A program made the position numbers and the translations under genes. The notes below the pieces were generated by a model. The model was not told where the DNA came from. It was given only the letters and a program-made list of their open reading frames with translations, and searched no databases. This document shows positions 1 to 64,000 of a stretch of DNA of 64,000 nucleotides, in pieces. Location: positions 7,267,264 through 7,331,263 of the forward strand of contig NC_092583.1 of assembly GCF_037975245.1 (NCBI RefSeq), read 5' to 3'. Source of the DNA: Apostichopus japonicus (lineage: Eukaryota > Echinodermata > Holothuroidea > Aspidochirotida > Stichopodidae). Numbering within the stretch: the stretch's first letter is position 1; the number at the start of each line of letters is the position of its first letter.

Positions 1-138
1 CAAAAAGGGTTATGGGCGAATATGTTTGCCAAAGTAAAATCTATAATCAAGGTCTTCATGAGAACCGTATGATCTCTGTACTTAAATGAGTTTACCCCAG
101 CCACATATATATAAATCTGGATGTAACACACTCAGAAA

Positions 139-1177
139 CAGTGGCGTCACCAGACTTTTCAGTCTGGGGGCACAGGGGGGCACCAGCATTTGATCGGGGG
201 GACACTTAGGTGGATACGGATCGCCGTCCTGGGGGAGGGGTCTAAGGGGAGGGGATACCCCCTCCCCTTTGTAAAATTTTCGCATACGGAGGATGGGCTA
301 GATGCAAATTGGTGCCACATTTGATGCTGAATTCGATCTGATGATATCTCCAGAAATTGCTATTTTTGAGGTAATGATTTTAACAACGCGCAGAATTTTG
401 CAGAGGATATGAACCACATGCTGTCGATATTATGCCTAACCCTATCAATAGAACCTACATTTGTTGAATTAATGTGTGCATGACCCCCGACTCCTTTCTT
501 GTCCTTCTCGTTTTCTCCCATTATCTATTAAGATGCAACAGGTTCCAGCATCGTTATTTTTGGCTCCTATCAGAGATCTCACCATGCAATCCAAAGTTTG
601 ATCACACATCGTGCATGGCTCAGTATGCAGGTGTGAACATTCGCCATTTGTTCCTACAAGCATCTGACCTCAAATGACCTCTGTACCCCCTACACAACAG
701 GGTCAATATATGGGTCCACAAATATAGGCAAGTATGGTGCCTGCGGACCCTCACATTCTCACATTTCGTCAGCTCCTAACCTGTCAACCTCAGACCAAGG
801 CAACATACGCAGTACCCTCCCTTCTCACAGGCATGTAGCTCGCGAAGCGGACGTGTATAGCCGCTGGTATGGCGTGGGCACTGACACATTCAATGGAAAT
901 ATCGACATCTGTTGTGATGGCGCGGGTTACGACTTCGATACCCGACGGTCAAGGATAAACTTTTTCATTTTTTTCGCAGCTCATTTGAAGAAAATACGAA
1001 TTACTGTGCTTCTTTGTCCTTATGAAAAACCAACTCAGATGATGAGAGTTGAATATAACAAAATATATATATATTTTTTTTACCAACCCAAATCTCAGAT
1101 GGGGGGCACTCGGGGGGCACTAGGTTTTCCAGGGGGGCACGTGCCCCCCTGCCCCCCCCCCCTTGGCGACGCCACTG
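139..1177. mobile_element. hAT-like non-autonomous DNA transposon, 8-bp TSD
   Basis: The ends are inverted repeats, CAGTGGCGTCACC on the left and the complement of CAGTGGCGTCGCC on the right. They are flanked by a perfect 8-bp target duplication, ctcagaaa, at 131-138 and 1178-1185. The related sequence at 58470-58500 has the uninterrupted target (one ctcagaaa), which confirms the boundaries. There is no transposase; the open frame at 853-1368 has no recognisable domain. The interior has a G-rich module near 220-270 and a C-rich right end. TIR and TSD length fit the hAT superfamily. Confidence 0.88.
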
Positions 1178-2902
1178 CTCAGAAAACATACCAACTATCA
1201 GGGTCTTGTGATGTGCCCCCACCGCTTCTAAACATGTATATTATGTTTAACACTTTGTCAGTTCGACACTGTAGAGTTTCGTTATCTAACAGAACATACC
1301 TTTATTATGCATTTACCGCACTTGAATGGATAATGACGATGTTGAAATTTATTTTCTCTGTGTCATAAAATGCTTCATCTAATTTTTAAACCTCTCCTAA
1401 TTGACATATTGAAGTGGTCTAGCCTTCACTAGTTAATCTATGATCGACTCCCAAATGACCTTAGTTTAGTTGATATAAAGTTGTTTCAGATATACAACAG
1501 ATACCTAGATGTGTTATTTTGTTTTATTAGATAGTGATCACATGAGAACAATAGGAATAGTGCAACATTTAAAGTTTCATAGCAGTTTGATGATTAAACG
1601 CAGGTGAACATTGACACATACCTACAATTATTGTTTCCATCTTCATAAACACTCATCAACACACAGTAGAGAAAGGAGAAACTTTAGTAGTAAATTAGTA
1701 CCAGTGTATTGCTCCAATGATCTCAGGTGAGAACGAAGATCCACCAAAACTAGGAATAGATTAACAAGGAAGACTTCACATTTTGTACAATCATTCCCAC
1801 ACCCATACCCCATACCTGACCTTTAGACAATATGTAGGGTTTGACTTCTGCTAAACGTAAATGAGCTTTTCACCTATACCAAAGTGTGCAGCAAGTTTAC
1901 TACCATGCATATATTATCTTTTTACAGGAAAGTGTTCAAGATGAGGAAATTCGATATTTTGACATTTGGACCTCTGTTGACTTAAAATGACCTTTGATCT
2001 CCACCCAAAATGATCGGGTTCTTGTGCACTACCAGAAGACATATGCCAAATGTGAGCTATGTGATGAAACGTTTCTTGGGTTATCGTGTTTACAATTTTT
2101 GTGTTTATAAGGCATAACAGATTGTGACATTTGATGACCCCAAAATGACCTTTGACCTTCACCACAGACAATAAGGTTCTTGTACTCATTGTAGGGAAGC
2201 CACATGCAAGGATTTGACGTTTTGCCCCCTGGTGACTCTGAAATGAACTCTTGACGGACACCAAATTGTGCAAAAACTGTACACTACATAAGGCTATCCT
2301 ACTATGCATATATGAGTTCCTTGGATGTTCAGATTCTGGAGAATTTGGAGATATTCACATTTTGCCCTCTGCTGAGACCAAATGACATTTGAACTCCACC
2401 CAAACCTATAAGGTCGTTTTACTAATTGTGGGGAAGCCACATGCCGAATACGTTAACTGCTGATGTTACCGATCTTGAGATATTGTGTTTACAATCTAGG
2501 ATGTCACAAAAACACACACACAAATACACCCTCACACACACACACGAACTTGACTGCATAGGTTAACATACACACACGAACTTGACTGTATAGGTTACTT
2601 GCCTTCAGTTGATATAACCAACTGATTTTAGCACAGTTAAATGTACCTATAATCACTTCACACTACATGTAACATTTTCTGAACATATTTCTTATTCATC
2701 GATCTACTTCCGTAAAGCTCAAGATTATGTTGTCACCTTGTAATACCTTCAACATTGGAATATTTTATCATAATTCAACATATTAATGGTCTAGTCACAA
2801 TATTTTCCTAATTTCATAAACACACACTTCTTTTCTACTAAGGGTTTACTGGCTAATAATACAAACTGTTCTATGATCTGTTCTATACTTAATAATACTT
2901 AG

Positions 2903-4844
2903 GCATCTTTCACACTTTCCTGGATCACGCGCCGGGTCTTGCCGGATCGAGGCTACATATACATCCGGCATGATCGTTGGTCCGACCCGGCATGATCCGG
3001 GATGTTCCGTACCTATCTGTGGCAGTCCGTACCGATCCATAGTGGCCTTTCGATCCGTGAATAAGTTTGAACATGTTTAAAAAAAATTCGAGTCCAACCA
3101 CAGATTAAAATCCCGAAGAGGACCATGAGCGGACCAGTAGCAACCCGTAGACGATATTTCGCAACCCCTAGTGGACCCTAGTTCACTCCTAGTAAGCCAT
3201 GATCACGTGATCGGCGATGGACCCACTACGGGTTGGAACGAATTGAAACAAAGAAAAAGAGCACGTGAAGTATTGGTATTGGTATGTCTGCACTCCGGCT
3301 TGACACAACTTGTTATCGGTCGAAACGTGTTGTGACGGGTTGATACGGCTTGGTATAGGTTGTTTCGAATCGAGGTACCCGATGCATGTGTCAAGTAGTG
3401 CGGCTTGCACAACTATTCAATCATATCTGCCTTTCTCCATTGATTAGAGCACATTTCTACGTCACAGCAGTTCCTTTATCCATCAAACAGGAGGGCACCG
3501 CGAGGGAGAGCAAGAGCAAAGTATTAGCCGCTACCACTGGCGGATCCAGGGCCTTTGTTTGGGAGGGGCCAAAGTGGCATTAGAGTGATATGGGGGAGGG
3601 GTCTAAGGGGAGGGGGTGCCCCCCTCCCCTTTGGAAATTTTCTATTGCTGAATGCCCTCAAATGCAATTTGGTGCGACAAAAGTGTACAATGGTGATGTT
3701 AATTTACTTCTAAAAAAAATGTTTCCCAGTTGTAATTTTCTAAAATATTTATAAAACAAAGTTGGGATCATCTTTCTCAAGAAATTTTATTTCTCATAGG
3801 TTATAAATTTCTTACAACCAGCCTGTAACTGCAAAATGGTGTTAAACTGTAAATCCTCATGCTTATATATTTACATAGCTCCCAACTCTTGAGAAGGCAA
3901 ATGCTGGTCCATGCCACGAATCGCCGTCCTGGGGGACAGGTATAAGGGGGTGTCCCCCTCCCCTTTTAATTTTTTTGGAATCCTGGTGATGCCTACATGT
4001 AAAATGGTGGCACTTAGAAAGGCTTTTGCCACCCACAATTTTCTGAGAAATATGCATTTTTTTGGATGTAACATCAATAAATTGAATAGTAGGTGATAAT
4101 TCATTCTTTCCCGTGGCATGAAAATGTTCGCTGCTCGCCCCAATGAAAAGAATTATAGGCTAATTTGAGGTTCAAATGTTGCTGTAAAGGAGGTTTTATA
4201 CTCTATTATGCTAAATGCTAAAGAAATGATGGTTACTAAGTCAAAATTTGATGCAAATTTTTTTTATGTATACTTGACAATTACAATGCGTTTTTTCGGA
4301 CGCTTGTGCGGGTCAGCGGGTTTGGGTGTTAGAATGCGGGTCTAATTCCCGCGAATTGCGGGTCAGTTGGGAGCTCTGCATTTAATTTTAACTGACCAGA
4401 AAACGAAAAAGTTTAGACTAGTCTACCACTGCTATTCCTCTTGATTTTTTTAATTTCCAATCATATGATTTAGCGGATGTTCGGAAACACTTTTTGGCTC
4501 ACCTTTGGGGGGCCATGGCCCCCCATGGCTCCCCTTGGATCCGCCAGTGGCCGCTACAGAGTCATGAGAGGCTGGATCCAACGTTGAATCTAGGCCTGGA
4601 TCCAGATCTGCATCTACTTATGGCGAGGTTTCCAGAGGTCAATGTCAAGGTGTGGGATGAGTAGACCCCGGAAGCTATCCGTAACAATCCTTATATCAAC
4701 CCGTAACAACGCCGTAGTAACCCATACTGGACCCATATGACCCGTAACAACCCGTTCTGGATTAGCAGCATCGCCTTTCCGGAGGCTGACGGATGCCAGT
4801 GCGCTACGGATCGTTCCAAACTATCTGGGAAAATGTGAAAAGGG
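2903..4844. mobile_element. DNA transposon with CCGTA-rich subterminal repeats (copy 1, carrying a nested insertion)
   Basis: Inverted ends share TTTCACACTTTCC (2908-2920 and, complemented, around 4826-4840). The interior is full of short degenerate CCGTA/TACGG motifs (acccgtag, ccgtaccgat, cccgtaacaac). A second copy at 60525-61155 has the same ends and motifs. Copy 1 is longer because a hAT-like element sits inside it (3535-4549). Since both paralogous segments carry it at the same place, it was present before the segment duplicated. No coding capacity is seen; the superfamily is unknown to me. Confidence 0.75.
3535..4549. mobile_element. hAT-like non-autonomous transposon nested in the CCGTA element, 8-bp TSD
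   Basis: Terminal inverted repeats are CACTGGCGGATCC and its complement. They are flanked by a perfect 8-bp duplication, gccgctac, at 3527-3534 and 4550-4557. The element is 1,015 bp, with no convincing transposase frame. It carries two copies of the G-rich module (near 3592-3625 and 3925-3965). It interrupts the CCGTA-type element and is absent from the paralogue at 60525-61155, so it is younger than the duplication. Confidence 0.88.
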
Positions 4845-4937
4845 CTTTACCAATTCTTGCTGATTCAATGCTTTCCTTTTCTGCTTTTAGACCTCTCGTA
4901 AGGTCATGGAATATTTGGCTAAGACAAGTTCTTTAAG

Positions 4938-5164
4938 GATGGTTAGCTCAGTAGTTAACGCCGGTGCCTTTCAATCATAACGTCCCGAATTCGAGTCACT
5001 CCAAGATTAATGTATGTTGTCTAGTTACAGAGTTGTTGACAATTGACGGTAAATATGAATCTAAGAGACTGACTTCGGTCATCTTGCGGCTTTGATAAGC
5101 AAATGATGGCTTCGCGAGTTCCTGCTTGCAGGAGGATCTAAATCACATACAAATACATACATAC
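4938..5164 (+). repeat. tRNA-derived SINE
   Basis: The head resembles a tRNA with an internal Pol III promoter: an A-box-like TTAGCTCAGTAG at about 4943-4954 and a B-box-like GAATTCGAGTC at 4988-4998. An unrelated body of about 150 bp follows, ending in a short tacatac tail. A second copy lies on the other strand at 53650-53886. It occupies a deletion in the decayed coiled-coil exon of the left-edge paralogue. Confidence 0.8.
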
Positions 5165-5869
5165 TTCCAAAAGGAACCGGTCAGGAACGGTGGAACAACT
5201 GTTCTAGAAAAAGGAATGCAGGCCTATCACATTTAAGGACAGACGTTGTGATGATCAATAAGTCCCATATTGCTTCAATCTACTTCAGATTGTGCCATAG
5301 GACATGCAGATTTCCTGTTTTGTTAATTAACTTAAACTATCACTTGTGACTAGAGAATTAGAACAATGCGGTGCAACTTAAGTTTAGTAGAGAACGTTCC
5401 CATCAACAAAGCATTCCGCCATGCGTTACAAACTCTCTGAAAGATCTGTTCTTAAAAGGAATGAATATTTTTACCTGTGGGTGAAAGTAGAGACGTGTAG
5501 GCTAGGTGCATCACTTAAAGATTAATACAATAGGGATTTTGTACTCGTAAAATTTCCCGCCTAGAAGGATTTCGTCAAATTTCCACTTCTTGAAGTTCTT
5601 ACTTTTACATGTGTCATTGTCCTTTATTAATACGTGTAGAGTTAATGTTCATCATTGAACTAAATATCATGCTTGTATAAAATTCTTGAGACAAAAGCTG
5701 TTAATATGTTCATCATTTGACCTCTCCTGTTGGACATCATAAACATTCCCTAATTTCTGAAAATACATATTGTGTTTGCAAATGGTAAATTAAAACTTAA
5801 ATTTACACACAAGTCAGGTAACTTGGTCATTAGTTATCTATAAGCACATGTTATGTTAAGTCTAACCTT

Positions 5870-6840
5870 TTTCTGCTGCTGAAGTAATTCTTCCTTCTCA
5901 TCCTTCAATGTTTTCAGTTCTATTCAGTTGTATTCAATCTATCTAAGAAGTGTTGTCTTTCCTCCTCTGTTGCCTTCCATGTATCTTTGAATTACTGTCT
6001 CTCCTCCCTTGTTGTCTTTAGTCTTCCATTCAGCTGTTGTTCTTCTTCCTCTGTTCCCTTCCAATGTATCTTTCAATTCTTGTCTTTTCTCCTCTGTTGT
6101 ATTTAGTCTTCCATTCAGCTGTTGTCTCTCTTCCTCCTCTGTTGCCTTCAATGTATTTTTCAATCGTTGTCTTTCCTCCTCTGGTGTCTTTAATGCTCCA
6201 ATACAGTTGTTATTCTTCTTCCTCCTCTGTTGTCTTCAATGTATTTTTCAATTATCATCTTTCCTCGTTTGTTGTCTTCAGTCTATCATTCAGCTGTTGT
6301 CTCCCTTCCTCCTCTGTTGCCTTCAATGTATTTTTCAATTGTTGTCCTTCCTCCTCTGGTGTCTTTAGTCTTCCAATGAGTGGTTGTTCTTCTCCATCTG
6401 TTACCTTCAATGTATCTTTCAATTGTTGTCCTTCCTCCTCTGTTGTTTTAGGTCTTCCATTCACCTGTTTCTTCCTCCTCTGTTGTCTTCAATATCTTTT
6501 TCAATTGTTGTCTTTCCTTCTTTCCGTCTTGCCTTCAATGCATATTGACTTGCTGTCTTTTCTCCACTGTTGTCTTTAGTCTTCATCTAACTTGTTGTCT
6601 CATATATTCTGATTCCTTTAGTTTATTACTGAGTTGATGTCTCTCTTCCTCTGTAGCTTGAAGTCTTCCAGTAATTAGATGTTTTTCACATTCTGATATT
6701 GTTAGTTTACCAGTGAGCTGTTGTCCTCTGATGCCTTTAGTCTTCTAATAAGCTGCTGTTTTTCATCGTCTGATTCAGTTAGTTTATGAGAAGAGTTTTT
6801 ACCTTTCGTCTTCCAATGCTTTTAGTACTTGTTTGGTACT
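5870..6840 (-). pseudogene. Tandem heptad-repeat coiled-coil coding array, broken
   Basis: Read on the minus strand, this is a run of 14-15-residue units of the type LKATEEEGRQQLN / LKTTEEERQQLKD, two heptads each, encoded by 42-45-bp DNA repeats. Open pieces lie in different frames (6255-6464 and 5939-6163), and an older, more varied stretch extends to about 6840. The composition (E, Q, K, L) is that of a long parallel coiled coil. It lies just upstream, in gene direction, of the decayed coiled-coil exon at 4851-4925, so it is probably the N-terminal rod of the same duplicated gene. Frame changes and lack of clear splice sites suggest it is not translated here. Confidence 0.55.
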
Positions 6841-6941
6841 AACTTTGAATATGAAATAAACATATAAACTGCAAACATGGCTAAAGAGTGTCTTCCACCG
6901 AAAAGATTTAATGATGCAAATAAATACAGTTCAATGTATAT

Positions 6942-7060
6942 CAGCGACGCAGCCAGGAATTTCAAGGTGGCGGGAGCACATTTTGCGATTGATATGGGGG
7001 AGTGGTGTAAGGGGAGGGGGTGTCCCCTGAGAGAAATTGAGAAATTTTTGAACGATTGAA
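6942..7060. mobile_element. Solo left end of a hAT-like element
   Basis: It begins CAGCGACGCAGCCAGG, the style of the other CAG-type ends in this window, followed about 50 bp later by the shared G-rich module (6996-7020). No matching right end was found before 8000, so it is probably a truncated copy. Confidence 0.45.
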
Positions 7061-8523
7061 GGTCACATTTGAAAACCCGTCCTTAGTGGTACGGACATAA
7101 GGATTTTGCTGCCTCGGGCATTCAATAAGGCTCTTGCGGCATTCGCGGGAAATTTGATCTTCCGTAGCTATTGCCTATGCTCCATTCCTTTCCAATCCGA
7201 CAGACGAAACTCGGTTATGGTATTGTGGATGCCAAAATTTGAAATGCTCGAACGATTAAGTACGAAATTATACCCTTATAACGAAAGAATAGTCGTCTAT
7301 AAAGCATTTTTCACGAAACTTGTAATCCGGTTTACAATTCAAAACAGATATTCTTCACGGCAAACTTCCTTCCCACCTTTATTTTCACTTGAATCTCGTC
7401 AGTTCAACATGGACTGTATCATTACCTGTTGGTGTTAAAAATATACATTGTTATGAATTGAAATATGACAAAGCCATTAAAGAGATTGATATGATATTTA
7501 GTTCCACTGTTTTTAATAAATTATAATTCAATAGTGATTGACATTAATGTATGTAATGATTTAATCGCATTACAGTTAATAAAAGGATTATATAAAAATC
7601 ACTCTCCCCCATAGTTTATCAACATCGAACATGCCAAAAGTAAATGTTACGTCATTTTGTACAGAACTTTCGTGCGTCAGCGGGGGAAAATGTATAGAGC
7701 TAACTTGCGTTACCAGTAGTAGTGGAACCCATCCCTATCCATGAATCATACCAGACTGTGCAACGATATACCCCTTTCGTGATTTGCGAAGTGTGACTCA
7801 AATGGCGAAAACCTCTATCATTTAGGTTTTGTATTGGTAATATGCAGAAGCGGTGGACGTAGCGGGTATTTGGGCACCATGTAAAATAGAAAAGTAAATG
7901 AATTGGAAGATTGTAACAGAAGCTTTCGTCTCTTTCGATGGATGGAGTCAGAAATCGAACATCTCGTTCTCCCATTCAAGACAAGAAAGAAGACTGTTAT
8001 TGAGGTATGTAATGAACTAAGCTAGGCTTTAGTATAGGCTTAGAAAAAATTACGTTAGAGTTATCATGGACTTTCACTAGTTAGGCAAGTGTTGGCATGT
8101 TTTGAATAGACATATGCCTACCAAAGGTTGAAGTAACAACACTGTCAACAGTGCTGCTAGCTCTTGACATTAAATTGGAAAATGAGCCTAGATGTATCTC
8201 TGCTTTCACTCTATTGTGTAGTGCCCAGCCTGTAACTTGTGTAACTAAGGAGGCCTAAAGTACATGTTGATATTAATGAACCTGTAGCCTATATAATATA
8301 AGCCTACAAAAGTCTAGCCAAAATATTGTACAGGGTGTCCTTTCATAATTTGTTCTCTGCATCAAGATAGGTGAATCCATAATCAACTCAGGTATTATGT
8401 GAACATTAGCATACAACATTTTTTTTCCATCAATTGTTGGCTATACATTCTGCTCAATGTTAGTTACCATTGGAACAATTCACTTTCATTTATTTATATG
8501 CACCACTCTGCATCAACAGAGTA
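7061..8523. other. No gene recognised
   Basis: This is AT-rich sequence without a supportable coding exon. One good splice-donor-like site (gag then gtatgt) lies at 8004/8005 and could end a 5' UTR exon of the tensin transcript, but no partner evidence exists. Confidence 0.4.
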
Positions 8524-8930
8524 AAGGCCCGGTCACACTAAAGCAATATTTTATCGGAATACGGTCCAATTTTTCCGATTTTAGGCCGAAGAGTGAGGTT
8601 TGTGGTTGTGAATGTAATGAATGCAGTGGAATATTCGAATACCTACTTCAAATCTGAGGGGTTCTAGAACTGACTACATTCTGAAGTCCCGTCACATCGA
8701 AAAACGATAAAAATCAGAAGAGAAATCGGATAGCTATCCGATAAAAGGAAACGGAGTCAATATCAAAAGTTAGGAGAGGGCTATTCCACAACGGAATGGC
8801 TCAACAGATAGCAAATCAGGTCCTTTATCACTGTGGCTAGAAGACCCGAATGGAAAACAGGCTGTTTCGATTCCTCCGGGAAAATCGGATAGTATTACGA
8901 TAAAAAATCGGTATAGTGTGACTGGGCCTT
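8524..8930. mobile_element. MITE-like DNA element with AAGGCCCRGTCACACTA ends
   Basis: The left end AAGGCCCGGTCACACTA and the right end (complement of AAGGCCCAGTCACACTA) form clear inverted repeats. Similarity continues imperfectly for tens of bases (ATCGGAATACGG against ATCGTAATACTA). The interior is about 400 bp and non-coding. The target duplication is unclear (TA or TTAA-like), so the superfamily is unassigned. Confidence 0.7.
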
Positions 8931-10174
8931 AAAGGTAGAATACAGGGCCATACACTGAAATTGTGAAAACATCCCTCCCTGTACAGCTTGATGCGTGGAT
9001 GCACAGTATATGTTGTAAGTGAAATTACCAATTCATGCCAGAGCTAAATCCAAGTTGTTAAATTATTCTTTCTGCTTTAGCTACTCTGCCCATCTGGAGC
9101 AAGTAGGCTACTATACCTACCCAAACTAGCCTATAAATATATGATTGAGGGAACTTGGGGCAAAAAATGAAGATAAAAGCCCCCAGGAAAACAATTTGAA
9201 CTAGTCGCTGATCAGCCATTATGAAACAACAGTACAGTACTTGAAGGTTGAATACACCCATCGTTCATATTCCTTACTAGAAGAGGTACCTTAAACTATT
9301 AGGATAAAATATTTTGCCACCTGCAATTAGCTCAGCATTTGAAGTGAACTTGCTTTAGTGTGTAATTTACACTTACTACTTCAATTGATCTTAAGACACA
9401 AATAATGAAATTATCAGCATATTTTCCCTTAGCTTCCCATTACAATTTCAAAAAGCTTTCCAGTAAATCCAGTCTTTGTTTGCATTTCACTTATTTTTTC
9501 TTGTACCACAGTCAGTGGATAACCTTAATCACTACTGTGACTGCTTTCTTATATCATTCACATCAAAGATTAACACCTCAGCCAAGGCTTGTATTTAAAG
9601 TTCCTTGGTATTGTTTTTAAGTAAACCAGTTATGGCGTAATTCAACCCTTAATAAACTCTAAAAGTGGTCTATGTGTGTTTAAAATGATTTCTCTTGATT
9701 ACTATCTGAGTATTAATGCTAAATGCTACGGCACCTTGGGTTGTAACCCCCACCCCCCCCCCCCCCCACCATTAGTAGCATGCATAGGAGTCAGAGATGG
9801 TGACTGGTGAGGCAGGACTTGCTTTCTCCTGAGACGTGTTGGTGTCGTCACTGACTGATTGAATTCCCCCAACTTCCCCTAGTCGCCCCCGCCCCATCGG
9901 CTGCCGAAGTGGGGGACCGTAGGTGTCAACTGCAATATTATTATATATTAGTGTTAATTGTTACATTTTCCCCCTCTGGACTGTGACGTGGTTGATAATG
10001 ATAATATACTGTTTTCCTTAATGCAGTGTATGATCCACTTGAGGGGCCTACAGTAGGCTACCTAGCTGCTATATGGCAATATGCTCGAAACTGAAAACTT
10101 ATTCCTCCAGTAGCATTAATGGTGTTTTTTGCTTTATAATAGTGGATAAAATATATTCATTTCTTTCTTTTCAG
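8931..10174. other. Intergenic or intronic, with a C homopolymer tract
   Basis: No coding exon was recognised. A C-rich tract lies near 9750-9770, and a second GC-rich patch near 9865-9925. The stretch ends in the pyrimidine-rich acceptor of the exon at 10175. Confidence 0.5.
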
Positions 10175-10306
10175 AATACTTAAAGAACTGCATCTTTATG
10201 GTTAGAGAAATAAGATGCAGTGTCTACAGACAGGGAAATGATGTTGGTGGATGCGTCAGATGTTAAAGATGTTCCACAACGTGAGCATCCATTGAAAAAC
10301 ACAAAG
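10175..10306 (+). CDS. Probable first coding exon (5' UTR plus 23 codons) upstream of the tensin exons
   Basis: A pyrimidine-rich acceptor (ttctttcttttcag) precedes the exon, and a GTACAG donor follows it at 10307. Within it, an in-frame TAA is followed by two adjacent ATG codons (10238 and 10241) opening 23 codons, MMLVDASDVKDVPQREHPLK and three more residues, up to the donor in phase 0. It lies 1.6 kb upstream of the long tensin exon on the same strand, so it may start a tensin isoform lacking the PTP/C2 head. The join cannot be verified: phase 0 leads into a stop soon after 11870, but the frame of that exon is itself disturbed. Confidence 0.4.
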
Positions 10307-11869
10307 GTACAGTACAGTATAATAGTTTTGTATATATTGTCACCTGGCCACAGTTTACCAATGCGAATAGTGCTTTCATGGAATATTGTCCTATTCATGC
10401 AAACCAACTTACATAGGTGCAATTTTCATAAATGGTACAACTAAAATATCCTACTTTACTGACTGTTTAGCCTCGTGTTTCCATGCAAAATATTTGTTTG
10501 AAATATCTATGAACTGCTCTTTCAATATGTAAAAAGAACAATGTTACAGTCAGCTTGCCAAAAACAAACTTGGTATAGCCATTATGTGTTGTTGGTTTAA
10601 TTGACCTTTGCTAAGGTTTATGAATTCTGAAGTTCCTGTGATGAGAATTCCGAGTCCTACTGATTTTTTTTTAAAATAAACACTGCTCTGAAAGCTATGG
10701 CTACTGTTCAAAATATGGGGCATCTTTCTGTTGTTTTGTTCTCTTTTGTAACACATATACATGTAAGTTATTTTAGTAATTAAAGGTAGTCTGTGTAGGC
10801 CCAAAATTATAGCACTAGAGCTATAATTGCTAATTGCTGGAGGTCTTTTAATTCTCCAAATTGTTCTCAATCATTCTACATGAATACCTGAGATGACAGA
10901 ATGTCCCATTGAGAACAATTTTCTCCAAGGTGGTAATAAAACCAATTTGAGAATTATGACCGAGGTGACAATATTTAAATTTCTGGCATATTTGGGGGCA
11001 ATATTGCATACCTTTAACCTAACTGTGAATTCATGTGGATATGTCAGAGGACTAGGCATTTACAGTATGGGAGATCCCTAGTTGATTTGGCCCATCATCT
11101 GTGGAACGAACTCTGGAGAGTAGCATTTGTAGGTATAATAATTGTGCTGTGAACTTAACACCAAACAAAGGTCAACTTCACAGCCGTCCCCCCTCCCACC
11201 TTTGCCAAGAAGCCTTGAAACTAGTATCAGATAAAAGGGGCATTTTTAAGATATAGCCTCAAATCGTTTGCATTTTGTCTTACTCTGCTTCTATAGTATG
11301 TTATGTAACCTATAGTTGGAATTTGTTGATTGATCGAGACATTTACATTATTCACAACTTTTGATATTTGTTATTTTCCCCATACTTCAGACAATGGTGC
11401 CCAGCATTAGTGTGTGTATTTTTCTTTGTTACTTTTCCTGTTTGTAGCATGTTTCTTTTCGTTCATAGTTGGCTAAATCTAGGGGTTTTGAAAAAAAATT
11501 GTTCTCTTGAATATGGTGATAATTATTACTATCAATGACTTTTGAGACAGTGCCAAATTGGGAGTTACATTTGTCATCATGTTGCACAGACTCTGTGTGG
11601 TAATGCCTTCAGGCATGTATTTGATTTTATTTATGTTGACTTTTCATTTTTTGGATTGACAGATGAAGATAACTACAACGTATTGTATTCCATAACTGAT
11701 TGTAGTAAATTTGAGTGTAACTTTTCAAATTGTAGCAAATAGGAGTGTAATTTTCTCGGATTATAGTCAATTTGAGTGTAATTTTCTAGGATAATAGTAA
11801 ATTTGCCATGTTGACACTCTAAGATGTGCTGATGATCTTCAGTGGTAACTCTTTTAACTCCACCTGCAG

Positions 11870-13779
11870 GTCCTGATGAGCCTCACCCACTCTCCCCGAA
11901 CTTGCTAACGAGGACCTTATGGATGCCTCGTTTCTGAGATACCCCGAGCCAGCCAGGAAACTTATTACTAATACCAGACCTGTGATGGAAGGCAGTCATA
12001 CTCATTGGAAGCAAAGGTGGATAAAGTCACTGCCCGACCTCCTCAGTTTGCTGAGAGTGAACCATGGAGGAGGACTCCTGTCAGTAATGAAAACAGAACA
12101 TTGCCACAAAATAATGTACATGTGGATGTGAATCTTTGGAGGCACTTTTGGAGAGTGTGTCACCCAGAGAGACCAGAGGGGGAGTGCCAGACAGGCCAAC
12201 CAGCCCTTGGTCTTATAATGATATGGGTGGGAGGGGAGTTAATGGACCTCAATACCCCTCTAGTCAGCACAGACCTCAAGAGCCCGAGATTCACTATGCA
12301 CAAGTTGACATTGAGCCGACAAAATCTAGACAACCAAGTCGACAGCCAGCTGAACCGGTAATGTATGCCCACATCCAGGCGAAACCGACGAATAATCAGC
12401 ATATGTCACAGCCATCATTAGAACTTTCACAGCCTCCCTCATTTAGGTGTCGGAACCATGTACCAGCGGGTTCCCAGCCATCCTAGCCAGTGCCTGTTAC
12501 ATCTCCACAACAGCCTCATAACCCGGTAGAGGAACCAATCTCCAAAACTCAACTGTCACCTACCAAGGTGGTCATTGAGGACTTGCCATCAAACAGATTA
12601 GGTCAGCCTAACCGCCATCACCCGTGGATGGTCAGACGACACCATCCTCTCATACAATGCCCATTGATGCCCAAGTTGTGGTTGAAAACAGACAACAAGT
12701 GGTGAACTCTTCTCCTGCTTATGTCAAGCCATCACAGTCCCTATCTGCTGTATCAGGACAGATGCAACCAACATCAACAACTGTTTACCCAGGTCAACAA
12801 CCAACAGCACAGCTTGACAACCCTGGGCCACATCCACCATCAAGTCGATCACCAAATGCTCAACAAGTCGTACCACACTACATGCAACAGCCGCAGCGTG
12901 CCGTCATAGAGCAGTCTGTTCCCCGGTCACATCAAAATGTGCCTGTGCAGCAGTCACCGTATGGTTACCCTCAACGTGTGCCCAGGTAGACAGCTCTCCA
13001 GCACACCCCTCAACAGTATGCCTCCCCTCAACAGTATGCCTCCTCTCAACAGTATGCCTCTCCTCATCAAGCACATATTTCACCATTGCAAGTACAACCG
13101 ACACAACAACATGCACCTCATAGGGTGGTGTATACTCAGGAGATCAAAAAAGAAACAGTGCAGTCGCAGCAGTATCAGCCTCGGATGCAACTACAACAGC
13201 AACCAGCGTCCCCTCAACAACAGCAGCAGCCATTGTACCAGCAGCAACAACCTCAACAGCAACAACAACAGCGACCTGTACAGCAACAGCAACAGCAACA
13301 GCAATTATATGAACAAGAACAGGCACAGTCACAACAGCAACAGCATTTACATCAACGAGAACAGCCACAACAAGAGCAGACAACATACAAACATCGGCAG
13401 CAACATCCTCAGTTGCAACGACTTCAGCAACAGAGTCCAGGAGGGGAACCGCCTGCTATTAGTTTCTCTGAGGCCACGCCCCCTCCAAACACGTCAACCA
13501 ACAGGAGTCTCCCATTTTCCAGCAGGGTGTGGGAGGGGTGGAATCAGCTAGGTCACCTGATCTCCAGAGTCTGGAACCGACAAGTGGACCGCCACCAGTG
13601 TATCCTACCTACAGTGATCGTATGAAGAACAAGCCACAACCTCTCTATCCCACATTCAGTGACAGACACAGGAGAGGCCATCCACGGATAGACGAGTCGT
13701 TTGCGAGCCCACCAAACGGGAATTACAAAACACTGTACGACAACAGGAGTGGTAATAGAGGAAGGGGTTCCTCAGGAAG
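11870..13779 (+). CDS. TNS: Tensin long disordered exon, Pro/Gln-rich, with several frame breaks
   Basis: This 1.9-kb exon has an acceptor at 11869 and a GTAAGA donor at 13780. It encodes low-complexity linker: a segment with tyrosine motifs YAQV and YAHI (about 12290-12375), a Pro/Ser/Gln stretch (12500-13080), a polyglutamine tract (about 13150-13440) and a basic end (13530-13779, with two YPTYSD/YPTFSD-type motifs). Coding character is continuous but changes frame near 11890, 11980, 12130, 12610 and 13515, and meets in-frame TAG at 12484 and 12987. Both stops fall in Gln-rich context and would be CAG with a single C. The downstream exons show no such damage. Assembly indels, a divergent haplotype, or real loss of this linker with use of a downstream start are all possible. 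Confidence 0.75.
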
Positions 13780-16700
13780 GTAAGATTTGTGCAGTTGTTG
13801 AAAAGTGGAACAGTGAGGGGGGGGGGGAGGGGGTCTCTTAAAGCCTTTACAATCATATTTCATGTTAAGATATGGATTAAATCAAGAGTTTGGTTAGATT
13901 GTTACATTGGCTAAGAACACATTCTCTCTCTGTCTTGTCTAGTGTAAACATTTGTTTCAATTTCTCTCAAATCTACACAATATATGTTAGACTTTTTTGG
14001 TCAAATAGTTGGGATATGGGTGGGATAATATCTTTAAATTTAACATCAAATATAGTTAATTCTGCCGTAAAGGGCAATTGCATTGTCTTCTTCAAGGACT
14101 AAATGGGAACATAAAAAATAAAAAAATTCCCATCTTGGAGCAAGACATTTTGCCAAGTTCAAGTTAATAATAATGGGATAGTATCTTCAAATTTAACATC
14201 AAATAAAGTTAATTTTACCATAAAGGGCAATTGCCTCGTCTTCTTCGAGGAATAAAGGGGAACACCAAAAATTAAACTTTCCCATCTTGGAGCAAGACAT
14301 TTTGCCAGGTATCGAATTAACAAATCCGTTTTTAATTTGCTTGATATAAAAACTGATTTGCCGACCTTTCAGCAGAGTCAATTGCCTGTGGCATTGCTTT
14401 CTTTAATCCTTGTTATTGAATCACTCAGTCGAGCGAGGTCAGTGGGTCATTCTTGTAGTTCCTAGCTAATGAGTATCTGTCATCCCCTCGTTCATATCTT
14501 CCGTTGCTGCTCGTGAAGTCATTTACTTTTATTTTTTATGGTACCCATTTCATTTCGAGAATGATGGTGAATGCTGGGAAGTATTTAATAGTCTGCTTTG
14601 TTGTGATATTTTGTTAGGACAAATCTTGAGGATTACAGTTTTGAACTCAGAGATGTTAAATAGTTTTTCATATCACAAGGTTCTCTGAAATGAAAAAGTA
14701 AGTAACCTAATTGAGCTGTTGTAAGAGAAAATTTTATTCCAACTGAAATTTGTTATCAATCGAAAATGTAATAAAAGGTAAAGCACAAGGAGTGATTTAT
14801 TGAATAAAAATATAGCATTGAATTCCATATAAATGTACAATAAATGTAACAAGTTGGTTTTATTTAGGTTCAGTTTCCATGGTGACAGCTTACAGACAGT
14901 TTCTGATTGTTTAGATAGTTGCAAGTTTCCAAAATGTCATGATACCATTGATACAATGCTGAATGTTATGGTGTTAGGCAAGCTTGGTTAAAACTTAGGA
15001 TTCTCTCAAGTATTCAGTGAACAGTCACATCTGTTTTCAAATTTAAAATCTTTGTTTAATTTGAAAAAAGAAAGTTAGTTTAACTAGACTTCAAGATGAT
15101 TCATGCCTGCTCTTTCAAAAATCTGTTTTGCTTTATGTGAACTTTTTATCAAATATTTTTTTGTTGGTTAATGTGTTGATAATATTCTAATGTTTTGCTC
15201 TTAAGGTCAGTATAATTGTAAATATGGTATTTGAATATGATTATCTAAGAAATGACTTTGAAGTTAGTACAACTCACAAAGGCATATTTCATTCATCAGT
15301 TCTTGTGTATCCTGTATTATTTCATAAACTCTTCGAAATTCATCTGAGTATAAATTTGATTATTATTTCACAGTGACGGTTCTGCAGTTTCACCTAGTAC
15401 TACAAGCCCAGTAAGACAGGCTGTGTCCCCTGCTGGTCCATCACCGATACAGAGTGGTCGAAGCACACCCTCTAACTTCTATCTCATGCCCCTCACTTCA
15501 CCGTATGGAAGCAACAACTCTCTAGCAGGTAATTATCTCTCTACATGAATTCATAACTGCTGATGGATCTTATATCACACAGGAGTCCCAGGTCAAGACT
15601 TGGGCATTGTCAGATGGATTCAGTGTATGCTTTTACTGTGTGTCTCACTGTTCCATTAGCACACCACTTATTGAGGCTAAATCATTCATGATAGACTTTT
15701 CTCTATTTTTTTGTTCTTTTTCCAACAGATCCAAACAAGGAACATGTGAGGTTTGTGAAAGATTTGTCGTCATGGTGGTACAAGCCACACATCACCAGGG
15801 AAGACGGTAAGCAAACCTCTGGTATATTTTGAAGTGTATTGTTTAAGAAATCATTGAAATTCCCTCAGACTAATAGCCGAACATGGTTCGCTTCAAGGCA
15901 AAACTATATATATATTCACTGTTTGTCTAGTGTGTAAAACTAGTAGGTGACAATCGTGGCTACAATGTTATATACATTAACTGTTTGTGTAGTGTGTAAC
16001 ACTAATAGGTGATAATGGTAGCTACGATGTTATATATACTTACTGTTTGTGTAGTGTGTACCACTAGTAGGTGATAATGGTGGCTACGATGTGATATGTA
16101 TTTACTGTTTGTGTAGTGTGTAACACTAATAGGTGATAATGGTGGCTACGATGTTATATATATTCACTGTTTGTGTAGTGTGTAACACTAATAGGTGATA
16201 ATGGTGGCTATGATGTGATATATATTTACTGTTTGTGTAGTGTGTAACACTAGTAGATGGTAATGGTGGCCACAATGTGATATATATTTACTATCTGTTC
16301 TCGTCACTAGCTATACACCTGTTGCGTGATAAACAACCTGGTACGTTTGTGGTGAGGGATAGCAATTCTTTCCCAGGAGCATTTGGACTGGCTATCAAAG
16401 TTTCCCAAGCTCCAGTTAATGCACCTCCGAAAAAAGGTAAGAGATCAGAAAAAAATTGCAACAAGAAATAATTTGGTTTGGTAGGGATGCGAATCAAAAT
16501 TTTCATTTTGTAATCATTTTACACACCCACTGAAAACAGGGCTTTTACCAGATGTTGAAGTTGAAAAAAACATATGTTCTGGAATGTCCAACATTTACCC
16601 TCATTATTTTCAACATGAACTTAAAAGAGGTTGCAATGAAGAAACAAGAGAAAAGTACAATTTTTTTTTTAATTTTATAAGCAGAGAATTTTCTTGATTA

Positions 16701-19700
16701 TAAATCCACCTGCAGTGGATAAACATCACTTGGAGTTCTTTTTCAAATGACTTTTCAAACATGCATTTGTAGTGCGCAAGTTTTTGGAAACGGTAAATTC
16801 TTCAAGTTTTGATCGCTACAATCTCATTGTGGTGCAATAATCTTCAGAAATTTGGTTTTGTAACAAACAGAGTGATCAGTGTGTAAGCCATGGGTAATAT
16901 GGTTACACTTATATTATTCATCAACAGCATTGATATTATCCAATTAGAATGTCGCCTATGTTTAACTGTATAGATGTTTCCATGGTACTTAGTGAATAAT
17001 GAAAGAAAATCCAGGCAAGATGTATCCTTATATCACTCTATTATTAGTTAATGCTTGCCAAAGGTTTCAAAAGACTTTCTCACAAATAAAATCTTGGAGG
17101 AAAAATGCCCAGGTTGCAATTACTAATATTATTAATAATTTTATATCTTGTGGAAAAGGCAGGATATACCATGTCATTACCATGTGAGATTGGCACCTAG
17201 ATTTTTGCTCTTAATAGGGAATGATTATTATGAAAGTACTCCTGTTTCACAAGTTTGGTTGTCATATTTAAATGGTTTTAAGGAAAGTCAAATATCTGAC
17301 ATAGTGTTACTAAACTGGAACACAAATATGAAACTTAGAAAATAGTAAGAGTTGTCTTCATGAAGTAGTGAAATAGCAGGAGTAGAGTGAAGTGTGAATA
17401 CGTAGTAATGTAGGAAAACCTTGTGAAGTTACCTTATGGAGTTACTTAACAGAGATAATAAAATCAGAAAAAAAAAACAGAATATAATACCCAACATACC
17501 CTCCAAGCTTTCACCCACAAGAGGAGGGTTGAAGGAACTAAATACCAAAACATTTGTAAAACTGTAATCTGAAAGTCTTATTATGAAGTGCTGACATGAG
17601 TATCAGTGCAACATCAAATATTTCAGAAAGATTGAGATGGATTGACTGATGGTCTAAATCGATCATGGATCATTTTACATCCCAACAGGTGGAGATCCAG
17701 GGAATGAGTTGATCAGACACTTTTTGATTGAACCCAACACGAGAGGTGTAAGATTGAAAGGCTGTACCAACGAACCAATCTTTGGCAGTCTTTCTGCATT
17801 GATTTACCAACACACCCTCACTCAGCTTGCCTTACCCTGTAAACTAGTCCTACCTGATGTTGGTAAGTTGAGAACATTTATCTATTATCTCCCAAGATGG
17901 GTGAAATATTTGTTATGAAAGGTTAACAAAATCTATAACGCCACCAGACTTCATATGCAATGCAAAGTTGGTCAAGTGTTTATTATGCTTACTATCCATG
18001 TATAACCAGTGTGTTACCTTAGTTACTCCATGTATAACCAGTGTGTTACCTTAGTTACTCCATGTGTAACCAGTGTGTTACCTTAGGTACTCCATGTATA
18101 ACCAGTTAGTTACCCTTAGTTACTCCATGTATAACCAGTTAGTTACCCTTAGTTACTCCATGTATAACCAGTTAGTTACAGGGATGTAAGTCTTCCGTAT
18201 TTTTACGGAAATCCGGTTTTTTTTTAAATTCCAATAAGTCTTCCGTATTTTTACGGAAATCCGTTTTTTTTTAATTCCTATAAAGTTCCACAACGCGGCA
18301 AAAATGCCTGGCCCGTTGCAGCAAGCTAACTTCAATTTTCACTCATCGATCACTCAAAATACCATTTCCACTTTCGCATCATCGCATTGCACCGTACAAC
18401 ATTTTGCCATGTGAATATCGTTGCGTACGTGCGAACTTCAAATCCTTATAGCTCATTTCTGTCGTTGAAAAACCTTGCCTAATTCATGTTGATTGGACTG
18501 CTAATTAATATCTTCGTAACTGCTGGTGCTCGACATAAGTTTTGGAATTAACGCTTGTGATATTTGTGAGCGGCGGAAATCTACGGGATACGCATATGAA
18601 AGTCGATATTTGTGTTCGCATTCGAATGTGAGACTGTTTTTTATTCCGTAGTTCGCTGCGACGTATTCGTAACTTTGAGCTAGCCTAACATAACGATAGT
18701 GTGTAAGTAGTAAGAACTAGGGGTAGGATGTGTTAGCGCTAATACTTCTAATCTAGCCTAACATACAGTAACGATAGTGTGTAAGTAGTCAGAGCTAGGA
18801 GTAGGATGTGTTAGGACGGCATTCATCTGGGGTCTCCCAATATTTTTCCGGTTTTTTTTTTGGGCTGCACTTACATCCCTGTAGTTACCCTTAGTTAATC
18901 CATGTATAACCAGTGTTTACCTCAGATAGTGGCTGTCAAAACCCACAGTACCTCTGCAGACTGTCCAACCACACATTATAGTTTCATACATCCCAGACAT
19001 CAACAGGAAAGGAATTTTCATTGTTGATTTACTTGTAACTGTATAAAACTATAAACTGTAGAAACCATGAGATCAATTTTGTTGTTGTTGAGAAGAACAT
19101 AAAAAGCGGCAGGATAGATTTAAAGAAAATTATGGTGACTCTATAGATACTTACATGTGTAAATGAGGAATTAAATTGTATATTTTACTTAATCCTCAAT
19201 AAGAAATTAAGACAGATATGATTTGAAAAGGTTGTACACTGCAGCAAAAATTGTAACTTGCACTGCCACATTTGTGGCTGTGTGAACTGTCAATGAGGGG
19301 AGAAGCATGTAATTGTTTGAGACCTGGAAGGAATTTCAAAAATCTACAAGTGTAGGGGAAAGTAAAGATCTGACATTTAGTTAGCAAAGGATTGCGTTTC
19401 TAAGCCCTGAAGCCTGAACTAACAGACATATATTAGCAGCATGAAAAGGATATAAATGTGTTGAGGCAGCAGAATATTGAAGCAACTTTTAATACAGTTC
19501 AGTTTTGATTACCCAAAAATTGAAAAAGAATCATATTTCTCAAAAACCAAAGTATAACATCATTCATTTAGGGGATTTAATGTGTATGCTGTTGTAATGT
19601 CTGCAAGCTTAGGTGAAATCAGGTGAGTATGAGGTCAGCAATTGATAAATGCTAAACAACTTCAGTTAAAGTGAATTTTTTTTTATAGAAAGTGGAAGGG

Positions 19701-22700
19701 ACATGTTTGTGGCAATGGCTGGAGTACATGTTGCAAGACTTTGTGTCTATAGACTTGATAGGGGTTAATCATGCATTTTTTAAAGTTTTTAATGGTTGTA
19801 GTAGTGGGAAATTGTGTGTGTTGAGTAGTAATTTAGGCTAAGGTTCATTGTTAATGGGGGAAGCCAATACTTTTAAGACTGGGAGTGGCTGTTGCTGAAG
19901 TAGGTGGACTGGAATAGGTGGAATAGAGGTTGCAATGTAGTGTTGGGAGGGATTCATCTTTATAGTAGTGGGAGAGGCTCATTTAATTAGTAGTCTATTC
20001 GACTGTTATTGGCAGTAGTTTGATTGGTAACCTTTGTGTGGTAGTTGGAGGGACTAAGTTCAGGTGTTTGCGGTATTGGAATGGTTATGGTCTGTGGTAG
20101 TGGGAGGAGGTGCTAATGTCTGTAGATGTGGGAAGCATTAGATAAAAAGGAAACCTCAAGTTTTTGTTGTATTTATTCTTCAGATCCAGCTGGAGGAGTT
20201 GACTCCCCGGATGCCATTGACCCTAAAAATCAGCTGCAGCATTGCTTCAGCAAGGAGCTGGTAAGTACAACAAACATATAAACAAAATCAGATAAAAAGA
20301 AAATCAATACAGTACTCACAGCAGGGAATCTGGGAAAATGAAAGGTATCTCTCATCTCCCTTATCATTATGATTATTATTATTATTATTATGCTTATTAT
20401 TATTATTATGCTTATGATTATAAACTATTGTTCTTTTCTCCCCTCTAGCATGCAGTGTGCTGTATCTTCAGTGTGTGGACATGGAATCACTGACCGGCCC
20501 AAGTGCAGTAAGGGAGGCCATAACGAGGGTCATGAATCAGAAGGATAGGCCAAAAGGGGTCAAAGTTTACTTTAAAGTTTCTCTGAAAGGTGTGACCCTG
20601 ACAGACAGTGGGAGGAAGTGTCTGTTTTAAAATGAATGTTTCATGAAATAGTTTATTTGGAAGAATTTTTGGAGTCTTTTTTTTTTTGGTGGGGGGGGGA
20701 GGAGGTGAGTAGAGGGTAGGTGAATGGGGACTGAAGGGGGGAAGGGAGCTGTGCTACAGACTGATGTTGCACACTAACCATATTTTTTAAAGAAATCAGT
20801 GCAGTTGGATCTTTCCTTGTGCAACAGTTTCTGTGAGAAAGAATTCACCTCAAACATGCATCTTGGGAAAAGCATGCAGATTGTTTCATCAACACATTAA
20901 TTGGTAATAAATTATCCAGCATCACCTCATTGACAACAATACACCATTGTCAAATTGTTGCACAAATACAACGATGCATTGCATATTTTGTACATGTAAA
21001 CTCAGCATTTCACCAACATTTTTTTATAACAGAAACAGAAGCAGCAAATATTACTTTGTTAAATTCAAACATCAATTTATTTCTTGACTGACAGCATCAG
21101 CAATGGTTATAGAATTTTCTATTTTGTTCCATATTTTGTTACTTTCATGAATGTCTCCCACTATATATTTTATATTTGATACCCTTTGACCTCTCATTTT
21201 AAAAAATGTATTTTTTTCTTGGCCTCCAGACTATTTTTCCGTAAACATTACCCAGTGGAGTCCATCTTGTACTGTGGAATGGATCCCGGTTCCAGAAAGT
21301 GAGTAATTCTGTTTTTCCTCAACTACTCTACTGCTCTGCCTTAACCCTGCTCTCACAAATGCATGGTTTTTGTGCAATCTGCTGGTTATCATGGTCTTAT
21401 GTCATGTTGGGTTCTTCCATCTTTCATTCAAATTTCATTTTGTGGATAGAAAAGCAAAAGTGTGTGAATGAGTTTTAGTGGTACAGTGCTATCAAGGGTG
21501 TTGATATGTAGTGCAAAATGTTTTCCAAATCTGGGTGCACCTTCTGGTAAGACCATTCATTGATAGAATCATTTTTCCTTTTAAGTCTGCTTGAATCTTC
21601 AAGTAATGTCAAAAGCAAAGAAGAAAAAAAGAAAGAAAGGAAGGAAGAAGAAAAAAGAAGTAAACCAGGGAAAGTTTGGAAGGGGTACTAACATGGAACT
21701 ATTGAACAATGGAACAATAGAACAATGGAACAATTGAAGCCTCAGGCATTCTGGCTGTGCAATATATAGATGGAATTCTAAGATGGTCTAAATTGCAAAA
21801 GTTAAAAGATTCATGATGTATGTTTCTAAGAAGAAACATATCGCTTGGTTGACAAGAATCATGAAATGTGAGAATTCAAGATAAGATGGAGATTGTCGTT
21901 TACATAATCCTTTTAGTTTCAAGAGCTTTTGTTCCGCAGTTAGTAGTTTCTATGGCTCTACTTTCAGAATAATCTTCTTTTTTTTTGTAATGGTGGAATT
22001 TTTTAATTAAGAGTCGCTGCTTTATTCTCTTTGTATGTTTTTTTTTGCTCTTCTTGAAATAACCTTCAAAGACCTCTAAACTAAATACTAATACCTCATC
22101 ATGCATAGACGAAGTCTTTGTTTCACTTTCCACTAAACAGTATAAGTTTATTAAGGTCGTTTACCTTAACTCAGAGTTTGTCTGCACAACTTCCGTCTTT
22201 CCCTTACACTGTTTTGAACAAATCTGTTGTTCACATCACCCTATAATGTGTCTACCCTTCTGTGTGCTGTAGCTGCATGCTATTTCTTCAGACACAGAGA
22301 CTCCTCTTGTTTCCTAAACCTTTCCATCCTCTCCAGCTGATTTCTCCTTCCTGCATCCTTCCTGCGTCATACATTTCTCCCAATTGATAAGTGACAGCGG
22401 CTTAAGTCAGTTTCTTGTGTTTACAGCTTAATTTCTCTCCTCATCAAAAATTGCTTTAATAATAAACATGTGTTGTAAATTGTTATCACCTCTTTGTGAG
22501 AACCTGTTTAGGCTAACTCCAGATAAAAACTTTGTCTTTTTGAACAAAAAAGCCTATCCAGATTTAGTGACTCTGGTAAGAGAACAATTAGTTATTGGAG
22601 GTAACCAGCTACTACTTTTAGTTAATCCTTCAAAAAGGATATTTCTACATTTATTTTTTCACTTGGCAGAAATATCATCCTTGTATTATTTGTCAAGCAC

Positions 22701-24623
22701 TCTGCATTAACCCTGAATGCTGTACTAGCTGTATTAAATTGACTAGTCCACTAAGATACCTTTCTCATATTCTTGACAACATGGGCCACCTTTCTGTTAG
22801 TTTGATAACAGAACTGATCATGTTTTGATTGGTGACACATCCTTCCACACTATCATGTTATCACAAAGTCAATGATGTAATTTGCAGAGTGACTCCTCTA
22901 GCAAGTCAGTATTATTTAGGTCCTTAACACATTCCTACCAGACCTACCTCAATTTGCAGACCAAAGTCTGTTCAGGGATTAGTATTGTTAATTCTCCACT
23001 TAATTTCGCCATCTCGAGGAATTGGAAGAAATATGCCATAGTCTGCGAAACAATTCACTCATTACTTGGTTGAAACGCTAGTGAATTTGTTGGGAAGTGC
23101 CCTAGTTTTGCATATTATGTTGGGTAGTCAGATGCAACCATGCTGGTTTGATAAGTGCGAACACACATCTGATATTAGTGCTAGCTTAATCCTTACGGTC
23201 CATGTACTTATGGTATTAACATATTTATTCCAACCCACCTCTAAATCCCATCTAATCATTAAGCCTGCACCTCTGCAGCAAGTCAAAAGGCCAAGAAAAG
23301 TCCACATTGATGGTAACATTGGGACATTGTGGAATGGAAAAAGAAAATGTCATTATTATTGGTCTCTCATGGGCGCTCCTAACTGCTTGCCTAACACATT
23401 CCAATGCTCTGCTATTCAATTTCAGGTTTCCAAGAATGGAAGGCCAAGACAGCCCTGATGCCAAGTAAGTAAATACTAAAGCTCGCTGTAGAGACGGAAA
23501 TAACGAATGAAAATGCAAACAGGCTGGATAAATAATACCTGAAATGTAGATACCTTCCGTGTGATGCTTGTATCGTCTGCCGGCCCTATAAAATGATGTT
23601 TGTTACAGTCTGTGGAGGGTTTGTGCACATTGTGATCATTGATATTAGGAAGGCGAGGCAAATTCTAGCTGCAATGGGTGTGACTTTTCATCAACAACTG
23701 TACGATGATGCTTTTGAGGTTTCTGACCCCAGTAAATAAAAGTGAGTTTGTTGGTGAATGTACTCCAGGGAAAGTACTCCAGCAATATAACATTGCCTGA
23801 TTTCAAGCTTATAATTGACACATACATACATATATATTTAAGTTTTGATTAAATTCTTACACAAATGATCAGTGTGGTGTTTCCATAAATTCGTCTAACC
23901 CTTTTCATATTATCTGCTTGTCTTCTTTTTTGGATGGAGAAGGGGGTGGGGTAAGGTGGGTGGGTGGTCAAGATTATGAGGGGGGCATTGGGAGGGAGAT
24001 TGAGGCTTGAAAGTTAGCTATTAGTTATAGAGGGGGCACTAGCTGTTGTTGGTGTACTAGTGCTAACATTGTGTTTGTTTAGTTCACACTATTTACAATG
24101 TTATTTTCCACATGATTCTCTGGATCAAGAGATGTAGGGGAGGAATGGCTACAAATCGCAAAACAAAAAGCTGCACAAGCAATTTGTGACAATTTCAAAG
24201 GTTGTCAATCCTGTATGTCTTTCACAATTTACCCATCTTCCTCATTTTAGTTTTTCCTCGTTAAAACCTCTTTAGCAGTACCCATCCACTCGCCCCGGTG
24301 GGGTTGCTAGTTCCCAAATGAAGGTACAGCTTTCCCTCACAATGCAGCAAACTATCTTCTTTGTGGCATATTTTGCCTCTTGCTAGAAGTAAAGTGTGCT
24401 GAAAGTGATGGAAACTTACAAATTAAGAAAGCTTTTCAATCCCACTGAATTTTCTCTTTTTCCGTTATTCAGGTGTTTTGGTTTCGTCTCTCGTAAGCCG
24501 GGCAGTCTCACAGACAACCAGTGCATGGTTTTTGCCGAACACGAAGTGGAGCAGCCGGCTTCGGCCATCGTTAGTTTTGTCACCAAGGTTCTCCTCGGTT
24601 CAAAGCAGATCAAGACGCCGTGA
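11870..24623 (+). CDS. TNS: Tensin, C-terminal half: disordered linker, SH2 and PTB domains (multi-exon)
   Basis: Tensins are focal-adhesion adaptors linking integrin beta tails to actin and to phosphotyrosine signalling. Exons seen: 11870-13779 (linker, frame disturbed), 15374-15528, 15729-15806, 16311-16436, 17689-17862, 20184-20264 (or 20260), 20449-20617, 21230-21298, 23426-23464 and 24473-24623 (TGA). From 15374 on, every junction is GT-AG and in phase if the second of two overlapping donors is used at 20264. SH2 hallmarks: [11 protein letters not shown], the FVVRDS form of FLVRES, and RHFLIEP with [13 protein letters not shown] hallmarks: [38 protein letters not shown] and [11 protein letters not shown]. 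This order is specific to tensins. The actin-binding PTP/C2 head is not in the window: it is either further upstream (unlikely, since 1-6850 belongs to another locus), encoded elsewhere, or absent as in the short tensin TNS4. Confidence 0.93.
14022..14313 (+). repeat. Tandem duplication of about 153 bp in a tensin intron
   Basis: Two diverged direct copies start with gggata-tatct near 14022 and 14175. Both end in cccatcttggagcaagacat then tttgcca. There is no coding content. Confidence 0.8.
15374..15528 (+). CDS. TNS: Tensin linker exon before SH2
   Basis: The 155-bp exon lies between a CACAG acceptor and a GTAATT donor. It enters completing an AG-T serine codon and leaves in phase 1. It encodes a Ser/Pro/Thr-rich unstructured segment ([19 protein letters not shown]) ending [14 protein letters not shown] and TP sites suggest proline-directed phosphorylation, as in vertebrate tensin linkers (inference). 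Confidence 0.85.
15729..17862 (+). CDS. TNS: Tensin SH2 domain, three exons
   Basis: Exons 15729-15806, 16311-16436 and 17689-17862 all keep phase 1. The first gives the alpha-A entry ([13 protein letters not shown]). The second gives [20 protein letters not shown], with the phosphotyrosine-binding arginine in VVRDS. The third gives [17 protein letters not shown] and the C-terminal helix [12 protein letters not shown]. In tensins this domain binds tyrosine-phosphorylated partners such as p130Cas and FAK. No binding residue appears lost. Confidence 0.93.
15905..16300 (+). repeat. 62-bp minisatellite in the tensin SH2 intron
   Basis: Six or more tandem copies have a period of exactly 62 bp, measured from the ACTG anchor at 15918, 15980, 16042, 16104, 16166 and 16228, with a partial copy at 16290. 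Each unit contains gtagtgtgtaacacta. The array runs directly into the 3' splice site of the SH2 exon at 16311. Confidence 0.9.
17991..18920 (+). repeat. 32-bp minisatellite split by a transposon
   Basis: Copies of a 32-bp unit (tccatgtataaccagt, then gtgttaccttagttac) run from about 17991 to 18178 and resume at 18882-18920. The gap is exactly the element at 18179-18881. Confidence 0.85.
18179..18881. mobile_element. DNA transposon with CAGGGATG ends and 6-bp TSD
   Basis: The left end CAGGGATGTAAGT and right end ACTTACATCCCTG are perfect inverted repeats, flanked by tagtta on both sides. The element is 703 bp and non-coding. It contains two tandem copies of a palindromic ccgtatttttacgg unit near the left end and a duplicated agcctaacat...gtgtaagtag segment near 18680-18815. 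A sister type with related ends and a 6-bp duplication lies at 28632-29097. Confidence 0.82.
20184..20264 (+). CDS. TNS: Tensin SH2-PTB linker exon with overlapping donors
   Basis: It encodes [20 protein letters not shown] and then CFSKEL(V). Two donors overlap: the strong GTAAGT at 20261 and a weaker GTACAA at 20265. Using the first leaves phase 0 and puts the PTB exon out of frame. Using the second leaves phase 1 and joins cleanly to give ELVTCSVLYLQ. The in-frame choice is given here. Confidence 0.8.
   Translation: MQLEELTPRMPLTLKISCSIASARSW
20449..24623 (+). CDS. TNS: Tensin PTB domain, four exons, and stop codon
   Basis: Exons are 20449-20617 (donor GTGTCT), 21230-21298, 23426-23464 and 24473-24623. 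They read in one frame from [18 protein letters not shown] through [36 protein letters not shown] and [17 protein letters not shown] to [15 protein letters not shown] and TGA at 24621. In tensins this domain binds NPxY motifs of integrin beta tails. Length and end point match the usual tensin C terminus. Confidence 0.93.
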
Positions 24624-27600
24624 GCGACAGTAGAGGAAGGAATTAGTTTGAACTTTTATAACGGCTGAAATATTAATTGAGCGGTGTAAAGTGATGAATA
24701 TTCATGATTGTATTATGCTATATTAAATACTACAGTGACTTTAGTAACCTCTTCAATTAACTAAACCACTGAATGGACTCGGGAGTCAAGGAAGTGCCTA
24801 AATGTGACACATTGAAATTTATTTTATATGGAGGTGTTTCTACAACATTTGTGAACTTCTGTAAAAAGTTAAAATAATTGTCAACAATTCAGTATTCAAT
24901 AGTTTGCGTGCAGCATTTCTTGTACAGTGCTTTTCCAAATGTTAACTGCATACACCTTGTCTATTGTTAGTCAAATAAGGTAAATATGTAACAACCACAA
25001 AACAAATAAAAAAAAAGGAAAATATTTAAATTGCATAAAAATCAAGTTGCAAAGGTTGGAGTTTTGTTTTCAATAATAAAAAGCTGTTGTTTCTAGTGCT
25101 GAACTAACCATGAATTGCTACAAGTTTCTGTTAGTACTTCTTATAAACTATGAATCTAAGATCGTTGATTCAGGGAGTTTGATTGTGGTTGGTGCTTTTA
25201 GTTTTCAACCTGTACGCTTTTTAATAATTTCTTCATCTTTAAAGTTATTCCAAAAGACCTTTGCATAACCTTCATTTTTTTTACAAGAATTTGAGAGATA
25301 AATTCTCGGGAATTTTTTTGTAAACATAGGAAGATTAGATATTTGGATCTGGAGTATGCCTTATGTAATACAACAACAAAAAGTGTCACTGAACATTTAC
25401 ATTCAGTATTTTTGATGCATTTATCCAACTTGTTGCTTTTACTTGAATGTTTCCTCCAGTTATACTAGATTCTAATTCTGGACTGTATTTGGCTATAGTG
25501 AGCTTTTAATCTAACCTTAAAGGTAAGGAAAAAATAAGGCCAACTTATTCAAAAAAGGTGCATGTCTAATGATACTGTAGTTAACATATCGAAGAGGATC
25601 GCACCCTTTCAAGTTTATGCAAAATAGCATTCTTTTCCTGTACCATCATATTATTGGAGAGTTAGCTCTGAAATGCAAAATATATAGTGAGTAACTTTAA
25701 TATTATTTCTAACTTAATTGGATTCTGACTAATTTAAGAATAATTGTATGTTATAACTCATAGGTTTGTATGATTGTCTAACTAACAATTTACTCTAAGA
25801 ATGATATTAATATAAAGCTGATACAAATATGGTTTGCATCTTTGAAACGATATGTGTGCTGTGTGCCAGTCTTCCCACATTGTGGGAAGACAAAAAAAGT
25901 GTAGTGAAGATTTTAGAAACCAAAGACAACATATATGCTACATAGAATATACACAGTAACCATTTTAAAAGATTATAAACAACAAACTGGTGAAAGAAAG
26001 TCATATTTAAGAAGCAAACCCTTGGCTTGGGCCAAAATAGGTTACCACTTTTAAAGAAACTTCTTTGTTTTTTTTCCATCAAGAAATGAATTTATCCATT
26101 TGTCTTTTGTTTTATAGAAAAAGCAGGGGGTGGGGGTGGAGGTAAACAACTATTTTTGGCCAAACCCCAAAGCAAACTAATTTTTTTGACTTTCAAGATA
26201 AAATTTTTTTTAACCATTATTGTTTTAGTTTGATAGTTCAGAGTGTAAAATATTTTATTAGATGATGATTTTATAACGTGGGGTGATACTTTGTTTTGCA
26301 TCATATCAGTTTCTTGTTTTCTATAAAAAATTTAGTTTGTATGTTACAAGGAAAATAAAAAAGAGCTTTGCGTAGAATGTAATTTTAAATGCTTTTGCTT
26401 AAATATGTGCATGAAAAGTAAACAAGGTGTACAAAGAAACCGACATAAATGTATATCACGCCCTGGCTATTTATTTATTGTGTACAGCATTTACTTTTTT
26501 TTTGTGTTGTGTTAAAATGCCATGTTATATTTTGGATTTGTTTAGCATGCTGACAGAATTGTAACAATATGTTTTTAAATATCTTATGTCGTGACTTGTG
26601 TGGCATATGTATGGTTAGAAAAAGGATAAATGAATTGATTTGTAAAAAATGGAATTAGTAATGGTTATAGTTATTGAGCTACTAACCTTGGAATGGTTAT
26701 GTAATAGATACTTCAAATGTAGAATGGTTTTATGAAAGTCATTTAGATGTAGATATTGTAGAAAGAAAACGAAAAGTGAAGATCCGAAGAATGAGACATA
26801 ACTCACGATGAATAGTGGTAGAGCTGCATCTTACAAGTTAAATGATGGAGTACCCATTCCTGGAACCTTGCAGAGATGGACAATTATGGGACAAAGGAGC
26901 ATACAATCACCAAATAGAGTGACCATGATCATCAGGGGTGGGGGGGGGACCAATGGCCATGCAGAGGACACATGATGGGTCATGAGGGATTCAATTTATG
27001 CAGGAATGTTAGTAGGAGGGCCATATTGAAGTTGTTTGAGGTAGTGATGCATTTAGAAAGATGAATGGTAAGATCCAGGAAGAAAATGCAAAGCGATCAT
27101 TTGATCTCATCATCTTGAAAGCTTTGAACAAGGGAGGATGGTGGTCTCAGATGAATGGAGAGGTGCAATGGAGGGGAAGGAGGGGCTGCAGGTGACTGAG
27201 CATAGGAAGTTAGAATACCAACAAGATGAGGATCATGCTAAGATCGAGATGGGTTTTTTTTGCGTATAAGATGTGGAAAAAGGTTGTGAAACCTACCCCA
27301 TCTATCCCCTGCCCCCTCCCCCATGCAAGGATACAGAAATGAATATCGTCCAGGGGTAAAGAAGAGAAAGGGTAATTCAGCTGTAGCCTTACTTTTGTTC
27401 TTGCCCTTTCAAGGTTTACTGGTATAGGTTAATGTCTAGAGTCACACATGTTGTCTGTCCTTTTGAATTATATTTGTTTTGTTTTTTTAATTTTAACCAA
27501 TCAGGTTCAAGCGGTTAATGTATTCATGTTATTCTTAACCCCCCCAATGAAGTATATTGGCTCAACGAAATAACATCTTAAGCTTTTCCAAAGACCATTA

Positions 27601-27850
27601 CATATAGCAAAAGTTTTGGTTTTTCTTCTCATTTCATCTTGTTATTGAGACTAGTGAGCAACAGGCTGTATTCGACTCACAAGTTGTAAGGGACAATATA
27701 ATATGTCCATGTTTATGATATCCATGTTATAATATTTGCAGGCTCCTTATTAAAGATCTTACCATACCATAGAATTTGAAGATAACGATAACATTTGTTT
27801 GTAAAGAGCTTCTCCCAGGATTGAGTGCATTATTTTTGAATAAAATGCTA
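24624..27850 (+). other. Probable 3' UTR and downstream flank of tensin
   Basis: AT-rich and non-coding. Possible poly(A) signals are AATAAA near 25004, 25073 and 26354, and one at 27839-27844. Which is used cannot be told from sequence. No other gene is seen. Confidence 0.45.
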
Positions 27851-27992
27851 CACAGAAAACATATTTTATCTCCATTATTTTCTCTCGTTTTTCTCTATTG
27901 GTTGAGTTCCTAAGATTTCATTGGTCGTAATTAAAGGCAGTGACTCGTCAATGTAAACAATTTCTTGCATCCAACTGTCTTTTTATTCTCGA

Positions 27993-28088
27993 TTGAGACA
28001 ATATATCCCTATATGAGACAATATATCCCTATATGAGACAATATATCCCTATATGAGACAATATATCCCTATATGAGACAATATATCA
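27993..28088 (+). repeat. 20-bp tandem repeat
   Basis: About five nearly identical copies of gagacaatatatccctatat stand in tandem. Confidence 0.9.
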
Positions 28089-28631
28089 CACAACTGCATA
28101 TAGCAAACTCACCTAATCTACTGCATTAAATATGGTTATAATAGTAGTAATAAGAACGGCTTCCAAAATCCTTAAAAAATGATTCACACCCTGGACCGGC
28201 TTATGCAGTCTGGGTGGGTAAGCGTCAGACATGCAATTAAAGCAAAACACTGGAAAGAAAGGAACAAAAAAAAAAGAAGCTTACCTGTGTTTGTAGGATG
28301 GTATACAAACATGAAATGTACCAGTGATACCTGTGATTTGCTCTGTGGTTAAGTTCTATCCTTCAAGTTTGTGATTTAATTGCTGGCTTTTATCAAATTT
28401 TGCAAGAAATATATCTTTGTTATGCTTGTATAGTTTCTTGAGTCAATATATTAGTCTCAGCAAGGAACAACATTCCCTAACTTCGTACAAATCTTACATT
28501 TTGAGGTGTAATTCGGGTAAATGCCTCAGAGTACAAATTTTAGCTGGTTTCGTCGATACTGTTTGGATTAAAATTACGCTCGGAAAAGTGATTACATGTT
28601 TGACTATCAAACACGACAGACATTTTCTATC

Positions 28632-29097
28632 CAGGCATGAGACTCTTCCGCGGAAACGCGGATTTCCGATTTTTTTTTTTTTTCATTCTCGCGTTTTTTC
28701 TCGTAATTCGCGTTTTTTATTATTTTTTTTATTAATTTTTTTTATTAATTTTTTTTTTTTTTTTTTTTTTAATATTTTTTTAAATATTTTTTTGGCCGAA
28801 CATGCTGGACTGTGAAGGGAAGGAACACCGAATTTGACCAGTGGTGGAATCAAGTAGCACAAAGCAAGCAAAAAAGCCTTTTTTTGGTTCAAAAAAGCTA
28901 ATGGATAAATTATACAAGCAGAAATTCCACACTTTTTTGGCGAGTTACGTGATGTGATAGATTCCATCTAGAGTCCACCATTTTGCATTTAAGCCCTCCT
29001 TACCTGACAAAAAAATTCCCCCCTCCCCTTAAACCCCTCCCCTAGGATGGCGATCGATAAATTTCAGATTTTTTGCCCCGGCTCAGTCTCATCCCTG
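28632..29097. mobile_element. DNA transposon with CAGGSATGAGACT ends and 6-bp TSD
   Basis: The left end is CAGGCATGAGACT, and the right end is the complement of CAGGGATGAGACT. The flanks carry tctatc at 28626-28631 and again at 29098-29103. The interior has a long T/A-rich tract (28670-28790) and the shared G-rich module in reverse (29018-29045). It has no coding potential; the frame over 28417-28815 is mostly low-complexity T-rich translation. Confidence 0.78.
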
Positions 29098-29315
29098 TCT
29101 ATCAGTGCAGCTACGTATGTATAAAACAAAAGGCTCTACGCGAAGTTAGGAAACACGTGACGTCACCGAAACCCACCACACCACCTAACCGGAAGTACGA
29201 CTCTCTCTGTAACGCTTAGAATGGAATTATAAACGCGGTATCTAATTTAACCATTGGCATTCTAAAGTAGTCACTTTAAATGACAGCTAAGTTTTTGCCA
29301 CTTGACCTGTCATAG

Positions 29316-31043
29316 CAGGGGCGTATCCAGGGGGGGCGTCGGGGGCGCGCGCCCCCTGGGTAAGAAAAAGAGGAGAAAAAAAAAGAGACGAAAAAAGGAA
29401 AAAAGAGGGGGGAAAAGAGGAGGAGGAGGAAAGGAAGGAAGGGAAAAGAAAAAGAAGAAAGAGAGAAAAGAGGGAGTAAAAGAAAAACGCCAAGACATCG
29501 GGAAGAGAAAGAGGAACAATGACATCATTACAGCGCTGATCCCTATTATATACACAGAGTAGCCAGTGACGGATCAAGGATTTCGGAAGGGGCGTGTGCC
29601 TCACCCTACCCCTTACACCGACAACTCCATTTTTCCTCTCTCACTCATGATCTGTATATATACTATATATGGTCTATCATAACGCGTGTGTGTGTATACG
29701 CCTTAAACAATTGTAGAATTGTGCTATGAAACCAACTCTGGCTGGTCTCGAACTCGACCGTGTCGTCGGGGAACATGACGCATTTCGGGAAGGGGGCGAC
29801 CGCCCCCCCCCCCCTTCAGCATATTTTTTTTTTATGATATCGCTAGTAATTTCAAAATAGAAAGTGCTTAGATGCACTAACAAGGCCTGGGAAGCGTCAT
29901 TTCCAGCGATCTGGGAGGCATTTTCTGCCAAAATTTGCTTGTACGCTTCGCGCCAACTTATGGTGGCGCTACGCTTAGATAATTTGCCTACAGGCTTCGC
30001 CCCTACCTTGGCAAATTCCTCGCTACTCGCATGTTCGAATTTGTAAAGCAAATAGCAGATATCACATGATCAGTGAGCATGAAAATGGCGTTCCAGGATG
30101 TAAAGCCTCAAAGCTGTCCGACTTGCCCGAAAAAAATAACCAAAATTTTTCGCGCGTTCAACATTAATATCGATATCGTATAAGCAAGCATCGGTTATTA
30201 CATCGCATGCCATCGTGTACCGTACGGTCCGTGAAAGTTGCGCAGTATACCGCGGGATGCTAATGTAAACAACCAAATGTCTTATGTAGATGGAGAAAAA
30301 GCATGTAGGTCCAATTATGTCAAAACTCTCTTTTACATTAGTAATGGCGACCCCCCCCCCCCCGCCTCCCACGCCTATGTGTATAGTGTTCGTTTTCGGA
30401 TATATCTGCTATTTTTTCATTTACTTCAACCAAGTTTTGTAATAGCCGTTAAAAGAGGTTGCAATATTTCTACACCAAAAAAGTATCTGTGTCTGAATAT
30501 TCGAAAATTTCTGACCAACATTCTTCATCACACTTCCCTCTACTCGTGCAATTTTAACCGGTCTGTTTGGGGTTGAAGGAGGTTTTTCTATATTGGTTGT
30601 CTATAGATGAAATTTTGTACAACATTATGGGTATGGTTTGAAGTGAGTTTATTCACGAGAAATGGAAATTTTCAAATTCTCAACGAATAATGGGCTTAAA
30701 ACCTTCAAAAGTGGGGCTGACGGATATTGTGGGCCGCGACGTAGAATCACTCATAAAAGCAATAATCCACAGGACATGCGATGAGTTCGAACATGATTTA
30801 TGACTGGTGACAATCTTCAAAAAGATTATGGAGGGAAAAAAAAAACTATTGGGAAATACTTGGTTCTCAGGCAAAATGTGTTCATGTGGTTGGTCATTTT
30901 CAAGCCCGAGAAGTGCCATTTCCGGTGATCTGGGTGGTATCAAAACAAGAAATTTTCTTGTAGGCTGCGCTCCAACCGATGGTGGCGCTCCGCTTAGATA
31001 GTAATTCGCGCCCCCAGGTTAGAAAATCCTGGATACGCCCCTG
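29316..31043. mobile_element. DNA transposon with CAGGGGCGTATCCAGG ends, 5-bp TSD, internally rearranged
   Basis: Ends CAGGGGCGTATCCAGG and its complement are flanked by catag on both sides (29311-29315, 31044-31048). Next to the left end is a GC block, then an almost pure purine tract (about 29360-29520). The right end carries a module with ccaccatcggttgg-like sequence. A second, diverged copy of that module occurs at 29880-30005, after what looks like another element's end at 29567 (CAGTGACGGATC), so the interior is composite. The relative at 61786-63931 lies in the opposite orientation. Confidence 0.78.
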
Positions 31044-31048
31044 CATAG

Positions 31049-31637
31049 CCAACATATAATCAGTAGCCGATTGATTTTCGATTATCATACCGTCTTTGAG
31101 CTTGTGCATTTCCCCAGTCACATTCTCCTATCATGGTGAGATCTGCACATTTTAACGAGGTTGTAAAGTATCCTAAACTATCTCCAATCCTTACCTTCAA
31201 TTTTTTTCCCCTTCGAATCTTATCCCTTCCGCTCCCCACCCACAAGAAAAGTAGTCGCAGTATTGTCCTTATATATAATGTTATGCTTTTCTACGGATCT
31301 GCGAAGCTCTATCCGAAGGACGAATGGATGAACACCGATTTACACCAAGCTTTCATTTTAATAATTGTTAGTAGAAACAGAAACAATCGCACAAATAAAA
31401 TAAATATTGCAAAGTAAAGTCCGTCTTTTTCTTTTCTTCATGAACCCTATAAAACGATAGATATATCAAATATTATAAGAATTAGCTCTAGATTGATGAC
31501 TGCCTACTTCTTACACACAAAATCATGAGGCGTACGTGTATACGCGTATGTGGACTGCTTAAAACCATATTTCTAATACGGAAAGACATTAACAGTTATG
31601 TTTCACTTTCAGTAAGAAGTTCAGTATAGGGCCTATA
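31049..31637. other. Intergenic, no feature seen
   Basis: AT-rich sequence between two transposons. Short open frames lack any supporting motif. Confidence 0.5.
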
Positions 31638-32319
31638 CACTGAAAACTTAAATTGGTTCACCGACTAACATAACGTTAGTCCATCTGGTGCCTCTCCCGA
31701 CTAACATAGCCTTGGTCAGTTGCTATACCGACTAATTTATTCCTTAGTCAGTTGGATTTCTTAGTCGGTCATCTTAGTCCGTCAGCTTAGTCGATCAACA
31801 ATTTCTTAGTCGGTAAATGTATATTAGTCAGTTACATTAGTTGGTGACATTAGTCGGTCTTTACCGACTAATTTATATGAGCCACCGACTAGTTTATAGC
31901 AGGTTTTACATTAGTCAGGATGGTGCCTCTCCCGACTAACCTTTCTTAGTCCATATCGACTGACTAGTTGCACCGACTAGATTCACTGAAAGAAGTAAAC
32001 CCGACTAGTTTCACTGACTAGCATCACTGAAAGAAAAGAGAGAAGAAGAAACACAAATAATGTGTACGTTGGCAGTATTTATTTCTGATAAAACTTCTGA
32101 TGTCTACAAAAGGCTGACTTTCGACAGATAGAGAAGAAATCACTGTAAATAAAATCTGAAAATCTGATTTTTTTTCCAACAAAGTTAAGACAAGTTAATG
32201 GATCAAACATGAATCGCAAAAGTATAGCACTGCACAATAATGCAAAGTTGAATCTTGGGCAAGGGTTCCTCATGACTTTCCTTTTAAAGTGGTACCCCAA
32301 ATCGACACCAGTTAAGTCT

Positions 32320-34684
32320 TCACGAACAAAGAGTGTTTCTCTTAATTACAAATGGCCTCCCACTTGTCTTCAGGAAGCCAAAATCTGCACCATTATTGAC
32401 CTGTGAACAGAAAATATGATATACGTGTAAGCACAGATACAGATATAGCACATGATAACTCACATCATCATAAACATACATTTACATTAAAATTTTATAA
32501 CATATTGGGAGGTATACATTTAAATCTAGGTCCCTCAAATTATAAGCCAGGAATAGCAGCTTTACCAAATTATTATTAGCTTTGCACAGCATAACACCAA
32601 GTTATTTCTCAAAGCTTAATAATTATGTTAATCATGTTAATAATGATCCCAATAGACCGGGATCCCAGAGGGTTTGGTTAGCTGGGAAGGTAACCAATTG
32701 CCTTGTACATCACAATGTTCACAGTGCATTCCTGTATATGAAACCAGACGACTGGCAAACCGACTGTGGTGGGTGTGGCTGGGAGAGCAATTTTAAAGTC
32801 ACCTGATAGCTAACCTAGATCAGTTTTCATGGTAACACATCAAAGTAAGTACAATATGTCAGGTATGGCCCCAAGAGCAACAAATGGCCATTGCCAGTAA
32901 TTATTGGTGGTGGGGTACCCCTGCCAGTGATCTATAATTGACCCCTCAAGGCTGACCTAGGTCAGCTCATGAGGTAACCACTTGAAACCTACTGGAAAAT
33001 GTTGGTTAGGGCTTCAGATACAACTGATGGGCATTGCCAGTAATTTTTATTGGTGGGGTACCCCTGCCAGTAGACCCCCAAAATGCCCATCCCCCATTGA
33101 CCTAGATGAGCTCATGATGTAACCAGTTGAAAACTACTGGAAAATGATATCACTTCATATGTAAGGGATGGGAATTTCCAGTAATTTATATTGGGGGGGG
33201 GTACCCCTGCCAGTAGACCCCCAAAATGCCAATTCCCTCATTGACCTAGGTCAGCTCATGAGATAACAAGTTGAAAAATTACTGGAAAATGATAGGTATC
33301 ACTTCATATGTAAGGGATGGGCATTTCCAGTCATTTACATTGGTGGGGTAACCCTGCCAGTAGACCCCCAAAATGCCCATCCTCCATTGACCTAGATTAG
33401 CTCATGAGGTAACCAGTTGAAAACTACTGTAAAATGATTGGCAGGACTCTATATATATGTAAGGGATGGGCATTTCCAGTAATTTATATTAGTGGGGTAC
33501 CCCTGCCAGTAGACCCCCAAAATGCCCATCCCCCATTGACCTAGATTAGCTCATGAGGTAACCAGTTGAAAACTACTGTAAAATGATTGGCAGGACTCTA
33601 TATATATGTAAGGGATGGGCATTTCCAGTAATTTATATTAGTGGGGTACCCCTGCCAGTAGACCCCCAAAAAGCCCCCCCCCCTCATTGATCTAGGTCAG
33701 CTCATGATTTAACCAGTTGAAAACTACTGGAAAATTATTAACAGGATTCTATATGTAAGGGATGGGCGGACTCTGGCAGTGGTGGCCCACCAATATAAAA
33801 TACTGGAAATGCCCATCCTTACATATGAAGTGATACCTATCATTTTCCTGTAGGTTTCAACTGGTCAAATCATGAGCTCACCTAGGTCAATGAGGGGATG
33901 GGCATATTGGGGGTCTACTGGCAGGGGTACCCCACCAATAAAAATTACTGGCAATGCCCATCCCTTGTATCTGAAGTCCTAACCAACATTTTCCAGTAGG
34001 TTTCAAGTGGTTACCTCATGAGCTGACCTAGGTCAGCCGTGAGGGGTCAATTATAGATCACTGGCAGGGTTACCCCACCACCAATAATTACTGGCAATGG
34101 CCATTTGTTGCTCTTGGGGCCATACCTGACATATTGTACTTACTTTGATGTGTTACCATGAAAACTGATCTAGGTTAGCTATCAGGTGACTTTAAAATTG
34201 CTCTCCCAGCCATACCCACCACAGTCGGTTTGCCAGTCGTCTGGTTTCATATACAGGAATGCACTGTGAACATTGTGATGTACAAGGCAATTGGTTACCT
34301 TCCCAGCTAACCAAACCCTCTGGACTCCCGCTCTACAGATCAGTGAAAATTTGACCAAACTTATGAAGCTTGCACGTAAATGATAAACTAGACTGTTTTT
34401 TTTTTAAAAACAGGTTATGAAAAGTATCTTAAATATCATTAAACAGTTGGGTACAATAGTTAAACTCACTCTTCCATCTTTTTTCTCTATAGTACTTGTT
34501 CCTTTGCTTTTTGGACTCTTGGATAAACTCTTTTGTTCTGCGAAGGGTACCAATATATCATCTTAAAACATGTCTTTAAGCCATATATAACACAGTTCTC
34601 CTCTTCTGTTGTTGCCTCCACACTGGTGTCGTACATCACAGGAAAGCTCACCCTTGACTTAGATATTTGGCTTTTCAATTCCTG
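32320..34684 (-). CDS. Possible two-exon gene inside the 4.9-kb element
   Basis: A candidate exon at 34496-34684 has acceptor ttttttccag and donor GTACTA, and is open for 63 codons (QELKSQISKSRVSFPVMYDT onward). It could join in phase 0 to a last exon at 32320-32400 (acceptor ctgttcacag, 27 codons with TGA, containing GADFGFLKTSGRPFV). No domain is recognised. The foldback would lie in the intron. The start is not found. It could equally be chance open frames with fortuitous splice sites. Confidence 0.25.
32657..34331. repeat. Foldback: long inverted repeat with internal tandem units
   Basis: The outer arms, about 32665-33100 and 33890-34323, are near-identical inverted copies beginning CCAGAGGGTTTGGTTAGCTG. 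I counted about six differences over roughly 420 bp. The arms continue less perfectly to about 33225 and 33768. The centre holds about five direct units of 142-150 bp anchored on gtagacccccaaaa (33071, 33213, 33360, 33510, 33659). There is no coding frame. The structure is that of a foldback-type element or an inverted duplication. Confidence 0.9.
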
Positions 34685-36573
34685 CTGGAAAAAAGAAACA
34701 GCAAAGTATTCATCATTTGAAAAAATAAATAAATAAAGTTGTCACCACAAAGTTATGTGAGATTTGCTTCCACTATAGTCTCAAAAAAACAATCCCAAAG
34801 TTTGAAGCAGACTGTATAAAGCTGAAAATTTGAACGAGAGTGTCATCACCATTGCAACCAGAATCAAATGCCCAGAATACAGAGATAATAAAACATGGGC
34901 TAAATCTTTGTTTGTTTTTATGATCTTTAAAAATATAAAATTTTAGAAACAGAAATGCACTGAGCCAACTTATTTATAGGCCTAATCGTTTTTAGTTGTT
35001 ATTTTGCTTGCTCACATAACAAGCCTGTTTAGCCCTAGGCTAGAGGAGAATCAGTACTTTGCTACACTAAGTTTGTCTACGGTCGTTTTGATTTAGTCTT
35101 ACTAGTAGTACTAAAGTATATAATGGACCGGCGAAGACTAGAGAATACCCAGAGTTTTAGCAACTGCGTTAAACTGTATCATCTGATCTATTATTTACGC
35201 CAATGAGTTTCATTCAATCTAGGTTCAAAAAGAGAAAACTAATTAATCTTAACCTTTAAACTTTGCTACTAAACAGATATGCTTGAATTACAAATAAATG
35301 TCAAAAAAACATCATAATCTAAGAATCGATGCATATACATACACATAAACAGAATAATTTGAATTCGCGCAAGTGAACCCTGCACTACATTGGACAGTAA
35401 AAAAACGTGCAATTAGACCAAACTAAACATACTAAATTTTACATACTTCTACATAAAATATCAATACAAATACAACAACTTACTCTTTTGGCAGTATACT
35501 AAAAGCACATGTTATAATAACTTCAGACTATCAAGCTTTCCTGAGAAAAAAACGGTTAATACTTCTTACAGTAAGCAAGTCGACCGTGAAGGAATGTCGC
35601 AATTGTTTCCTGGGCGTGACCGGAAATTAAATACTAAAAAATGATAAATGAAAAGGTTAAATAGAACTGAAGCGTGCATCCTGACTGCTCGCAACATATA
35701 ATACCGTTGACTAGCCAACATAATGTGTTCAGCCGACTGTGACTGTACGTTTGAAGGTCTAGCCTTGCTTATTCAATATCACAAAGCCTACCCATTTAGA
35801 TTCACATGGGAAATTACAGGAAATCTTTACCAAATGAGTGTAGACTTCAAATAAACTATTGAGCCTTATAGTTCCAGCATTTGTTTGGGAATAAATTAGA
35901 AGATTATGTGCCACTGTTCAATCTAGCCCAATACACACATAACACATTGTTAATTGGTGTTTAGAATGCACACTTTAGTGTTGAGAATGCACTGCAGTAC
36001 CCAGTAGAAGCCTATAGGCTACTCACTGTCATTGCACTTGTGTATTGCGAAACGCCAACGTGACAACGGTAGCGTTACACTAACCATAATACAGTACTAG
36101 TGCCAGTGGCCTAACAATTAACTTTAATTTTACCTCTAGTTAAAGGAATAACAGGTAGGCCGATGATGCAGTTAATACCTCCATTCTTCTAAAGACCTTC
36201 TTGGGTGATTTACGGTTGAAAGTTGCTTAGAGTGATCGTATGAAACTATGCCAAGCCCAGCAAGCTGCCGTTGCCTCTCGGTTTCCAAATTGAAGTGAAT
36301 CGAATTGGGTTAAAATACATTAGTCCGTCGACACCGACTAAGCTACGATTATGGCGTAAATCGGGTGTCCGTATCGTTCTTAGTCCATGGGTTAAAATAC
36401 CTTAGTCCGTCGCCACCGACTAAGCTGCGATTATATTTTCCTTAGTCAGTGTAAACTAACTAAGAAGCAGCGATGAAACGAAGATTTTTGCTAGTCCGGG
36501 TGCATTGACTAACGTTAAAGACTAATTTAACGTTAGTCCGTGGCAATATTGACTAGTTTATTTTTTCAGTGTA

Positions 36574-36971
36574 GCTCAATTGGCGCTGTTTACTAGTGAG
36601 TCTACGCAGAAGTACATTGTGCGACTTATGCTTTCTGTGCCAGGCCGACACATGTACGTTCAACACACAATCTTACGTCAGTATTCAGTGCGTCGCTCTC
36701 GTATCGCTGTTACTGTTTCTAAGGTGATTATATCAATGCAATGTCTATATATGGAGATGTACACGTGAACGCGTACGCGCACCCACACGTGTAACGTCTG
36801 TTGTTGAAATGCGTGTGCTCATGGTCTATACATTATTCAAATAAGCGCCTACGTCATAATCATGAACTGATCCGCTGGTTAAGGTCAAGAAAGATTGTCA
36901 ACACATTTATGTGCTATCGCTTCGCTATCGGTTACTCTATGTGTCTCTAAAGCTAAAGGTTATCCATCAAA
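36574..36971 (+). promoter_or_regulatory. Upstream region of the acylated-protein gene
   Basis: About 400 bp separate the right end of the 4.9-kb element from the ATG at 36972. The transcription start must lie here, unless an untranslated exon lies further up. No TATA box is evident. The placement is inferred from position only. Confidence 0.3.
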
Positions 36972-39900
36972 ATGGGTTGTGTTTCTTCAAAAGTCCAGGT
37001 CGCATCAGTGACTACATCCGCCCCAAGCGGACGATATGGCAACTTTAAACGGTGGATTGGCCGAAAACGCCGAGCTCTGGTGAGTAGAAAAGAAAGTAAA
37101 AAAATGGCCAAGCACATCAGCTGTAGTAATTGCAACTACACAGAGCGCGCAATGAGTGAATACTTGACAACTTTTTGTCTGCTTTGGTTCAATCTGACTC
37201 CGAAGATTCCTCCAGGATCATAACGTACGTCAGACCCTCTTAAATTTATGATACGCATATACTACGGTATATTTTGGTGTAGCCTACATCTGCGTTTAGC
37301 GGCACAGCTGCAATTATACTATGTGCTCTGTTTAGACATCTTACATTATCGTTGGCTGTAGCGACTTCATTCAAGATTTATCAAGCGAGCTCTTAAAGTA
37401 TGACGATACCGTACTACCGCGATGTGCCGTTGTGACAAATCGCTGATCGTCATGCTCATTAACTTCAAACCAGCGTGGGTTGAATATGACCAAAAATGGC
37501 CTGCCATTTAAGCAGAGTGATCGCTGACCAACAGATCAATAGTTTTAATGCATATATAGGTTACATCTTAGTGGCACCCCTGACCCTCCCCCCTCGCTCT
37601 AACATTTATCACACCCTGGGCCTCCCGCCCACAACCATATTATGAAAGAAGACGGAATTCTGTTAAGATCTGTTTATGTTCTGTTTATGCACCAACAGTT
37701 CAAACCAACCGTGCGCCTGACCCGTGTTCAGCCCTTCAAAGCATCTGCAGAGACTGGGTGCCGAAGCCCTACCAGTACCTCATGCTCTATCAACCTCTCG
37801 GACCACCTAGGAGAGGAATGCCGTGCCAAGACACCTGGTAAATTTATATTAAACGTTTTAATTTCTATTTTACAAAGTAAAAACATTTTATTCAGACGGT
37901 ACAGTAACGTGTTAAGAAGCAAAGAGTTATAAGTGAAAAATGGTCTCATCGTGAAACAGTGTGAAACAAAAGTCTGCTGTCTTACAAATGTATTCCAGAG
38001 TGTAAAAAATCAAGTGTTTTGTAAGTTCATGTTCCCGATGATATATGTGCTTGCACTTTATTTCACGTGATGGTAGAGGGAAATAATTTGACTGGCTTCC
38101 TAACTAAGATCCATAATACTTGATTTCGACTCACACGAAAGTTTGCAAATGTTGAGGATTGTTTAGCTATATAAGATTCCCTCCAGAAATTGCCAATCGT
38201 AACGAAAAGATTTGTATTGTAAGTGCTAAAGTTTCCATTATCCTTTCTGCGTTTCTCTCATACAGCATTTCAAACTGGTAATGCCCGATGTGATACCCGC
38301 ATAATCCGCCGCGGTCACCCTGAAAATCCAGTAGATCAAGACTGCGCATGCGCCCCCAACTCCCGAGGATTGACCAGAACTTCTTGCAATCATCACAGAG
38401 ATAACATCCAACTTCTCCGAGATATCATGACTTTGAGTGGGAATGCCGTCGGTGCAGAAGAGGCTGAACACCTGCTTGATCAGATAAAGACACAAGTCGA
38501 GGGGATGCTCTCATCGAAACTGGAGCAAAGGAAGGACAAAGAGGCTGAGGAGGAGGAGGAGGCTGGGGAGGAGATGGACTTGGAAGGTATCCTCAAGATT
38601 GAGGTAGGTCTTAATTCATTTCTGTTTACTGTGACAGAGGGCGCCCCATTCATCCCCAGTAATAAAATGTTTCGTATTGTTACGTATTCCTGTCAGCATG
38701 AGGATAGATAGGTAGCTGTTACAGAACATATGTTACTGCACTATTACATCGTGAATTATAGTGTAGTCTGGTTCAGCGTTGCCATGTTTTGAAGAGTGAA
38801 AAACTTGATTAAGTAGGACTCGCTACCAACTATCTGGATATACTTCACCTGTCAGAGAGTGTGATTTCCTGTCTTTCCTGACGGGTTTTTGGCTAGAGTC
38901 CCATTCTATCGGATAATTCTCTTCTGTCACAGAGCATGACACCTGCACCAACTACTCCCGCCCCGACCCCACTTTCTGGAACAAAGAGTCGGTTCCAGGA
39001 GATAAAGGATGTTTGTCGTGAAATCTTTCAAGAGGATGAGGAACCGGACAATGAAGAGTGGCAGGAGGAGGTAATCGACATCGACGAAACCGCTGAGATG
39101 TCCGAAGAGGAGATGGATGACGGAGAGGAGCCGAAATACGCCAACTCGACGGAGGAGTTGGAGGCAACCATCAATGCAATCTTCAACAGATGGAACCTGT
39201 CGATGCCAGATGATCAGGGAGAGTTTGCCAAGATCGACGAGACTATCAGATCGTCCATCAGTAGAGCCGCATCTGCTCGTCCGGTAAGATAAATAGGATT
39301 TAAAGGTAGAGGGAAGCAGCTATATGGGTTAGGCAGGGGGCCTGGTGAGGGGTCATTCCTCGTCTCTTTGAAAATAGGCAACAATATTCGTAAAGTTAAT
39401 GAAACTGTCGGCATTCATTCCATATATTCCAGTCTGAAAGGAAGAGTTTTGTCTTGCCCCCACCCCCCTCTAACCCTCACTATCCCGATCGAGTTCCTGT
39501 TAAAGAAGTTACTGAAGACTGACAATTGTAATCGTAGAATAGAATGTTCGCCCTTAAAATATCATAATGAAGTAACGATTTTCTTAAATGCTGTAGTTAC
39601 TTCAACATTTCTTTATTTGCTTATGTAGTTGTTTTTGTTGCATAGTTTCATACCCTGCTCACCTACCCCCCCCCCCCCGCCCTCATCTTCTCTCTGAAAT
39701 TATATTCCACCTTGAACGATTCATTAAAGTTTATTTCATTAATTTATGAACATCTCGAATAATTAGGAAAAAAAAATGACACGAGTTTGATTAACAAATT
39801 AATCAAAAGTTGGAATTTGGAATGAGTTTGATTTTATTTCTGTTTAAACCACATTTAATATTTCTTCTCTAACACAGAAAAGGGCGGCAGTTAGACAAGT

Positions 39901-40057
39901 AACTTCACAAGTCTTAGAGCCTCCCACAACTACAGAAGCAGCCAGTAAACCTTCACAAGAAAAGCTTGAACGACCAAGAGCAGCCAGATGGCCACGCACA
40001 CCTTCCACGAAGTGTGGTCCCGAAAATGAGGGTCCCTCTTCCTTAAATCAATTTTAA
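36972..40057 (+). CDS. Uncharacterised 371-residue protein with MGCVSSK acylation motif, five exons
   Basis: Exons 36972-37079, 37699-37837, 38266-38603, 38933-39283 and 39878-40057 all have GT-AG borders and join in one frame (1,116 bp including TAA). The start has a good context (caaaATGG). The N terminus MGCVSSK matches the Gly2 myristoylation plus Cys3 palmitoylation signal of Src-family kinases and other peripheral membrane proteins. A basic patch follows (KRWIGRKRRAL, residues 26-36). Residues 37-195 have several cysteines, then a helical, acidic stretch (LLDQIKTQVEGMLSSKLEQR, then a Glu run). Residues 196-312 are acidic and helical. The C terminus is basic and Pro/Ser-rich. There is no kinase or other known domain. 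It is probably a membrane-anchored scaffold (inference). Confidence 0.82.
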
Positions 40058-41017
40058 TATTTTTCTTTGACCCTCTATTTGAAAGACCGGAAGTGTAGAC
40101 GAGACCTAGATTATAGGAATATTAGTGGACATAGATGACGTCATGTACTCAGCAGTTTTTGTGTATTGTTCTTTAGACAATGGTTTGTCTGTGGTTTTCG
40201 TCTTTGTGTGTTTTATTGTTTGTTTGTGAGTATTAAGTAGTATCAGGTATAGTTATATATAAGGTATAGTATTATTAAGTAACATGGCGAACACCAAACT
40301 ATGTAACAACTTATTTTTTTTTTTTTTGTTGAAAGCAAACAGAGGCCTTTTTTTATAACCTTCTTCCAGGACAAGTATTAACATTTTTTTCCTAAGAACA
40401 ACTTTTTTGTATTACAGCCTTTTTGTAAATACACTTATACATTACACACTTTCACACTTTAATATTATAAGTAAGGATAAGTATTTACAAATATTTGTTG
40501 ATTAAGTATTTGTTTGTTTGTATGCATGTTTGTTTGTTTTGGAAACTGTTGGGTCACGTGACTAGTGTAGGTCCAGGTATTTAAGAGGAGAGTGGTCTTG
40601 TCGAAACTTCCCGGTCTGGATATAGAGGGTCAATTAGGGTTAAATGATCAAGAAAATGAAAGCAAAAATTCAAACTCGAATCGAGAGCTGTTATAAACAA
40701 GGAAAATTGGTATTGTTATTCCTAAATTTGTAAATATATAGATCATAAATGCATCATCAAACGTTTTGGGTGGATTGTAATTTTTGTACTATAGTATAGA
40801 GTTTGTTACGTATTTATGACTTTAATTAAGAATCATATTCCACTTCCCATCAGCGATTTTCAAGTTATTACAGTGCAATATTCCAAAAGAAGCAATCATA
40901 TCAACCACCTAGTCATTCATTTTACTGAAAAGAACACCCCATCCATATCCTCCCCTTCTCCCCCTGTATACTGCCGTCCGCCATGATCATCTACAGAGTT
41001 TGGAAGCAATACAGGGA
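40058..41017. other. 3' flank, no further gene seen
   Basis: AT-rich, with T homopolymers near 40316-40330. It probably includes the 3' UTR of the preceding gene; no decisive poly(A) signal could be chosen. Confidence 0.4.
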
Positions 41018-41912
41018 GGGGTGTCACTAAGGTTCGACGACTGGGGGGTGCTAGTATTTTCGTCTGACAAAATGATCTCGAAAAGTCTCCAATTTTCCAA
41101 TAAATTTCGAGATGAAAATTACAAAAATTTAAGATGAAGTGTTGTAATGTCTGGTTAAGACATCGACAATTAGCGATTAAACGTCAAAACTTCGAGAGAA
41201 AAACGAAGCCGCAAAACATCGCGAAATGTAGAGATAAAACTTAAAATAGCGAGCTAACATTATTTGCGCCAACAATATTGAAATTTGGGTTTAAAACATC
41301 AATATTTTGCCATAAATTGTTAGAATATCAATTTAATCTCTAACTTTCGATGTCTTAAACAGACATTTGGAACGTGCCTCCTCTCTTCCCCTCCCATTTC
41401 TCAAACTTCCTTCTAATACCTAAACACCCTTCCCATAAAATTCGAAATCGTAACAGAGGGTATCGCTAATATGGTGTCATGAAAAGTCATATTGATCAAA
41501 GCGTTATTTACGCACCTGCAGTGAAGACATTATATTCACTTGTGGAACCAAACTTGGGATAAGATAAGCATCTCCTCGGATTGTGATGAATTGAAGTAAT
41601 ACGTTGAAAGTAAGGGGAAAATGGATAATTTTCGAGATGAAATTCAAATTTTCTGAATTTATCTGAAACGTCGTAGATTCGATAGAAAGCTATACAATGA
41701 CGTGACACAGCTAAACAGTCAAATAACTAAGACAAAACTGCAAAATATTGAGCTAAATCTTGAAACGTGTAGAGAAAACATCCAAATTTTGGGATAAATT
41801 GTCAAAATGTTGAGATGAAACGTCGTCATTTCGAGATGTAATCTACAAAATTACAAACACTTCCTCGGAACGGCCTCAAACCAGCTTTCAGCCTTTCTAC
41901 GTCACTGTCTTA
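41018..41912. repeat. Degenerate array of ttcgagatgaaacgtcaaa-type units, probably inside a decayed transposon
   Basis: From about 41080 to 41860 short units combining (c)gagatgaaa and gtcaaaatttt recur irregularly every 20-40 bp on both strands. The right edge tttctacgtcactg (about 41900-41912) looks like the end of a CAGTGACGTAG-type element, and ggtgtcactaagg near 41026 may be the diverged left end. Confidence 0.5.
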
Positions 41913-42032
41913 TTCTTATGGCTACATGAAAACTGATCTGACGTGTTCAAATACAAAATCAAAATGTAGATTTTTTAAATATACAATGTGTTCACATTTC
42001 AATATCACAAAATGTGCATGGTCAAGTGTGAC

Positions 42033-42354
42033 CAGGGGCGCAATCATCATGTTTGTACTTGGATGGTGAGCGGGTAAGGTGATATTTTTTGCAAGGAAGG
42101 GGTCTAAGGAGAGAAATCGTGGTAAAGTACAAAACGGTGCTATATTTGAAACTTTGGAAAAAGAAAATAATTTCAAACTGTTTAGGCTGTTCCACAGATA
42201 CATGTTGTATATTCATGTATTGTACACAATAGGTTTGTGATATTCTGTGCACTGTTGTGTGTGTGTTGGGGGAGGTGAATCCCCATTAATTGTTGAGACC
42301 AGCCTCCCTCCACCCCCCCCCCCCCACCCCAACCAGAATGTGGTTGCGCCACTG
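42033..42354. mobile_element. hAT-like MITE, 322 bp
   Basis: The left end CAGGGGCGCAATCATC and right end (complement of CAGTGGCGCAACCACA) are inverted repeats. A weakened copy of the G-rich module (aaggggtctaaggagag) lies near 42097. The 8-bp flanks agtgtgac and ggtggaac match at five positions only, so the element is old or the boundaries are approximate. Confidence 0.6.
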
Positions 42355-43169
42355 GGTGGAACTAAAATCTGCCACACAACTATGTAAGGCAGAAAACGCT
42401 TAATATACATATATTTTAGATAAAAACTGTCGGGTTTCCCGATAAGTTTGGATAAACACAATCTGACTGCTGATATAGAACTTGACCTATCGCACATAGT
42501 AAGATTATGGCTGGAGGTCGCAGATATGATATGTACAGTCCTAAGATGTGCCGTATAGATGAAATTATTGTCATTAGTTTCGTAATCGTATCAGCAATTT
42601 GCTCTACGGTATCAGTTCTTCCAGACAATCGGGCAACCATGAATCCACAGCTTAGATGGATCTCCGCACTGATATACATGACAATTATTATTTTTTTAAC
42701 AAACAACAGGATATGACAGACAACCTTTGAGGTACAAACCCTATGAAAGTAATTTCGGGGAAGGGAGAAGCTTCTCTACTCACACCCCCCCCCCCCGAAA
42801 GTGACGCCCTGGACACAGGTACAGCGACAAACTCTCTTTGTATGGAGACCGTAAAAGATAAGCAATCAACTTAACACAGTCTCTCATAGTGTCAACATGC
42901 ATAAACACATACCAAATATGTAACAACCCCGATCATTGATATGGGAGTGATTAATAGGGTTAATTCGTTCAGAGAAATCTCTTTCATTATAGTATTGCTA
43001 ATGAGGACAACTTAGTGAGATGTAGATCACACCGTGCTATAAGAAAATTAGCTTAACCAGTATCATATTATATCATGACTATTGTTATGGATATGATTAG
43101 CGGTGCCCTACCTATTTTTTCTTTGTTTGTTTTGGCGTTCAATAGCGCGTTTGGTGGGGGGAGCCTCAG

Positions 43170-43286
43170 CGATTGATTAACATGTGCCTTAACGTTACTA
43201 CCTTGCTTGCTTGCTTGGAAAAATAAAGTCGCAATTTAAGGACGTTAACATTAACAATTTCGAGGAAGCAATAAACCTTGCGCAAG

Positions 43287-43355
<69 letters not shown>

Positions 43356-44236
43356 CACTACCACTACCACTACCACCACCACCACCACCACCACCACCAC
43401 CACCACCACCACTACTACTAAACGTTACAACAATTAAAGCTAAACTGTTTTTCCTCTCTCCGTCTCACAGGTAAGACGATGCTTAAATCCCTTTCATGTG
43501 AATATGAAAGTATTACTAGGTTGTTGATTAAATATTTGTCGTTATTAAAAGTGTTTCAGTATGACGAATGGTCTAGATTTGCCATCGATACTTGAGAGTT
43601 AATATTCGTTTTAAACGAGACCGTCAGGTTTGCATGTAGGATATGTCTGTGTTATCATGGGCCTACGTATATTCGCATAACAATTGGTTGTCGTTAAAGT
43701 TCGATTAGTGGTACAAAATCATAATTTACACGAGTCATATCAGTACAAAAGTGATTTATTTCTTGATGTTGTTAATAATAGTATATTATATGTATCAGCC
43801 GTAGATGTGACATTTTAGGTAATTTCTTTGTACGTAATGTTGCTCAGTGACCTAGCGTTATGAGTAGGCTACAGCGTGTACATTTGGTCCTTAGAACTGT
43901 CATGAGGGGTGACGTCATTGCTTATTAGCAAGAGTAAGGGATTACCCGAAATGATCCAGATAGAAATGAGTATTTACGGCCCGTGAGATTGATTGTATTG
44001 TTATATATTGAATTATTGGAAAGATTGAGCAGGTTTCATTTTATTATTTTAAGAACTAGAAGTAGCCTTTGTGTATGTCAGGATGAAAATTCATTCAGAT
44101 GCCTTATCCAAATATGCAGTTAGGTATAATTTGTGAGACTGCATAGTTATTGTTTTATTATAGATCGATTGATTAACATGTGCCTTAACGTTACAACAAT
44201 TAAAGCTAAACTGCTTTTCCTCTCTCCGTCTCACAG
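43170..44236 (+). repeat. Direct repeat of about 70 bp ending in an acceptor-like tract
   Basis: The text gattgattaacatgtgcctt...ttttcctctctccgtctcacag occurs at 43171-43470 (interrupted by the microsatellite) and uninterrupted at 44166-44236. Both end with a strong pyrimidine tract plus CAG, like a 3' splice site, but no exon can be recognised after either. Confidence 0.7.
43191..43428 (+). repeat. (ACT)n/(ACC)n microsatellite insertion flanked by aacgttac
   Basis: About 45 trinucleotide units shift from ACT to ACC (43287-43420). The block including the microsatellite is bordered by aacgttac at 43191-43198 and 43421-43428. A related sequence at 44166-44236 has the same left and right text with one aacgttac and no insert. 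Confidence 0.85.
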
Positions 44237-44299
44237 CTTTAAATGTAACTTGGTGGGCTGGTGCTTGGGTCCCTGCTGCCAGTGGGATTGAGATATCCG

Positions 44300-44416
44300 G
44301 GTCATAACACTATTTATTTCTCTTGTGGCATTTATTTTTATTGCCCTCCACTTTTCGTCCTCGAAAATTTCTGGGGGTATTCCCCTGCACCCTTACCCCA
44401 TCTGGCTACGCCACTG
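44300..44416. mobile_element. Solo right end of a hAT-like element
   Basis: It ends ctggctacgccactg, the complement of a CAGTGGCGTAGCCAG terminus, preceded by a G/C-rich segment (tgggggtattcccctgcaccc). A matching left end and target duplication were not found. Confidence 0.5.
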
Positions 44417-46767
44417 AATCACTGCGTGTGCACATTGTAATACCAAGTTTGAATTATATGAGCCATCTTGTTTGGAGTTTACGGGGAGGGGGGCTCTGTT
44501 GAATATTGAGGTATTTCGATCTCAACACAAATATACTGTGATTGTCAGATACACATCAGTGAATGTCATCAATGTATCAGACTGAGATAATTCATCTTTG
44601 TTAAACACACAGTTGTATAACTACAGAACAGGTTTATTGAATTGGCTTGTAACTTTGTGTGATAGTTTGCTGTGAATGACTCAGTGTTGTGCGCAGACGC
44701 GGGAGGCCACCTCACCTCTAATCGTCAGTCGGGGAACAAAGTATTTATTAGCATGACATTGCGTTTACAGCTACTTATATAGACCTAGTATACAGTCTGA
44801 ATATGCCTCAGAATAAACCATTTGAAGTTTAAATCATTTTTTCCCTACGATACCCCCCCCCCCCCTTCCTCCCTTAATGATCCAAGGGAAAACACCTGCT
44901 TTGTGAAACCCTTGATTCACATCCCTTCCTTACATAAAGGTTTGTGCCCCTACCTAAATCAGTTTTGAATTTGCCACCCCTCCCCTCCCCCACCCTTTTT
45001 AATCCTATGAACAACACTAGGATGACTTGAGGTATAAAAACTATACTTCCATTTCGTTAGTGATGAGCTCTCTTAATGTTTGCCAGCCTGTCTACAGGAA
45101 TGCAAAAAACCCATTCTGTTCCCAAAAAGGTATATACGTACGCAACGGTTGTGATTTTCCTCAAAAAGAATCATGAACGAATAGGTCTGTCAAAGTAAAA
45201 GCTAAAATCAAGGTCTTCATGAGAACCGTATGATCTCTGTACTTAAATGAGTATTGAGAGGTCTGTTGTAAAGTATTTTGAATCTGTTGCTTCCACATTA
45301 TCCAGAGATACATTTGGCATTGGCATAGTCTCCTCCCATCACCCTCAACTTACAGGTAATAAAAAATCTATAGGAACAATCAATGATTACTAAGTTTGTA
45401 TCTGTATTGTCAATGAAATAAAGTGAATATGTACATTTCTTTGACAGCCAGATAGTTCATCAGCTCTCACCTTTTCTTGAAGATTTTTATATTTCTATAC
45501 ATACATGATAAAGATACTATGAAGAAAACAGAAACATTTTCAGCTCAATTACCATGATGACATTCATTCTGTTAATGACAGATGCATTCACAACTTAATA
45601 TGATCAAATTTAACAAATTCATATCTTTCCACACAAAAAAAGGCTATGAGGATGTGGTTTGACCGGAGGAGGCAGTAATTATCTAAGCATTGATTGAGCC
45701 ACCCGAGTATACCTTTTATGAGTAGCCAATCTTGGAAATTACTGAACATCATTTTTATGTAACAGGTTGATGTACAAACTGACACATCAGTCCAAGTGTG
45801 AAATGTTATACAACATTTTCAAATGACAAAGAAATCTGCAAAAGGGGTCAAGATATTGGAAACTTTTGCACTTCTTAAGACACTTTGTTTACACAATTTG
45901 TCAGGTTTCAACATCTGTTGACCTCAACTTACCGTGATAAAACAAAAAAGATTCTAAGAACAATGCATCTTCCATATGAAAACTCTGTAAAAGTTACTTT
46001 TGTTCTATATAGAAGTGCCACCAAAACAATCACAACCTTGTATTCACAGTCAGGGGGGTAGGAGTCAGGAGGGGGGGGGGGGCACGAGCCCCCAACTAAT
46101 TTCCAAAATAGCAATGTGCACTACTGGCAAATAAAATGTGCCTCTTTGATGAACAACTGTCTTTTGGATATCTTAAGCCTTTGTTAATTTTAATATTTTA
46201 TTTAATTATTCATGTGTACCATAATATTATTGATAGCATACTAACACATCATATACATTTAGGTGATATGGCCAGTGTGTATCGGTTTTTAGCATAACGA
46301 GTGGTGGTTGTGGAAGGAGAAAGTGCCCCTCTGATGTTGTGTCCCCCCATTTTTTGGAAGCCTCCTACCCCTCTGCTCACAATAGGGAAGCAATACATCC
46401 ATATTATCAGGTCTGGGCCACATACACGAACACACACATGCTGACAAGACTGCATACGTTACTGTAATTGTTTGCGTATTAAAGGCAAGCTTACCAATAT
46501 GGACTTAGTCACATAGAGTATATACATACATAACAGTGTTAGACAGGGGAGGAGAATATTTCATGTAACTCCTACATGTGTAATTACACTTATAGTTCTG
46601 TGATTATTAGCTCCGATTGTAAGTAACATTTGTCGTACAAATGTCTCACCGACCCCCCCCCCCCCCGACTCTTAAGTGAATACATCCCTTGGTACAGAAC
46701 CACTGTTGGTATGATGTTCGTATTCATCATTATTTGGTAACAATAAACCACATTATGAATTCAGTCA
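44417..46767. other. Intergenic region downstream of the DED-ZU5-UPA gene
   Basis: No gene is seen. C or G homopolymers lie near 44850, 46070 and 46655. Position 45170-45252 is nearly identical to 1-85 of the window. G-rich debris resembling CAG-type element ends is found around 46050-46090 and 46310-46380. Confidence 0.5.
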
Positions 46768-47727
46768 TTATTCTGGGCACATTGTTGCTTGAACTACAGG
46801 ATTTTTACTTCTGAATTTTCTGACAAGTTTCGCACATTCTTCATTTCCTTGTTCTGTTAGGGTATTTTCCAATTTTGTGATGTTTGTTGGAGATATCAGT
46901 GAATTTTTGGTCAGCTTCTCTAATAAAGGAGTTCCTGGTTTTTTGTGCTTCTTGATATCAGAGATTCCTTCCTCGGAAAGTTGGAAAATATTTGCCAGCA
47001 GTGCAGATTGGTCAACATCAAGATGTTCTGATAAGTTCTGCTTTAGCTGATCAAAAGAATTGATGATGGCTGTGAGGTTGAAAGAAGAGGCGGAAATTGC
47101 AAATACGTTAAATACATTACTCTACATACTGTTAATTCAACAGAACCTGTTTCATGCAAACAACATTCAGAATTGAGACAACAGTGATGTGTTTCTTACA
47201 CACACTGGCAAAATAAACCTTAAACGCTCAGTTTTCAATGATGCCAAATATAAAATCTGATTTAACTCCAGAATGTATATTTTGAAAGAGGGTTTTATTT
47301 CATTACTTTCTATTTTTCACTGCAGTGTGACTTCAATACATTCTTTATACCCAGTCTTTAAGTGTGTTGCTTTGGTGTCAAAATTGATGTTTCCTTAATA
47401 TCAAATATTGCAAAACGCTCATAGTTAGTCCCCCTCTTGACATAGCAATTGCAGCCAGACTCCTCTGTGCAAAGTAGGATTAGGTGCACACATCTGATAT
47501 GTAAGGAATTGTAGGCAGTATGTTAAATGTTCATGTATGAAAAGTAAGATTACATGTACACATCTCATATGTAAGGACTGTAAGGCAAACATCAAACATT
47601 TAACATATAATCGCCTACATTTAATTAACATGCTATTAAATTTTAATCATGTTATTAATTACTTACATTCAGGTAGGACGAGTTGGAATGGAGATGTGAT
47701 TTGGTCAATATGTAGTAATTTGTCAAT
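46768..47727 (-). CDS. Linker exon and third DED-like fold, C terminus
   Basis: Exon 47667-47727 (61 bp, phase 0 to 1) leads into 46768-47069. The latter has six-helix character: SFDQLKQNLSEHL, SALLANIFQLSEEGISDIKK, then LLEKLTKNSLISPTNITKLE and CAKLVRKF. The segment LLEKL..NSLISPTNITKLENTL resembles the DED pattern of an LLE-like motif followed by a leucine-rich helix 5. It is not a classical death domain by eye; DED is the better guess. Stop TAA is at 46768-46770. Confidence 0.8.
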
Positions 47728-50700
47728 CTGTGAAGAGGAAATGAATCAATTGACAGTGTGTATCAAACTGTGGTTTAAGTGATAATGTTAATATATGCTA
47801 ATTAGTACTTACTGTTTAGGATATTTGGTATGTATTATATTTGTGATATGAAGACTTATAATAAGGATACATGATGTTTTAATCCTGTATTACGGAAATA
47901 AGTTCATCAAGTTAAGCGAACAAAGTAGAGATTTCAATAGAAATAAAAACATGACTTAATTTGAGAATGCAATAACGGTAAAAAAACAAAATAAATAAAT
48001 ATAAAAGGAGTCTCAGTAGTTAAGATAAATCCAAAGTAAAACATTAAATTCCTTGTATTCAAATTTTTCTTTGTGTTAATTTAAACCAAAATCAAGTTAC
48101 CTGCAACTGAATATTAAGCTGGAATAAATTCTTCACTGACATTCCATATCTTGCTTCTATTTTCAGATGGACAGTATCTTTGAGCCCTTTATTCTGAAGA
48201 CGGAATTCTACCTTGTGTCTGTTCTTTACCCATAGGGTTTCCATAGCAACATCCTTGAAAAGAGAAATATCAAGTAATGATTATTCATTTATCAAAATTT
48301 TGAGGGCTTTGACCATTGTGGTCAAGTTGTTAGGGCACCAGGCTTGCAATTTAAAGGATGCAGCTCCCAATCCTGGTCGACTGGATCGTTATGATCTGGC
48401 CTTGGGCAAGGGAATTAACCTCAACTGCCTGTCTTCATCCAGGTGTAAACATTGGAAAATGCAAAGTAATTTGTAAATATAGCTGTGTGCTTTACTTTGA
48501 CAGCACCCATGTACCCCAGTGGACACATATATGGTAAACTGAAGTACTTTATGACCAACTAATGGAATTATGTATATTGATATTCATGGGTTTTGTAAAG
48601 TCATTTAAGAAGGGGTTAGCATTCAGGCAAGACTATCAAATATATCAACTTCATATTCTGTACAGCTCTTATGAGCTTTGAACAGAATGATTATTCGTAT
48701 TAGCATATTAACAAAATAAAAATAAACAAGGGACTATAACATTTACAAACATAACAAAGTAGTTATATAATCAATACATGGACAGTTAATGAGGATGGAA
48801 TGAAGGACTAGTCCATAATGAAATCAACTGTATAGACAAAGCAGCTGGGACTATCTGACCCCTTTTCTTTCATTGCATATCATAGCAATCACAGGAGACA
48901 ATTTTAAAATAGATAATGTTTATTTAAATAACAACAAATGATTACACCATATACATACAAGTAAATAGATGCATATAACTTTACTTCCAACAAATGCAAA
49001 TTACCCTTAAAACAGGAATTAGCTGCATTCTTTACATGTTGCCAACAAATAAATATGAATATTTAACAAATATTACTAACCACTTTTCTAGGATGTGGGT
49101 TACACTCTGGTGTACTGGAGTTAGTGCTAACATATAAAGTTGAAGTCATAGATTTGAGTTGAACAGACACAGACACAGGATCATGAATTATGGTTCCCTT
49201 TTGCTGGTAGATTTCTTCATTGATAAGACTCTATTAATACGAAATGAAACAGATAATATATATGATTATTTATGTAAATTTGAATATTTACAACAATGCA
49301 CACACTGATTAGTTGTCCTATGTATGACCAGGAAGCAATACCAGCTCCGCAGAATGTCCCTCTCTGGCGTGGTCATTCTTCGATAATAAATGGAGATGTT
49401 ACAAATATCTAATATAATTGAGTGGCTGATAGGATGCATTATCAAAGACCTTTAATAGTCTGACAGCCTTTGTTCTGAAATATAAATCTTTGTCTAATCT
49501 TGGACACCTGGTCAAGGTGTGTTTACAAATGTGTCTGTAATTACAAAACTTGTTGTCAGTTGTCAATGACCACCATCAATAAATTATGAACATTCGGTTT
49601 TGTTCTAGGACATCTGATCAGTGCATTGTGACCACTACAACGTTATAATGTTCAACCATTAATGGCCACAGGAACCAGCTTATCTCACTTGACCCTCCCT
49701 TAACTATTTCATCACAGTTTGACTGTCAGAAGGGTTCGGCCTGTAGAGCATCAAGCTAGAACTATTTCATTTTCATCGCTATGGTTAACAAGGTATCAAC
49801 CCTGTACAATTCTGTGTATTAACCATTTGTCATTCAGAAAGGCAGACAACTGGAATTCATGAGATATTTAAAATACCACTTGAGCTGACAAGATCTGCTA
49901 CTTACCTCATGTTCCAGTTTGTCATCATTATGAAACCAAAGATGGATTGCCATGTGATCCCCCGAATCAGAAACTCTGTTAACAATCGGTAAAATACAAA
50001 TACGCTTCCTCATCTTAGCTATGGAAGGGACATGAAGACCAATGAGACAGGGTTTCTGAGCTTCAACTTCAAGGTGCTGACTATTCATAGAGCAGCTGAG
50101 GTGTTTCCTTTCTAAGCTCCATTTGACAGATTTATCTGAAGGAAATTTTGAAACATTTTGCTTGTAAGGTTTTATAACATGGTGAAAGGTAGAACACCAA
50201 TCCTAAACTATACCATAGGTGACTTTGAAGGGACAGTCTGGTGGTAGAAAATGCATCACTGCATACATAGAACATCACAGTAGTAAAATATTATGTTTCT
50301 AATTCTATGTATGGATGCAAGGTCACTAGATAAAACCCTGAAGTTTAACACAGCTTGAAGGGTATAATTTCCCTTTGGTTATGTTGCTTATTTCATTTTG
50401 AAATGTTTGCTCTCAAGGTACAACTAAACGTTTCTTGAAGTGATTGAGATGATTTGTCTGGAAATTACCTCCTTCTTGAGATATTGGCTTTTACATTACA
50501 CAGAGTCAGAATGCTTAGTGATTTTCTTCCCAATATTGTGTTTGCGTACTCAGGTGGCTTCATATATCAATTGTGACTCTAAATAGTACATGCGAAGTTC
50601 ACACAACCTGTCTTGAATCATTCTGCTTACAATGTTTCAGACTTTGTCCTCTACAGAAAAAACAGTTTTTTATTAAAATTCATTTAACATGGAACCACAC

Positions 50701-53700
50701 ACCCAGTGTCAAATAACACCATTATGCACTTTGAAGCATGCTAAAAAGTCAATAGGTGGTACACACAAGCTCATATACATATTTCTGTGATAAAATAAAT
50801 ATTATTGACTATATATAATGCTCACTGGAGTAGAAAAACACACAGCAAAAAAACAAAAAAAAAACAGACCTGTTTGTAAGACCCCAGAGTACACATCAAG
50901 ACCCATCTGGTTAGTTGTAGTGAAAGCACAGTGTGGAATAATCAAGGTGACAGGCTTGTGTAAAGTAAGGCTTTCTGGACCAAATTTCACAAAGGGGGTC
51001 AACCTTAGATTCTTGTTTGAGGAAGGTCCTTTAATGGCAGGTTCAGTAGAAACCCACAGACTAACAATCCTTCCAGTGTGTAGTGCCCCAGCTGGTACAC
51101 GCAGAATGACACCTGCGATAACTACCTCTCCTCCATGCTGATCAAAGTATTGTTCCTTATAAAGATTTGACCCTGGGAACAAAGGAAGTCTCTCTAGAGG
51201 AGAAAAGTAATATATTTCATGTGAAAGGAATGTATTTGCCACTTTCATTTAACATGTGTTAATTGCATATACTGTTTCAATTCACATCATGAAAGTAGCC
51301 TCTTTAACACAAATCTGCCTTAATCTTTTGGCTATTTGTAGAAATTACAATACTGAAATGTGGAACAGTGAAAATAAGTCATGTTTGATGTGAGTAATGG
51401 AAATAGATGTAGAAGAGAAATTTTCATTAGCAGTAACAAGACTAATAGGTTTATTTACAGCATCTAGATTGCATATCTATTTTGTAGCTTATTGGTAGTA
51501 ATATTCCTACAAAACTAAATAAAAGATACATTTTCTTCCATGAACACTGGAGCAGCCAAGGGCATGAAATGTGGTCCTCGATTGTCATATAAGAGTGAGG
51601 TTCATTATATCAGGAAATATAAATAAGATATAAAAATGTAGCTGAATATATGGGTACTTTACCATGCTCTTCCTTAGCAAGCAGCAATATCCGTCTTCCC
51701 AAGTCCAGCTTTCCACGAGACAATTTCAAGGCTCTTTGGACATCCAGTCTCTTGTATCCCTCTTCTATCAACATTTTGAAATTGACTGACAATTGTGGTT
51801 CCCTCTTTGAAATGACTACCGGTTTCTCTGGAACTTTTACCTGAAACAATAATGTTGAAATATTACAATTGTTTATAAAATTTACATTTTTTATCATTCT
51901 TTATGAAGATAGAAAACTACTTACTGCGTTTGATTTGGCTAAGTAAATTTCTACACAGACTTCCTGTACATTTGATATTTATAAACGTATCTTTAAGTAT
52001 ACAGAAACTGTCACAATTAGTGGAAGGATGAGTTTTCAGATAGACTTGTATGACACCAAAAAGAATACTTTTCATTCGGAAAGTACAGTCTGTACTAGGC
52101 CTTCCAACCTTCTAAGATCTTGATTTTATTCAAAGTGACTTTTGTTTTGCTTCACGCTTATCATGTTAAGTGTTAACAAGTTTTTATTAAGCACAAACCA
52201 TTTTCTTATCATCTTTCTCTTCTTCATTTTCCTTTCCATTCTTCTCATGTGACATGTCAATGTACTCCAGCACCAGTCTTGCCAGCTTATTAAAGTGAAT
52301 AGCTTTCAATCCTTCATACAGTCCAATCATTCTGTCTGGCATGATGAGCTCTCTTTCATCCAATATTTTCATCAGCTTCTTTCCAGATTCTGCTGCTTCC
52401 TGAATTGTTTCATTTTCTGCTGGCTTGAGCCCAAAGAACATGCCTAGCGTTTTACAATGTTGTTTATCCAGAAACTTTGCAATGTCTCCTTTCAATTTTT
52501 CATACATTTGTAAGTCTGAAAGTGAGGACAACAACATTCAAATTACATTCGAAGGAGAGAAAAGACTAGATTCGCATGTATAACTAAATGTGCATGAACC
52601 ACAGGTTAATTGTGTGTCAGGTTTGAACAACATTTGAGCAATGTTCACAACTAACATGCACAAGAGAGTACACAACTGGCCCACAAGGAGCATACAACCT
52701 GCATGGAGAACGTTGGTGCGTGCACACAATAAAATGGTTAAGTTTACTGTCCAAAACGTTCCTGCAACTTTTCAACTATTAGCCCTCGTCTTGGGCATAA
52801 ATTCTAGTCTTGTATACAGTTTCACTTTCAAAAGCTGCTTTGAGCTACAAAGTAGTTGTTGATTAAATGTTTCCCAATAAACTAAGTTGTTATAAGTGAC
52901 ACTTAGGTGTGTCTACTTCTAAAACCAAATGCTACTACATTTTCACCTTTACTTCACACTCACGAGGGTCCATGTTCTGAATGTGTGCTTACTTTTTCAT
53001 CTCTACTAATGCACACTTACCTGGTGCATGTCTAAGATAATGAGCATTCATTATATTTTTTTGTTCCAACTTCACTTACATGCAGGTCAGGGCGGACTGT
53101 TAAAACTACTATGAGTCCAACCATTTGTTCAAATTCCACTTAAAAAACTCACCTGGATGTAGTTCTCCAAAAAGAATTTCCTTGCTTTCTGGAGATAAGA
53201 GAATGTTTTTCACCTGAAGAAAAAAACCAAAAATATATGAACAATGAACCCTTACATGTATGAATGTTTAACATACAATAGTGCAGACTGTCTTACACAC
53301 CCCTGTGAATGAATAGGTTTAAAGTAGGAATGTAATTTAGAAAAATTGGGCTGAAACAGACATGGAACAATACATAATAAATGTGTGAAATCCCAAGGAA
53401 AGGAATCTTGATGACAACAGATCTATCATTTATGGAGTATTTAATTTGTACCTAAGATATCCACAAAACAAAGTTTCCAATTACTATTGACCTGTGCGTT
53501 GAATAAAACAGAGGTTATATGTATATTTTGTTTTCAGCATTTCACTGCATTTTGAGTTACTCATTAATTACAGAATAACAGCCTACTACTATAAAATTCA
53601 ATTGTCATCCACAATGAATATTACAAAAAAAAAGGATCCATGAGAGAACATGTATGTATGTATTTTAGATCCTCCTGCAAGCAGGAACTAGCGAAGAAGC

Positions 53701-56700
53701 CATCACTGGCTTCTAAAAGCCGCAAGCTGACCGAAGTCAGTCTGTTAGTTTCATATTTGAGTGTCCATGATTATGAATTGTCAAAAACTCTGTAACTGGA
53801 TGACATACATTAATCTTGGAGTAATTCGAACCCGGGACCTTATGATTGAAAGGCACCGGCTTTAACCACTGAGCTTACACTCCTAACATTCCAACAAATA
53901 ACTATAATTCAGTCGCAGCACTGACATTATTCAGTCAGCCTGAAAACAGTTGCAAGACTTCCAGCAGACAGGACATTACTAAGCAAAGAAATGATCAGAA
54001 GAGAGGAGTCGCCGCTGTTTATTATGTAATGAAGAGTCATATGAGAACACAAACAGCTGGAAGACAATCAGCGGACATAACTCACCTTTGATTGGAGGAT
54101 AAGGGCTGTCTGGTTCATTTCATGTTGTGATACTGTTAACTTCACATCAACCATGTCAGTGTCTCCATCATTGTTTCTTTTAAGTCTGAACTGATGAGAG
54201 ACTCTACTGGCAGCACAGAGGTGATCAATGTCTACATGCTAATGGATAAAAGATATTGAAGATCAATTATACTGAGGATGAAAATGCTTGATATGTACTC
54301 AAAGAAACAATGCCACATAAATATAAAATAATTAAGGTGAACATGGTAATTTCATTAAAGAATTCCATAACAACATTTAGGTTAATTTTGTCCCATGGGG
54401 TAAGAACCCTACAGATATAAAGTCGAGCCATAGAAGTTCCTGTGATTGTAGATGTATACCGGCATATATCAATCCTTCTGTTTTTGATGAGTGTTCAGTT
54501 TTATTACTGGGAAGGCATGTAATTGTCTCACTCATTCCTTCTCATAGGAGAGCCACCTAATGAATAACCCATTCCCGCAACTAAAAATTTGCCACAGCAC
54601 CTGAACACTACCTGAAAATACAAAGGGAGGTGAATTAAAGACAGCCTCATTCGTGATTTCAAAAGTGCAGCCATGGTGAGTGAAGCTTTTTATCAAACCA
54701 TGTGAACGAATATAGGACCAAACTTTTCTATCTAATTTTACTGAATATACCATCTCTCACAAGATTCTGCTAAACAACACTGCCCACCAGACGTTTGCAT
54801 CAATTCTGGACCATATTGGGTATTTTTTACCACAAAGCGGTTGTTGTAGGGCCATAATTCTAACCACTACAACATTTTGATCCAATTTGGGTAACCAATA
54901 CTTAACTACTAGTTTTCCATGTAATGCTAGATGACAAATTTGAATAACATTGGTGATTACAAACCTTTCTTGATTCTTCTTTCATCAGATGGTAACTATC
55001 ACTGGGCGATGACATCATCAGATCAATGAAAGAGGCATAATCTCTGCCGTCATTCAATGTCCGGGTAACTTGATATGTTGTATAGTTTCCTAGACTGAGT
55101 TTGGAATGGTGGTCCTCTAACAACATCTAAAACAAAAGAACATGGATAAGTAACTGAACAAAAAGCAGAGTTAATTATGCAATTTGTTGTGCGGATTCAC
55201 TCTTCTTCATCAATACTGCTATAGCAGGTAACAGCAGCTTTTGTTCCCTTAATTTATAAAAATTATCAATTTGTGTTGCTTGTTTTCATCCGATCCTCTA
55301 AATTCTTGATACAAATTAAGTGTAAATGTCTGTATTTTAAATGTAACAGTGTTTTCTTTTTGATGAGCTATAATAACCAATAAATATGTCACACAAATAC
55401 TACTTTAACTAATCAGTTCATAATTTGTCATTACAACTTGATATCATTCTTTTTACAAATCATGAAAGAAAGCAAGATTCCCAGTATCCTACCTACAAAT
55501 CACAGCACAAAGCAGAATTCACCTCAAACTGCTACACATATCACCACGGTAACAGGAGATTATCCTCACCTTGTACTCTTCATCACTGTCCTTACAGAAA
55601 CAAATAGTTATTAAAACATCATCTTTTGCATCCAGTATCCCGTCAATAAATGGAACAATACGGAATATATGCTTCTGTTCTGTTTCTTGGCTGACTAAAT
55701 TAACAAAGACGAAGCTCAGGATGTTAATATCAAGACTGATCTTCTCCGGGTCTAGCTTCCAATCAACAGATTTCTTCTCAGTCCAAGTGATTTCACCTAT
55801 AATAAGTAATATTATATAAAAATTTAACTTGGTAATCTTAAATACAGTAAATATGAAGAGCTTATTAAAATAGATATATTTTACCCTACTGATTCTCAGA
55901 ATTTAACTCAATTTACTCCTGCTTACATCAAATGCATTGAAAGTGTTCTTTGGTCACCATCTTTACCTTCTTGTAAATTTTCTTCATCTTTCAGACCAGT
56001 GAAGATAATAACATCATGTCGATCTGGCTCAGGGATAATAGCCGAGTGAGGAATAGTCAGCTGGGCTGGCTTGTTGAGGGCCAGTCCTTCTGGCTCTAGT
56101 TTGATCAGGGGTGTCATTCTGCCTCTACGAGCACTTCCAGGGAGGTGTATGTCAGGATCATAAATCACTTTAACAGAAATTACACCTTCACAGGATAAAG
56201 CGTCTTCCGGAATAGTCAGATGTACCCCCATCATGCTAATAGTTCCACCTTCACATTTTATCCTGTGTTCAATGTATGAGTGATGGTGCCTCATTTCAAG
56301 TATAGTTGAATCATTTCTTTGTTTTGGTAGTTCTTCTCTCTCTGTTCCCTCCATCGAACTCTCCTGACTATGGTCATAATCTTCCTCTCTTTCTTCAGAA
56401 ACTTGTGATGGAGTTGATCCATCATCAGGGACAAATTTGACATTTTCAACTAAAAATAGAATAATAGAAACACAACCACCAGTAACTAATGCTTCGATAT
56501 AGAAAACCAGAATACCAAAATGCATAGTAGTTTCGATGATGTAACATGAGCAGTTTTCTTCCTGAACTGACATAATGTTTACGTAGTGAGGGTCTACAAC
56601 ATACTTGATCTTTTAGTAATACAGTGAAAAGCAGTGTGATGTAACAACAATTACTTCACAATGACACAGGCTGTCCTGAAATTACCATTGACCTGAACAA

Positions 56701-59700
56701 CAGGCTTCTTGTACTAAATGTGATAGATACTGTACATCAACATACTAAATATAACATCTGTCCCCTGGTGAAATATTGTGTAAAGCATGGTTTTCACAAT
56801 TTTTCCCCTGGTGAACTCAAACAACCATTATACTCTGCCCACAGCTTTAGGCTTCTTGAACTGAATGTGGAACAATAACATACCCAAAAAATGCGATCTA
56901 TCTAGGCTTCCCTTGTAATATTATGTTTAAGAATACCTGTTAGTGTAAAGAGACAGGTACGAGGGGAGTGAGGTAAATGTTTGGCATTTGTTGACTTCAA
57001 ATGACCGTTGATCTTGTCCAAAAGCAATAATAGGCTCCTCAAATTTGATATGGTACATTTAAAAACCAAATATGAGATCCGTCCAAGGTTTTCTTCTGGC
57101 AATATCAAGTTTAGAAGGCTTTCACGATTTGACATGTTGTCCCCAAATGACCTTTGACCTCCACCAAAATCAAAAGCATTCTTTTGCTTTATGTATACAC
57201 CTTCATACCAAATATGGGGTCTTCCCGTCTTGAGATATGTTTACAATTTTTTTAACAATTCGACCCCTGGTGACCTTAAATGACCTTTGACCTCTACAAA
57301 AAAGGCTTCTTGTACTCAACGTGGCCTCTACTGTTTGTAGCTTTAATGTATGTTTATATCCTTTTATAAGTTTAATGTTATAAACCTTTTAGGCGATATT
57401 TTGTACTATTTGCTTTTGAATGTTTCCTGTATTTTAAATGTTTCCTGTATTTTAAATGTTTACTGTGTATTAATTATTTCAATTCCTGTAAAGCGCTTCG
57501 AGCAACGTTGCTGATGAACGCGCTATATAAGTACTATTTTATTATTATTTTTATTATTACTGTACTATTTTTGTTTTATGTATTCTGATTGCATCTTTCA
57601 ATTCGTTCTTACCTGGCCAGTCAAGCAGTTCTGGTGATTGGTTCTCTTCAAACTGAAACGGGTCAACTTTAGACTGATATGGGGCTAAAAGGTTCTCATT
57701 TGTGTAGTATAGCTGAATATAAACCAAACCCTTTTGTAGGTTAGTGACATCGTACATGTTGATGATGTTTCGTGTTTTCATGAAGTTGATCAGAGTGATT
57801 CCCGGTGTCTCTATCTGAGAAACCCGGCGTAGCATATCAGTTTCTGCCGGTGGTAGACCAAATAGAATTGCTAATTTCAGTGTGCTGTCTAGAGTAAGAT
57901 CGTCGGCAACATTGACCATTAATCTGCCGTAATCAGCTAAAATGTAAATAAAAGTAAGAATAAAATATAGTTAAAGATAATACTCAGTACAACAAACCAA
58001 TTGATTAAACTGATTATTAAATAATGCATGAGATCACATTTTCCAATTAATCATTTGATTATTAGATTGCTTTGTATGTCATTAATCTATAACAACAAAG
58101 TACATTTCTTTAAAATCAGTTTAATAGCCTAAGAAGATATAATCAATGTGGAATATGAATAAATTCCTTTTTGAAGTACTATTGATGTAGCTCCTCATCT
58201 ACACAACAAGCATCTGTGTTTCCATAGCAACTTTAACTGTCACCTTTTTAGATCAAAATTGATTCCCAAATCTTAAATATACTTTACCGTTATAAGGAGG
58301 GTGTGATCTACCTCATTTGATGACAGAAAAGTAGAAACATTATAAAGAGGAATTAGATGAGGCTTTTATTTTCTACAATATTTCACAGGAAAGACATTGC
58401 AGGTGTTGATATGCCCTATGTTATTTGCTTTTCGACCCCGGCGATATGTATATAAATCTATACGTCACACTTTACACTCAGAAAACATATCAACCATCAG
58501 GGTCTTGTGATGTGCCCCTGACGCTACTAACCATGTATGTGTTTCTAACACTGTGTCAAATCGAAATTGTCACAGTTTCGTATCCAACAGAACGCACATT
58601 GGATTGACAATGTTAATTGCTTTAGTTTTGGACAATGACAACGTTGAAATTTATTTTCTCGTGTCAGAAAATGCTTGGTCTGTGCTGGTTAGTGCATCTA
58701 ATGCACTTAGGCTTGCGTTGCCAAGGAACAGTTAATCCTGTCGTTTGCTACCTACGTCAATGTACACTGTACACATACAGTCCTGATATGCTGCATGTGT
58801 TTCATCTGCAGTTCTATCTTTTTAAAGGAACTAGCATCTTAACATCATATAGCTAAAATGCTATGTTTCTCAAGTTTGTCTCAGGACTGTGGCAGTTATC
58901 TGATGATGACAGTTCTAAGTCTTACCATGGAGCACATCACATGACCCTCCATGGTTGTTTTGTTTATTTTTCAAACATCTCCTAATATTTAAGTGGTCTA
59001 GCCTTCCTTAATATGTCTATGATCGACTCCCAAATGACCTTAGTTTAATTGCTATAAATTTGTGTATTGCTTCGGGTGAGAAAGAAGAACCAGGAAGAGA
59101 TTAACAAGGAAGACTACGCATCTTGTACAATCATTCCCATATCAAATCCGCATTGGCATTTAATATATTCAATTAATTGCCGGACTTCCATTTAAACAGA
59201 TTTAACTTTTTTTCCATGATACCTCTTGATTTATTTACACCTGTGCACAGCTCACTTGAATTTTCAATATCTCAACATGATTGACAGTTTTAAAATTAAA
59301 TAGACTAAAGGCCCACCCCCCCCCCTGTCCCTCTTCCTACATCTCCCCTGACAGCTTTGAAGATCTGCAGGTAGGACTATTCAAAAACAGACAGACCGAT
59401 ATAAGGAAACATTGTACTGCTTGCTTGAAATTTACATTGAGCAGCAGCAATGATCTTTTCATTGTGATCCTACCTGCCAAAGTTGATTTCTGTGATGCGT
59501 CTTGAGTTTCACACTCTTCAAGTAGGGTTTCTTCCGCCGTAACAGATGCATATGAAGCCTGCAAATAAAAAACATAGAAAATATATCTTATGATGAACTG
59601 AAACTTTAGACTAGAGGGAAACGCCTCCCAGCGGTTACTTGCCTTGACCTCCACCCAAAATAAAAGGGTTCTTGTACTCACTATAAAGAATACCCATGCC

Positions 59701-61298
59701 AGATATGAGCTTTGTTATGTAACACATTTTGATATATCATGTTTTAAAGGTTTTTGTATAAGGCTTTAAAGAATATGATCTTTGATGACCCCAAATGACC
59801 TTTGACCTCCACCACAAGCAATTAGGTTCTTGTATTCATTATAAGGAAGCCACAAAATACAGCCAACAAAGTTTCCTATTTTGAAGATCTTTTTACCCCT
59901 GATGACCATATATGAACTCTTGACGTACACCAACTTGTAAAGGGAAAACTACATAAGGCTATCCTACAGTGCATATGAACTCCTTCGATGTTCAGGTTCT
60001 GGAGATTGTTTGAGATTTCACATTTTGCCCTCTGCTGACCCCAAATGACTTTTTGACCTCCACCCAAACCTATAGGGTTATTTTTACTGATTGTGGCCAA
60101 ATATGACAACTGCAGAGTTTGTTGATCTTAGTCTGCCTATGATAAGTAACCAAAAGAACCTCAGTTTTCCTATCTATCGACTGTCAATTTACACCAATTT
60201 TGTCTTAAGGTGATATAAGCAACTGATTCAAGCATATGTGAATGTACCCATACTCACTTCACACTGCATGTAATCTAACGGAGCATGAATTTAGAACATT
60301 TAAAACTCATTGAACTATTTTCTGTAAAGCTCAAGATTATGTTGTCACCTTGTAATACCTTCAACAGTGGAATATTTATCATAAATTCAACACATTTATA
60401 ATTTAGTCACAATATGATCCTAACTTCATAAACTCAAGCTTCTTGTCTACTGGTGGTATACTGGCTACACACACACTGTTCTTAAGTAATAATTCACTTA
60501 CTTAACTTAATCATACTTTTAGAGCACATTTCACACTTTCCCAGATCGTGCGCCCGGTATTGTCTGATCAGTAAATCCGGCACATGATCCATGGGTCTGA
60601 TCTATCATGAATCGGGATGTTCCGTAGCTATCTGTAGCAACCCGTACCGATCCGGCCTTCGGATACGTTATTGAACTTTTTTTACAAAAATATGAGTCTA
60701 ACCTACAGATAAAAAACTTGTAGATGACCCGAAGCAACCCGTAGACGACCCGTAAACAATATTTAGCAACCCCATGTAGTGGACCTAGTAAGCCGTGATC
60801 ACGTGATCTGTTGGTGCTGATATAGGTACGTATTGGTACATATGGAAACGGATCGTGTCAAGTATTGGTACGTATGCACTACGGCTGATACAACTTGCTA
60901 TGGGTTGGATCTTCTTGTGACGGCTTTGTAATAACCCATCATGGATAAACATCCCGTAGAAAGCCGTAGTAGAACCCTAAGTTCTCTGTTCACGGGATAG
61001 ACCGGGAAATATATCTGTAACAATCCTTATCAACCCATAACAACGCCGTAGTAACCCATACTGGACCCATATCAACCCGTCCTGGATACGCATCATCGCC
61101 TTGCGCTACAGATCGTTCAAAGCTGTAACCCGATCTGGGAAAGTGTGAAAGGGGCTTTACCAATTCTTGTTGATTCAAGGCTTCCCTAGTCTGTTTCAAG
61201 ACCTCTTGTAAGGCCATGGATTCTTTGGCATATTCCAGTTGAGACTTCACAAGTTCATCTTTTGTAGCTCTCAGACTTGATTTAGCCTCTTCCAGCTC
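46768..61298 (-). CDS. Multi-domain protein: coiled coil, DED-like, ZU5, UPA, DED-like, UBA-like, ZU5, UPA, DED-like (5' incomplete)
   Basis: Sixteen exons on the minus strand join without a frame break into 1,115 codons plus TAA (numbering from the first visible exon): 61161-61298, 59474-59558, 57613-57936, 55967-56449, 55570-55796, 54965-55126, 54086-54238, 53153-53213, 52199-52515, 51663-51840, 50870-51193, 49906-50135, 49081-49230, 48101-48253, 47667-47727 and 46768-47069. Domains: coiled coil 1-46, DED-like about 76-165, ZU5 about 245-340, UPA 344-524, DED-like about 547-635, UBA-like about 665-705, ZU5 about 720-817, UPA 818-995, DED-like about 1016-1100. ZU5-UPA followed by a death fold is known in UNC5, ankyrins and PIDD. 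Two such modules with DED-like folds suggest a signalling scaffold in apoptosis or immunity (inference). The start codon lies beyond 61298, probably outside the window. Confidence 0.88.
48101..50135 (-). CDS. Second UPA domain, three exons
   Basis: Exons 49906-50135, 49081-49230 and 48101-48253 (153 bp) follow ZU5-2. Beta-rich sequence includes EAQKPCLIGLHVPSIAKMRK, ILPIVNRVSDSGDHMAIHLW and KVEFRLQNKGLKDTVHLKIE. At the place where UPA of PIDD or FIIND begins with His-Phe-Ser, this one reads RKHLSCSMNSQHLEVE, so no Phe-Ser cleavage pair is present. Confidence 0.75.
48313..48500 (+). repeat. Probable tRNA-derived SINE in an intron
   Basis: A tRNA-like head (gtcaagttgttagggcacca as A box, cccaatcctggtc as a worn B box) is followed by ccttgggcaagg, a motif common in animal SINE bodies. 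It is diverged, and the ends are approximate. Confidence 0.5.
50870..51193 (-). CDS. Second ZU5 domain
   Basis: A single 324-bp exon (phase 1 in, phase 1 out). It has the ZU5 landmarks GGEVVIAGVILRVPAGALHT, then LRLTPFVKFGPESLTLHKPV and TLIIPHCAF, closely parallel to ZU5-1. The domain fold is that of ankyrin, ZO-1 and UNC5 ZU5 units. Confidence 0.9.
51663..51840 (-). CDS. UBA-like exon
   Basis: The 178-bp exon encodes a short lead and then FKMLIEEGYKRLDVQRALKL followed by GKLDLGRRILLLAKEEH. This matches the three-helix ubiquitin-associated pattern (M-L-x-E-E-G-Y, D-V-x-R-A-L, A/G-R-x-I-L). It lies between the second DED-like fold and ZU5-2, and is absent from the corresponding place before ZU5-1. 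Ubiquitin binding is inferred from pattern only. Confidence 0.6.
52199..53213 (-). CDS. Linker exon and second DED-like fold
   Basis: Exon 53153-53213 (61 bp, phase 0 to 1, the same size and phase as 47667-47727) joins 52199-52515. The latter reads LQMYEKLKGDIAKFLDKQHC, LGMFFGLKPAENETIQEAAE and KLMKILDERELIMPDRMIGL, then YEGLKAIHFNKLARLVLEYI. It has the helix spacing of a death effector domain, then a charged tail (NGKENEEEKDDKK). The donor is GTTTGT. Confidence 0.8.
53650..53886 (-). repeat. tRNA-derived SINE, minus-strand copy
   Basis: Complementary to and clearly the same family as 4938-5164. Read on the minus strand it has gtaagctcagtggtt (A box), gggttcgaatt (B box), the same body and a tacatacatac-type tail. 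It lies in the intron between exons 54086-54238 and 53153-53213. Confidence 0.85.
54086..55796 (-). CDS. First UPA domain, three exons
   Basis: Exons 55570-55796, 54965-55126 and 54086-54238 (153 bp). The start of UPA reads KISLDINILSFVFVNLVSQE, the strand where PIDD-type proteins have Phe-Ser. Here it is Ser-Phe-Val, so autoproteolysis is unlikely. Then come HIFRIVPFIDGILDAKDDVL and HQFRLKRNNDGDTDMVDVKL. The size of the last exon equals that of UPA-2. Confidence 0.78.
55967..56449 (-). CDS. First ZU5 domain with acidic lead
   Basis: The 483-bp exon (phase 1 to 1) has an acidic, Ser-rich linker of about 65 residues (EEREEDYDHSQESSMEGTER). A ZU5 fold follows, with GGTISMMGVHLTIPEDALSC, RMTPLIKLEPEGLALNKPAQ and LTIPHSAIIPEP. 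It matches ZU5-2 in order and spacing. Confidence 0.9.
57000..57330 (+). repeat. Interspersed TGACCTTTGACC repeat in an intron
   Basis: About 130-170-bp units contain ccccaaatgacctttgacctcc plus ttcttgtactcaa and ccaaatatg. Related blocks are at 1975-2480 and 59630-60110. Perfect TGACCTTTGACCT occurs at 57148 and 57281. Confidence 0.75.
57465..57562 (+). repeat. Retroposon 3' tail with ATT repeat
   Basis: cctgtaaagcgcttcgagca, then gcgctatataagtacta and a (TTA)n run. This is the kind of 3' tail shared by many animal SINEs and L2-like LINEs. The body upstream was not recognised. Confidence 0.6.
57613..57936 (-). CDS. First DED-like fold
   Basis: The 324-bp exon (phase 1 to 1) reads DLTLDSTLKLAILFGLPPAE, MLRRVSQIETPGITLINFMK and TRNIINMYDVTNLQKGLVYI, then a proline-containing linker. 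Helix spacing parallels the other two death-effector-like folds, but identity is low; this is the most diverged of the three. Confidence 0.7.
59474..59558 (-). CDS. Short linker exon
   Basis: The 85-bp exon (phase 0 to 1) encodes an acidic, Ser/Thr-rich linker (ASYASVTAEETLLEECETQD). It joins the coiled-coil exon to the first DED-like fold. Acceptor is ttatttgcag, donor GTAGGA. Confidence 0.75.
60525..61155. mobile_element. DNA transposon with CCGTA-rich subterminal repeats (copy 2)
   Basis: Ends TTTCACACTTTCCCAGATCG and its complement are nearly perfect over 20 bp. The interior has many cccgta/tacgg motifs. It is the uninterrupted counterpart of 2903-4844. Its edge lies only about four bases from the splice donor of the exon at 61161-61298. 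Confidence 0.85.
61161..61298 (-). CDS. Coiled-coil exon, most 5' visible exon of the DED-ZU5-UPA gene
   Basis: A 138-bp, phase 0-0 exon with acceptor tgtatgacag and donor GTAAAG encodes 46 residues of continuous heptads (ELEEAKSSLRATKDELVKSQ ... ALQEVLKQTREALNQQEL). The style suggests a longer rod encoded upstream, like the heptad array at 5870-6840 in the decayed copy. Confidence 0.78.
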
Positions 61299-61785
61299 CT
61301 GTCATACAGTGAAAAAGACAAAAGGGACGCACCTCCCAGTGATTACTTGCCACATATTAAAATGTATATTAGCATTGAAGTATCTCGTGTCTGAAGAGAA
61401 CATATTCTCCAAGTTGACAAATTTCTTCACATTTAATCTAGGCAGGCTGAACTGGTAAGATTTTGATCTTTACTTGATGGTGTGTTTATTGCAATATTAC
61501 TACCTGGCTCAGAGAAGTCACATGTTCGATGTAAATTAGTGCAGAGAACTATGATCTCTTTCAAAAGAAACCGCCAGGAATTGTGGAACAACTGTTCTAA
61601 AAAGAGGAGTGTAGGCTTATCATATTGAAGGAAATACGTTATATTATATTTATTTGTTTGATTAATTTTATGTTTTGATGGTCAATAAATCCCATAATAT
61701 GCTTTAATCTACTACATATTGTGCAATAGCACATGCAGAATTCCTCTGTTTAGTTTTGCTCTTTAATTTTAACTGTAACCAGGGG

Positions 61786-63931
61786 CGTATCCAGGATTTT
61801 CTAGCCCGGGGGGCGCGAATTACTATCTAAGCGGAGCGCCACCATCGGTTGGCGCGCAGCGTACAAGTAAATTTCTGGTTTTGATACCTCCCAGATCACC
61901 GGAAATGGCACTTCTCGGGCTTGAAGTGCCCAAACCAGATGAGAACCAAGAATTTCCCAATACTTTATTTTTCTTCATCCATAACCTTCTGGAAGATTGT
62001 CACCAGTCACACATCATTATTTTACACAGTTAACTGATTGGTGTACAAATATTAAAACCTCTTATAACAGCTATTATAAAACTTCGTTGAAGGAAATGAA
62101 AAAAAATACCAGATATTTCCGAAACCGAACACTATACACATCCACAGTTTTGAGGCTTGGAGGCTGTTCATCCATGAATGCCGTTTTCATGCTAATTGAT
62201 ACGATGTGCTATCTGCTGTTTGCTTTCAAAATTCGAATAATTGAAATGAGACTGAAATAAATAACTTTTATTTGTTTATTGTGCATTGCTCTACCAGTGG
62301 CGTAACGATGAGTCTGGGGGCTCCTGGCCCGAAGGGGCCCCCTATCAGGAGGTCCAAGCAAGGGCGTCCGCAGCCTGTGTACAAGGGGGGATCATTAGGT
62401 CATATAGGTGTAACACACTACTTGAAACTATCTAAGCGGAGTGCCACCATCGGTTGGCGAGGAGCGTACGACGATTTTTTTGGCAAAAAATACTCCTAGA
62501 TCGTCGGAAAAGACACTTCCCGTTCAAGTTGCATTTACACATCGGTTATTTTGAGATCTCATGTCTTAGGATTTTGAATTTCAGTAATGCATTATGGGTC
62601 CGTATGTAATGAACATAACAAGAGAACGGTTGGTTGGGGGAAATCATTGAAATGTCAAATGCTTTAACTTTTTTTTTAATTTTTGATTTTCCAGGGGGGT
62701 GGGCAAGCGCCGCCCCCAACCTACTGTATGGAGTACAATGGAGTCTACTGTACAAATACAGTACCCAAACCTAAGCCGCGCATAGGCCTAACTTCGGCTG
62801 AAACACTGTCTTCATCTAAGCCTTATTTCCTGTGCTTTTGTACTTAACAGATACACCAAAGGCATCTTTATTCTTACTTTTTATTACCGGTATTATATTT
62901 ATATGAAAGCCCTGCCTTCTTTTGCAAATGAACTCAGTTTCAGGTTTGTTGGGTGTTGTGTTACTGTTTAAGAATTTTTCAAAAAATTATATGTCCCGAT
63001 GTTGTACTCAGTACAAAATTGGCTGGAATTGGGTTTAAATTATATACTTCGTGTTTCATTATGATAATAAATAACACAAGTAGCTCGATATACAGACATT
63101 AATACCCAATGAGCCCATGATCATGATGTCCGTATTCCTTATGACGTGAAAATATGTATATTGTCTTGTTCAGTCTTGCATGAGTTTTTCTTCCCCAGTA
63201 AAACGGGCCCTCCCTATCCAAAGACGCACCCTTTTTATGTGCATCAGTATAGCGGGGGCCACCTTTTGGTCAGGCCACCGGCTCAACGGTCCGAGCCCAT
63301 AGGAGTTACGCTACTTTGCCCCACATTCTTTTCTTTTCGAAAGACGCGCAGTTTCAATTTCATAACACACTGAATGCTTCGATTCTCTATCTGCCTTCAG
63401 TTTAGAGAAGATCTTGAGATTTTCATCCCCAGATATCGCTAGATATTGCTAGATATCCATACAGTACAGTACCCTTGGGATCTCTTGGATTTTTCGGGGC
63501 CTGATCTTGGGAAATTGAAAAGCCGGGAGTGGTCACACACTATGTAGATTAGTGCACGACCTCTAGTCGTCTCTAATACACAACCCGATCACTTGAAATC
63601 GACGATGTGGTGTGTTGCCGGATTTTGTCAAGGACTTGGTACTACGGGCGAAGGTCATTAATTAAGTTCCGTCAATCATCGGGAAGCGATTAGAGTGGTT
63701 GCGTAGGGTTGTGGGCGCGCGTTTTCATGCAGATGGGAACAATCTTAAGTGGTGATGGGTGCGTCCTTTTCTTCTTTTTCGCTCTTTCTTCTTTTTCTTT
63801 TCCCTTCCTTCCTCTCCTTCCTCCTCTTTCCCCCCCCCCTCTTTTTCCCTTTTTCTTCTCTTTTTTTCTCTCCTCTTATTCTTACCCGGAGGGGGGGGGG
63901 GCGCCCCAAAGGCCCCCCTGATACGCGCCTG
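61786..63931. mobile_element. DNA transposon with CAGGGGCGTATCCAGG-type ends, 5-bp TSD, with nested insertion
   Basis: The left end CAGGGGCGTATCCAGG (61786) and right end (complement of CAGGCGCGTATCAGG, 63931) are bordered by gtaac on both sides. The paralogous site near 5345-5375 lacks the element. Layout is that of 29316-31043 reversed: the ccaccatcggttgg module at the left end, and a long pyrimidine tract (63760-63890) with a GC block at the right end. Another element's left end (CAGTGGCGTAACGATG) starts at 62295. A possible worn right end (gttacgctactttg) lies near 63305-63318, and the cggttgg module is repeated at 62440. There is no transposase. Confidence 0.82.
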
Positions 63932-64000
63932 GTAACTAAACATTAGAACAATGTGGTTTAACTTCAGTTTAGTAGAGAACTTCCATATAACCAAAGGATA

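Follow-up and report, generated by a model that had tools for sequence, protein, structure and literature searches.

Gene structure and domain order

The stretch of DNA analysed here (the window) comprises 64,000 nucleotides of the Apostichopus japonicus genome. On its minus strand, from position 61298 to 46768, splice-border reading gives 16 exons with AG/GT borders and compatible phases (Table 1). These exons correspond to P0052, a public A. japonicus protein of 1851 aa named 'uncharacterized protein isoform X2', which matched 13 of the 16 at 94.5-100% in tblastn, some of the alignments extending beyond the exon boundaries; the other three (linker, UPA1d and UBA) did not pass the 93% filter of this match list. 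When relatives were aligned to the window and 14 flanking stretches of 10 kb, three further exons emerged upstream, beyond 61298 and outside the window, encoding a coiled-coil repeat, a DED-like domain and a propeller. The resulting 19-exon chain (16 window and three outer exons) encodes residues 8-1851 of P0052, all 1844 aligned residues being identical; the chain script preferred an alternative splice site in three instances, which together add 21 residues relative to P0052. The exon encoding residues 1-7 was not found. The whole gene, whose 19 exons lie within G000:C23:7314034-7341615, spans approximately 27 kb and its product approximately 1850 residues.

Table 1. Exons of the window gene and one upstream exon, in order of transcription
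Feature	Position	Strand	Evidence
Repeat-rich coiled-coil exon outside the window, continued by the 61161..61298 exon	G000:C23:7331811-7332908		
Coiled-coil exon, 138 nt	61161..61298	-	P0052 tblastn 97.9%; splice borders
Short linker exon, 85 nt	59474..59558	-	19-exon chain
DED1 exon, six-helix death-effector-like domain	57613..57936	-	Predicted model; profile link to DED2
Linker and ZU5a exon	55967..56449	-	Pfam ZU5 E 2.3e-8, joined first module
UPA1a exon, 227 nt, phase 1-0	55570..55796	-	Splice borders; P0052 match
UPA1b exon, 162 nt, phase 0-0	54965..55126	-	Splice borders; P0052 match
UPA1c exon, 153 nt, phase 0-0	54086..54238	-	P0052-supported donor; the one in the chain script lies 9 nt further along
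UPA1d exon, 61 nt, phase 0-1	53153..53213	-	Splice borders; 19-exon chain
DED2 exon, death effector domain with the best support	52199..52515	-	
UBA-like three-helix exon	51663..51840	-	CBL UBA profile match E 0.0096, weak
ZU5b exon	50870..51193	-	Pfam ZU5 E 7.7e-12; 48 or more copies in the genome
UPA2a exon, 230 nt, phase 1-0	49906..50135	-	Splice borders; P0052 match
UPA2b exon, 150 nt, phase 0-0	49081..49230	-	P0052 match; 19-exon chain
UPA2c exon, 153 nt, phase 0-0	48101..48253	-	Splice borders; P0052 match
UPA2d exon, 61 nt, phase 0-1	47667..47727	-	Splice borders; P0052 match
DED3 exon including the stop codon	46768..47069	-	Predicted six helices; profile link to DED2

A doubled death-effector/ZU5/UPA module is thus carried by one intact A. 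japonicus gene. An earlier note on this DNA had read the 16 exons as unbroken, and the splice borders, phases and identity to P0052 bear this out; the domain order that it gave for the window exons holds as well. A reading as two separate genes was rejected because P0052 spans all of the exons, Holothuria proteins have the same order and a ZU5a-type exon lies upstream on the same strand, within 25 kb and at a spacing of 4.0-14.3 kb, of 45 of 48 ZU5b exons in the genome.

The exons that follow ZU5 have entry phases of 1, 0, 0, 0 and 1 in each half, and each half has a last UPA exon of 61 nt, which is the trace expected from internal duplication of one ZU5-UPA-DED unit. This repetition, together with the pairing of ZU5 exons across the genome, indicates that the doubling is more than chance. 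The earlier note had not recognised the architecture; the order is real but is not unique to the window gene, since the full succession DED1-ZU5-UPA-DED2-UBA-ZU5-UPA-DED3 occurs in 27 of 78 relatives, of which A. japonicus contributes 22 and Holothuria 5, and 21 of these 27 also contain propeller sequence. The order is incomplete in the remaining 51, many of which are short or partial models. A first protein search yielded 41 relatives, all from A. japonicus or Holothuria leucospilota, nine of which cover 89-100% of a 939-residue draft as single proteins, and matches came from these two genera only in each search (41, 23 and 71 matches, with approximately 7990 candidates scored each time, those sharing most words). 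As Apostichopus and Holothuria belong to different families within a single order, the doubled module probably predates their split. No description of this architecture was found among the titles and abstracts listed by searches of the open-licence literature.

Domains of the encoded protein

The Pfam search of the joined exons that had been proposed as a check found ZU5 at two places (E 1.3e-20; 73.8 bits against a cut-off of 21). DED stayed under its cut-off (E 1.8e-4; 22.1 bits against 35.9), and UPA and UBA had no match; sub-cut-off matches to PI3K_C2, LysM, COX7C and coiled-coil families were regarded as noise. The ZU5 and UPA segments form a module of the UNC5 kind, for which UNC5B is the best solved match (profile E 1.9e-9).

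Three death folds behind a coiled coil had been claimed at the outset: the coiled coil is present, but the DED-like domains number four and the protein begins with a propeller. DED2 has both the sequence and the fold of a death effector domain. The other three (DED0, DED1 and DED3) are tied to it by profile links, and none of their direct matches lies above the cut-off. In the structure model of a relative (P0002), DED1 forms six helices with block pLDDT of 72-84, apart from two blocks at 56 and 59, and DED3 forms six helices with block pLDDT mostly of 77-90. The profile links to DED2 have probabilities of 96.3 for DED1 and 97.9 for DED3, each reached by 0 of 60 shuffles; against Pfam DED itself DED1 gave no match and DED3 only E 0.086. 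When the four DED profiles were searched by sequence against PDB chains, no DED chain was among the matches. DED2 retrieved nothing, and the remaining rows were taken as chance, namely the Fas death domain (E 1.2) and one other for DED1, a tRNA synthetase alone (0.011) for DED3 and ten rows of 0.27 or worse for DED0. The UBA exon matched six CBL/CBL-B UBA rows (E 0.0096-0.47) in a search that also returned an unrelated ribosomal chain at 0.0035, and the P0002 model gives it three helices at low confidence (block pLDDT approximately 34-63).

The N-terminal propeller is six-bladed and has the NHL propeller fold. Solved propellers near the top of the search include the RNA-bound Brat NHL (5ex7, 4zlr) and Trim71 (8j72), at 11-15% identity.

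Copy number and genomic arrangement

The window gene is one of a large family of genes for intracellular proteins; databases, UniRef among them, label some of the family 'netrin receptors'. The genome contains at least 150 matches to PF00791 (150 of 204 candidates scored) and at least 104 to the ZU5b exon (150 of 171 candidates scored). At least 48 ZU5b copies, one of them partial, have 70% identity or more, and these are distributed over contigs C15 (18), C23 (14), C19 (10), C16 (4) and C11 (2), with stops in none of the 48. The propeller query gave 123 matches, of which 110 were analysed after setting aside five split tails, five on C6 and three that were short; 51 of the 110 had at least 59% identity (stops in two) and 59 had less than 50%, and 52 of the 110 lie on C12. 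A same-strand propeller occurs within 60 kb upstream of 44 of the 48 ZU5b exons (43 distinct propellers) and on the opposite side of 23, as tandem arrays would give.

On C12, a propeller lies within 40 kb upstream in 41 of 69 ZU5 rows from the PF00791 list, versus 9 of 69 on the other side. This excess suggests that a second propeller-ZU5 family is likely there. The C12 family (G000:C12, approximately 19-34 Mb) probably ends in a Death domain like that of P0015, a protein with an F-S motif. Of eight PF00791 loci, L007 and L008 (both C12) and L006 (C16) matched this Death-type C-terminus of P0015 at 82-91% and L004 (C12) at 67%, and the other four matched it weakly or not at all. The NACHT or Death-domain C-termini of P0031, P0067, P0015 and P0017 may come from merged gene models and were left out of the evidence.

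Selection on the propeller

All dN/dS and face comparisons are simple counts made without a tree. Between the window gene and its downstream paralogue, the propeller had a dN/dS of 1.21 (0.79-2.10), DED0 one of 0.89 (0.50-1.63) and the DED1-DED3 half one of 0.39 (0.28-0.55). Across 18 propeller exons (16 chosen among stop-free copies plus those of the window and downstream genes) it was 0.85 (0.65-1.12), and across 19 ZU5a exons 0.40 (0.25-0.63); the linker before ZU5a (0.77) was likewise weakly constrained. Loops and strands of the propeller had overlapping ranges (0.97 vs 0.74). The most variable sites lie within or beside the D-A and B-C loops.

When these loops with the adjoining strand halves were taken as face X, with eight mid-strand sites set aside, dN/dS was 1.34 (1.02-1.87) at the 125 sites of face X and 0.51 (0.33-0.78) at the 137 sites of face Y, a split made after seeing the sites. 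For this post hoc split, permuted labels reached the difference in 1 of 1000 trials and circularly shifted ones in 2 of 261, and face X holds 19 of the top 20, 26 of the top 30 and 35 of the top 40 nonsynonymous sites. As a check in a second species, Holothuria propellers diverge more on face X (0.403 over 121 columns) than on face Y (0.332 over 114), a difference that was reached in 165 of 5000 permutations and in 5 of 234 shifts, with four to six propellers per column and two of the six proteins partial; an earlier cutting gave 0.425 vs 0.299 (46 and 43 columns; 88 of 5000). The front end of the protein resembles a variable surface for recognition, such as a sensor in innate immunity or cell death would be expected to have.

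Relation to known systems

Among described families, the DED/TRADD-N expansions of marine invertebrates come closest (PMC8195603). Like the family of the window gene, these are multi-copy and carry DEDs, and some have variable WD40 propellers; TRADD-N, which was found there by borderline iterative searches, is reported to be fused to FIIND and UPA-ZU5. Pfam gave no TRADD-N match in P0052 (E 0.01). The propeller of the window protein is N-terminal and NHL-like, and its ZU5-UPA-DED unit is doubled. With TRIM2, TRIM3, TRIM71 and Brat it shares a six-bladed NHL propeller in a coiled-coil protein, but here the propeller comes first rather than last, a DED/ZU5/UPA tail follows, and P0052 has no RING or B-box (Pfam, E 0.01).

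Autoproteolysis of FIIND and PIDD requires F-S. The window protein differs in this from NLRP1, CARD8 and PIDD1, as F-S is absent from both modules: the FIIND-site column has L-S in UPA1 and P-C in UPA2, so FIIND-type self-cleavage appears unlikely. P0015 and P0017 have F-S at the aligned column. Passages of PMC11760013 place the FIIND cleavage site between ZU5 and UPA, at S1213. The window protein also has DEDs in place of a CARD or death domain, and no NACHT was found in P0052 (Pfam, E 0.01). Elsewhere, P0031 (A. japonicus) and P0067 (Holothuria) combine family modules with NACHT in one predicted protein, being either real fusions or merged models.

Possible function

In UNC5B the module of ZU5, UPA and death domain folds back on itself in a closed state; DEDs act by forming filaments, to which caspase-8 is recruited. 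The reading that we favour, with a probability of about one half, is that the window protein is a cytosolic receptor-like sensor with a ligand-binding propeller, an oligomeric state and autoinhibited DEDs, and is one of a germline repertoire. A ligand would bind the variable face of the N-terminal NHL-type propeller, while DED0 and the long coiled coil would keep the protein oligomeric and the two ZU5-UPA modules would hold the adjacent DEDs shut, like the module of UNC5B. Ligand binding may then open the modules and free the DEDs, and the coiled coil would bring copies together, such that freed DEDs could nucleate a DED assembly recruiting a FADD/caspase-8-like or other DED partner and driving cell death or inflammatory signalling. 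The family may have multiplied and diversified as a germline sensor repertoire. The suggestion of the earlier note, a scaffold that oligomerises and acts in cell death or innate immunity, would fit the propeller, the four DED-like domains, the coiled coil, the large germline family and the uneven selection on the propeller.

A more neural interpretation is very improbable. In passages of the 2017 A. japonicus genome paper, an expansion of 234 netrin receptor genes is reported and read as neural (PMC5638244), and a UNC5 netrin-receptor family expanded for the nervous system would account for the ZU5-UPA module, which is the cytoplasmic module of UNC5 and is followed by a death-fold domain in both, and for the name 'Netrin receptor UNC5' visible on 15 of 78 proteins. 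However, P0052 has no Ig or TSP1 match (Pfam, E 0.01) and, on hydropathy alone, no transmembrane stretch (top 19-residue Kyte-Doolittle mean 1.28; the maxima of P0001 and P0043 are 1.86, inside the propeller, and 1.71, inside ZU5). Moreover, its module is doubled, DEDs replace the death domain, and an NHL-type propeller and coiled coil stand in front. An RNA sensor or regulator, in which the propeller binds RNA as in Brat and TRIM71 and the DEDs assemble in response to foreign or self RNA, is unlikely, although far less so: RNA-bound Brat and Trim71 propellers rank near the top of the structural matches, but a common fold proves no function and identity to these chains is low.

Ordinary recent growth by tandem duplication, with relaxed N-terminal constraint and no special recognition role, is about as unlikely as RNA sensing. 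The tandem clusters, pairwise dS of 0.08-0.13 among three C23 copies, dN/dS of the whole propeller not above 1 and the weak constraint on DED0 and the pre-ZU5a linker would all agree with such growth, but stops are nearly absent from the ZU5b and propeller copies and the excess is confined to one propeller face, recurring blade after blade. Sea cucumbers expel and regrow organs, and multi-copy clustered genes with a variable face might serve self/non-self recognition, or a cell-death scaffold in development or regeneration, instead of pathogen sensing; this is slightly less probable again, and our analysis contains no link of the gene to regeneration or self-recognition.

Returning to the sensor reading, a wider and more tentative proposal is that some fifty cytosolic germline receptors of sea cucumbers, perhaps a hundred with the C12 family, combine a hypervariable NHL-type face with doubled autoinhibited DED-ZU5-UPA units and form a sensor class parallel to the NLRs that has been filed as netrin receptors and read as neural. 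If this is true, one of the largest reported gene-family expansions of sea cucumbers would consist at least partly of intracellular sensors rather than axon-guidance receptors, which would change what the expansion says on the nervous system and immunity. It would also offer a natural doubled ZU5-UPA-DED switch and a receptor-like diversifying propeller face, both open to direct test.

Other observations at the locus

The number of 14-residue TEEERQQLTGRLKT-type repeats in the family coiled-coil exon differs greatly among paralogues, and ERQQ occurs 1 to 16 times in 19 proteins. An orphan copy of this exon lies at 5870-6926 on the minus strand of the window and, having stops in all three frames, looks like a gene relic. 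More coiled-coil and DED1 fragments lie in the interval that separates the window gene from the next paralogue (G000:C23:7372032-7370334 and 7362944-7362705). On the plus strand of the window, 12910-13625 contains two overlapping open frames of more than 200 codons, one of them glutamine-rich.
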